45,228 nt of DNA from Paludibacter sp. (GTDB lineage Bacteria; Bacteroidota; Bacteroidia; Bacteroidales; Paludibacteraceae). Where the stretch lies: assembly GCA_010365115.1 (NCBI GenBank), contig JAAFGX010000057.1, positions 1-45,228 of the forward strand, written 5' to 3'. Position numbers and translations under genes: made by a program. Under the pieces are notes generated by a model. The model was given only the letters and a program-made list of their open reading frames with translations, did no database searches and was not told the origin of the DNA. Below, piece after piece: positions 1 to 45,228 of this stretch (position 1 is its first letter; every line of letters begins with the position of its first letter).

Positions 1-62
1 TTTGAGATAAAAATATCTATTAGTAGCGAAACAAAATAAATAAAATATTAACTTTAAAATAA

Positions 63-164
63 ATCACTGACTTATTACAGTGGACTCATAATTTGAAAGG
101 TGGGATGGAAGCGTGGAAAGAAGCAGGATATCAATTAATACAAAACCAACCTATAAAAGAATAA
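63..164 (+). pseudogene. C-terminal remnant of a rhodanese-like domain
   Basis: The frame ending at the TAA at 162-164 reads DLLQWTHNLKGGMEAWKEAG and then about ten more residues. The pattern NLKGGMEAW matches the conserved C-terminal L-x-GG-x-x-W segment of rhodanese domains. The frame is closed by a TAA at 60-62 and nothing upstream in the window resembles the catalytic Cys loop, so this is a fragment of about 33 codons. It ends two bases before the ATG of the multicopper oxidase, which argues against the longer oxidase start at 113. The assignment rests on one motif. Confidence 0.45.
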
Positions 165-166
165 AC

Positions 167-2464
167 ATGAAATCTAAATTTACTTTTTTAACCTTAGCTC
201 TATTTGTGCTGACAGGATTTGTTGCCCAAGCACAAACCCAAACAGATACCACAACTTACCACCTCACCCTGCGGCAGGAAACCGTAAACAAAGCTGGTAA
301 AGAAGTAATGGGCATGACAATAAATGGAAGTATTCCTGGACCTACCCTGCGTTTTACCGAAGGAGGATATGCGGTTATTTATGTGAAAAATGAAATGGAT
401 GTAGAAACCTCCGTTCACTGGCATGGGTTAATACTGCCTAACTTTTATGATGGTGTACCTTACTTGACCACTCCGCCCATTGAACCAGGGGGAACTTTAA
501 AATATGAGTTCCCGCTGAAACAATCCGGCACCTATTGGTATCATTCACATACTATGCTACAGGAACAAAGTGGTGTGTTTGGTTCTATAGTGATTGAACC
601 GAAAAAAGAAACGTTGAACTACGATAAAGAACTGGTTTTGGTCTTGTCTGACTGGACCAATGAAAACCCCATGAATGTTATGCGTACTTTAAAACGAGGA
701 AGTGAATGGTACCAAATTAAAAAAGGTACTGCGACTCCCTTGAATCGGGTCATTGCGGAAGGAGCCTTAGGAGCACAACTCAAATTCTGGAAACAGCGGA
801 TGAATGGAGCTGACATTGCGGATATTTATTATCCCGCTTTTCTCATAAACGGCATGCAAAAGCAGGACTACCCGGATTTTAAGCCGGGAGAAAAAGTGAG
901 GTTGCGAATTATTGACGGTTCTGCTTCAACCTCTTTTTGGATGACCTTCGGAGGAGTTGAACCAACCTTGGTTTCAGCTGACGGAAACGATGTTGTACCA
1001 GTCGAGCGAAACAAAACCTTAATAGCCATTGCAGAAACCTACGATTTTATTTTGACCATTCCTCATCAGGGCAAAATTGAGTTCAGGGCTACGGCTGCTG
1101 ATGGTTCAGGGACAACCTCTGCCTATCTGGGACAAGGAAAAACACTTGCTGCCCCGGATGTGCCCAAACCAGATAAGATTGCCATGATGAAAAAAATGGC
1201 AAAAATGGATATGCGTATGGGAGCACCTGCATTAAAATTTAGACCGAAAAAGGATGATCCTCAAAAAATGAAAGAAAAATGGGGAATGCGGATGGATGGA
1301 GAAATGAATATGGACAACATGCAGGACATGACCACCTCAAATATGCAGCAAAAGGATACCACCGGTTCACCCATGATGATGCAAATGGATTCCGTCAGTA
1401 AAAATAATTCCAACGGAATGAATATGGCTATGGGGGACATGAAAGAGGGAAACCAATTGGATGATAATAATTACAATTATTTGAGGTCGCCAGTAAAAAC
1501 AACCTATCCAAAGGATGCGCCAGTACGAAAAATTTTGCTTAACCTAACCGGAAACATGAACCGTTATGTCTGGAGCTTGAATGGCATTCCACTTTCGGAA
1601 ACGGACAAAATCAAAATTAAACAGGGAGAAATAACCCGAATCACATTGAACAACCTTACAATGATGGATCATCCGATGCATTTACATGGTCACTTTTTCA
1701 GGGTGATAAACAAAAACGGTGACTTTTCTCCGTTAAAACACACAGTAAATGTACCGCCCATGCAACAGGTAACCATCGAGTTTTACGGGCAGGAATATGG
1801 CGATTGGTTTTTTCACTGCCATGTTCTTTATCACATGATGGGAGGAATGGCTCGAATATTTAGTTATGACACCCCACGTGATCCGAGGTTGAAGGGATAT
1901 CCGGTGTCACGGTTGATTCATGAAACAAATCAATATTACAGTTGGGGTACAGCGGAGATTGCTTCACAAATGACAGGAATTAGTCTGGTTTCTTCGAACA
2001 TTAGAAATAAATTTAATTTTAGCGTCGAGTACGGTTACAATAAAAATCTTGAAGCTGAATTTACCTATGAAAGATACTTGTATGACTATTTGAGTGTATT
2101 TGGGGGCGTTAACGCTGAAAATTCAAAAGAAAATATTCTGGATTCTATTAACACCACAGCAGTAGCCGGAATCCGGTGGTTTACACCCTATATGTTTGAT
2201 TTGGATTTACGTATTGATAATCAATTAAGACCACGTATTAGCATCCGTAGAGATATAATGTTGTTCAACAAATTCTTTGTTTTCGGATATTTTCAATATA
2301 AATTAGATTTTGGTTGGGTCAACAATTTGAAACCAAACACTAGCTTTATGCATGAAACGGTATGGAACGCAGGTGCAGAATACATGCTATCGAAAAACAT
2401 TTCATTAATAGGAAAATATGATAATCGATATGGTGCAGGAGGAGGACTTACAATAAGATTCTAA
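167..2464 (+). CDS. Multicopper oxidase with C-terminal CopB-like outer-membrane domain
   Basis: This is a CopA/CueO-type multicopper oxidase of 765 residues, expected in the periplasm or at the outer membrane, where it would oxidise Cu(I). The frame is open from 113, but the start at 167 puts a clean signal peptide (MKSKFTFLTLALFVLTGFVAQAQ) at the N-terminus. Copper ligands are visible: HWHG at about 84-87, HPMHLHGHF at about 502-510 and HCHVLYH at about 550-556. A Met-rich insert (about 340-430, with many MxM and MMM) is typical of copper-resistance oxidases. From about residue 600 the cupredoxin fold ends and roughly 160 residues of alternating beta-strand-like sequence follow, finishing in GGLTIRF with a terminal Phe, as in outer-membrane barrels. 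This tail resembles CopB. The gene opens the copper cluster. Confidence 0.9.
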   Translation: MKSKFTFLTLALFVLTGFVAQAQTQTDTTTYHLTLRQETVNKAGKEVMGMTINGSIPGPTLRFTEGGYAVIYVKNEMDVETSVHWHGLILPNFYDGVPYLTTPPIEPGGTLKYEFPLKQSGTYWYHSHTMLQEQSGVFGSIVIEPKKETLNYDKELVLVLSDWTNENPMNVMRTLKRGSEWYQIKKGTATPLNRVIAEGALGAQLKFWKQRMNGADIADIYYPAFLINGMQKQDYPDFKPGEKVRLRIIDGSASTSFWMTFGGVEPTLVSADGNDVVPVERNKTLIAIAETYDFILTIPHQGKIEFRATAADGSGTTSAYLGQGKTLAAPDVPKPDKIAMMKKMAKMDMRMGAPALKFRPKKDDPQKMKEKWGMRMDGEMNMDNMQDMTTSNMQQKDTTGSPMMMQMDSVSKNNSNGMNMAMGDMKEGNQLDDNNYNYLRSPVKTTYPKDAPVRKILLNLTGNMNRYVWSLNGIPLSETDKIKIKQGEITRITLNNLTMMDHPMHLHGHFFRVINKNGDFSPLKHTVNVPPMQQVTIEFYGQEYGDWFFHCHVLYHMMGGMARIFSYDTPRDPRLKGYPVSRLIHETNQYYSWGTAEIASQMTGISLVSSNIRNKFNFSVEYGYNKNLEAEFTYERYLYDYLSVFGGVNAENSKENILDSINTTAVAGIRWFTPYMFDLDLRIDNQLRPRISIRRDIMLFNKFFVFGYFQYKLDFGWVNNLKPNTSFMHETVWNAGAEYMLSKNISLIGKYDNRYGAGGGLTIRF

Positions 2465-2560
2465 CTATTTCGGATAGTGAATAGATTGGTGAGCTGATTT
2501 TTAGCGAAGCCAACTTTTATAACAAGCAATAATATAATAATCACATTAATAATAAATAGT

Positions 2561-2947
2561 ATGAAGTATTACACAAGTAAAACATTAAAAACAGGATTTG
2601 AAGATGCTGTAGAAAAAGTAACAGAAGCTTTGAAAAAAGAAGGATTTGGCGTACTTTCTGAAATTGATATTCATGAAAAACTGAAAGAAAAACTGAATGT
2701 TGATTTTCGTAAATACAAAATTCTGGGAGCTTGCAACCCAAAGTATGCTTATGAAGCATTACAACAAGAGGACAAAGTGGGATTAATGCTTCCCTGTAAT
2801 GTAATAATACAGGAACTGGACAACAATTTAGTTGAAGTAGCAGCCATTAATCCAGTTGCCTCGATGATGGCTATTGAAAATCAGAATCTGTCTGAAATTG
2901 CAGTAGAGATAAAAGAAAAGCTTGAAAGGATGATTGCTTCACTTTAG
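2561..2947 (+). CDS. DUF302 domain protein
   Basis: This 128-residue soluble protein starts MKYYTSKTLKTGFEDAVEKV and has the features of the DUF302 family: an N-terminal helix of the form F-x-x-A-x-x-x-V-x-x-A-L-K-x-x-G-F-G, then ILGACNPKYAYEALQ, and a GLMLPCNVIIQ segment. Both cysteines of the usual pattern (GACNP and LPCN) are present. The family's biochemical function is not established, though members often lie beside copper or sulfur genes. It follows the multicopper oxidase by 96 bp and may share its transcript. No signal peptide is visible. Confidence 0.85.
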   Translation: MKYYTSKTLKTGFEDAVEKVTEALKKEGFGVLSEIDIHEKLKEKLNVDFRKYKILGACNPKYAYEALQQEDKVGLMLPCNVIIQELDNNLVEVAAINPVASMMAIENQNLSEIAVEIKEKLERMIASL

Positions 2948-3109
2948 TTTTATTTTAAATTTCAACTATTAATGTGTGAATGATGTAACTTATTTCAAAA
3001 GTTATGTAACACTATCCGATTGTTAATGTAGCCATCTTTGTATACAATCAAACTAAAGTACATGAAAATACGGGTTTGAATAATTATCAAAAAATAAAGG
3101 AGGTGTATT

Positions 3110-3250
3110 ATGATGAATGGATATGGTGAACACAGTTGGAATATGATGAATTGGGGAATGGGATGGAATTAAGTTTTCATACTCGTTATTCTGACAATTT
3201 TGGTTATTTTAATTTTATGGCTTTTAAAAAAGAAAAAGAATAAATCATGA
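3110..3250 (+). pseudogene. Small membrane protein with in-frame stop
   Basis: The frame from ATG 3110 reads MMNGYGEHSWNMMNWGMGWN, then TAA at 3170-3172, then continues in the same frame as VFILVILTILVILILWLL plus a Lys-rich tail to TGA at 3248-3250. Together these form a small protein with a Trp/Met/Gly-rich N-terminus and one transmembrane helix, an architecture common beside copper genes in Bacteroidota. The stop sits just before the helix and could derive from a Trp or similar codon. An unusually strong Shine-Dalgarno (AAAGGAGG, 3097-3104) precedes it, so the gene may have been well expressed. A sequencing error could also explain the stop. Confidence 0.6.
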
Positions 3251-3376
3251 AGGATATAAATTCTTAAGTGAGATTAACAAGTGGCAAATATGTTTGTCAA
3301 CATGTATCCTGACATTACAAGTTACAAAGAAAATAATTTTTCAAAATGTGGAATGTACCTCATTAAGAAAAAATAA
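3247..3376 (+). pseudogene. Decayed duplicate of the heavy-metal-binding mini-protein
   Basis: This aligns base for base with the intact gene at 3445. The ATG at 3247 matches the ATG at 3445, and the 3' ends and the A-rich bases after the stop also match, so this is a tandem duplication with about 198 bp offset. The copy is dead: codon 7 is TAA where the intact gene has CAA, one base is inserted after the first cysteine codon so the frame shifts, and the first Cys of the CPxCGM motif has become Phe (TTT for TGT). The remaining similarity (AAATATGTTTG and AAAATGTGGAATG) is unmistakable. Confidence 0.75.
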
Positions 3377-3444
3377 ATATCGAAACAAATAACTTGTATT
3401 TGTTGTTTTAGTACTAGAGTTTTAAAAGATAAAAGATAAAAATT

Positions 3445-3573
3445 ATGAAAAATGTAAATTTTCAAATAGAAGCAACAGGTGACAAATATGTTTGCCCTAT
3501 GCACCCTGATGTGACAAGTGACAAAGCAGGGAAATGTCCAAAATGTGGAATGAATCTAGTAGCGAAAAAATAA
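3445..3573 (+). CDS. 42-residue heavy-metal-binding mini-protein (HMBD)
   Basis: The product is 42 residues and consists almost wholly of one heavy-metal-binding domain: YVCPMHPDV, a short loop, then [10 protein letters not shown]. Three cysteines plus the Met and His residues make a plausible Cu(I) or soft-metal site. The same module occurs inside the ATPase that starts 13 bp downstream (3587), so the two probably share a transcript. No signal peptide or membrane segment is present, so it should be cytosolic. A role as copper chaperone or buffer for the ATPase is inferred from context. Confidence 0.7.
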   Translation: MKNVNFQIEATGDKYVCPMHPDVTSDKAGKCPKCGMNLVAKK

Positions 3574-3586
3574 ATATCAAAACATC

Positions 3587-6193
3587 ATGGCAGAAATTAT
3601 CATTAATATCAATACCGGTCCGGACGATGAGGAACCGAAAATTACAATTAATACCAACAATGCTGATACGGATGTTTCAAAAGTAGATAAGGCAAAGGAT
3701 GAAGTTGCGACAGTGGAACCTAAGGATGCTATTTCGTCGGAAAAAGAGAATCCAAAGGAAGAATCTTCGAAGAAAGACGACATAAAAAAGGAAAAGGCTG
3801 TTGAAGAGCCGACAGAAACCGATTCAAAGCAGACCGAACCGACAGAGGAAGATGCATCAAAAGAGGATCAAAATGATGTTGCACCTTCAGAAAAAGAAAA
3901 ATCAGAGGAAGAATCTTCGAAGAATGACGACTCAAAAAAGGATAAGACTGTTGAAGAGCTGACAAAAACCGACTCACAGCAGAATGAATCGACAGAGGAA
4001 GATACCTCAAAAGATAAACTTAAAGATGCTGTTCCTTCGGACAAAAAGGAAACTACTACGAAAAGTTCTCCTGTTTATACCTGCCCTATGCATCCCGAAG
4101 TAAAACAGGATCATCCGGGTGATTGCCCTAAATGCGGCATGACCCTGGTTCTTGAAAAACCATCCGATAACAGCGAAGATGATATGGCATATCACAAAAT
4201 GCTTAAGAAGTTCTATGTTGCGTTGGCATTTAGTATTCCGATATTTATTATTTCCATGTCCGACTTAATTCCTTTTCTGAATCTACAGTCTATTGCATCA
4301 CATACTGTTTGGAACTGGATTCAGTTTGCGTTGGCTACACCGGTAGTTTTCTATTCAGGCTGGGATTTTTTTAAGCGTGGATGGAATTCAGTTCGTCGCT
4401 ATGCGCCTAATATGTGGACATTAATTTCCATTGGTGTAGGCACTGCATATATTTTCAGTGTTATTGGACTTTTATTTCCGGGTATATTTCCTCAACAATT
4501 CCGGGATGTACATGGAAATCTTCATTTGTACTTCGAAGCAGCAGCGGTGGTTCTTACTCTTGTTTTATTGGGTCAGGTACTGGAACTAAGGGCTCACGGC
4601 AAAACCAATTCAGCTATTAAAGCATTATTGGGGCTTGTGCCGCCTGTTGCCAGGGTTATCCGCAACGGAAAAGAAGAAGAAATTCCTCTCGAAGAAGTAA
4701 AAGTTGACGATATACTCAAAGTGAAACCGGGTGAAAAAATACCGGTTGATGGGGTTATCACGGAAGGTACAGCCATCATTGATGAAAGTATGATCACCGG
4801 TGAGCCTATTCCTTCCGAAAAATCGAAAGATGATAAAATAACCAGCGGCACTATAAATGGGAAAACTGCTTTTGAGATGAAAGCTGTTAAGATCGGTTCC
4901 GATACCCTGCTTTCCCAAATCATTGAAATGGTGAATGTAGCAAGCCGTTCAAGAGCTCCGATTCAAAGTCTGGTTGATAAAGTTGCAAAATACTTTGTGC
5001 AGATCGTTGTTTTAATTTCCCTGATAACATTTGCCGTGTGGGCAATCTGGGGACCAACTCCTGCCTATATGTATGCTTTTGTTAATGCAGTATCGGTTTT
5101 AATTATCGCCTGCCCGTGCGCCTTAGGGCTAGCCACGCCCATGTCTATCATGGTAGGGACGGGTCGTGGTGCTAAGTTGGGTGTATTGGTAAAGGATGCC
5201 AGTGCCATCGAACAGATGACAAAAGTTGACACGTTGATTATCGACAAAACAGGCACCATTACTGAAGGAAAACCAAGTCTCAAAGGTTTTAAATCGTTTG
5301 GGAAATTAAGTGACGATGAAATTCTAATGCTCGCAGCGTCCATTGATGCAAATAGCGAACACCCGATAGCCGATGCAATTGTGGAAGGTGCCAAAGCAAA
5401 AAATATAAAATTGGAGAAACTCGATAATTTTGAATCGGTCACCGGTAAGGGCGTAAAAGCGGATTATAAAAAACAAAAAATTGGCCTAGGTAATCAACGA
5501 CTAATGGAAGATTTCAATGCTTCGGTTGACGATTCAAATAAGAAACTGGTTGAAGAATGGCAGCAAACCGGACAAACTGTGATGTATTTAATATTGGATA
5601 ATAAAGTGGAAGGTATTGTCAGTGTTGCCGACAAAATTAAAGAAACCTCTTCTTCAGCAATTCAAGATTTGCAAAAATTAGGTATCAAAGTTCACATGCT
5701 TACCGGCGATAATAAGTTTACAGCAGAAGCTGTTTCCAGTGAATTGCACCTTGATGGTTTTGAAGCAGAATGCCTCCCCGACGATAAATATAAAAAAGTG
5801 AAAGAACTTCAGGAACAAGGACATATCGTAGCCATGGCTGGTGACGGCATAAACGATGCCCCTGCACTTGCTCAGGCAAATGTCGGAATTGCAATGGGCA
5901 CCGGTACGGATATTGCCATGCAAAGTGCAAAAATTACGCTTGTAAAAGGCGATCTGAACGGGATTGTTCGGGCAAGGGAGCTGAGTACAGCGGTAATGAG
6001 TAACATCAAACAAAACTTGTTCTTCGCCTTTGTCTATAATTCTATTGGAGTGCCCATTGCAGCAGGAATACTATTTCCTTTTTTTGGTATCTTGCTAAGC
6101 CCTATGATTGCGGCTGCAGCCATGAGTTTCAGTTCAGTTTCGGTTATAGCCAATGCGTTGCGGCTTCGGAATAAAAAATTATCAGCCAAATAA
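3587..6193 (+). CDS. copA: CopA-type copper-translocating P1B ATPase
   Basis: This 868-residue inner-membrane pump should export Cu(I) using ATP. P-type motifs are all present: TGEP (404-407, actuator), CPC in the metal-binding helix (509-511), DKTGT (Asp553 is phosphorylated), and GDGIND (752-757). SEHPIADAI supplies the HP motif of P1B enzymes. Instead of a classical GMxCxxC domain, the N-terminus carries one heavy-metal-binding module, YTCPMHPEV then GDCPKCGM (about 164-185). Ahead of it lie about 160 residues of very charged, low-complexity Lys/Glu/Asp/Ser sequence with a 50-residue tandem repeat, an uncommon extension. The ATG at 3587 is the only sensible start. Flanking metal-binding mini-proteins at 3445 and 6261 suggest a single copper-export unit. 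Confidence 0.95.
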   Translation: MAEIIININTGPDDEEPKITINTNNADTDVSKVDKAKDEVATVEPKDAISSEKENPKEESSKKDDIKKEKAVEEPTETDSKQTEPTEEDASKEDQNDVAPSEKEKSEEESSKNDDSKKDKTVEELTKTDSQQNESTEEDTSKDKLKDAVPSDKKETTTKSSPVYTCPMHPEVKQDHPGDCPKCGMTLVLEKPSDNSEDDMAYHKMLKKFYVALAFSIPIFIISMSDLIPFLNLQSIASHTVWNWIQFALATPVVFYSGWDFFKRGWNSVRRYAPNMWTLISIGVGTAYIFSVIGLLFPGIFPQQFRDVHGNLHLYFEAAAVVLTLVLLGQVLELRAHGKTNSAIKALLGLVPPVARVIRNGKEEEIPLEEVKVDDILKVKPGEKIPVDGVITEGTAIIDESMITGEPIPSEKSKDDKITSGTINGKTAFEMKAVKIGSDTLLSQIIEMVNVASRSRAPIQSLVDKVAKYFVQIVVLISLITFAVWAIWGPTPAYMYAFVNAVSVLIIACPCALGLATPMSIMVGTGRGAKLGVLVKDASAIEQMTKVDTLIIDKTGTITEGKPSLKGFKSFGKLSDDEILMLAASIDANSEHPIADAIVEGAKAKNIKLEKLDNFESVTGKGVKADYKKQKIGLGNQRLMEDFNASVDDSNKKLVEEWQQTGQTVMYLILDNKVEGIVSVADKIKETSSSAIQDLQKLGIKVHMLTGDNKFTAEAVSSELHLDGFEAECLPDDKYKKVKELQEQGHIVAMAGDGINDAPALAQANVGIAMGTGTDIAMQSAKITLVKGDLNGIVRARELSTAVMSNIKQNLFFAFVYNSIGVPIAAGILFPFFGILLSPMIAAAAMSFSSVSVIANALRLRNKKLSAK
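3719..4050 (+). repeat. 150-bp in-frame tandem repeat within copA
   Basis: Units start at 3719 and 3869, and a partial third starts at 4019 (about 32 bp). The offset is exactly 150 bp, or 50 codons, so the repeat keeps the reading frame. Both units share stretches such as GAAGAATCTTCGAAGAA at 3758 and 3908. At protein level each unit runs EESSK-DD-KK-K-VEE-T-TDS-Q---TEED. The two full units have diverged moderately, so the duplication is not recent. Confidence 0.8.
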
Positions 6194-6260
6194 TTAAAAC
6201 ATATAGATGTTTAAAATGAAAATTTTGGAATTAAAAAAAAACTTTTAAAATTAAAACATT

Positions 6261-6374
6261 ATGAAAACAAAATCTGAAAATGTGAAGTACACTTGTCCTA
6301 TGCATCCTGTTGTTGTGCATGATGAACCAGGCAATTGCCCAAAATGCGGTATGAATTTGGTCGAAAAAAAATAG
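6261..6374 (+). CDS. 37-residue heavy-metal-binding mini-protein (HMBD)
   Basis: This short gene encodes [16 protein letters not shown], a loop, then [14 protein letters not shown]: a single heavy-metal-binding module of 37 residues with nothing else. It is a paralogue of the mini-protein at 3445 and of the module inside the ATPase, and it lies 67 bp downstream of the ATPase stop. A 15-bp perfect terminator stem follows 9 bp after its stop, so it is likely the last gene of the copper transcript. The spacing of Cys, Met and His is fully conserved, which argues for a real gene. Cytosolic copper binding is inferred. Confidence 0.7.
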
Positions 6375-6383
6375 ATGTATCAT

Positions 6384-6420
6384 CTGGCTATTCCAAAGTA
6401 TAGGACTTTGGAATAGCCAG
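6384..6420. terminator. Bidirectional hairpin terminator between convergent genes
   Basis: A perfect 15-bp stem, CTGGCTATTCCAAAG (6384-6398) and CTTTGGAATAGCCAG (6406-6420), with a 7-base loop. It lies between the mini-protein (+) and the DEAD-box helicase (-), so it can serve both. The T-tracts are weak, so folding strength would have to do most of the work. Confidence 0.7.
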
Positions 6421-6427
6421 AAATAAC

Positions 6428-7819
6428 TTAATAGACATTTCGCTTGCTTTTTTCTGCATCCAAACTAAATTTCAAATTTCGATGAGACAGTTTGAAACCT
6501 TTTAGGTTCATATAAATTTGTTGTTCGTATTTTTGAGGAACGTCGAAATACGAGCGGTTATCTTCCACCACAATGTTTTGGATATCGTCCATATTCATTC
6601 CTGCTTCTTCTACCAAAAATTCACGAAGATTGCCTTTGGTAAAGCCTTGTCCAAAACCAATATTTGTATAGATGGTAATTGGAGCACTCGGTTTTTCAAT
6701 TTTTGGTTGAATGCTTAACTCCGTAAATTGAATGTTCAAATCCGATTCCAATGTTTTTAGATCTTCCAATTCCTCTGTTTTTACCAAACAGATTGACAAT
6801 CCCGATTTTCCTGCACGAGCAGTACGTCCGCTGCGATGTGTGTAATATTCCGATTTTTCGGGTAAATGGTAATGGATAATGTAATCAAGGTCTTTTACAT
6901 CAATGCCTCGCGCAGCAATATCGGTAGCCACCAACAAATTTATCCTATCTTTTTTGAAACCACGCATCACTTTGTCGCGCATTTCCTGGTTTAAGTTTCC
7001 ATGAAGCGCATCAGCTGTTACTTCAAATCCTGCCAATTGTTTTGCCAATCGTTTGGCTGCTATTTTTGTGCGGCAAAAAGCAATTCCACGCTGATGTTTC
7101 CGTTCCAACAAAAAAGCTTTCAGATATTCCAGTTTCTGTCCTTGTTTATAAACCATAAATTGATGTTCAATTTTCTGATTTACAAATTCTTCAGCATTGA
7201 TACGTATTTCAACAAAATCAGGACGTAAATTCTCACGGATAATTTGTTTTACATCAGTTGGCATGGTAGCTGTAAAAAGCATTTTGGTAATGTCTTTTTT
7301 ACAAAAATTCAGGATGTTGTCAATCTCCGTTTTAAAACCCATGTTCATCATCTCATCGGCTTCGTCCAACACCAAATATTTCAAATCGGCAAGACTCAGG
7401 GCATTTCTTTCCAGCAAATCAATCAAGCGTCCGGGAGTGGCAACCACCACATGCGTTGGGCGTTTAAGTTTCAAAATCTGATCTTCAATGGGCGCTCCAC
7501 CATAAACTGCCTCTGCAAATACTCGTGACAAATATTTCGAAAAAAGGAAGAATTCGCGTGCCACTTGTTGACCTAATTCTCGTGTAGGTACGAGTACCAA
7601 TGCTTGAATTTTAGGGAGTTTTGGATCAATGTTTTGAAGAATGGGCAAGCAAAAAGCTGCTGTTTTTCCGGTTCCTGTTTGTGCCACAGCTACTAAATCG
7701 GTATTGTGTTGGAGGATATGCGGAATGGCCTGAAGTTGAATATCGGTTGGTTTTGTTATTTTATTTCCTTCGAGTGCCTGAATGATATTATCGTTAATTC
7801 CTAAGTCTGCAAAAGTCAT
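6428..7819 (-). CDS. DEAD-box ATP-dependent RNA helicase
   Basis: This 463-residue RNA helicase remodels RNA duplexes or ribosomal RNA using ATP. Motifs in order are a Q motif (FADLGINDNIIQALE..KPTDIQ), AQTGTGKT (46-53), PTRELGQQ, DEAD (152-155), TAT (motif III, about 183-185), ARGID and HRSGRTARAG. The C-terminal ~75 residues (from TIYTNIGFGQGFTKGNLREF) look like the DbpA/CsdA RNA-binding fold, so the protein belongs with DbpA/CshA-type helicases. The frame opens at 7879, but the Met at 7819 starts directly before the Q motif and is preferred. It is transcribed towards the copper cluster and shows no functional link to it. Confidence 0.93.
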   Translation of the reverse strand: MTFADLGINDNIIQALEGNKITKPTDIQLQAIPHILQHNTDLVAVAQTGTGKTAAFCLPILQNIDPKLPKIQALVLVPTRELGQQVAREFFLFSKYLSRVFAEAVYGGAPIEDQILKLKRPTHVVVATPGRLIDLLERNALSLADLKYLVLDEADEMMNMGFKTEIDNILNFCKKDITKMLFTATMPTDVKQIIRENLRPDFVEIRINAEEFVNQKIEHQFMVYKQGQKLEYLKAFLLERKHQRGIAFCRTKIAAKRLAKQLAGFEVTADALHGNLNQEMRDKVMRGFKKDRINLLVATDIAARGIDVKDLDYIIHYHLPEKSEYYTHRSGRTARAGKSGLSICLVKTEELEDLKTLESDLNIQFTELSIQPKIEKPSAPITIYTNIGFGQGFTKGNLREFLVEEAGMNMDDIQNIVVEDNRSYFDVPQKYEQQIYMNLKGFKLSHRNLKFSLDAEKSKRNVY

Positions 7820-8036
7820 TTTTAAAAGTTTTATAGAATCTAATGTGAGAATGTGAGCACAAAGGTACTTGTTTTTCATCGGGTAAAAATAGAATTCAAA
7901 TATTTTCTCTAAAATTTAGGCTATTGAAAAAAGTTGCATATCTCAATTAATATAATAATGTGTAACAATATAGAAAATTAAAACTAATAATTATCTGGGT
8001 TGTTTTAGTTCATATTAATCAATTAAACTGAAATAT

Positions 8037-8318
8037 ATGAAAACAAAAATTTTCTATTCAATGATTCTCGTTTTTGGATTAGCTTTCTCTGGTTCTGCTT
8101 TTAACAGTATCAATGGACAAACAACAGAAAACGAAATGAAAAAGGACTCCGTAATTTATACTTGTCCTATGCATACTGAAGTAAAAATGTCCAAACTCGG
8201 TAAATGCCCAACTTGTGGCATGGATTTAGTCGACAAAAAGGAACTCAAGAAAAAGAATATGGAACACATGCAAGATTCCACAATGAAAAAGGAATCGGAT
8301 AAAACTAAAAAAATGTAG
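8037..8318 (+). CDS. Secreted heavy-metal-binding domain protein
   Basis: This 93-residue protein has an N-terminal signal sequence (MKTKIFYSMILVFGLAFSGS then A-rich cleavage region), the same module as the mini-proteins (YTCPMHTEV, GKCPTCGMDL) at about residues 42-66, and a Lys/Met-rich charged tail with several Met residues (MEHMQD, STMKK). It should reach the periplasm, or the surface if anchored, and bind copper or a similar soft metal, complementing the cytosolic versions and the multicopper oxidase. It is monocistronic: a 17-bp terminator stem begins 23 bp after the stop. Confidence 0.8.
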   Translation: MKTKIFYSMILVFGLAFSGSAFNSINGQTTENEMKKDSVIYTCPMHTEVKMSKLGKCPTCGMDLVDKKELKKKNMEHMQDSTMKKESDKTKKM

Positions 8319-8340
8319 TTTTTTTTAGTATACATTTATC

Positions 8341-8383
8341 AAAAATCTGCATCCTGAAGTAAATCAGGATGCAGATTTTTTTT
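8341..8383 (+). terminator. Intrinsic terminator
   Basis: A perfect 17-bp stem, AAAAATCTGCATCCTGA (8341-8357) with its complement at 8364-8380 and a 6-base loop, runs into a T-tract. It ends the secreted metal-binding gene. The A-run before the stem could make it work in both directions. Confidence 0.9.
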
Positions 8384-8563
8384 ATGAATATTCGTTTTGT
8401 TACTCCATCTGTGCAAAATGCAGAAGTTTAATTTTCATAATATATCACGCTATGAATATGAATATTGACTTTTATCTGCAAAGATGGGATATATTTCCAA
8501 ATCGTACAATTTATAAGACGTGCGACATTACATTTTGTTTCTATAAACTTTAAAATTATTTCG

Positions 8564-8571
8564 TAAATTTG
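8564..8571 (+). promoter_or_regulatory. Bacteroidota -7 box (TAAATTTG)
   Basis: TAAATTTG matches the Bacteroidota sigma-factor -7 consensus TAnnTTTG and lies 16 bp before the start of the radical SAM gene. A TTTG at 8534-8537 is further upstream than the usual 19-21 bp, so only the -7 element is claimed. Confidence 0.55.
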
Positions 8572-8587
8572 TCGAAAATTCAATTGC

Positions 8588-10369
8588 ATGAAAATACTGC
8601 TTGTAACGCCACCGCTTACTCAACTAAATACTCCTTATCCTGCCACTGCTCATTTATTAGGGTTTCTTCGTTCGCAACATATCGAAGCGGTACAAATGGA
8701 TTTGAGCATTGAATTGGTTCAGGCGCTTTTTACTCGCAATAAATTGACAGAAATTTTTGAAGTGGCATCAACAATTCCAAAACTATCCAAACAAAACAAA
8801 AACCTACTGCAACAAGCAGATTTCTACTTGCGAACAATAGAACCTGTGATGCAATTCCTGAGTGGTCGCGACAGTTCGTTGGCCATGCGGTTCAGCAATA
8901 GGGACTTTTGGCCGGCAAGCAAACGGTTACCTTCTGACGAAGATTTGGAATGGGGTTTTGGAATGATTGGAAACCACGACCGTGCAACGCATTTGTGCAC
9001 ACTGTTTCTGAAAGATATCTGCGATTTCATTCAACAAACCATTGATCCTCATTTTGAATTGATCAGATATGCAGAGTCACTTTGCATTCATTTACCGGAA
9101 TTCGGACCTTTACAAAAAGAACTTGAAAAACCGAGTTCATTGATTGACAAATTAATGCTTGATATTTTTGCTAAACGCATTATCCAAAACAAACCTGAAT
9201 TCGTTGCCTTCACTATTCCATTTCCAGGAAACTTATACAGCGCACTGCGTTGCGCCCAATATCTTAGGAAAGAATTTCCTGAAATAAAAATAATCATGGG
9301 AGGCGGTTATATAAATACCGAATTACGCAGTATTTCCGACCCAAAACTCTTTGATTATACCGATTATTTATTGTTCGACGATGGCGAATTACCATTGCTC
9401 AGATTGCTAACTGAAACTGAATTGATTCGGACACTTTACCGTTCAGCATTCGGCGAAATTGTACGTGCTAACTTTGACAGCCGCGAAAACCTGAAATTTG
9501 CAGAAACAGGCGCACCCGATTATGATGGATTATTGGAAAATAATTACATCAACATGATAGAATTGACCAACCCCATGCACGCTCTATGGAGCAACGGACG
9601 TTGGAATAAGATGATGCTGGCACATGGTTGTTACTGGGGAAAATGTGCATTTTGCGACGGTACACTTGACTATATTGGAAGGTACGAAACGGCATCAATT
9701 ACTCTTATTGTAGACCGAATGGAAACGATAATGAGGCAAACCGGACAATCTGGATTTCATTTTGTAGATGAGGCGGCTTCTCCTGCCCTACTCCGCAAGT
9801 TGGCAGAAGAAATTTTACAACGAAAACTCATGGTGAGTTATTGGACCAATGTGCGATTCGAAAAATCATTTACACCAGAACTTTGTTATCTAATGGCACA
9901 ATCGGGTTGCATAGCTGTTTCGGGGGGATTGGAAGTGGCATCGCCTCGAATTTTGAAACTCATAAACAAAGGAATAACTATTGAAACGGCAAGCGAATGC
10001 ATGAAAAACTTTGCTGATGCGGGGATTATGACTCATGCTTACCTTATGTATGGTTTCCCCACCGAAACGGCACAAGAAACAATCGAGTCGCTCGAAGTGG
10101 TACGCGACTTATTCGAAAATGGTTGGATTCAGTCCGCTTTCTGGCATCGTTACGCCATGACTATTCACAGCCCATCGGGCAAACATCCCGAAAGCGTAGG
10201 CGCACAATCGCTCCAAAAACAGCCGAACCCGTTTGCAAATAACGAAATCCCATTCTCCACAAAATATGAAATTGACCTTGATTATTACGGTAAAGGCTTG
10301 AATTTAGCCACTTTCAATTATATGCAAGGTGCAGGATATGATGTAGATGTAAAAAAGTGGTTTAAGTGA
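8588..10369 (+). CDS. Radical SAM protein, cobalamin-binding-domain architecture
   Basis: This 593-residue radical SAM enzyme binds a 4Fe-4S cluster through Cys348, Cys353 and Cys356 in HGCYWGKCAFC. The spacing is CX4CX2C, one residue longer than the usual CX3CX2C. The N-terminal ~270 residues start MKILLVTPPLTQLNTPYP and contain a Rossmann-like segment ending IIMGGGYINTELR and a DDGE motif, as in cobalamin-binding radical SAM proteins. The classic DxHxxG motif is not seen, so cobalamin binding is uncertain. SGGLEVAS and HAYLMYGFPTET fit the radical SAM barrel. The substrate is unknown. The gene stands alone behind its own -7 box. Confidence 0.85.
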   Translation: MKILLVTPPLTQLNTPYPATAHLLGFLRSQHIEAVQMDLSIELVQALFTRNKLTEIFEVASTIPKLSKQNKNLLQQADFYLRTIEPVMQFLSGRDSSLAMRFSNRDFWPASKRLPSDEDLEWGFGMIGNHDRATHLCTLFLKDICDFIQQTIDPHFELIRYAESLCIHLPEFGPLQKELEKPSSLIDKLMLDIFAKRIIQNKPEFVAFTIPFPGNLYSALRCAQYLRKEFPEIKIIMGGGYINTELRSISDPKLFDYTDYLLFDDGELPLLRLLTETELIRTLYRSAFGEIVRANFDSRENLKFAETGAPDYDGLLENNYINMIELTNPMHALWSNGRWNKMMLAHGCYWGKCAFCDGTLDYIGRYETASITLIVDRMETIMRQTGQSGFHFVDEAASPALLRKLAEEILQRKLMVSYWTNVRFEKSFTPELCYLMAQSGCIAVSGGLEVASPRILKLINKGITIETASECMKNFADAGIMTHAYLMYGFPTETAQETIESLEVVRDLFENGWIQSAFWHRYAMTIHSPSGKHPESVGAQSLQKQPNPFANNEIPFSTKYEIDLDYYGKGLNLATFNYMQGAGYDVDVKKWFK

Positions 10370-10411
10370 AAAGTTCATTAAATTGAAATTTTAATCTGAT
10401 AAAAAATATTG

Positions 10412-10419
10412 TATCTTTG
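10412..10419 (+). promoter_or_regulatory. Bacteroidota -7 box (TATCTTTG)
   Basis: TATCTTTG is a perfect TAnnTTTG -7 element 32 bp upstream of the FKBP lipoprotein start. No TTG stands at the expected 19-21 bp upstream. Confidence 0.6.
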
Positions 10420-10451
10420 CGCCTTGAACAAACAAATCGATAATAAATAAA

Positions 10452-10982
10452 ATGAAAAGTAGCAAATTAATTCTTCTCTCTGTTTCAGTTTTCTTAATTT
10501 TCTTAACCTCATGTAATTCGGACGAACCTTCTGCTGAACTTTTAAAGTGGAAATCAGATAATGAAACCTATTTTGCCAATATGAAAGATAGTGCTGATTA
10601 TAGTTCATATAACATTCCGGCTGTAAGAGGCGGTGGCAATTTTTATTATAAAATTAAAGCTCAAGGAGATTCGCTAAGTGGAAGTCCGGCATACAATGAC
10701 ATTGTGAAAGTAAATTACAGAGGAAAATTGATGGATGGATTTATTTTTGACAGCTCATTTAAAGGCAGCGACCCAAGAATTGACAGTACAGCCAAACCAC
10801 TGACATATTATGCAAATGGTTTTATCGCAGGATGGACTGAAAATTTAATGCAAATGAAAGCTGGTGAGATCAGAACAATTGTACTTCCACAAGAACTTGG
10901 TTACGGCATCAAGGGTCAGGGTATCATCCCATCCTATTCCACGTTAGTATTTGATGTTCAGCTAATTTCGTTCGGACAATAA
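10452..10982 (+). CDS. FKBP-type peptidyl-prolyl isomerase lipoprotein
   Basis: This 176-residue lipoprotein has a hydrophobic signal ending in the lipobox LTSC (Cys at about 21), so it should be lipid-anchored, probably in the outer membrane facing the periplasm. An FKBP fold follows: NDIVKVNYRGKLMDGFIFDSS, a loop, FIAGWTENLMQMKAGEIRTI, then LGYGIKGQGIIPSYSTLVFDVQL. These match FKBP positions for the VxxHYTG-like strand, the F-D pair, the GW-x-x-x-L-x-x-MK-x-GE segment and the IPP-like loop. The role is proline isomerisation in extracytoplasmic protein folding. It has its own -7 box and an 18-bp terminator stem, so it is a single-gene unit. Confidence 0.9.
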   Translation: MKSSKLILLSVSVFLIFLTSCNSDEPSAELLKWKSDNETYFANMKDSADYSSYNIPAVRGGGNFYYKIKAQGDSLSGSPAYNDIVKVNYRGKLMDGFIFDSSFKGSDPRIDSTAKPLTYYANGFIAGWTENLMQMKAGEIRTIVLPQELGYGIKGQGIIPSYSTLVFDVQLISFGQ

Positions 10983-11000
10983 ATACCTGAAAAAAATTTC

Positions 11001-11046
11001 AAATCCGATAACGCTAAATGATACTTCGTTTAACGTTATCGGATTT
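11001..11046 (+). terminator. Intrinsic terminator after FKBP gene
   Basis: An 18-bp stem with one mismatch: AAATCCGATAACGCTAAA at 11001-11018 pairs with TTTAACGTTATCGGATTT at 11029-11046 around a 10-base loop. Confidence 0.75.
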
Positions 11047-11746
11047 ATTGCTTTAACTAATTCTACTTTGCCAAATTTAAAATTGAACCACAAAAGGAAC
11101 AAAAGAAGATGAAAAATAGTTATTAAAGCTTGCTTTTAAGTATTTGGAAAGAAATAATGTCCTATTATCAAATTAAACGAAATAAAAGAATGGAACACGG
11201 ATAAACGCTGATTTAGCGGATAACAAAAACGTATTAATATTCCGACAAGTCGGAATCGAAGATCAACGTAGTTAATGATTATCAATTACTTACTTTCTTA
11301 TCAGTCATATCTGCATGACTTAAATCCGTTTTCAAATCCGTTCAGATGTCATCCGTTTTCATCCGTTAAATCCGTTAAATCCGCATTCCATCCTTAAAAT
11401 CTTTTATGATTATCCGCTAATTTTCCTAAAACTATGAATAATCTGTTTCGGTGCGCTGCACCTTTGGGTTTATGACTTATGTAAAACTACAAATGTTTTC
11501 GGTACTCCGTACTTAATGATTTGAATTAGAACTCTGTTTTTCTTCAGGGACAGCATCCCGATAACATTTGTAAAAGTGTCTAAATCCGATAAAGAAGGTG
11601 CAGCGGACCGAAATATATTAATTAGGACACTTTGCGGATAATCATCAAATTTTTTATTAAGTTTTTAATATTTTGACAACTTATTTGCACTTATTAGTGT
11701 TGTAATATCCGTTCCAAATAATACGAAAAGAAAGTAGAAATTAATA
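11047..11746. other. 700-bp non-coding region with decayed repeats
   Basis: No frame here looks coding. The stretch holds short direct repeats of ATCCGTT and ATCCGTTAA (about 11327-11390) and a palindromic element at 11446-11613. It separates the FKBP gene from the ABC exporter pair. Confidence 0.6.
11446..11613. repeat. 168-bp nested palindromic element
   Basis: The outer arms are TTTCGGTGCGCTGCACCTT (11446-11464) and AAGGTGCAGCGGACCGAAA (11595-11613), complementary at 18 of 19 positions. An inner pair, TACAAATGTTTTCGG (11488-11502) and CCGATAACATTTGTA (11558-11572), matches at 14 of 15. No coding potential is visible. The form suggests a dispersed intergenic repeat or a MITE-like element. 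Folding as RNA is possible but unproven. Confidence 0.6.
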
Positions 11747-13510
11747 ATGGCTGATAAACAAAAAAAACAACTTACGAACGAAAAAACTGCTAAACCAAAT
11801 ATTTTTGCAGTTTTAAAACCATACAAACTAATGATTTTTGGCCTAATCAGCTTTGCACTATTAAGCAATGCGGTGAATCTGGTCATCCCTAAATTGATTT
11901 CACGTGGCATTGATGACTTCTCCGCCGGTAACTTTTCGTACCAACGACTTATCATCCAATTTTTAATAGCTGCATTTGTCATATTTGTGTTTACTTTCTT
12001 ACAAGGCATTTTACAAACCTATTCTTCAGAGCAAGTTGCGCGCGATTTACGCACCAAACTCACCGATAAAATTTCTCGTCAGAGTTATGCTTTTATCCAA
12101 AACGCCAACCCTTCGAAACTCCTTACCAACCTCACTTCCGACATGGATTCGGTGAAGTTGTTCGTTTCAATGGCTATTGTTTCGTTGGCTTCTTCTCTAT
12201 TTATAATTATTGGGGCAAGCATTTTACTTTTTTCAATCAATTGGAAACTGGCTTTGTCGGTTTTATCTATTATTCCAATAATAAGTATCGCGTTTTATTT
12301 GGTATTCAGAAAAGTAGGTGTTTTGTTTAAAAAAAGCCGTGAAGTAATTGACTGGCTGAACAAAGTTATTAACGAAAGCATAATGGGAGCAGCATTGGTG
12401 CGGGTGCTCAATTCGCAAACGCAGGAATATAATAAGTTTCTGGATGCCAACACGCAAGCCAAAAATCTGGGACTGTCCATTCTCCGCCTTTTTGCAACGC
12501 TGATACCTATTGTGGTATTTGTAAGCAACATGGCAACACTTATCATTCTTGCTTTGGGAGGACATTATGTGATTACGGATGCCATGACGCTGGGCGATTT
12601 TGCGGCTTTCAATTCGTATTTGGTGTTGCTTATTTTTCCAATTATCATCATTGGGTTTATCAGTAATTTTGTGGTGCAGGCTTCTGTTTCCTATGCACGA
12701 ATTTGCACTGTGTTGGACGCAGAAGAAACGCATGATACAGGAACTGTAAACACACCACTAAAAGGCAACATAGAAATGCAAAATATCACAGTACGATACG
12801 GTGACAAACCTGCTTTGAAAAACATTTCGTTCCAAATACAAAAAGGGAGTAAAACAGCAGTCATTGGTCCTACGGCAGCCGGTAAAACTCAATTACTGTA
12901 TTTGCTCACCGGATTAATACATCCCGAAAATGGCAGTATTTTGTTTGATGGTGTAAACATCAACAATTACAACAAAGAAACTTTTCAGCATCAAATCGGC
13001 TTTGTATTTCAGGACAGCGTTATTTTCAATATGAGTCTTCGCGAAAATATTGCTTTCAACGAAAAAGTGACTGAAGAATTGATGACAAAAGCCATTGAGA
13101 CTGCCGAATTGAATGATTTTATCGATGCGCTTCCCAAAGGTTTAGAGACTATGGTGAGTGAACGCGGCACCAGTCTTTCGGGCGGTCAGAAACAGCGCAT
13201 CATGCTGGCAAGGGCATTGGCACTGAACCCGAAAATTCTGCTACTCGACGATTTCACTGCACGTGTTGACAGCCAAACGGAACAAAATATTTTGGAGAAT
13301 GTGGAGAAAAATTATCCCGGAATAACCTTGCTTTCAGTTACCCAGAAAATTGCTTCGGTTCAAGACTACGAACAAATAATATTATTGGAAGAAGGCGAAG
13401 TATTGGCTCGCGGAACGCACGAAACGCTTATGAATATGAGTCCTGAGTATGTTCAGATTTATAATTCACAACGAAGTACCAATCATTTTGAGCTGACACC
13501 TAACTTCTAA
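11747..13510 (+). CDS. ABC exporter half-transporter, subunit with degenerate ATP site
   Basis: This 587-residue half-transporter has a six-helix membrane domain (about 30-310) and an ATPase domain. Walker A is GPTAAGKT (from about 374) and the signature is a canonical LSGGQ, but Walker B is LLLDDF with Asp502 in place of the catalytic Glu, and the H-loop His is replaced by Gln533 (SVTQK). This subunit therefore contributes the inactive half of one ATP site. The next gene (13646) shows the opposite pattern, so the two should form a heterodimeric exporter of the BmrCD/TM287-288 or MdlAB type. The substrate, a drug, lipid or peptide, cannot be told. Confidence 0.9.
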   Translation: MADKQKKQLTNEKTAKPNIFAVLKPYKLMIFGLISFALLSNAVNLVIPKLISRGIDDFSAGNFSYQRLIIQFLIAAFVIFVFTFLQGILQTYSSEQVARDLRTKLTDKISRQSYAFIQNANPSKLLTNLTSDMDSVKLFVSMAIVSLASSLFIIIGASILLFSINWKLALSVLSIIPIISIAFYLVFRKVGVLFKKSREVIDWLNKVINESIMGAALVRVLNSQTQEYNKFLDANTQAKNLGLSILRLFATLIPIVVFVSNMATLIILALGGHYVITDAMTLGDFAAFNSYLVLLIFPIIIIGFISNFVVQASVSYARICTVLDAEETHDTGTVNTPLKGNIEMQNITVRYGDKPALKNISFQIQKGSKTAVIGPTAAGKTQLLYLLTGLIHPENGSILFDGVNINNYNKETFQHQIGFVFQDSVIFNMSLRENIAFNEKVTEELMTKAIETAELNDFIDALPKGLETMVSERGTSLSGGQKQRIMLARALALNPKILLLDDFTARVDSQTEQNILENVEKNYPGITLLSVTQKIASVQDYEQIILLEEGEVLARGTHETLMNMSPEYVQIYNSQRSTNHFELTPNF

Positions 13511-13512
13511 AG

Positions 13513-13626
13513 AACCCCTAACCCCTAAAGGGAAATTGAGGTTAGTTGTCTCCTGTATTTTTTAGCGTTCAGATATGTGTTTTCAGTTATCATTTCTAAT
13601 TATTTTCCCCTTTAGAAGTTAGGGGT
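13513..13626. repeat. Pair of GC-rich palindromic repeats between the ABC genes
   Basis: The gap between the two exporter genes holds AACCCCTAACCCCTAAAGGG (from 13513) and, in reverse orientation, CCCCTTTAGAAGTTAGGGGT (13607-13626). The second differs by two bases from the copy just before nuoCD at 30092. This is the genome's dispersed CCCCTAA repeat family, also found throughout the nuo operon. Confidence 0.7.
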
Positions 13627-13645
13627 AATCATTTAAATAGTATTT

Positions 13646-15412
13646 ATGAGTTACAATCTCAACATAAAAAAAGGAATTACTTCCAACGAAAAAGTCAGTA
13701 CGGCTACCACCTTGAAACGCCTGATGACATTGATGGGTAATGAGCGGAACAACCTTTACATTGCAATGGTTTTTATTTTTATCAATTCGGGTTTAAACCT
13801 TATCGGCCCTTATTTGATAGGACATGCAGTGGATAATTATGTGGTTACCAAACAATATGAAGGCGTAATAAAATACTCCATTATTCTGTTTGGCGTTTTT
13901 TGTTTGGCCATGGTGAGCGGTTATGCTCAAGCACAATTGATGGGACAAGTGGGTCAACGCATGTTGTTCAATTTGCGAAATACTGTTTTCACAAAATTGC
14001 AAGAATTGCCCATCGATTTCTTCAATCAAAACAAAGCGGGTGATTTGATTTCGCGTGTGAACAACGATACCGATAAAATCAACCAATTCTTTTCTCAATC
14101 GCTGGTGCAGTTTATGAGCAGCATTTTCACTATGTTGGGAGCCGGCATATTTCTGATTTCCATCAATCCAAAACTAGCTTTAGCAGCCCTCGCTCCTGCC
14201 CTGTTCTTATTAATTTTTACACGCAGCATTTCGCCCTGGGTAAAAAACAAGAACGCTGTAAATATGAAAAGTACCGGAAGCCTAAGTGCCGAAATTCAAG
14301 AGAGCCTGAATAACTTCAAAGTCATTGTTGCCTTTAATCGCCGCGATTATTTCCGCAAACGTTTTGCCGAGGTAAACAACGAAAATTATAATAGTGCAGT
14401 AAAAGCCGGAGTTGCGAATAACGTTTTTGCTCCTTTTTTCAGTTTTTCGTCGAGTATTGGGCAATTGGTGGTGCTGGCGTTTGGTATTTATCTTATTTCG
14501 GTTGGTCAGTTTTCTATTGGTTTGTTGATCAGCTTTTTGGCGTATATTGCACAATTTTACAATCCACTCCGACAAATTGCCGTTTTGTGGGCTAACTTTC
14601 AGGTGGCTTTAGCTGGTTGGGATCGCATTTCTCAGATCCTGGTCTTGGAAAACAATTTGGAAGTTATGGAAACTACGGTAAAAGAGGATACTGGTAGTTT
14701 GTTGTCCTTTCGCAATGTATCATTTTCGTATATTCCAGGTACCGAAATTTTGAGAAATGTAAGTTTCGATCTGGAACGTGGCAAAACGTATGCATTTGTA
14801 GGTCCAACAGGTGGTGGAAAAACAACCACAGCCTCACTTATAGCACGTTTGTACGATCCAACTAAAGGACAAATTTTACTCAACGGAGTTGATATTCGCT
14901 CGTTAACTGCCATTGAACGAACAGCCAAAATAGGGTTTATTCTACAAGAACCTTTTATTTTCAGTGGCACCATTCGCGATAATATTTTGTACGGAAACGC
15001 TTGCTTTAGCCAACTCAGTAACGAAGAATTAATCTCAGAATTGAAAGAAGTAGGACTTGAAGGTTTGCTCGAACGTTTTGATGGAGGACTTATGGGCGAA
15101 ATAAACACTTCGGGCGATGGCATCAGTCTCGGTCAAAAACAACTTATCGCTTTTATGCGAGCCGTGCTTCGCCGCCCCGATTTGCTGATTCTCGACGAAG
15201 CCACTGCCAATATCGATACAGTTACCGAGCAATTGCTCGACGAAATTTTGCGAAAACTCCCCAAAAGCACCATCCGCATTATCATTGCGCATCGGTTAAA
15301 CACCATCGAAAGTGCCGACGAAATTTACTTTATCAATTCCGGATCGGTAACAAAAGCTGGCTCCATACAAGATGCGGTGAAATTGCTAATGAATGGGAAA
15401 AGAGAAAGTTGA
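13646..15412 (+). CDS. ABC exporter half-transporter, catalytically competent subunit
   Basis: This 588-residue half-transporter has a membrane domain (about 35-325) and an ATPase domain with Walker A GPTGGGKT, Walker B LLILDEAT with the catalytic Glu, and the H-loop His (IIAHR). Its signature is ISLGQ instead of LSGGQ. In the ABC dimer each ATP sits between the Walker motifs of one subunit and the signature of the other. This odd signature therefore pairs with the Asp-Walker B of the upstream subunit, giving one degenerate and one consensus site. The intracellular loops and NDTDKINQF segment are typical of type IV exporters. A terminator follows at 15432. Confidence 0.92.
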   Translation: MSYNLNIKKGITSNEKVSTATTLKRLMTLMGNERNNLYIAMVFIFINSGLNLIGPYLIGHAVDNYVVTKQYEGVIKYSIILFGVFCLAMVSGYAQAQLMGQVGQRMLFNLRNTVFTKLQELPIDFFNQNKAGDLISRVNNDTDKINQFFSQSLVQFMSSIFTMLGAGIFLISINPKLALAALAPALFLLIFTRSISPWVKNKNAVNMKSTGSLSAEIQESLNNFKVIVAFNRRDYFRKRFAEVNNENYNSAVKAGVANNVFAPFFSFSSSIGQLVVLAFGIYLISVGQFSIGLLISFLAYIAQFYNPLRQIAVLWANFQVALAGWDRISQILVLENNLEVMETTVKEDTGSLLSFRNVSFSYIPGTEILRNVSFDLERGKTYAFVGPTGGGKTTTASLIARLYDPTKGQILLNGVDIRSLTAIERTAKIGFILQEPFIFSGTIRDNILYGNACFSQLSNEELISELKEVGLEGLLERFDGGLMGEINTSGDGISLGQKQLIAFMRAVLRRPDLLILDEATANIDTVTEQLLDEILRKLPKSTIRIIIAHRLNTIESADEIYFINSGSVTKAGSIQDAVKLLMNGKRES

Positions 15413-15431
15413 AAAAATAAAATAAAATAAT

Positions 15432-15462
15432 AATGGTTGTCGAGCTTCGGCAACCATTTTTG
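15432..15462 (+). terminator. Intrinsic terminator after the ABC pair
   Basis: ATGGTTG (15433-15439) pairs with CAACCAT (15451-15457), extended by a G-T wobble and CGA/TTCG pairs, and is followed by a T-run. Confidence 0.8.
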
Positions 15463-15523
15463 TATACAACAATTCTGTTGAAAACTATTGGTATCCAATT
15501 TTTTATTATGTGAAAATTATAAT

Positions 15524-15531
15524 TATATTTG
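15524..15531 (+). promoter_or_regulatory. Bacteroidota -7 box (TATATTTG)
   Basis: TATATTTG matches TAnnTTTG and lies 96 bp before the restriction-modification start. No convincing -33 TTG is present. Confidence 0.45.
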
Positions 15532-15627
15532 CAAAGAAATACGAGTCAAGTATTATTCGGTCAATTGTTTATATTTTAGTGAAAAATAGTAGCAAAAAGA
15601 TCTTTTTAAAATAAAACAAAGAAAACC

Positions 15628-18600
15628 ATGGGGCTTTTTCAAAAATCAGTAATTTCAAAATATCTTAAAACTCAAAACAAAGAGAATTTAGCTTCGAAAT
15701 GGGCGATTTATAGAACCTATTTTCTGAATCCAAAAGTTCAGGAGGAAATTAGAAGTTTGAAGGAAGAACAGTACCAAGGTGAGTTTTTGGAGGAATTATT
15801 TGTAAAAATACTAGGCTACACAAAGCCGGCATCTTCTTGCGAAACAAAATTCAATTTAACTACTGAATATAAAAATATTAAGGACAGTAAAAAAGTTGAT
15901 GGTGCAATTATTGTCGAAGATAAAGTTAAGGCTGTAATAGAACTTAAAGGAACTAATACAACAGATTTAGGGAAGATTGAAGTACAAGCATTTGGCTATA
16001 AAAACAACCAGCCCGACTGCATTTACGTCATAACATCTAATTTTGAAAAACTGCGGTTTTATATTGATAATGCTATTGAGCATATTGATTTCAACCTTTT
16101 TACGCTTACCGAAGAAGAATTTCAACTACTTTATTTGTGTCTTGGTTTTGAAAATTTATCCCAAAACATAGCCAAGAAAATTAAGGATGATTCATTAAGC
16201 GAAGAAGATTTAATTACCAAAAAACTATACAAGGACTATTCATTATTCAAAAGAGAATTGCATCAAAATCTGGTGGAATTAAATCCAGACTATGATCCTT
16301 TAGTCCTTTTCAAAAAATCACAAAAATTACTCGATAGATTTCTGTTTCTATTCTTTGGTGAAGACAGGCATTTATTACCTCCAAACTCTGTGCGATTGAT
16401 TTTAACGCAATGGAATCAACTTAGAGAACTTGATGAATACACCCCGCTTTATGTAAGGTTTAAAAAATACTTTGGCTACCTTAATACCGGTCACAAAGGC
16501 AAACAACACGATGTGTTTGCCTACAACGGTGGTCTGTTTAAACCGGATGAAGTATTGGATACATTAAAAATTGATGACAACTTACTTTACAAACACACAT
16601 TGAAGCTTTCGGAGTATGATTTTGCGAGTGAAGTGGATGTAAATATATTGGGTCATATTTTTGAGAATTCTTTAAATGAGTTGGACGAGATTAAAGCACA
16701 ATTTGAAGGGCAGGAAATAGACAAAACCAAGACGAAACGAAAAAAAGATGGCATTTTTTATACTCCAAAATACATAACCAAATATATTGTAGAGAACACA
16801 ATTGGAAAGCTTTGCGAGGAAAAGAAGACTGAACTTCGAATTGTTGAAGAAGAATATTTTACCGATAAGAAAAGAACCAAAACAACTAAACTGCCTTTAT
16901 TAGAAAAGCTTGAAATATACAGAAAATGGTTATTACAACTCACCATTTGCGACCCTGCGTGCGGTTCGGGTGCATTCCTTAACCAAGCGTTGGATTTTCT
17001 GATTACCGAACACCGGTATGTGGATGAACTGCAAGCTAAGTTGTTTGGCGACGCAATGGTGTTGAGTGATATTGAAAACAGCATTTTGGAAAACAACTTA
17101 TTTGGCGTTGACTTGAATGAAGAAAGCGTTGAGATAGCCAAACTCTCACTCTGGTTACGCACCGCCCAACCGAATAGAAAACTCAACGACCTGAGCAACA
17201 ATATAAAATGCGGAAATTCCCTTATCGATGACCCAAAAGTGGCTGTTGACAAAGCATTTGATTGGCAAAAAGAATTTCCACAAGTGTTTGGGGCAAAAAA
17301 AGATATTGGAGTTGAGTTAGTTGACCAGCTACCCATCGAGCCCGATTATTTATCGCTACTTGAAGCCGATGCCAAAGAAGCTGCTGAAAAAGCCAACAAA
17401 GCCATAGCCTTATCAAAAGAAGCGATAGCACTGTCCGAAAAAGCGGCAGCACTTTCCTTAAAAGCGTATGAATACGCTCAAAAACTAAAATCGGTAAGCG
17501 AGCCACAAGAGTTGTATGGAATAAATAAAGGTGGATTTGACGTGGTGATTGGAAATCCGCCGTATGGAGCAGAACTTTCACAAGAACATAAAGTGTATTT
17601 GGAAGCATATTATGAAACTTTTGAATATCAGGTAAATACATATGTATTATTCTATGAGAGAGGACTAAAAATATTGAATTATCAAGGTATTCTTGGATAC
17701 ATAACCCCTGCAACATTCACATATCAACATTATTTTAAAAAAATCAGGGATTTCTTACATAAATACAAACTAGTTGCAATAAGTAAATTTTATTATGAAG
17801 TTTTTGAGGATGCAGATATTGGTGATTCTGTAATTTACATAGTTGAAAAGACTAATAATGACAATGGTAATGTGATAATTCAATTATGTTCAACAAAAGA
17901 AGATTCAATGGAATTTCCTTTGGTAAAAAAATATAGTGAAATAATTAATCTATCCGATGGAATTTACTCCTTATCTAAATCGTGTTTTAATATTCATAAA
18001 ACATATAAAGATTGTCGAAAATTAGCTGAGATAAGTAACATAATAGTTGGAATAAAACCATATCAAACTGGCAAAGGAGAACCAAAACAAACTAACGAAA
18101 ATGTTATTTCAAAGGATTTTACTGCTACTACAAAGAAAAACGAAACCTATATTCAATGTGTCATTGGAAAAGATTTTCATCGTTATAAGTATTTACAAGA
18201 ACCAAGCATGTATTTAAGTTATGGCAAATGGTTAGCTGAACCAAGAAAAGGCGCTCCTTTTTTTGATGATGAAAAAATATTAATTAGACAAACAGCAGAT
18301 TCTCTAATTTGTCAATTAGACTCAAACAAAAGAATTAATTTGAATAATGTTTATAATATAGGTCAAATTGAAAAGAGTTTTGAATTGAAATATATTCTAT
18401 CATTGCTCAATAGCAAACTTATGAACCTAATTTATCAAAGTATTTCTCAAGAAAAGGGGAGATTATTTGCTGAAGTAAAAAAAATTAATCTTGCAAAATT
18501 GCCAATTAAAGTAATAAGTTCGGAACAGCAAAAACCCTTTATTGCAAAAGTAGATATTTTAATCTGGTCAAATAAAGAATTACAACAAATTTCCCAAAAA

Positions 18601-18822
18601 TTCCAACGCACCTTTCAACGAAAATTTGAATTAGAAGATTTGCCAAAGAGACTGCAAGATTGGTATTTGCTATCTTATGCCGATTTTATAAGAGAATTGA
18701 CCAAAAAGAAGGTGAAGTTATCGCTTTCGGAAGAAGCAGAATGGGAAGATTATTTCTTGCAAGAAAGTAAAACAACAATTCCGAAAGGACTCAATATATT
18801 CTTTAGCAATTCATTGAATTAA
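15628..18822 (+). CDS. Eco57I-like restriction-modification protein, C-terminally truncated by an IS
   Basis: This is a single-chain (type IIG-like) enzyme that both methylates and cuts DNA. An N-terminal nuclease domain has the PD-(D/E)xK pattern VDGAI (Asp91) then IELKG (Glu105, Lys107). Methylase motif I is CDPACGSGAF (441-450) and motif IV is NPPY (643-646). An Ala/Lys/Ser-rich helical insert (about 581-621) lies between them. The rest resembles a TaqI/Eco57I C-terminal target-recognition domain. The reading ends abnormally: after FLQESK the last 16 codons (TTIPKGLNIFFSNSLN) come from the inserted element. Removing the IS gives a 1085-residue protein ending VYELYELTNEEIDIVEQT. The truncated form may have lost activity. 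No separate methylase or specificity gene lies nearby. Confidence 0.88.
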   Translation: MGLFQKSVISKYLKTQNKENLASKWAIYRTYFLNPKVQEEIRSLKEEQYQGEFLEELFVKILGYTKPASSCETKFNLTTEYKNIKDSKKVDGAIIVEDKVKAVIELKGTNTTDLGKIEVQAFGYKNNQPDCIYVITSNFEKLRFYIDNAIEHIDFNLFTLTEEEFQLLYLCLGFENLSQNIAKKIKDDSLSEEDLITKKLYKDYSLFKRELHQNLVELNPDYDPLVLFKKSQKLLDRFLFLFFGEDRHLLPPNSVRLILTQWNQLRELDEYTPLYVRFKKYFGYLNTGHKGKQHDVFAYNGGLFKPDEVLDTLKIDDNLLYKHTLKLSEYDFASEVDVNILGHIFENSLNELDEIKAQFEGQEIDKTKTKRKKDGIFYTPKYITKYIVENTIGKLCEEKKTELRIVEEEYFTDKKRTKTTKLPLLEKLEIYRKWLLQLTICDPACGSGAFLNQALDFLITEHRYVDELQAKLFGDAMVLSDIENSILENNLFGVDLNEESVEIAKLSLWLRTAQPNRKLNDLSNNIKCGNSLIDDPKVAVDKAFDWQKEFPQVFGAKKDIGVELVDQLPIEPDYLSLLEADAKEAAEKANKAIALSKEAIALSEKAAALSLKAYEYAQKLKSVSEPQELYGINKGGFDVVIGNPPYGAELSQEHKVYLEAYYETFEYQVNTYVLFYERGLKILNYQGILGYITPATFTYQHYFKKIRDFLHKYKLVAISKFYYEVFEDADIGDSVIYIVEKTNNDNGNVIIQLCSTKEDSMEFPLVKKYSEIINLSDGIYSLSKSCFNIHKTYKDCRKLAEISNIIVGIKPYQTGKGEPKQTNENVISKDFTATTKKNETYIQCVIGKDFHRYKYLQEPSMYLSYGKWLAEPRKGAPFFDDEKILIRQTADSLICQLDSNKRINLNNVYNIGQIEKSFELKYILSLLNSKLMNLIYQSISQEKGRLFAEVKKINLAKLPIKVISSEQQKPFIAKVDILIWSNKELQQISQKFQRTFQRKFELEDLPKRLQDWYLLSYADFIRELTKKKVKLSLSEEAEWEDYFLQESKTTIPKGLNIFFSNSLN
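18766..18772. repeat. Left copy of 7-bp target-site duplication
   Basis: AGTAAAA directly before the left IS end. The same seven bases follow the right end at 20633-20639. Confidence 0.85.
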
Positions 18823-18970
18823 CATTCCGATGAATAATGGACATAACACTCCATTGTCTAAATCTCTTAGGCAATTAATGTTTATCTATTTACTTTTGTT
18901 TGCGTTTACCTCCAGTTGTTTTTAAATTGTGTTTTCCTGATTTCAGGGAGCAGGACATCTCCAAATGAAC

Positions 18971-20329
18971 TCAATCTACATATTGAATTTGAGTTCGATG
19001 ATTTATTATTTGTTCAATTTTATGGATTTGGATATCGCCATAAATCATAAACGAACACAGACAAAACCAGATATGCTTTATAGTAGTCTTGGCTGGTTTA
19101 AACGGCAATATGTTTTTCGATAGCTCTACTAACTGATTAAATATGTGAGCTATTTGGCAGCATTGATAATAGTTTTTCATACCCTTGTATGATTTACGGC
19201 AGTATTTGTGTCTGATATTATAGCCATGGTTTTTTTGTTGGTCAAAGCCCTGTTTTTCAATTTTCCAACGCAGTCTTCCAGTGGTGCTAATATCGCGAGC
19301 ATTTTCTTGCGATATTTCAATATTTGTCAAATGCACAAACTTAAAAACAGTTATTTTACCTTTTAAAGCTGTCTGTGTTTCATCTGTTTGAATCCAATTA
19401 TGAACCAAACCGTTATGTTCAATGTCATTAATATATTGATATTTCTGCACGTACTCAATTGGTCCTTCGGTATGTTGATGTTCTTGATTTACATGCGTGG
19501 TTTCTCTTATTTTTTTCCATAATCGTTTAAGCGATTTGTCGGGAAGGGTGACAATATAACTCCAATTGTACTTCTTGCAGATTTCGAAAAACGTATTATT
19601 CGGGTATAAACCATCGGCACACAAGCAAATAGCCATTCGTGGAAAATCTTTTTTTAATTTCTCAGATAATCTTACAAAAGCTTTACTCTCACAGTCTTGC
19701 TTATCATACTCCGTTCCATCATTCTCAATCCACTCGGTGCATAACGAAATACTAAATCCATTTTTAGTAACTAGCTTAGCTTCAAGTACATTGTGAAAAT
19801 AGACTATTTTCTCTACTTTTCGTTTTTCGTTTGCTTTGTAAATGCGAAAAAGACATTTGTCGCAATGTTTTTCTTTGAAATTAACAAGCCCGGTGGCATC
19901 AATTGCCACAATTACTTTAGCTTCAAACCGCCATTTGTCAAATACTTTCTTTTCCATTAACTGTTTCACTAATGTCAGTTTTAACTTTTCAAGTTCTACG
20001 ATTGGCATTTCTTTGAATACCAATGTGATAGAATCCATGTGCGGAATCCTGAATTTAAATGCTTTATAGAAATTTTTCTTGAATTCACCTTCACCTGCAA
20101 CATTGTTCATGTTGTTCCGGGAACCCGATTTAAATACAAACATTGCGATGGCACCAAATACAATCTCACTGATAGTGTATTGCCATGCCTTTCGGGAGTC
20201 GGCAACGGCACTTAGCTGCCTGTCCAAATCGGGAAAATGGTGAGTGATGATGTTTGTAAACTCATAAGCAAACTCTTTGAGATCGCTTTTTTTCTGTAAG
20301 TTTTTTCTCGCTGCTTGTTGCTGAGCCAA
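18971..20329 (-). CDS. DDE transposase of the insertion sequence
   Basis: This 452-residue transposase cuts and joins the IS ends. A likely catalytic triad is Asp144 (VAIDATG), Asp239 (CADGLYPNN) and Glu358 (RWKIEKQGF), the last in a C-terminal helix as in the IS4-like RNase H fold. HCDKC at 156-160 could bind a metal. The start is a TTG at 20327-20329; no in-frame ATG lies between it and the upstream TAG at 20357-20359, and the next internal Met is well inside the conserved part. The rare start may keep expression low. The frame is complete between perfect ends, so the element may still be active. Confidence 0.88.
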   Translation of the reverse strand: MAQQQAARKNLQKKSDLKEFAYEFTNIITHHFPDLDRQLSAVADSRKAWQYTISEIVFGAIAMFVFKSGSRNNMNNVAGEGEFKKNFYKAFKFRIPHMDSITLVFKEMPIVELEKLKLTLVKQLMEKKVFDKWRFEAKVIVAIDATGLVNFKEKHCDKCLFRIYKANEKRKVEKIVYFHNVLEAKLVTKNGFSISLCTEWIENDGTEYDKQDCESKAFVRLSEKLKKDFPRMAICLCADGLYPNNTFFEICKKYNWSYIVTLPDKSLKRLWKKIRETTHVNQEHQHTEGPIEYVQKYQYINDIEHNGLVHNWIQTDETQTALKGKITVFKFVHLTNIEISQENARDISTTGRLRWKIEKQGFDQQKNHGYNIRHKYCRKSYKGMKNYYQCCQIAHIFNQLVELSKNILPFKPAKTTIKHIWFCLCSFMIYGDIQIHKIEQIINHRTQIQYVD

Positions 20330-20406
20330 AAATTTCCGTGTTTTTTTGTTCTTTTTCTAATCCCTGTGAAAATAACGTTAAATGTCGTAAATGCTTTACT
20401 GTAAGC

Positions 20407-20437
20407 TTGTTTGCTTGGTAATTTATTACTATCTTTG
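20407..20437 (+). promoter_or_regulatory. Complete -33/-7 promoter inside the IS, pointing outward
   Basis: TTG (20407-20409), 20 bp, then TATCTTTG (20430-20437): the spacing fits the 19-21 bp typical of Bacteroidota housekeeping promoters, the best-spaced match noticed in the window. It fires away from the transposase, towards the right IS end and the oxidoreductase gene. Confidence 0.6.
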
Positions 20438-20632
20438 TATCAGAAAAGCATAAGGCTTTATAGCTCTGGCTTATGTTAATTATTATGTATTAGAGCTATA
20501 TTAAAAACCCAGAAGGGATATGAAACTTATAACTCTCTCAGGGGGCAACCTCTGTATGCCCATATTTAACACGAAAAGCGATTTTTATATATCCTTGTTA
20601 TTTAGGTGGATATAAGGCTTTCTGAATTGTTG
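20438..20632 (+). ncRNA. Candidate IS-borne structured RNA
   Basis: Downstream of the promoter there is no plausible gene but several hairpins: AAGC/GCTT (20449-20458), TATAGCTCT/AGAGCTATA (20459-20467 with 20492-20500), GGGC/GCCC (20543-20546 with 20558-20561) and TATATCC/GGATATA (20588-20594 with 20608-20614). The region fills the right end of the element. It could be an antisense or guide-like RNA, a transposition regulator, or merely transposase-binding DNA. Transcription is inferred only from the promoter. Confidence 0.3.
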
Positions 20633-20752
20633 AGTAAAAAGGCTTTGGAGTTAAAAGCCACAATTGATGCCACCGATAAAGCCATTGACCAAATGGTTTA
20701 TGAATTGTATGAGTTGACGAATGAGGAAATTGACATAGTTGAACAAACCTAA
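20633..20752 (+). pseudogene. Severed C-terminus of the Eco57I-like restriction-modification gene
   Basis: The frame from 20640 reads KALELKATIDATDKAIDQ and goes on to VYELYELTNEEIDIVEQT before TAA at 20750-20752. This is the usual ending of Eco57I-type enzymes. The fragment has no start of its own. AGTAAAA at 20633-20639 is the right copy of the target duplication, and joining 15628-18772 to 20640-20752 gives an uninterrupted frame of 1086 codons including the stop. Confidence 0.9.
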
Positions 20753-20810
20753 ATACCCTAGGAATTGTTTACTTGTATTGAAAACCCTAAAACACATAAC
20801 GAATATAACA

Positions 20811-21770
20811 ATGAAGGCAATTGTAAACACCAAATACGGCCCGCCGGAAGTTCTTCAACTGAAGGAAGTGGAAAAACCAACTCCAAAAACCAACGAAGTA
20901 CTTATTAAAATACATGCAACCACTGTAAACAGAACCGATTGTGGATTCAGAAAGCCCGAATATATTATTGTCAGACTTATAAGCGGCATTTTTAAACCCA
21001 AGAAAACAATTTTGGGAAGCGAACTGGCCGGTCAGATTGAAGCTATTGGTAAAGATGTGAAAACATTTAAACCGGGCGATCAAGTTTTTGGTTTAAGCAC
21101 TTACAATTTTGGTACTCATGCCGAATATATTTGTGTAACTGAACACTCTTCAATAGCTCCTAAACCAGCAAATATATCTTATAATCAGGCGGCGGCTATT
21201 TGTGATGGAGCTTTTTTGGCAATGGCTTATATACGGAAAATTGATTTTAGTAAAAAACCTAAAATTCTAATCAATGGAGCTTCTGGTTCGATTGGAACTG
21301 CTGGCGTTCAACTTGCAAAATATTTTGGTGCCGAAATTACTGCTGTCTGCAGCACTAAAAATATTGAATTGGTAAAATCGTTGGGAGCCGACAAAGTGAT
21401 TGATTATACAAAAGAAGATTTCACTAAAAATGGTCAACAATATGATGTTATCTTTGATTCTGTTGGAAAAAGTTCCTATTTTAAGTGTAAAAAAATAATG
21501 AAGCCAAATGCAATTTATTTTTCTTCGGAACTTGGATATTTATGGCAGAATATATTTCTATCACTCTTTACTCCAATTTTTGGCGGTAAAAAAGTGTTGT
21601 TCCCAATTCCAAAAGACACGAAAGAAGATATAGTGTTTTTTAAAGAGCTGATTGAAGCAGGAAAGTACAGAGCGGTAATTGACAGGACTTATAGTCTTGA
21701 ACAAATGGTGGAGGCTACCAAATATGTTGAAACAGGTGAGAAAACTGGTAATGTTGTTATTACTTTGTAA
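20811..21770 (+). CDS. MDR-family NAD(P)-dependent alcohol dehydrogenase / quinone oxidoreductase
   Basis: This 319-residue cytosolic reductase belongs to the medium-chain dehydrogenase family. The N-terminal GroES-like domain is recognised by MKAIVNTKYGPPEVLQLKEV, VNRTDCGFR and ELAGQIEAIGKDVKTFKPGDQVFG, and the Rossmann domain by ILINGASGSIGTAGVQLAK. No structural-zinc Cys cluster is seen, as in the zinc-free quinone oxidoreductase branch. The frame is open from 20739, but that part overlaps the severed restriction gene, and the ATG at 20811 opens the conserved fold. The outward IS promoter at 20407 could drive it. The substrate is unknown. Confidence 0.88.
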   Translation: MKAIVNTKYGPPEVLQLKEVEKPTPKTNEVLIKIHATTVNRTDCGFRKPEYIIVRLISGIFKPKKTILGSELAGQIEAIGKDVKTFKPGDQVFGLSTYNFGTHAEYICVTEHSSIAPKPANISYNQAAAICDGAFLAMAYIRKIDFSKKPKILINGASGSIGTAGVQLAKYFGAEITAVCSTKNIELVKSLGADKVIDYTKEDFTKNGQQYDVIFDSVGKSSYFKCKKIMKPNAIYFSSELGYLWQNIFLSLFTPIFGGKKVLFPIPKDTKEDIVFFKELIEAGKYRAVIDRTYSLEQMVEATKYVETGEKTGNVVITL

Positions 21771-22085
21771 AAATTTTATATGATTATCCGCATAATAACC
21801 GCTATACTGCTCGCAAGCAATCGACCTTGTCCGGTGAACCGAAAAACAAGTGAGGAAGGCGGTTAAAAATCGTCCTATTTGAGTCTGGCGTATTTCGACG
21901 GGCGAGTTTGGTCTCGATAACTATCGGGGTTGAGCCTGCCGAGCGTAAGTTTTTCGAGTGAAGCGGGCACGGTCTTGAACTTTTTTGCTTCGTTTTTTGG
22001 TTCAAGCCAAAAAATAAAGTGGGGTTTTAGGGGCAAAGCCCCTATTGGTGGGGTGTAAAAAATCAATTACTTTTAAAAAATATTT
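21771..22085. other. GC-richer non-coding patch
   Basis: About 300 bp that is clearly richer in G+C than its surroundings, with no complete gene. It contains AGGGGCAAAGCCCCT (about 22028-22042), a hairpin. Short frames on both strands are broken by stops. The style resembles intergenic debris of Bacteroidota integrative elements; that is from memory and not shown here. Confidence 0.4.
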
Positions 22086-22607
22086 TCACCCCGTTTTTTT
22101 AAAAAGAGTGTTTCTTTTTTCATATAGAGACACACCAATATTTTTATTTCTCCACTTTTTGATATGTTTTGTTTTTGTCATTGAATGTGTAGTTTGCTCA
22201 AGGTTTGTTTCACCCAACAAACAAGATATGCACAAACATAAATCTGTTATACCAACATATTTATTGGCTTTGACTATACTTTTGTATTTTCCAAAACAAG
22301 ATTCAATGATATCTGAGCTACATAAAATGACAGGTTTTTCTCCCATTCTAAGTGTTATATTATGAAAGTATTAACACACTTCTTCTTTGATTTTAAGGCC
22401 TCTTTCACCATTTATGTTCTCTAAAAGTTTTACACATTTGCACAACGTAAGATCGTTAAATCCGTTATTTTTGAGCAATTGCTGTATTTTATTTAAGGTT
22501 TTAAGCAGTAGATTTGTTTCTATTATTAGATCTTTATAATCCTTGACAAAAGCCACTTTTTCAGATTCTTGGTCATTTAAAAGATTCTTTTCCAACAAAT
22601 TCAACAA
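22086..22607 (-). pseudogene. Remnant of a transposase-like gene with in-frame stop
   Basis: Two minus-strand frames, 22371-22607 (LLEKNLLNDQESEKVAFVKD and on) and 22086-22346 (VILCSSDIIESCFGKYKSIV and on), lie in the same frame and are parted by a TAA at 22371-22373. The joined reading ends in KKWRNKNIGVSLYEKRNTLF. The SDIIESxFGKYK and GITDLCLCISC segments look like the C-terminal part of a transposase-like family, but I cannot name it. Upstream of 22607 the frame is closed by TAG and no ATG is present, so the N-terminal part is missing. Confidence 0.5.
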
Positions 22608-22774
22608 CTTATTTCCCTAATTAAACAGGGGCGTGAGATTCACAAATCTACTTATAAAAGTTTATAAATGCTGCCTAAATTAAAAAAAATACAATATATT
22701 TAAAAATATATATATTAAGGTTGTTATAATTTAATAAATTTGTAGTATATTGTGCCACATTTTACAGTGTTAGC

Positions 22775-23131
22775 ATGAAACCAAATGTCGCAATTATTTC
22801 TAATGATATTACATTCCCAATGTATTTCAAAAATGACAATTATGAAATACTTGTTATAACTCATTTCTCAAATGAAGAGATTCATGCAAAGATTATTTCT
22901 ACAAGAAGTAAATTAATTATTTTGGATGGCACTTTTTCCGAAATGTCAAGTTTAGAAATTATCCATGATTTAAGATTAAATGAAAAAATTGAATTACCAA
23001 TATGGTTTTTCCCCGAAATAACGTCAAACGATTATATTACAAAATCATATACATTAGGAGTTAACAAAATCTACTATAAACCATTTGATCCAGTTATTAT
23101 ATCAAATGAAATAATAGCTTATTTACTCTAA
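22775..23131 (+). CDS. Receiver-like (pseudo-response-regulator) protein
   Basis: This 118-residue stand-alone protein has the pattern of a CheY-like receiver: strand 1 NVAIISND, strand 3 KLIILDGTF with Asp at about 52 in the phosphoacceptor position, a YTLGVNKIYYKPF segment with the conserved Lys near the end, and a closing helix. It is atypical: the N-terminal acidic pair is reduced to Asn-Asp and strand 4 (IWFFPE) lacks the usual Thr/Ser. It may act as an unphosphorylated or differently switched signalling adaptor. It opens the cluster with the HEAT-like, glycosyltransferase and hemerythrin genes. No output domain is present. Confidence 0.65.
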   Translation: MKPNVAIISNDITFPMYFKNDNYEILVITHFSNEEIHAKIISTRSKLIILDGTFSEMSSLEIIHDLRLNEKIELPIWFFPEITSNDYITKSYTLGVNKIYYKPFDPVIISNEIIAYLL

Positions 23132-23218
23132 ATACCTATTTTAATGTTTTTTTAAAATTTCAAGAATAGTAAACAATTAACTTTTATAGCTGAAATAATT
23201 TTAAAATAAAAAAAAGCT

Positions 23219-24475
23219 ATGATTCAAAATCTATTAAAAGAAAACAATTCGCTGGTAATTAGAAATACAATATTGATTTATTTCAGATTTATTTCAATTC
23301 AATTTATTAAAGCTATAATATTCTTATTGATACTGTCAGGTGTATATTATTATAGTATGCAGAAAAAGACCTTTGGTCTTATAATTCATATTGATTATTT
23401 AATCAACACAAAAAGCGAAGTCCCTACTTGGTTATATTCAATAGAATATTTCACCCTAATATTTCTTATTGTTACAATAGTTTTATTAGTACTAATCATA
23501 TATTATAAGAAAAATAAAACAGATAGAAGAAAGGTAAGAGCAAAGTATATACATATTTTCGTAGAAGATATTTTTAATTATATCTATTCTAATGATGTAT
23601 CTGAAATTGAAGATAAGATAAGTAAATATTGGAATAATCTCAAAAATGATTATGCAAAAAGATTATTTATTAATATTATTAGGCAAATTTATCAGGAAAC
23701 AACAGGCCAATTTCATGAGAAAACCTATAATTTATTATTATTACTGAATATAGATCCTTTTATTCGTTCGTATTTGTACTCTCCCTTTCTGCGCAACAAT
23801 TTATTTGCATTGAAAACTATTAGAGATTTTCAATTAATAGGTTATGAAAAATACATATTGAAATTGACTATGAGTAAGAATAAAATATTAAATTCAGCAG
23901 CATTAATTACAATTGTTAGATTTGAAAATTACAATAATTTATTATTTTTACTAAACAATAATATTAATTTATCATTCTGGAATATTAACAACATTATTAG
24001 AACCCAACAAGTTTTGAGGAATGAAAATATAGAATATGAATCACTTATTAATTCAGATAATGAAAAAATTGTAATAATGAGTATTATACTTATCGGAGAA
24101 TTTAGAAAAACAGAGTATAAAAAATTAATAAAAAATAAAATTGAAAGTTCAAATATTCTTATATGTGAAGCAGCTATTAAATCTTATATTTTATTGGCAG
24201 AAACAAAAGACGATTTCTTTTACCTTATGTATATATATAAATCTGCTTCTGAGCAATGTAAAATTGAAATTCTGAATTCTTTATTTCATTCACCAGACAA
24301 GTCAAATATAATTAGTTTTCTAATATATGTTGCATTAAATGAATCGGTTACACAAAAAATAATTGCAGTCAAAATACTTTTAAAAATAGATTTATTACAA
24401 ATAGCAAAACTTAAAAGATCAAACAATCCAGAGGTAAGTAAAGTTTGTGATCATGTTCTTGATTTTAATAATTAA
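23219..24475 (+). CDS. Membrane protein with HEAT-like helical repeats
   Basis: The 418-residue product has two transmembrane helices (about 27-48 and 77-97) followed by about 300 residues of helical, Ile/Asn/Lys-rich sequence. Segments such as NEKIVIMSIILIGEFRKTEY and ILICEAAIKSYILLAETKD repeat the helix-turn-helix rhythm of HEAT repeats. The soluble part probably faces the cytoplasm as a protein-binding scaffold. The glycosyltransferase gene begins 8 bp after its stop, so the two are co-transcribed and may form one complex. The coding sequence is very A+T-rich. No enzymatic motif is visible, and the HEAT assignment is by pattern only. Confidence 0.6.
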   Translation: MIQNLLKENNSLVIRNTILIYFRFISIQFIKAIIFLLILSGVYYYSMQKKTFGLIIHIDYLINTKSEVPTWLYSIEYFTLIFLIVTIVLLVLIIYYKKNKTDRRKVRAKYIHIFVEDIFNYIYSNDVSEIEDKISKYWNNLKNDYAKRLFINIIRQIYQETTGQFHEKTYNLLLLLNIDPFIRSYLYSPFLRNNLFALKTIRDFQLIGYEKYILKLTMSKNKILNSAALITIVRFENYNNLLFLLNNNINLSFWNINNIIRTQQVLRNENIEYESLINSDNEKIVIMSIILIGEFRKTEYKKLIKNKIESSNILICEAAIKSYILLAETKDDFFYLMYIYKSASEQCKIEILNSLFHSPDKSNIISFLIYVALNESVTQKIIAVKILLKIDLLQIAKLKRSNNPEVSKVCDHVLDFNN

Positions 24476-24483
24476 TTTATTTT

Positions 24484-25914
24484 ATGGAACAAATGGGAAT
24501 AATAGAGTATATCAATATTTTTTACATTTTATTTGCTATAAGCTTAATCATAATATATTTATTAACAGGCTTATTATCAATATATGAAATAAAAAAATAT
24601 ATTGACAAAAACAGATATGTTGATTATAAATTAATTCTAAATTACAAATATCTACCCTCAATTTCGATTATTGCACCTGCATTTAATGAATCAAAAACAA
24701 TTGTTGAAAATATTAATTGCTTGCTTTCGATTAATTATACTGACTTTGAAATTATTATTGTAAACGATGGAAGTACTGATAATAGTTTAGAAATTATTCT
24801 CGAAAATTTTGACATGATAAAAGTTAATCAAGCTTTTGAATCGAATTTGTCTTGCGAACCGGTGAATGCTATTTATAAATCGAGAAATTCAGCTTATAAT
24901 CAACTTGTTGTAATTGATAAAAAAAATGGAGGAAAGGCAGATGCTTTAAATGCCGGACTCAATCTTTCTAGTAAAGAATTATTTTTGGCCCTAGATGTTG
25001 ATTGTATTATTGAATCGGATGCCATTTTAAAAATGGTAAAACCATTTTTAGATAATAGTAAACAAATTGTTATTGCTGCGGGAGGAGTAATAAGAGTTGC
25101 AAATTCATGCAATGTTATTGATGGAAAAGTGACTCAGGTGAATTTTCCTAAAAATATTTATGCAAAATTCCAGGTATTGGAATATATTCGGGCTTTTATG
25201 TTAAGCAGAATGGCCTGGAGCAGACTTAACGGTTTGTTAATAATATCTGGTGCGTTTGGATTATTTGACAGAAAAAGAGTCGTTAAAATTGGTGGTTATG
25301 ACAGAAATACTGTGGGTGAAGATCTTGAGTTGGTAGTGAGACTTCGGAAATATATGCATGATATTGAAAAGAAAAAATATAAGGTTGCATTTATACCAGA
25401 TCCACTATGTTGGACTGAAGTTCCTGAATCATTTAAAAATCTTTCAGGTCAACGAAATCGGTGGACACGAGGTGGGATAGATACAATATTAAAACATAAA
25501 AATATGTTTTTTAATCCCAGATACGGTACAATTGGGATGTTAAGTTTTCCTTATTGGGTGTTCTTTGAATGGTTAGCACCAATAATTGAATTTTTTGGAT
25601 TATTGTATTTTATTACAATATTCGCTTTAGGATTTGTTAATATTCAAGTCTTTTTAGTAATGTTGACTTTTTTACTTGCATTTTCTGTAATGTATTCATT
25701 TTTTGCAATATTTCTAGAATCTTATTCCTTTAATAAATATAAGGGAACATCGTTTGTAATTCAAATTTCAGTAATAATAATTTTTGAGATGATAATTTAT
25801 CAACCAATGATAATGATCTTCTCATTGTTTGGAAATATGGACTTTTTTTTGAAAAAGAATAAAAAAAATTGGGGAAAAATGACTAGAAAAGGGTTTAACA
25901 ATACAGAGAGTTAA
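24484..25914 (+). CDS. BcsA/PgaC-type processive family 2 glycosyltransferase
   Basis: This 476-residue inner-membrane enzyme polymerises a polysaccharide from nucleotide-sugars and probably threads it across the membrane. An N-terminal helix (about 8-30) precedes the GT-A domain: PSISIIAPAFNES, VNDGSTD, the DxD motif at Asp171-Asp173 (LDVDC), the acceptor-site GED (Glu279, Asp280) and QRNRW (323-327), the QxxRW signature of processive synthases. Three or four helices follow (from about 350). The chain length suggests a poly-N-acetylglucosamine synthase-like enzyme, without the PilZ domain of bacterial cellulose synthase. It is coupled to the HEAT-like gene upstream and followed after about 30 bp by hemerythrin. 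Confidence 0.88.
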   Translation: MEQMGIIEYINIFYILFAISLIIIYLLTGLLSIYEIKKYIDKNRYVDYKLILNYKYLPSISIIAPAFNESKTIVENINCLLSINYTDFEIIIVNDGSTDNSLEIILENFDMIKVNQAFESNLSCEPVNAIYKSRNSAYNQLVVIDKKNGGKADALNAGLNLSSKELFLALDVDCIIESDAILKMVKPFLDNSKQIVIAAGGVIRVANSCNVIDGKVTQVNFPKNIYAKFQVLEYIRAFMLSRMAWSRLNGLLIISGAFGLFDRKRVVKIGGYDRNTVGEDLELVVRLRKYMHDIEKKKYKVAFIPDPLCWTEVPESFKNLSGQRNRWTRGGIDTILKHKNMFFNPRYGTIGMLSFPYWVFFEWLAPIIEFFGLLYFITIFALGFVNIQVFLVMLTFLLAFSVMYSFFAIFLESYSFNKYKGTSFVIQISVIIIFEMIIYQPMIMIFSLFGNMDFFLKKNKKNWGKMTRKGFNNTES

Positions 25915-25943
25915 CCGAAACATTTATTTAATCAATTTTGTAT

Positions 25944-26402
25944 ATGAAAACTGAAAATCACTCATTAATGAACGAAGAGTGTCTATCATGGGATGAATGT
26001 TTCATATTAGACATAGAAATTATTGACAATCAGCATTTAAACCAATTTGATATTTTCAAAAAAATATTAAATGTTCGAGAATGTAATTATAATTACGAAA
26101 ACATGTTATTTTTTCTTGATGAATTAGAAAAACAATCGACAATTCATTTCAAAACCGAAGAATCTCTAATGCTTGTTGCAGAATACGATGAAATTGAGCT
26201 ACATAACACTCAACATTTATACTTTTTACAACAGTTACAAAATTTTAAAAATACTTTCAAATACTGTAATTCGAAATTAATTGAACAACTTCATGAATTT
26301 GTTAGAAAATGGATACTCAATCACATTTATGTAGAGGATGTAAAATATGCTCAAACTGTTAAATCATATATAATTAGAGAGATTGATAATTGGGTAATTT
26401 AG
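25944..26402 (+). CDS. Bacteriohemerythrin
   Basis: This 152-residue diiron protein binds O2. All seven ligands of the family can be read: His31, His68 and Glu72 (HFKTE), His87 and His91 (HNTQH), His127 and Asp132 (HIYVED). The WDECFILDIEIIDNQH opening is also typical. The frame extends to a TTG at 25938, but the ATG at 25944 is preferred. It follows the glycosyltransferase by 29 bp. No sensor or output domain is fused, so it may store or deliver O2, protect against it, or report it to the receiver-like protein. That link is inferred from the gene order. Confidence 0.9.
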   Translation: MKTENHSLMNEECLSWDECFILDIEIIDNQHLNQFDIFKKILNVRECNYNYENMLFFLDELEKQSTIHFKTEESLMLVAEYDEIELHNTQHLYFLQQLQNFKNTFKYCNSKLIEQLHEFVRKWILNHIYVEDVKYAQTVKSYIIREIDNWVI

Positions 26403-26509
26403 TAATGAGTGTGATTTGAAACCATCCAAAATTTTAAATTCCGAATAAGATTTACTTCCAATAAAATTAAATGATTTATTTATTTATACTAAACCACTGA
26501 TTATTATGA

Positions 26510-26791
26510 ATATATATTCTAATACCTATTTTATTATTCGATTTTACTAACCATGGATTTTCAAACAAAAGCGAGAAAGATATTGCCCATACTCAAAAAC
26601 AAATTTATAGTAGTGGCAAGGAAGTAGGCAAGCATTGGTCAAAGTTGTCTTTTTATGTATATGGCGACAAAACCAATCTAACTTTCCAACAAATAAAAGT
26701 TCCTGAACATAAAGTAGAAGAACTCAAAAAAGGTTGGAATGACTTCTATTGGAAACCAATGAAGGCTTTTTTAGAAGGAAACACAAACTGA
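26510..26791 (+). pseudogene. 5'-truncated SRPBCC/AHSA1-like gene
   Basis: The frame is open from 26510 to TGA 26789-26791. It reads HWSKLSFYVYGDKTNLTFQQ and ends EELKKGWNDFYWKPMKAFLE plus five residues. The GW-x-x-x-YW-x-PMK-x-x-LE ending is the C-terminal helix of SRPBCC (AHSA1) proteins. No ATG starts this frame, and the upstream part is a short hydrophobic stretch not matching the family, so I read it as a remnant or frameshifted gene. A short frame from ATG 26553 overlaps it but does not look coding. Confidence 0.5.
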
Positions 26792-26832
26792 TTTTTAATA
26801 AAAAATCAATGAATTCAAGTTATAAAAAATAG

Positions 26833-26840
26833 TATCTTTG
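26833..26840 (+). promoter_or_regulatory. Bacteroidota -7 box (TATCTTTG)
   Basis: A perfect TAnnTTTG element 27 bp before the CDF transporter start. No TTG stands at the normal distance. Confidence 0.55.
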
Positions 26841-26867
26841 CACTATCATTGATACTAAAACAAAAAC

Positions 26868-27767
26868 ATGTCACACGATCACCAACATCATACCCACCAA
26901 CATTCCGACGTAAAAAATATTAAAGTTGCTTTCTTTTTAAATTTGGCATTTACTCTTTTGGAAATTGTTGGAGGATTTTTCACCAATAGTATTGCCATTC
27001 TATCTGATGCTGTACATGATTTAGGCGATTCGCTATCGCTTGGTTTGGCGTGGTATTTTCAGAAAATGGCAAAAAAAGGAAGTAGCGCTACTTTTTCGTA
27101 CGGTTACAAGCGGTTTTCGTTGTTGGGTGCCATTATTAATTCTATTGTACTTACAGCAGGAAGTATTTTTATTCTCTCAGCCGCCATTCCACGGCTTTTC
27201 CATCCGGAACAAACACACGCTGAGGGGATGTTTGTCCTAGCCATTGTAGGGGTTTTGGTGAATGGAGCTGCCGTTTTCCGATTAAAAAAAGGGAATTCCA
27301 TTAACGAGAAAGTAGTTTCGTTGCATTTACTCGAAGATGTGTTAGGTTGGGCAGCCATTTTGGTTGGTTCGGTGATTATGTACTTTTTCGATTTGCCAAT
27401 AATTGACCCAATTCTATCTGTTTTAATTGCCATTTTTGTTTTGTCGAACGTATACAAAAACGTGCGCCAAAGCTTGCGCATTATTCTACAGGGAATTCCC
27501 GATGAAATGAATATTACAGAAATTTCGGATTTCCTAAAACTCAATCCGGCTATTGTAGATGTACATGATTTGCACATCTGGTCAATAGATGGAAATTACA
27601 ATGTGCTGACAATCCATATAGTACTAAAAGACAGCCTATTACTTGATAAGTTGGTGGGGATTAAGAATGAAATTCGTGATTCACTCACTCAAAAAGGCAT
27701 TCATCATGCTACCATCGAATTTGAAACTATAGATGAAAACTGCTCTATGGAGAAATGTTGCGAGTAA
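26868..27767 (+). CDS. CDF-family cation efflux transporter (Zn/Co/Cd)
   Basis: This 299-residue inner-membrane antiporter exports divalent metal, probably Zn, Co or Cd, in exchange for protons. The His-rich N-terminus (HDHQHHTHQHSD) and six helices are typical of CzcD/ZitB. The transport-site residues are in helix 2 (SDAVHDLGD, His and Asp four apart) and helix 5 (HLLEDVLG). The cytoplasmic C-terminal domain carries VDVHDLHIWSIDGN and HHATIEFE, as in the dimerising CDF tail, and ends in the Cys-rich CSMEKCCE, which may add a metal site. It has its own -7 box and converges with the NmrA-like gene only 9 bp away. Confidence 0.93.
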   Translation: MSHDHQHHTHQHSDVKNIKVAFFLNLAFTLLEIVGGFFTNSIAILSDAVHDLGDSLSLGLAWYFQKMAKKGSSATFSYGYKRFSLLGAIINSIVLTAGSIFILSAAIPRLFHPEQTHAEGMFVLAIVGVLVNGAAVFRLKKGNSINEKVVSLHLLEDVLGWAAILVGSVIMYFFDLPIIDPILSVLIAIFVLSNVYKNVRQSLRIILQGIPDEMNITEISDFLKLNPAIVDVHDLHIWSIDGNYNVLTIHIVLKDSLLLDKLVGIKNEIRDSLTQKGIHHATIEFETIDENCSMEKCCE

Positions 27768-27776
27768 AAAAAAGTC

Positions 27777-28640
27777 TCAAAACTTTTCTTTTTCCCTTTT
27801 TATAAATTCAATCAATTTTGTAGGCTTTTTCCCTGTCAATTTTTCGTAGTTGTTGGAAATAACAGATTCCTTCTGAAACCGTGGCAGGAAATGCAGCATA
27901 ATCATCACCAAAATCATTCCTTTTGCCATTCCTTCCTTCTTTTTAATTTTATAAAATCGTAAAGGATTAACGTTGACAAATTCTATTTTCTTATCCAACG
28001 TTTTGCTCAATAATTTTGAAACAGTTTCGAAATTCTCATTTTCCGAACCAGTTATCTCTATTGCTTGATTTTTGTAAATTTCAAAGTTGTCTAAAGTTAA
28101 AGATCCAACTTCAGCGATATTTTCAATATCTACCCAATTAAATGTAGCATCGCCTGAAGGCAGAATAATTTGATTTTTCGTACGTAAATCTCTAATTAAC
28201 GTTGTGGTGAGGTTTTGCATAAAATAGCTCGGGCGCAGAAAAATATAATTCAGACTGAAATCCTTAATCAGTTTCTCAATTTTATTATGCGGTATAATCT
28301 TGCTTTTTTCAGCACCTTGAACCGAGAGAAAAACAACCTGTGAAATTCCTTTTTCTTTAATCTTAGCAACTAAAGGCCTGAATACTTCAATATTTGAAAG
28401 ATGTGGAGGACGCAATAAAAAAACACAATCCACATCTCTCAATGCATTTTCAGTTAAATCCGGAATCTCAAAATCAAATTCTGCAAATTCAAGTTTTGGA
28501 AATTCCTTAAATGTAATTCGAGCCTTTTCCACATTGCGTACAGCAGCCACTATACTGTTTGTTGTTCCTTTTTTATATAGATATCGAATTACTTCAAATC
28601 CGATATTTCCTGTTGCTCCTGTAATAAGTATCCTTTTCAT
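27777..28640 (-). CDS. NmrA-like NAD(P)-binding oxidoreductase
   Basis: This 287-residue atypical short-chain dehydrogenase begins MKRILITGATGNIGFEVIRY, where GATGNIG is the dinucleotide-binding GxxGxxG. DVDCVFLLRPPHLSN, VVFLSVQGAEKS and LRPSYFMQNL are characteristic of NmrA/SDR_a5-type proteins, which often act as redox sensors or quinone or azo reductases. The YxxxK catalytic pair is not obvious, so it may be a regulator. The start is supported by the glycine motif lying immediately after it. The 3' end abuts the CDF transporter, with no room for a separate terminator. Confidence 0.85.
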   Translation of the reverse strand: MKRILITGATGNIGFEVIRYLYKKGTTNSIVAAVRNVEKARITFKEFPKLEFAEFDFEIPDLTENALRDVDCVFLLRPPHLSNIEVFRPLVAKIKEKGISQVVFLSVQGAEKSKIIPHNKIEKLIKDFSLNYIFLRPSYFMQNLTTTLIRDLRTKNQIILPSGDATFNWVDIENIAEVGSLTLDNFEIYKNQAIEITGSENENFETVSKLLSKTLDKKIEFVNVNPLRFYKIKKKEGMAKGMILVMIMLHFLPRFQKESVISNNYEKLTGKKPTKLIEFIKREKEKF

Positions 28641-29072
28641 ATTTACTCTTTATGTTAATTTTAGTACCATTTTTCGTGTACAAAAATAGTACTTTATAGT
28701 GTGCTTTTTTTATTATAACTAAAAAAAAATTTTTACATTCGGAATGATATAATGTATATTTATACGGTTTTATTTATTTGATATTGAAAAAATGTATTGT
28801 TATAAATTTTTCATTTAATAGTTAAATGTAAAAGAAAATAAAATTTACAAAACTAAAAGTTCTTAAATTTATTAAATAAAATTTCAAAAACTATTTCAAA
28901 TACAACTATATATAATTGTATATCTATATTTTAAATGACAATTACAATCATTATATCCATTGCAACTTGATATTTATTACATCACAATTAAATGTTAAAA
29001 CATAGAGTTTTTCGAATAAATTGTAGTTCCTTTGCAACGTTTTTTATGCAAATTTTGAATATATATATTTTT
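28641..29072. other. A+T-rich leader region of the nuo operon
   Basis: About 430 bp with no gene and extreme A+T content. It separates the divergent NmrA-like gene and nuoA, so it should hold promoters for both. No full -33/-7 pair was found; GTTCCTTTGCA at about 29028-29038 is only a weak -7 candidate. The in-frame extension of nuoA to 28992 lacks NuoA similarity and is not taken. Confidence 0.5.
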
Positions 29073-29426
29073 ATGAGCAGCTTATCGCTTTTCTTAGTCG
29101 TTCTTATTACAGGACTTGTATTGGTTATTGCCGGTCTGGGAATAGCTATTTTGTTAGCACCAACATCATTTAATTTTCAAAAAGGAGAACCATACGAATG
29201 TGGAATTCCTACCCATGGCACATCGTGGATGCAATTTAGAGTAGGTTATTACCTATACGCAATATTGTATTTAATGTTCGATGTTGAAGCAATTTTCCTA
29301 TTCCCTTGGGCTACGGTTGTGCGCGATTTGGGATTTCAAGGGCTGTACAGCATCATATTTTTCATTGTCATTTTGGGATTAGGTTTGGCATATGCATGGA
29401 AGAAAGGAGCATTAAAATGGAAGTAA
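29073..29426 (+). CDS. nuoA: NADH-quinone oxidoreductase subunit A
   Basis: This 117-residue membrane subunit of respiratory complex I has three helices and the conserved loop [15 protein letters not shown], with the Cys that shifts exposure during turnover, followed by [24 protein letters not shown]. The start at 29073 ([10 protein letters not shown]) is chosen because the longer frame from 28992 adds an unrelated stretch. It opens the operon and overlaps nuoB by 10 bp, implying coupled translation. Confidence 0.93.
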
Positions 29427-29980
29427 AAGATATTGATATAAAAGGAATTCCTTCAGAGGAATTTAACGATAACGAATACCTAGAATCGTATTTGAAAGAA
29501 TTAGAAGCCAACGGTGTAAACGTTATTCTCAGTAAGTTAGATGACCTTATCAATTGGGGGCGGTCGAATTCAATCTGGCCATTGATTTATGCCACTAGTT
29601 GTTGTGGAATTGAGTTTATGTCAACCGCAGCTGCTCACCACGATATTTCACGTTTTGGAATGGAAGTTACCCGCAATAGTCCGCGCCAAGCCGATTTGAT
29701 GGTAGTAGCCGGAACAATGGTTCATAAAATGGCTCCACTTATTAAACGTGTGTACGACCAAATGGCTGAACCGAAATATGTGTTGGCAATGGGTGCCTGC
29801 GCCATTTCGGGTGGTCCGTTTGTAAATTCGTATCATGTGGTAAATGGCGTTGATCTTATTATTCCTGTAGATGTTTATGTTCCGGGATGCCCACCACGCC
29901 CCGAATCTTTGTTTTATGGATTAATGCAATTGCAACGTAAAATCAAGATAGAACAATTTTTGGGACATAAACAAAGATAA
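29417..29980 (+). CDS. nuoB: NADH-quinone oxidoreductase subunit B
   Basis: This 187-residue peripheral-arm subunit carries the N2 [4Fe-4S] cluster next to the quinone site. The ligands are Cys62-Cys63 (TSCCGIEF), Cys128 ([10 protein letters not shown]) and Cys158 (VPGCPPRPE). The tandem Cys pair is diagnostic. The frame extends upstream to 29306, but that part overlaps nuoA and does not resemble NuoB; the ATG at 29417 is preferred. It carries about 50 N-terminal residues before the first conserved block. Confidence 0.95.
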
Positions 29981-30111
29981 AGCCTCCTAAATGCCACTTG
30001 GGAGACTTTAAGAGGCGAACTGCAAAACATGAGTTTTGGAAAACCAAGTAATTGTTCAAGAAAAAATTTAAAAACCAATACTAATCTATTTCCCCTTTAG
30101 GGGTTAGGGGT
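29979..30111. repeat. Intergenic palindromic repeats between nuoB and nuoCD
   Basis: A degenerate AAGCCTCCTAAATGCC.. copy ending in GACTTTAAGA follows the nuoB stop, and CCCCTTTAGGGGTTAGGGGT (30092-30111) ends six bases before the nuoCD ATG. They face each other, like the pairs in other nuo gaps. Confidence 0.65.
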
Positions 30112-30117
30112 AATATT

Positions 30118-31746
30118 ATGGAAAATATAAAAAAGGTAATATTAAATGCTGTACCGGAAGCCGTTATTGAGGATAAAAAAATCCTGACGGTAACAGTAGA
30201 ACCTAACAAACTGCACCTTTTGGCTAAAACATTGCGCGACAATGTTGCTTTACCTTTCGATTTTTTAGTAAAATTAATCGGAATGGACTGGGGCGAAAAA
30301 TTGGGAGTCATTTATATGCTTTCTACCTCAAATGACCTTTCGAAAGAAATAGTTTTGAAAACAGGAACTCTCGACAGAGAAAATCCATTGTTGTATTCGG
30401 TTACCGACCTATTTGAAACAGCACATTTCAACGAACGAGAAGTGTATGCATTATTGGGCATTCGTTTTATTAATAACCCCGATATGCGTAAGTTCTTCCT
30501 GAACGCCGACTGGGTTGGTTATCCGTTGCGCAAAGATTATGATGCAAATCCAGAATTAAATCCGCTTTCGCTGGAAAGTAAAGAGATGGTGGATATTGCT
30601 CCTCGTATAATGGAAAGAGATGGAGTGTTAGTTGAGGAAACGGTAAATGTTTTTGAGGATGATGCTTATATAATAAATATTGGTCCGCAACATCCATCTA
30701 CTCATGGTGTAATGCACTTTCGCACAGCATTAAACGGTGAAAAAGTTAAGAAAATTGATGTTCATAGTGGTTATATTCACCGTGGAATTGAAAAACTAAG
30801 CGAAAATCTTACATACCCCCAAATACTTCACTTTACTGACCGTTTGGATTATCTTTCGGCCAATATCAACCGCCATGCTTTGTGTATGTGCGTGGAAAAA
30901 GCGGCTGAAATTGAAGTGCCGGAACGTGCTCAATATATCCGTACCGTTATGGACGAATTGAACCGTATCGACTCACATTTACTTGCTTGGGCTTGCCAAA
31001 CTAACGATTTGGGCGCAACAACAGCCTTTATCTACGGTATGCGTGAACGTGAAATTATCCTTCATATTTTCGAAAAAACATGTGGTGGTCGTCTTATTAT
31101 CAACCAGAATGTGATTGGCGGTGTAATGTTCGACATTTATGCTGATTTTCAGAAAGATGTAAAATCATTTATCCCTTATATGCGTGAAAAGCTGGTAGAG
31201 TACGACCGCTTCTTCTCTCACAATGTGATTGCATTGGGACGTATGGTTGGTATTGGTGTACTTTCGAAAGAAGACGCTATTTCGTATGCAGTAACAGGTC
31301 CTGCAGGTCGTGGTTCAGGTTGGTCGTGCGACATTCGTAAACATCAACCTTACTCGTTATATGGTAAAGTCGATTTTAAAGAAATTATCCGTACAGAAGG
31401 TGATTCGTATGCGCGCTACTTGAACCGTTTGGATGAAATTGAAGAATCGTTACACATTATTGAACAATTGATTGATAATATTCCCGAAGGAGATATTTTA
31501 ACTAAAACAAAAGCTATTATTAAACTACCCGTGGGTGAATACTTCCAACGAATTGAAGCTTGTAGAGGTGAGTTTGGAGTGTACATCGAAAGTCGTGGTG
31601 AAAAAACGCCTTATCGCATGAAATTCCGTTCTCCTTCCATGGCTTTGGTTTCAGTAATGCCATTGATTTGTAAAAATGAGAAAATTTCTGACTTTATAGG
31701 TATTGGCGGTTCAATGGACTATGTGATTCCAGATATTGACAGATAA
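30118..31746 (+). CDS. nuoCD: NADH-quinone oxidoreductase fused subunits C and D
   Basis: This 542-residue peripheral-arm protein joins NuoC (about 1-150; LTVTVEPNKLHLLAKTL and FETAHFNEREVYALLGIRF) and NuoD (from about 185; IGPQHPSTHGVMHF). The quinone-site residues of NuoD are in HPSTHG and DRLDYLSANINRHA, and the C-terminal SMDYVIPDIDR is the conserved NuoD ending. Fusion of C and D also occurs in Enterobacteria. It lies 137 bp after nuoB, across repeat elements, with the ATG immediately after a GGGG-rich repeat end. Confidence 0.95.
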   Translation: MENIKKVILNAVPEAVIEDKKILTVTVEPNKLHLLAKTLRDNVALPFDFLVKLIGMDWGEKLGVIYMLSTSNDLSKEIVLKTGTLDRENPLLYSVTDLFETAHFNEREVYALLGIRFINNPDMRKFFLNADWVGYPLRKDYDANPELNPLSLESKEMVDIAPRIMERDGVLVEETVNVFEDDAYIINIGPQHPSTHGVMHFRTALNGEKVKKIDVHSGYIHRGIEKLSENLTYPQILHFTDRLDYLSANINRHALCMCVEKAAEIEVPERAQYIRTVMDELNRIDSHLLAWACQTNDLGATTAFIYGMREREIILHIFEKTCGGRLIINQNVIGGVMFDIYADFQKDVKSFIPYMREKLVEYDRFFSHNVIALGRMVGIGVLSKEDAISYAVTGPAGRGSGWSCDIRKHQPYSLYGKVDFKEIIRTEGDSYARYLNRLDEIEESLHIIEQLIDNIPEGDILTKTKAIIKLPVGEYFQRIEACRGEFGVYIESRGEKTPYRMKFRSPSMALVSVMPLICKNEKISDFIGIGGSMDYVIPDIDR

Positions 31747-31748
31747 AT

Positions 31749-31780
31749 TAGTAGGTAGTTTATAGTTGGTAGTAAAGAAA
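31749..31780. repeat. Short heptamer-type repeat after nuoCD
   Basis: TAGGTAGTTTATAGTTGGTA belongs to the same 7-bp repeat family (TAGTTKR) as the array at 45034 but in the other orientation. Only three or four units are present. Confidence 0.5.
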
Positions 31781-31876
31781 ACCAACAAATAGATAAAATG
31801 ACTTTAAATTGAAATAAAAAGAGAGTAAAATAAATAAAGACGTTGGACTTTTCCAAAGACTTCAGACTAAGATAAT

Positions 31877-32989
31877 ATGTTGCAACCATTAGAATTTACA
31901 AACCTGCTCAGCTGGTTAGACACAACTTTGAGAGATAATATGCCTGAGTTTTGGGTACTATTCATCAAATTTGTACTTGTAGCCGTTGCGTTGTTAGCTG
32001 CTTATGCTTTTATTGCCATCATACTTATTTATGTAGAGCGCAAAATCACCGCTTTTTTCCAAGCTCGTTTTGGTCCAAACCGCGTAGGTAAATATGGTAT
32101 CTTGCAGAGTTTTGCAGATGTAATCAAGATTTTGTTAAAGGAAATTATTCGCATCAACAATGTAGATAGGTTTTTATTCTTCGCTGCTCCATTTTTTATG
32201 ATTGTAGCTTCAATGCTCACTTTTGGTGCCATTCCATTCGGAAAATCATTGCAGTCAGTCGATTTTAATATCGGAGTTTTATACGTATCAGCGGTTTCAT
32301 CGTTGGGAATTATTGGTGTACTTCTGGCAGGTTGGTCTAGTAACAACAAATACTCCATGATCGGAGCCATGCGAAGTGGAGCTCAATTTGTGAGTTATGA
32401 ATTATCGGCTGGTTTTGCTTTAATGACAATCGTTATTCTAACAGGAACAATGTCATTTTCGGAAATGATTGCAAAACAAGAATTTTGCTGGAACATTTTC
32501 AATGGACATATTTCTTCTATCATTGCATTTATAATCTACTTGATTTCGGGACATGCAGAAACTAATCGTGGACCGTTCGACTTACCCGAAGCAGAATCGG
32601 AATTAACGGCAGGTTATCACACTGAATATTCAGGCTTGCAATTTGGATTTTTCTATCTTGCCGAATACCTGAATATGTTTATCATTGCTGCTATCGCCAC
32701 TACCGTTTTCTTAGGTGGTTGGATGCCAATACAAATTCATGGTTTGGAATCGTTTAATCAGGTAATGTGGTTTATTCCTTCTTATGTTTGGTTCTTTGGC
32801 AAAACAGGCGTTTTAATTTTCTTGAGTTTGTGGGTTCGTTGGTCATTCCCTCGTTTGCGTATCGACCAACTGTTAAATCTGGAATGGAAATACTTACTGC
32901 CTATAAACCTGGTAAATATAGTGGTTATGGTAATTCTTGTTTTAGCTGGATTGACATTAACGGATTTGTTTCCAATTTTAGCTCCCTAA
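31877..32989 (+). CDS. nuoH: NADH-quinone oxidoreductase subunit H
   Basis: This 370-residue membrane subunit forms most of the quinone tunnel and links the two arms. About eight helices are visible. Conserved loops are [18 protein letters not shown] and [20 protein letters not shown] followed by [19 protein letters not shown]. The Glu-rich [11 protein letters not shown] loop is diagnostic. A gap of about 130 bp follows nuoCD. The product runs to 370 residues because of an extended N-terminal segment ([18 protein letters not shown]) compared with about 325 in E. coli. Confidence 0.95.
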
Positions 32990-32997
32990 ATTCCAAA

Positions 32998-33036
32998 CCT
33001 CACCCCAACCAGGGAGGAAGAAAGGGGACTTTTAAA
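32998..33036. repeat. GC-rich repeat between nuoH and nuoI
   Basis: CTCACCCCAACCAGGGAGGA then AAGGGGACTTTTAAATAG: a degenerate copy of the CCCC/GGGGACTTTAA element family. Confidence 0.55.
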
Positions 33037-33069
33037 TAGTATGGATTTGACAATTATTAATTAGACAAA

Positions 33070-33591
33070 ATGAATTCAATATTTCAATATTTCAAAGGTT
33101 TATTCACTGGCATAAAGTCATTACTGTTAGGTATGAGTGTGACATGGAAAGAGTTGTGGACAAAAAAAGTGACACAACAATACCCGGAAAACAGGAAAAC
33201 ATTAGTAATTTCTGATCGTTTCCGTTGCGAATTAACTATGCCGCACGATGAAAACAACGAACACGCTTGTACAGCTTGTGGAATTTGCGAAATGAACTGT
33301 CCGAATGGAACAATTACAGTTCTATCTAAAATAATAGAAACGGAAGATGGAAAGAAGAAAAAAATACTCGACACTTACACCTGGGATTTGGGAATGTGTA
33401 CGTTTTGTAATCTTTGTGTAATCACATGTCCTTCGGATGCCATAAAGTTCAATAATCAGTTTGAAAATGCAGTATTTACCCGTAGCAAATTGGTGCAGAC
33501 ATTGAATCACGTAGGTTCAAGATTGAGAGAAAAAAAGAAAGAACAGCCCCCTAAATCCCCAGAAGGGGGACTTAAAGAACAAGTTCTTTAA
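33070..33591 (+). CDS. nuoI: NADH-quinone oxidoreductase subunit I, repeat-derived tail
   Basis: This 173-residue ferredoxin-like subunit holds clusters N6a and N6b. The ligands are Cys67, 70, 73 and 77 (CTACGICEMNC) and Cys110, 113, 116 and 120 (CTFCNLCVITC), each set followed by Pro. It passes electrons to NuoB. The C-terminal stretch QPPKSPEGGLKE (159-170) is the translation of the dispersed palindromic repeat at 33545-33578, so the tail is acquired and unlikely to be functional. In this operon, which lacks nuoEFG, NuoI is a likely docking point for the electron donor. Confidence 0.94.
   Translation: MNSIFQYFKGLFTGIKSLLLGMSVTWKELWTKKVTQQYPENRKTLVISDRFRCELTMPHDENNEHACTACGICEMNCPNGTITVLSKIIETEDGKKKKILDTYTWDLGMCTFCNLCVITCPSDAIKFNNQFENAVFTRSKLVQTLNHVGSRLREKKKEQPPKSPEGGLKEQVL
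33545..33578 (+). repeat. Palindromic repeat inside the 3' end of nuoI
   Basis: AGCCCCCTAAATCCCC then AGAAGGGGGACTTAAAGA: a good copy of the family. It is read in frame as PPKSPEGGL. Confidence 0.75.
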
Positions 33592-33624
33592 AATACAACA
33601 TTCATAATTCTAACTAATCAACAT

Positions 33625-33647
33625 CCCCTTTGGGGGCTTGGGGTCAT
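33625..33647. repeat. Palindromic repeat abutting the nuoJ start codon
   Basis: CCCCTTTGGGGGCTTGGGGT then CAT, followed directly by ATG of nuoJ at 33648. It is the inverted partner of the copy in nuoI. Confidence 0.7.
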
Positions 33648-34151
33648 ATGGCACAACAAATTATATTTTACATTTTAGCAACACTGATTGCTATTTTCTC
33701 TCTATTGGCAGTTACTTCTCAACGCATTATTCGTTCAGCAACTTATTTACTTTTCGTATTGTTAGGAACTTCCGGATTGTATCTATTACTTGGTTATCAT
33801 TATCTTTTTGCGGTACAAATAGCGGTATATGCCGGTGGTGTAATGGTGTTGTTTATTTTTGCCATTCTGCTGACAAACAAACCGGGAGAAAGAATCAAAA
33901 AAGAAAGTAAAGATAGACGAATAGCCGCTGGAATAGCTTCATTGGTGGGTTTGGCTTTTAGCGGACACATTATATATTGGAATGTAAGCAAAGTATATTC
34001 ACTTGTGGTTCCAGCAGAGCAAAAAGTTCATGAAATTGGGCTAACCTTAATGGGAACAGAGAAATATCAATACCTACTGCCATTTGAGTTTATCAGTGTG
34101 CTGCTTTTGGCTTGTATTGTAGGTGCTATTATGATTGCAAGAAAACGATAA
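33648..34151 (+). CDS. nuoJ: NADH-quinone oxidoreductase subunit J
   Basis: This 167-residue membrane subunit has five helices. RSATYLLFVLLGTSGLYLLL and VQIAVYAGGVMVLFIFAILL match the NuoJ helix with the pi-bulge (YAGGVMVLF). The start at 33648 is preferred over 33630, because the extra MGAWGH is encoded by the repeat. It ends in a stop 223 bp before nuoK. Confidence 0.92.
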   Translation: MAQQIIFYILATLIAIFSLLAVTSQRIIRSATYLLFVLLGTSGLYLLLGYHYLFAVQIAVYAGGVMVLFIFAILLTNKPGERIKKESKDRRIAAGIASLVGLAFSGHIIYWNVSKVYSLVVPAEQKVHEIGLTLMGTEKYQYLLPFEFISVLLLACIVGAIMIARKR

Positions 34152-34374
34152 AATAGTTCATAGTAAATAGTTTATAGTTTATAGTTGAAAGTAAGAAGAC
34201 ACCTAACTTTAAACTACCGACTCCTAAGAAACAAACTACGAATTACATAAGTTAAACCAATTACACTAATTTGCAATAATTAAAATTATTTGTTTCATTT
34301 AATTTTCAGACTGGTTTATCCTGTCTTCAATGCTATAAACTACTAACTATAAACTACTAACTACCAACTATCAT
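34152..34374. repeat. Inverted pair of short tandem-repeat tracts between nuoJ and nuoK
   Basis: The gap opens with TAGTTTATAGTTTATAGTT units (about 34169-34187) and closes with CTACTAACTATAAACTACTA units (34340-34372), the same heptamer-like family in opposite orientation. No gene is seen between. The last unit ends just before the nuoK ATG. Confidence 0.6.
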
Positions 34375-34716
34375 ATGGGTGATTTATTTATAAATTTTAT
34401 ATCAAGTGGAGTTCCTATAGAAGCATACTTAGGCGTGAGTCTGGTTATGTTTTTTGCCGGAGTATACGGGTTTTTATCGCGTAGGAGTTTACTTATGATT
34501 CTGATTTCAATAGAACTTATGCTCAATGCCGCCGATATCAACTTCGTTGTTTTCAATCACTACCTTTACCCGGGTCAAATGGAAGGTTTCTTCTTCGCAC
34601 TTTTTGCCATTGCTATTTCAGCTTGCGAAACTGCTGTAGCTATTGCTATAATTATCAATATTTACCGCAATTTGACAAGTATGGATGTTGAAGGATTAGA
34701 CGAAATGAAAGAATAA
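34375..34716 (+). CDS. nuoK: NADH-quinone oxidoreductase subunit K
   Basis: This 113-residue three-helix antiporter-like subunit has the two conserved Glu of the proton path, in LISIELMLNAADINFVVF and AISACETAVAIAI. The N-terminal 12 residues (MGDLFINFISSG) are slightly longer than usual. It overlaps the first bases of a repeat at its 3' end. Confidence 0.93.
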   Translation: MGDLFINFISSGVPIEAYLGVSLVMFFAGVYGFLSRRSLLMILISIELMLNAADINFVVFNHYLYPGQMEGFFFALFAIAISACETAVAIAIIINIYRNLTSMDVEGLDEMKE

Positions 34717-34812
34717 AGCCCCCTAATCCCGCAACCTCTTCTGTCCGCCAACTGCGGACACCTTCTCCTAAAAGAGAAGGACAAAGGAAAAAAGTATTTG
34801 GGACTTTAAGAC
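34717..34812. repeat. Composite palindromic repeat between nuoK and nuoL
   Basis: AGCCCCCTAATCCC and GGGACTTTAAGA flank about 70 bp containing hairpins TGTCCGC/GCGGACA and CCTTCTC/GAGAAGG. It looks like one repeat inserted into another of the same operon-wide family. Confidence 0.55.
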
Positions 34813-34894
34813 GCAGTCAATAAATAGTTTATGACAATCAAATAAGTTAAGAATAAATTCTTAATTATTAATTTTTAATTATTAATTAATAAAA

Positions 34895-36796
34895 ATGCAA
34901 TATACATTATTAATAGTTTTACTACCGCTACTTAGTTTCATATTTTTGGGACTAATGGATTCCAAATTAAAGCCTAAAGTGGCAGGAACCATTGGTACTT
35001 CTGTTTTGGGAATTATCACTGCTCTTTCTTATCTAACAGCTTTTGAGTATTTTTCAATGCACAAAATTGCTGGTGTTTACGAAAAAGTAATCCCATTTCA
35101 AATTGAATGGGTTCGCTTTACCGAGTTTTTACATATCGATTTGGGCATATTATTGGATCCTATTTCAGTTATGATGTTGGTGGTAATCACCACAGTATCT
35201 TTCATGGTCAATATCTACAGTCTGGGCTATATGAAAGGCGAAAGGGGTTTCCAACGTTATTATGCATTCCTGTCTCTTTTTACCTTCTCCATGTTGGGAT
35301 TGGTAATTGCTACGAATATCTTCCAAATGTATATTTTTTGGGAATTGGTGGGTGTTTCGTCTTACTTATTAATCGGATTTTATTATACCAAACCTTCCGC
35401 GGTTACAGCTGCTAAAAAAGCGTTTATCGTTACTCGTTTTGCCGATTTAGGATTCTTGGTTGGCATACTTTTTCTTTCGTTCTATACAAAAACATTCGAT
35501 TTTGGCATATTAACTTCTGGAGACGCAAGTGTATTTGCAAGTACAACAGGCGTTTCGTTTATGGGACTTTCGGTAATGAGCTGGGCAATGGGATTAATTT
35601 TTATTGGCGGTGCAGGAAAATCCGCTATGTTCCCATTGCAAATTTGGTTGCCTGACGCTATGGAAGGTCCAACACCGGTTTCGGCATTGATTCACGCTGC
35701 TACAATGGTAGTAGCAGGTGTATTTTTGGTAGCTCGATTGTTTCCGGTTTACGAAGTTTATGCTCCTGGGGTGTTACATGGAATTGCATATGTAGGAGCT
35801 TTCACTTCACTTTTTGCGGCCATTATTGCTTGTGTTCAAACCGATATTAAACGTGTATTGGCTTTCTCTACCATCTCTCAGATTGGTTTTATGATGGTAG
35901 CACTTGGTGTTTCGGGTTATGGTGCACACGAAGGATTGGGTTACATGGCTTCAATGTTCCACTTGTTCACACACGCTATATTCAAAGCGTTGTTATTCCT
36001 TGGTGCAGGTTCGGTTATTCATGCCGTTCATAGTAACGAAATGAACCACATGGGCGGACTTCGAAAATATATGCCAATCACAAACTGGACTTTTTTAATT
36101 GCATGTCTTGCTATTGCAGGTATTTATCCATTTTCAGGATTCTTTAGTAAGGATGAAATATTATCAGCTTGCTACGAATTCAGTCCGTATATGGGTGCAA
36201 CCATGACTTTCATTGCCGGTTTGACTGCTTTCTATATGTTCCGCTTATATTTCAACATATTCTGGGGTAAAGAACATAAACATGCTCATACGCCTCATGA
36301 GTCGCCTTTTACAATGGCTTTTCCATTGGTTTTTCTGGCAACCGTAACTGTATTTGCAGGTTTTATTCCGTTTGGTCATTTTGTAACCAGCGACCGTGCT
36401 GATTATGACATACATATTGATATGACAGTTGCAACAATCAGTATGGTAATTGCAATATTATCAATAACATTGGCTGCTGTTTTATATCGTAAAGAAAGTG
36501 ACATACCAAAGAAACTTTCGAATACTTTCTCAGGGCTGCATAGGGCAGCAACTGACCGGTTTTATCTTGACGAGGTATATTTATTCATTACCAAGAAAAT
36601 CATTTTCAAACGTATATCAACACCAATCGCATGGTTCGACCGTCACATTATCGACGCCACCATGGATGGATTTGCAGGAGTAACACAATGGACTTCGGTG
36701 AGAATTAAAGGTTTTCAATCTGGTCAGGTACAACAATATGCATATGTTTTTTTGTTGGGAACATTATTGATTGCAGGGCTTGCACTGATTTTTTAA
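34895..36796 (+). CDS. nuoL: NADH-quinone oxidoreductase subunit L
   Basis: This 633-residue, largest antiporter-like subunit has about 16 helices and the long C-terminal lateral helix. Proton-path residues are seen in YIFWELVGVSSYLLIGFYYT (Glu), FIGGAGKSAMFPLQIWLPDAM (Lys) and SALIHAATMVVAGVFLVAR (His). The C-terminal part (YRKESDIPKK to the end) forms the arm that clamps NuoM and NuoN. Confidence 0.95.
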   Translation: MQYTLLIVLLPLLSFIFLGLMDSKLKPKVAGTIGTSVLGIITALSYLTAFEYFSMHKIAGVYEKVIPFQIEWVRFTEFLHIDLGILLDPISVMMLVVITTVSFMVNIYSLGYMKGERGFQRYYAFLSLFTFSMLGLVIATNIFQMYIFWELVGVSSYLLIGFYYTKPSAVTAAKKAFIVTRFADLGFLVGILFLSFYTKTFDFGILTSGDASVFASTTGVSFMGLSVMSWAMGLIFIGGAGKSAMFPLQIWLPDAMEGPTPVSALIHAATMVVAGVFLVARLFPVYEVYAPGVLHGIAYVGAFTSLFAAIIACVQTDIKRVLAFSTISQIGFMMVALGVSGYGAHEGLGYMASMFHLFTHAIFKALLFLGAGSVIHAVHSNEMNHMGGLRKYMPITNWTFLIACLAIAGIYPFSGFFSKDEILSACYEFSPYMGATMTFIAGLTAFYMFRLYFNIFWGKEHKHAHTPHESPFTMAFPLVFLATVTVFAGFIPFGHFVTSDRADYDIHIDMTVATISMVIAILSITLAAVLYRKESDIPKKLSNTFSGLHRAATDRFYLDEVYLFITKKIIFKRISTPIAWFDRHIIDATMDGFAGVTQWTSVRIKGFQSGQVQQYAYVFLLGTLLIAGLALIF

Positions 36797-36797
36797 A

Positions 36798-36882
36798 CCC
36801 TATTCCCCCTGAAAGGGAATAAAAATTATGTGTTAAAATATAATACTAATATCTCAACTCCCTTTTAGGGGTTGGGGGCAAT
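36798..36882. repeat. Palindromic repeat pair between nuoL and nuoM
   Basis: CCCTATTCCCCCTGAAAGGG (from 36798) and, inverted, CTCCCTTTTAGGGGTTGGGG (from 36858), the latter 11 bp before the nuoM ATG. Confidence 0.65.
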
Positions 36883-36892
36883 TTAATATAAT

Positions 36893-38374
36893 ATGAACTT
36901 TTTATCCTTATTCGTTCTCGTACCAGTATTAATGATGATGGGATTATTCGTTTCCAACAGTAGGAAACAAATTCAATTCGTTATGGCTTCGGGAGCAACG
37001 CTTTTGATGATTTTTTCGGGAGTAATCACCTATATGTACCTTACAGAACGTGCAGCAGGGAATATGGCCGAAATGCTTTTCACGGCCGACACCGTTTGGT
37101 ATGCGCCTTTCAATATCCATTATTCGGTAGGAATTGATGGAATTTCTGTAGCCATGTTGCTACTTACTTCTATCATTGTATTTACTGGCGTTTTTGCTTC
37201 TTGGAAAATTGATCCGCTACCCAAAGAATTTTTCTTGTGGTATTCGCTGCTGTCTATCGGAGTATATGGTTTCTTCATTTCTACCGATTTGTTCACCATG
37301 TTTATGTACTACGAAATAGCCTTAATCCCAATGTACTTATTAATTGGCGTTTGGGGAAGCGGACGAAAAGAATATGGTGCAATGAAGTTGACCTTGATGT
37401 TAATGGGTGGATCTGCTCTTTTGTTGGTAGGTATTTTAGGTATTTATTACCAATCGGGAGCTACTAGCATGAACCTATTGGAAATTGCAAAAATGACTAT
37501 TCCTATTCAAGCTCAATATTATTTATTCCCACTTACATTTATGGGATTCGGAGTTTTGGGTGCTTTATTCCCATTTCATACCTGGTCGCCCGATGGTCAT
37601 GCCTCCGCTCCTACTGCGGTTTCGATGTTGCACGCCGGGGTATTAATGAAATTGGGCGGATATGGTGCATTCCGTGTTGCTATTTATTTAATGCCACAAG
37701 CGGCTCACGAATTAGCATGGATTTTCCTTATCCTTACAGCGATTAGTGTTGTTTACGGAGCATTTTCTGCCGTTGTGCAAACCGACTTAAAATATATCAA
37801 TGCTTATTCTTCGGTAAGTCACTGCGGATTGGTACTTTTTGCGATACTAATGTTGAACCAAACTGCCATGACAGGTGCAATTCTTCAAATGTTATCGCAC
37901 GGTTTAATGACAGCCCTTTTCTTCGCCTTGATAGGCATGATATACGGACGAACACATACACGATTGATTACCGAAATGGGTGGATTGATGAAAGTGCTTC
38001 CATTCCTTGGAGTTAGCTATGTAATTGCCGGTTTGGCATCATTGGGGCTTCCAAGTTTAAGCGGTTTTGTTGCAGAGATGACCATTTTTGTTGGAGCATT
38101 TCAGGAAACAGACACTTTCCACCGTGTATTGACCATTATGGCATGTACTTCCATTGTGATTACTGCTGTGTACATTTTACGAGTGGTTGGAAAAATATTA
38201 TTCGGAGCCATTCAGGATGAACACCACAAGCATTTAACCGATGCAACATGGTTTGAGCGCATTTCGGTGGTAACACTTATTGCAGCTATTTTTGCTTTGG
38301 GTTCAGCTCCATTTTGGATTTCGAGCATGATAAGCGAAAGTGTGTTGCCTGTAATTACACAATTGGCAAAATAA
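36893..38374 (+). CDS. nuoM: NADH-quinone oxidoreductase subunit M
   Basis: This 493-residue antiporter-like subunit has about 14 helices. Diagnostic segments are MFMYYEIALIPMYLLIGVWG (Glu), FPFHTWSPDGHASAPTAVSM and LHAGVLMKLGGYGAFR (Lys). It lies between nuoL and nuoN, as in most nuo operons. Confidence 0.95.
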   Translation: MNFLSLFVLVPVLMMMGLFVSNSRKQIQFVMASGATLLMIFSGVITYMYLTERAAGNMAEMLFTADTVWYAPFNIHYSVGIDGISVAMLLLTSIIVFTGVFASWKIDPLPKEFFLWYSLLSIGVYGFFISTDLFTMFMYYEIALIPMYLLIGVWGSGRKEYGAMKLTLMLMGGSALLLVGILGIYYQSGATSMNLLEIAKMTIPIQAQYYLFPLTFMGFGVLGALFPFHTWSPDGHASAPTAVSMLHAGVLMKLGGYGAFRVAIYLMPQAAHELAWIFLILTAISVVYGAFSAVVQTDLKYINAYSSVSHCGLVLFAILMLNQTAMTGAILQMLSHGLMTALFFALIGMIYGRTHTRLITEMGGLMKVLPFLGVSYVIAGLASLGLPSLSGFVAEMTIFVGAFQETDTFHRVLTIMACTSIVITAVYILRVVGKILFGAIQDEHHKHLTDATWFERISVVTLIAAIFALGSAPFWISSMISESVLPVITQLAK

Positions 38375-38474
38375 GCTCCACCTAACCTCCCCAAAGGGGA
38401 GGAATAAGAAAAAAAAGGAACATATTAATATTTACGATACATAATCAAAAAAGCCCCCTTCGGGGGTTGGGGGC
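38374..38474. repeat. Palindromic repeat pair between nuoM and nuoN
   Basis: CCTAACCTCCCCAAAGGGGA (from 38381) and AAGCCCCCTTCGGGGGTTGG (from 38451). The second can fold as CCCCC-TT-CGGGGG and precedes the nuoN ATG by 16 bp. Confidence 0.65.
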
Positions 38475-38490
38475 GAAAAAAAATAAAGAA

Positions 38491-39912
38491 ATGGATTACA
38501 GTAGTTTTTTACAAATGAAAGAGGAATTTTCCCTGTTGGCATTGATGATTATCCTTTTGGTTTATGATATATTTGCAACTGAGAAAGCATTAAGGTATTT
38601 TCAACCGGTGGCACTGGTTTTATTTGCTGTGCATACATTGCTCAATTGCATTCCTTATGAGGCTTTTGAAATTGCTGGTGGAATGTATCAATATGTACCG
38701 ATACAAACGTATGTAAAAACCATTCTTAATGTTGGTACTTTAATTGTATTGCTTCAAGCTCACAAGTTCTTGAATGAAGATGTTAACCGAATTAAACGTG
38801 GTGAGTTTTATTTTCTGACATTTTCTACTTTGTTAGGAATGTATTTCATGATTTCGTCGGGTAACTTTTTGATGTTTTTTATAGGACTTGAAACTGCATC
38901 AATACCAATGGCCACATTGGTTGCATTTAACAAATACAATAAAAAATCGGCAGAAGCAGGTGCAAAATATATTCTGTCAGCAGTTTTTGCTTCTAGCATT
39001 TCACTTTTTGGTATTTCGTTGATTTACGGTACTACTGGTACGTTGTATTTCAACGATATTGCAGCGGTTTTTACAGGAACACCTTTGCAATTGATGGCAT
39101 TTGTTTTCTTTGCTGTAGGATTATTCTTTAAAATTTCATTGGTTCCATTCCACCTTTGGACACCCGATGTATACGAAGGAGCGCAAACCAACATTACGTC
39201 TTACCTTTCGGTTATTTCAAAAGGAGCAGCAGTATTTGTTTTATTTACATTATTAGTAAAAGTATTTGCAAACATTATATCTGATTGGCAACCAATTTTA
39301 TACGGACTTGCTGTGGTAAGTATTACCGTGGCCAACGTATTTGCTATCCGCCAACAGAACCTGAAACGCTTTCTGGCATTTTCTTCTATTTCTCAAGCGG
39401 GGTATATTCTATTGGCAATCATAAGTGGAACTGCTCTTGGCATGGCTTCTATGGTTTATTTTGTGTTGGTTTATATGTTCTCTAACCTTGCTGCATTTGG
39501 AGTACTTTCGGTAATTGAACAGAAAACAGGAAAAATTCAAATGACAGATTACAATGGTTTGTACCAAACGAATCCTAAATTAAGTTTTGTAATGATGATC
39601 GCCTTGTTCTCATTGGCTGGAATTCCTCCTTTTGCAGGATTTTTCAGCAAATTCTTTATTTTCTCTGCAGCTGCCGAACAAGGTTTTTATGTGCTGGTTT
39701 TCATTGCTTTACTGAACACTATTATTTCGCTGTATTACTATTTACTAGTAATAAAAGCAATGTTCCTCAATACAAATGAAACTCCTATCGAAAAAGTAAC
39801 CAGTGATATTCCTGCCAAAATCAGCTTTGTAATTTGTACTATTGGTATTTTGGTAGTTGGATTGATTAGTACTTTCTATAATCAGATTGCTTTATTAAGC
39901 TTCGGAATGTAA
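38491..39912 (+). CDS. nuoN: NADH-quinone oxidoreductase subunit N
   Basis: This 473-residue antiporter-like subunit has about 14 helices. [20 protein letters not shown] (Glu), [20 protein letters not shown] and [14 protein letters not shown] (Lys) are conserved. The frame opens at 38467, but its first eight residues (MGAKKNKE) come from the repeat; ATG 38491 ([10 protein letters not shown]) is preferred. It is the last gene of the operon and is followed by a terminator. No nuoE, F or G is found before or after. Confidence 0.94.
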
Positions 39913-39936
39913 TTTCCACAGAAGTACGATATAATG

Positions 39937-39975
39937 AAAAACCGCTGTAAGCTTCTGCTTATTGCGGTTTTTTGG
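39937..39975 (+). terminator. Intrinsic terminator of the nuo operon
   Basis: AAAAACCGC (39937-39945) pairs with GCGGTTTTT (39964-39972), with inner stem TAAGC/GCTTA and loop TTCT, followed by T-rich sequence. Confidence 0.85.
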
Positions 39976-39996
39976 TTTTATTAAGCTTTTATAAAG

Positions 39997-40114
39997 TAAT
40001 ACCGATTGCACAAACAATATAGTCCAATGTCGACCCTGCCTGCCGCAGGCAAGTTTGTCTAATTGTACTATTTGTTTGAAAGCCTTCCGCAAGCGGAATT
40101 TGCAATCGGCATTA
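39997..40114. repeat. MITE-like element, copy 1 (118 bp)
   Basis: Ends TAATACCGATTGCA and TGCAATCGGCATTA are inverted repeats with one mismatch. Inside are AGTCCAATGTCGACCCTGCC, a CCTGCCGCAGG palindrome and CCTTCCGCAAGCGGAA. The same blocks occur in copy 2 at 40161. No transposase is encoded, so mobilisation would need an enzyme in trans. Confidence 0.65.
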
Positions 40115-40160
40115 ACAACAGTAGACATTTAAAACAGATTGGACTATTTTAAATGTACAG

Positions 40161-40352
40161 TTGGTATAATACCGATTGCAGATATAATTCAGTCCAATGT
40201 CGACCCTGCCTGCCCCAGGCAAGTGCGTCAAATGGAACATCCCGTGTAACGGGATTGTACTGTTTATTTCTCTCGTGTGACGGGATCTCCGCTATGCTAC
40301 GATATGCCTTCCGCAAGCGGAATCTCGAAATACTCAATCGGCATTATACCAA
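40161..40352. repeat. MITE-like element, copy 2 (192 bp)
   Basis: The terminal repeats are longer here: TTGGTATAATACCGATTG (40161-40178) and CAATCGGCATTATACCAA (40335-40352), 17 of 18 complementary. The interior repeats AGTCCAATGTCGACCCTGCC and CCTTCCGCAAGCGGAA from copy 1 but has about 70 bp extra, including two ACGGGAT units. No clear target duplication is seen. Confidence 0.7.
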
Positions 40353-40542
40353 AGTTGACTTTGGGCTGAAATAAAAATTCATTTGGTATAACTTGGAGTT
40401 ATCTATTTCATAATGCGAATCAGGAGTTGAAAACAACTCATGATTCGCATTCATCGTATTTTTTTGAATCTCAATTAATTCTAAAGTTGAACAAATCACT
40501 TCCCATTTGGTTTTAAAAGATAGTTAAACAAAAAAAACTTCT

Positions 40543-41274
40543 ATGGAATTTATAGTTGAAGTTAGCAAAGTAAAAAAATCATTCAAAGAAGTACATGCTG
40601 TAAAAAGTGTAGATTTATTGATAAAGCCCGGTGAATTTGTAGGTTTACTCGGACCAAATGGTGCAGGCAAAACAACACTTGTAGAAATGATTGAAGGACT
40701 GCAAAAACCTGATGAAGGCGTCATTAAAATTGCTGGAAAAACATGGAAATCAAATCAAGGTGAAATACATAAATTGATTGGCCTTTCGTTGCAGGAAACA
40801 AAATTTATTGATCGTCTCACCGTGTTCGAAACCACTCAACTTTTTGCCAGTTTTTATAATTTGGGAACGAATAGGGTAAACGAAGTGATTGAACTGGTAG
40901 AATTACAAGAGAAAAAAAAATCATATGTCAATAACTTATCGGGTGGTCAACGTCAACGCCTTGCTTTGGGTATTTCATTGCTCAACAAACCTTTAATTCT
41001 TCTTTTAGATGAACCAACAACTGGTCTCGATCCACATGCTCGTCGGGGAATCTGGACTATTCTAAAAAACCTGAAGGACGAAAAAAACACTTCATTAATT
41101 CTTACAACGCATTACATGGACGAAGCCGAGTTTCTTTGCGACCGCATTATCATTATGGATCAGGGAAATATTTTAGCTGATGATACACTCGAAAATCTTT
41201 TGCAGAAATATAATGGCACCCATAGTCTGGATGAACTTTTTATCAACATGACAGGTAGGCATTTGTATGATTAA
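40543..41274 (+). CDS. ABC-2 type transporter ATP-binding protein
   Basis: This 243-residue cytosolic ATPase of a two-part exporter has Walker A GPNGAGKT, signature LSGGQRQ, Walker B LLLLDEPTTGLD and H-loop LTTHYMDEAE. The combination TTGLDP and THYMDEAE marks the DrrA/CcmA-like subfamily that pairs with ABC-2 permeases. The permease gene begins 35 bp downstream. The substrate, perhaps a drug or lipid, cannot be told. Confidence 0.93.
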   Translation: MEFIVEVSKVKKSFKEVHAVKSVDLLIKPGEFVGLLGPNGAGKTTLVEMIEGLQKPDEGVIKIAGKTWKSNQGEIHKLIGLSLQETKFIDRLTVFETTQLFASFYNLGTNRVNEVIELVELQEKKKSYVNNLSGGQRQRLALGISLLNKPLILLLDEPTTGLDPHARRGIWTILKNLKDEKNTSLILTTHYMDEAEFLCDRIIIMDQGNILADDTLENLLQKYNGTHSLDELFINMTGRHLYD

Positions 41275-41309
41275 CACTCCTTAAAAAAAATGAATCAATT
41301 AATTATCCT

Positions 41310-42413
41310 ATGAATAATCAACTCTACCGACTCATTATATCCCATATAAAGGAAATTGTACGTGAGCCGGCAGTTCTCTTCTGGGGTATCGGATTTCCAA
41401 TTCTTATGGCGTGGGGCCTGGGAATTGCTTTTACCAACAAACAAGACATTAATCGGCAAATAGCTGTGATATATCAGAATGAAAGTTCCTCTATTCAAAA
41501 ATCTGTTCTTTCAGATATTATTGAACATTATCCAGGCAAACAAAAAGGAGATTACATTCTGGCACTCAGCAACAAAAAACTCGGGAATATTAATCTAACA
41601 TTTCACGAATGCACGAATGAAGAAGCACATGTAATGCTCAAGAAAGGAACAATAAGTCTTATTGTACAGGTTATTGACAACAAAATATACTATTATTTCG
41701 ATCCGGCAAATTCTGACGCCCAATTACTTTATCAATTGGTGAAAGGAGTGGTTTATAATGGAACTGGTTATTATTCATCTCATCAAGAAGAAATTAAACC
41801 ACTAACCGTAGCGGGTACACGTTATATCGATTTCCTTATTCCCGGTTTGCTGGCAATGGGAATTATGATGTCTTCTTCGTGGGGAATCAGTTATACACTT
41901 ATCGAACGAAGATCTAAAAAACTCCTTCGCCGCATGGTAGCCACTCCAATGAAAAAATCGAATCTGCTTATTGCGCTTATCACAGCTCGTTTCTTTATGA
42001 ACCTTATCGAAGTACTATTCTTATTCTTCTTCGCTTGGTGGTATTTCGACATACAAATACAAGGAAATCCATTTGCATTAATATTTCTTTTCATTGCAGG
42101 AAATTTAGCATTTGCTGGAACATCTGTACTTATCTCATCCCGAACATCCAATCCGGAAATAGGGAATGGACTCATTAATGCCATAGTTACACCAATGATG
42201 GTGGTTTCCGGCATTTTCTTCAGTTACCAAAATTTCCCTGAATGGGCAATTCCTGTTATCAGAAATTTGCCGCTAACCATGCTGGCAGATGGTGTTAGGA
42301 GTGTATTCAACGAGGGTGCAGGAATAATTGACATTTGGAAAGAAACATTGATACTTACCGCAACAGGCTTAGTAACTTTTGCTGTTGGATTGAAAATTTT
42401 TAAGTGGTACTAA
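41310..42413 (+). CDS. ABC-2 type transporter permease
   Basis: This 367-residue inner-membrane permease pairs with the ATPase upstream. One N-terminal helix (about 20-40) is followed by a long extracytoplasmic domain (about 45-165) and five C-terminal helices from about 178 (IDFLIPGLLAMGIMMSSSWG). The RRMVATPMKKSNLL coupling loop and SGIFFSYQNFPEWA are typical of DrrB/YhhJ-like permeases. A strong terminator ends the two-gene unit. Confidence 0.92.
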   Translation: MNNQLYRLIISHIKEIVREPAVLFWGIGFPILMAWGLGIAFTNKQDINRQIAVIYQNESSSIQKSVLSDIIEHYPGKQKGDYILALSNKKLGNINLTFHECTNEEAHVMLKKGTISLIVQVIDNKIYYYFDPANSDAQLLYQLVKGVVYNGTGYYSSHQEEIKPLTVAGTRYIDFLIPGLLAMGIMMSSSWGISYTLIERRSKKLLRRMVATPMKKSNLLIALITARFFMNLIEVLFLFFFAWWYFDIQIQGNPFALIFLFIAGNLAFAGTSVLISSRTSNPEIGNGLINAIVTPMMVVSGIFFSYQNFPEWAIPVIRNLPLTMLADGVRSVFNEGAGIIDIWKETLILTATGLVTFAVGLKIFKWY

Positions 42414-42421
42414 TCAAAAAT

Positions 42422-42457
42422 AAACCCGATGCAAGTACAAACTTGCATCGGGTTTTT
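42422..42457 (+). terminator. Intrinsic terminator of the ABC-2 pair
   Basis: A perfect 15-bp stem, AAACCCGATGCAAGT with its complement ACTTGCATCGGGTTT, loop ACAA, then a T-run. Confidence 0.92.
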
Positions 42458-42727
42458 TCATAGAAAAGGTAAACAGACATGATATTTTTAAAGTGTTCAA
42501 ATAGGTACTATCACTATACTAAAATGAATGGTTAATTGATTTAACTTGCAATATATTTTGGAAACATTAAATATCACAAACTCTGGTCTTCTTCAAAAAT
42601 GTGCTACAAAATTAGAGTATTTGCTACAATGATACGTGTAGTTTTATAATACTGCACAAGTTTTCTGTGACATTTTATTTTCAAATACAAGCATCCATTG
42701 TCAGAATTTCATTATTTTCAAAAAAAA
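42458..42727. other. Non-coding A+T-rich gap
   Basis: About 270 bp between two terminators of converging units. I see no gene and no clear repeat in it. Confidence 0.5.
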
Positions 42728-42758
42728 AAGTAGAAACCATTTATCGTGGTTTCTACTT
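42728..42758 (-). terminator. Terminator of the AraC-type regulator
   Basis: A 12-bp perfect stem, AAGTAGAAACCA with TGGTTTCTACTT, loop TTTATCG. Read on the minus strand it is followed by a run of T, so it serves the regulator gene. Confidence 0.88.
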
Positions 42759-42783
42759 AAGTAAATTTTAGATTGATTTGTTT

Positions 42784-43899
42784 TTAAGCTTTGAATTGTT
42801 GACGAAATTCAGATGGAGTAAGGTTTGTGTGCTTTTTAAACGTTTTATTGAAATTGCTTTTTGATCCAAAACCACAGTCGAAACCAACCGCTTCAAGTGT
42901 AATTTTTTCAGATAAATTTGAACTCAGAATTGCTTTGGATTCATTAATTCTGTACTCATTAACAAATTCGGTAAAACTTTTTTTGAGCCGGCCATTTAAA
43001 ATATTTGACAATTGATGAACTGAAATACCCGTAAGCTCTGAGATAGTTTGTAAATTACAATCTTCTTTTAAATATGGTTTGCTTGAAAGCATAAGGGATT
43101 GTAGCTTTAACATATAATCATCTGCAATCTGATCATCAATTTTGAGAACAGATTCATTCTTCAATTTTGAAATAGATTCAGTCGAAAAAATATTCTTCTG
43201 AAAAGCGGATTTAAAAAAGATATAGACAAACTGAATATTCATACCTATCTCACCAATAATAATATTTGCTCTTTCGTTGGCAAAATAAAAACACAAAGGA
43301 GCAGAAAGAAGGATAAAACTTATATTCATTATCAAATACGTTTTCAACCACGAAATATCCAGTTGAACATTGTTGACCGTGACTTTATCACTCACTTTCA
43401 ATTGTTTTTTAATAACCGAATAACAAACTAATAAATAAATCGGTATTTGTGTGTAAAGTACAACATTCAATAAATTATTTTCCCAAGTGCCCACTGTAAA
43501 ATCCCTTACAAACCAATCAATTCTTAAGGACAGGGGAAGCGAAAAAAAATAAATTATAAATATTATGAACGGTATTGTGGGGGTTAAATGAAAAAGCATT
43601 TTCCAATCCGAGAAATTCACTGGTTTGTTCAATATGGTAAGTATATACAAATATAAACAGGGTGCCATTAACAGCAACAGAATACCGTCGATTGGAATAT
43701 AGTGTGTAAGAGCAGTATAGTTGCCTTCAATGAGGGATTTAAAACGAAATGATACTAAATACGAATAGAGTGCAATAACTAAAAAAAGAGCTCCCATAAT
43801 ATTATTCGCTTTTTTATTGGGAGCTTTTTTAAACAATAGTACAATAGCTAATAGAAGAAAGTTGAATGCAGAAGCAAGAGTAATATATTTTAAAATCAT
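42784..43899 (-). CDS. Membrane-anchored AraC-family transcriptional regulator
   Basis: This 371-residue protein has about seven transmembrane helices in the first ~240 residues and an AraC-type double helix-turn-helix at the C-terminus (DYMLKLQSLMLSSKPYLKED, then TISELTGISVHQLSNILN and AVGFDCGFGSKSNFNKTFKK). It should bind DNA from the inner membrane, a common Bacteroidota architecture. The frame opens at 43935, but MILKYITLASAFNFLLLA from 43899 gives a membrane start and is preferred. The ligand is unknown. It is convergent with the ABC-2 exporter, its most likely neighbouring target. Confidence 0.85.
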   Translation of the reverse strand: MILKYITLASAFNFLLLAIVLLFKKAPNKKANNIMGALFLVIALYSYLVSFRFKSLIEGNYTALTHYIPIDGILLLLMAPCLYLYILTILNKPVNFSDWKMLFHLTPTIPFIIFIIYFFSLPLSLRIDWFVRDFTVGTWENNLLNVVLYTQIPIYLLVCYSVIKKQLKVSDKVTVNNVQLDISWLKTYLIMNISFILLSAPLCFYFANERANIIIGEIGMNIQFVYIFFKSAFQKNIFSTESISKLKNESVLKIDDQIADDYMLKLQSLMLSSKPYLKEDCNLQTISELTGISVHQLSNILNGRLKKSFTEFVNEYRINESKAILSSNLSEKITLEAVGFDCGFGSKSNFNKTFKKHTNLTPSEFRQQFKA

Positions 43900-44044
43900 A
43901 GTTCTAATGTATGTTGTATAATGCAAAGAAAGCAAAAAAAATCAATAAACTCAAACAATTAAAAAAAATAAATAAATTATTCACAAAAACATTCCACTAT
44001 GATTATATCTGATTCTAACTTTACGGTTTACAAAAGATGTTTTG

Positions 44045-44052
44045 TATCTTTG
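44045..44052 (+). promoter_or_regulatory. Bacteroidota -7 box (TATCTTTG)
   Basis: A perfect TAnnTTTG element 17 bp before the lipA ATG, so the leader would be about 10 bases. No TTG stands 19-21 bp upstream. Confidence 0.6.
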
Positions 44053-44069
44053 CCAATAAAAAATATCTC

Positions 44070-44912
44070 ATGGCGTACCTTCGTAAACCCGAGTGGTTAA
44101 AAACAAAAATGCAAATCAATGCTCAATATACACTTGTGAATAAAGTAGTAAAAGAGCATAATCTCTATACAATCTGTTCAAGTGGAAAATGTCCGAACAT
44201 GTGCGAATGCTGGAACAAGGGAACAGCTACCTTCATGATTCTGGGAGAAATTTGCACCCGATCGTGTAAGTTTTGCAATACGCTCACCGGTCGTCCGCTC
44301 CCACCCGACCCCAATGAGCCGGAACAGCTTGCCCAATCGATAAAACTGATGAATCTGCAACATGCGGTGATAACATCAGTTGATCGTGACGACTTAGAGG
44401 ATGGTGGGGCTGCACATTGGGCTGCATCAATTAGGGCAATTAAAATAATTAATCCTGATACCACTTTGGAAGTGTTGATTCCTGATTTTGATGGAAATAC
44501 CAAATTGATTGACTTGATAATTGCAGAAAAACCAAATATTATTTCCCACAATCTGGAAACAGTAAGTCGGCTCACACCTCAAATTCGCACCAAAGCAAAA
44601 TACGAAACCAGTTTAAAAGTACTGAAACATATTGCATCGAGTCAAATAGTTGCCAAAACCGGAATTATGCTTGGCCTGGGTGAAACCGAAGATGAAGTAT
44701 TGGCATTAATGGATGATGCACTTGCTACCGGTTGTTCTATTTTGACTATTGGACAGTACATGCAACCTTCGCGTAAAAACATTGCTGTAAGCGAATATAT
44801 TACTCCCGAAATATTTGAAGAATACAAGCAAATCGGTTTAAAGAAAGGATTCCGGCAAGTTGAAAGTGCGCCATTGGTTCGTTCGTCTTATTGCGCTGAG
44901 AAACATGTATGA
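44070..44912 (+). CDS. lipA: Lipoyl synthase
   Basis: This 280-residue radical SAM enzyme inserts two sulfurs into protein-bound octanoyl groups to make lipoyl cofactors of the 2-oxoacid dehydrogenases and glycine cleavage. The auxiliary cluster site is Cys36, Cys41 and Cys47 (CSSGKCPNMCEC, CX4CX5C), the SAM cluster is Cys62, Cys66 and Cys69 (CTRSCKFC, CX3CX2C), and the RSSY motif near the C-terminus supplies the Ser ligand. The start at 44070 (MAYLRKPEWL) is preferred over 44037. A 9-bp tandem repeat begins one base after the stop codon. Confidence 0.96.
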   Translation: MAYLRKPEWLKTKMQINAQYTLVNKVVKEHNLYTICSSGKCPNMCECWNKGTATFMILGEICTRSCKFCNTLTGRPLPPDPNEPEQLAQSIKLMNLQHAVITSVDRDDLEDGGAAHWAASIRAIKIINPDTTLEVLIPDFDGNTKLIDLIIAEKPNIISHNLETVSRLTPQIRTKAKYETSLKVLKHIASSQIVAKTGIMLGLGETEDEVLALMDDALATGCSILTIGQYMQPSRKNIAVSEYITPEIFEEYKQIGLKKGFRQVESAPLVRSSYCAEKHV

Positions 44913-44913
44913 G

Positions 44914-45029
44914 GTTTGAAAGTTTATAAAGTTTGTAAGGTTTGAAAGTTTATGAAGTTTATAAAGTTTGTAAAGTTTGTAAAGTTTATGAAGTTTGAAA
45001 GTTTATAAAGTTTGTAATGTTTATAAAGC
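44914..45029 (+). repeat. 9-bp tandem-repeat array
   Basis: About 13 units of GTTTRTAAA, with variants GTTTATAAA, GTTTGTAAA, GTTTATGAA and 8-bp GTTTGAAA, follow directly on lipA. No coding potential. Confidence 0.8.
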
Positions 45030-45033
45030 ATTT

Positions 45034-45228
45034 CAACTACCAACTTCTTACTAACAACTACTTATTACCAACTACCGACTACCAACTACCGACTACTTAC
45101 TACCGACTACCAACTACCAACTACCGACTACTTACTACCGACTACCAACTACCGACTACCGACTACCGACTACCAACTACCGACTACCAACTACCGACTA
45201 CCAACTACCGACTACCAACTACCGACTA
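45034..45228 (+). repeat. 7-bp tandem-repeat array, running off the window end
   Basis: About 28 heptamers to the last base, nearly all of the form NNACTAC, where NN is CA, CG or TT (CAACTAC, CGACTAC, TTACTAC). The first few are more degenerate. The related TAGTTKR tracts near 31749 and 34152 show a dispersed family. No spacers are present, so it is not CRISPR. Confidence 0.85.

Follow-up and report, generated by a model that had tools for sequence, protein, structure and literature searches.

Insertion of a multi-copy insertion sequence near the 3' end of a type IIG restriction-modification gene of Paludibacter sp., with probable joint loss of cutting and methylation

The window, i.e. the whole stretch of 45,228 nucleotides analysed here, is one complete contig (G000:C189) of a 4.79-Mb draft genome of Paludibacter sp. 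in 207 contigs, with a contamination estimate of 7.2. It carries a restriction-modification gene flanked by two ABC exporters on one side and an alcohol dehydrogenase on the other, the 3' end of which is severed by an insertion sequence (IS). The features are listed in Table 1. Of seven neighbouring ORFs run against PADLOC, the two exporters alone gave matches, both to MADS models; a MADS defence system was considered and rejected, the matches being taken to reflect ATPase similarity. The best matches to the exporters and to the dehydrogenase, which need not be orthologues, were on separate contigs in all 14 of the draft genomes of the genus listing both (47 others searched). On this basis the location of the restriction-modification gene may perhaps be specific to the lineage. 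No uninterrupted counterpart of the insertion site was found via the flanking genes in these 47 genomes.

Table 1. Features of the interrupted locus (positions in the window)
Feature	Position	Strand	Remarks
ABC exporter genes	11747–15412		flank the restriction-modification gene
Type IIG restriction-modification ORF, present form	15628–18822	+	1064 aa
Left target duplication	18766–18772	+	AGTAAAA, 7 bp
Insertion sequence	18773–20632	- (transposase direction)	1860 bp
Left terminal inverted repeat	18773–18787	+	CAACAATTCCGAAAG
Transposase ORF	18971–20329	-	452 aa from the first TTG; DDE_Tnp_1-like
Right terminal inverted repeat	20618–20632	+	CTTTCTGAATTGTTG
Right target duplication	20633–20639	+	AGTAAAA, 7 bp
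Orphan 3' end of the restriction-modification gene	20640–20752	+	native residues 1049–1085 and stop
Alcohol dehydrogenase gene	20811–21770		flanks the restriction-modification gene

The restriction-modification ORF as it stands consists of 1048 native codons plus one base (15628–18772) and then continues into the IS, which supplies the remainder of the 16 foreign codons as well as the stop. Its assignment as Eco57I-like, made originally without database searches, is borne out by PADLOC (REase_MTase_IIG, PDLC03609; 907.9 bits) and Pfam (Eco57I; 138.1 bits), which combine the two functions, nuclease and methyltransferase, in a single chain of about 1000 aa. A Pfam TaqI_C-like specificity domain lies at residues 847–960, upstream of the break. 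No Pfam model matched a nuclease domain, and NCBIfam gave below-cut-off matches to BREX and MADS methyltransferases only. In an alignment of 31 sequences, the window's included, D91, E105 and K107, assigned by eye to an N-terminal PD-(D/E)XK motif, are invariant. So are D442PACGSGAF450 and N643PPY646, which we take to be the gamma-class methyltransferase motifs I and IV. All these nuclease and methyltransferase motifs precede the break and are intact. Judged from its sequence, the interrupted gene is a solo type IIG restriction-modification gene, and cutting at a fixed distance together with adenine methylation is predicted for it as a member of this enzyme class.

The terminal inverted repeats of the IS are complementary at 14 of 15 positions (reported as 93% in the repeat search) and are directly flanked by the 7-bp duplication AGTAAAA, both as described in the original prediction. 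Within the region 18401–21200, four pairs of 15-bp inverted repeats (at least 14/15 matching, at least 600 bp apart) were found. One of the four is flanked by identical 7-mers, and this pair constitutes the IS ends. Pooling of 100 Markov-1 resamples of the region yielded 57 such pairs, none with a 7-bp flank match; the ends and the duplication are beyond chance. The transposase matched Pfam DDE_Tnp_1 weakly, at 24.5 bits against a cut-off of 23, and had no match in NCBIfam. Terminal inverted repeats, target duplication and a DDE transposase are thus all present in the element. A composite transposon was rejected, a single transposase and a single pair of ends being seen.

Comparison of six transposase relatives revealed the common blocks A(I/V)DGT (AIDAT in the window copy) and DGLYP, and a third block, R(L/M)RW.IE..GF, in the five of the six that are long enough. 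The transposase has no ATG start: an in-frame TAG lies ten codons upstream of the TTG at 20329, and on the minus strand of 20329–20360 this TAG is followed by KKNKKTRKF, the first usual start being the TTG. In two relatives (L041 and L046) the frame likewise opens directly behind a TAG and contains no ATG in its first 28 residues, and translation in this IS group may start in an unusual way. At the IS end upstream of the transposase (20440–20640) a hairpin is predicted, formed by the inverted repeat TATAGCTCT / AGAGCTATA; the predicted fold of this stretch has −44.9 kcal/mol, a value without shuffle control. A promoter-like TTG...TATCTTTG, matching the Bacteroidota-type promoter consensus, is located at 20407–20437 on the plus strand and points outward to the orphan tail and the dehydrogenase. 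A scan for sigma-70-type promoters found 7 against 8.1 expected, and Rfam at the gathering threshold gave no matches.

The genome contains one full copy of the IS, that in the window, and five contig ends (three left and two right) which stop 92–94 bases inside the element; in this draft assembly the IS is a collapsed repeat. The window copy is identical at its ends to three of these contig ends (94/94 bases); with the other two it shares 99% identity over 92 bases. Since the three left ends have differing flanks, at least four insertions at different sites must be present in the genome, the window copy included, which answers the original call to search for further copies. The left end on contig C8 and the right end on C183 have the 8-bp duplication TAATTCTT in common, and those on C89 and C63 the 8-bp duplication GATTTATC. 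For the left end on C27 (L005), the partner half was absent among the matches in the assembly. The TAATTCTT copy (L006/L002) lies between a FloA-like and an AsnA-like gene. The GATTTATC copy (L003/L004) disrupts a DUF3347 gene near its start, the part on L003 giving the Pfam match (84.7 bits) and L004 holding the beginning of the frame; beside this gene lies a second DUF3347 gene. The C27 copy disrupts a long ORF, of which 475 aa were run against Pfam and gave no match.

In relatives of the element from other genomes of the order, duplications, read by eye, were seen directly outside the IS ends: in L042 (GCTTTAT, 7 bp), L041 (GCTAAAAC, 8 bp) and L046 (ACGAAAAT, 8 bp), and the ends of all three begin CAGCAATTCCG. 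Since the copies of the own genome that can be paired have 8 bp and these relatives 7 or 8 bp, a duplication of 7–8 bp is normal for this kind of element, that of the window being the 7-bp case. As the other copies in the own genome and L041, L042 and L046 define the ends independently and at the same bases, the ends of the window copy are correctly placed; had they been found elsewhere, the initial reading would have failed.

The transposase is rare nearby, with a match in one of the 47 other genomes of the genus (25% identity) and matches at E ≤ 1e-30 in 6 of 392 other genomes of the order. The left IS end, taken as an exact 28-base pattern, had no match in the genome_contigs set, which may omit the window's own genome; among viral_contigs, three stretches fitted a pattern for transposase relatives and none was confirmed. 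With its DDE_Tnp_1-like transposase, length of about 1.9 kb, inverted ends and short duplication the element may be closest to insertion sequences annotated ISNCY, and a weak relative on a plasmid record (H3; 25.1% identity; one of nine plasmid records matched) is annotated as ‘ISNCY family transposase’. The ISDol1 subgroup of ISNCY is presumably similar in size; one paper names ISDol1, its accessible text giving no features of the element. However, transposase identity to the nearest relatives found is only 39–50%.

Joining the two flanks with one copy of AGTAAAA restores an open frame of 1085 residues and a stop, so that the precise rejoining of the frame claimed at the outset holds. The insertion lies at codon 1049, the orphan 3' end starting at the last two bases of this codon; 37 native residues were lost and 16 IS-encoded ones gained, in agreement with the first estimate. 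The tail KALELKATIDATDKAIDQMVYELYELTNEEIDIVEQT has counterparts in relatives, and in two of these, L016 and L019, the sequence spanning the break is YFLQESKKAL. Among the best 80 named genome loci out of 212 confirmed relatives, the tail follows in frame in 65, the contig ends before it in 13, one (L077) is a split gene whose second ORF bears the tail and one (L131) is without it. A naturally shorter C-terminus was therefore rejected, and the ending at 20640–20752, the absence of which from homologues would have told against the original prediction, belongs to the gene.

Every tail residue conserved at 90% or more in these 65 relatives, which were chosen for reaching residue 1070, is unchanged in the orphan fragment, i.e. 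it shows no visible decay. Together with the near-identity of the IS ends across the genome and the perfect duplication, this supports a recent insertion, as had been proposed. In the same set (n=65, from the best 80 of 212), the commonest residue at a position has a mean frequency of 0.81 for residues 1–555, 0.45 for 634–760, 0.28 for 761–846, 0.37 for 847–960, 0.63 for 961–1048 and 0.74 for the tail (1049–1085). Relatives are close over 1–555 (best segments with up to 86% identity), diverge strongly in the specificity part and reconverge C-terminally, a pattern which, from the alignments, is that of specificity-domain exchange. Paralogues carrying the tail in open frames were found on contigs C17 (54% identity) and C184, so that the genome retains at least two related genes of this form.

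The structural position of the break was assessed on a predicted model of an intact relative (L060), in which helices span residues 1032–1070 and 1075–1083 and the end block from residue 951 onwards has a pLDDT of 83–96. The two models computed are of moderate quality overall (mean pLDDT 69.1 and 72.1; pTM 0.44 and 0.38). The break maps to L060 residue 1047, within the long C-terminal helix; the helical bundle behind the target-recognition domain is cut in the window allele and complete in the relatives. Structural alignments of CamA, M.BseCI, BpuSI and MmeI extend into this end part, those of BpuSI and MmeI being loose (11.7 and 14.8 Å). M.TaqI alignments end at model residues 962–964, i.e. 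without such a bundle. A literature search on M.BseCI returned nothing relevant. Like Eco57I, BpuSI (type IIG) and MmeI (type IIL), the enzyme combines a PD-(D/E)XK-like motif, a helical part, an N6-adenine methyltransferase, a TaqI-like specificity domain and a C-terminal helical bundle in one chain; in contrast to them, the window allele is without the end of the bundle.

We propose that a solo type IIG gene received a multi-copy IS by transposition at codon 1049, with duplication of 7 bp, and that this quite probably abolished cutting and methylation together. The truncated protein (1048 native and 16 foreign residues) would keep its PD-(D/E)XK nuclease and N6-adenine methyltransferase motifs, but in the bundle the long C-terminal helix would be reduced to its first half and the short final helix would be missing. 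Misfolding or instability of the recognition half, bundle included, would then abolish both activities. Loss of both is, in our view, the most likely consequence for the enzyme, since both activities use one recognition domain, in bifunctional enzymes of this class according to the accessible text of PMC4833311, and the break is in the bundle behind it. Such a joint loss would be harmless to the host, and the easiest outcome to survive, because no nuclease would be active on unprotected DNA and the genome has further type IIG genes. The disabling of the enzyme by the insertion is thus what we infer. In the original prediction, the host's tolerance for the loss of cutting depended on persisting methylation; this is possible but gained no support, and in view of the common recognition domain joint loss is the likelier course.

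The truncated chain might nevertheless still recognise and methylate its site, with cutting weakened or absent, and so act as a near-orphan methyltransferase. All motifs and the whole TaqI_C-like domain precede the break, and not every member of the class requires the bundle, since M.TaqI is an active methyltransferase that ends before it (PMC4833311, in the part accessible). NgoAV, a truncated type I specificity subunit, is likewise described as active with changed specificity in the available text of PMC3874165. On the other hand, conservation is higher in the tail than elsewhere in the C-terminal half, and when relatives truncated by a contig end are set aside, 65 of 67 (best 80 of 212) have it in frame, which suggests that it is needed. 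Recognition, moreover, serves both activities. We therefore consider this outcome unlikely. A stricter version, namely that the insertion uncoupled the enzyme so that it still methylates its site, possibly with relaxed specificity, and no longer cuts, a single event having turned it into an epigenetic orphan methyltransferase, strikes us as quite improbable. Alternatively, a candidate 48-residue peptide starting from the GTG at 20606 could carry the tail and rejoin the truncated enzyme in trans. The ORF 20606–20752 is open across the IS end, and the outward promoter-like TTG...TATCTTTG might drive it; however, about 0.35 such promoter matches per IS are expected by chance, and very little can be said for such complementation. 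That unrelated flanks were joined through the repeated IS during assembly, as five other contig ends stopping at this repeat, the 207 contigs and the contamination estimate might suggest, is scarcely credible, given the same 7-mer on both flanks and a right flank which carries on the same conserved protein in frame.

IS1 and IS10 insertions have been described in 12 kinds of defence gene cluster, including restriction-modification, Dnd and CRISPR-Cas (PMC10359306, accessible part), and type IIG genes were present in roughly 40% of genomes in a 2013 count (available text of PMC3874165). As in the IS1 and IS10 cases, an IS has here broken up a defence gene and left a short target duplication; the present case differs from them, as far as the accessible part of PMC10359306 goes, in IS family and host, and in that the target is a type IIG enzyme encoded by one gene, which is interrupted 37 codons before the end. 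The disruption of a defence gene by an IS is hence a documented, ordinary event in bacteria, of which this is one more instance. As a clean, recent natural truncation at a defined point of the helical bundle, this allele could serve to test what the bundle does.
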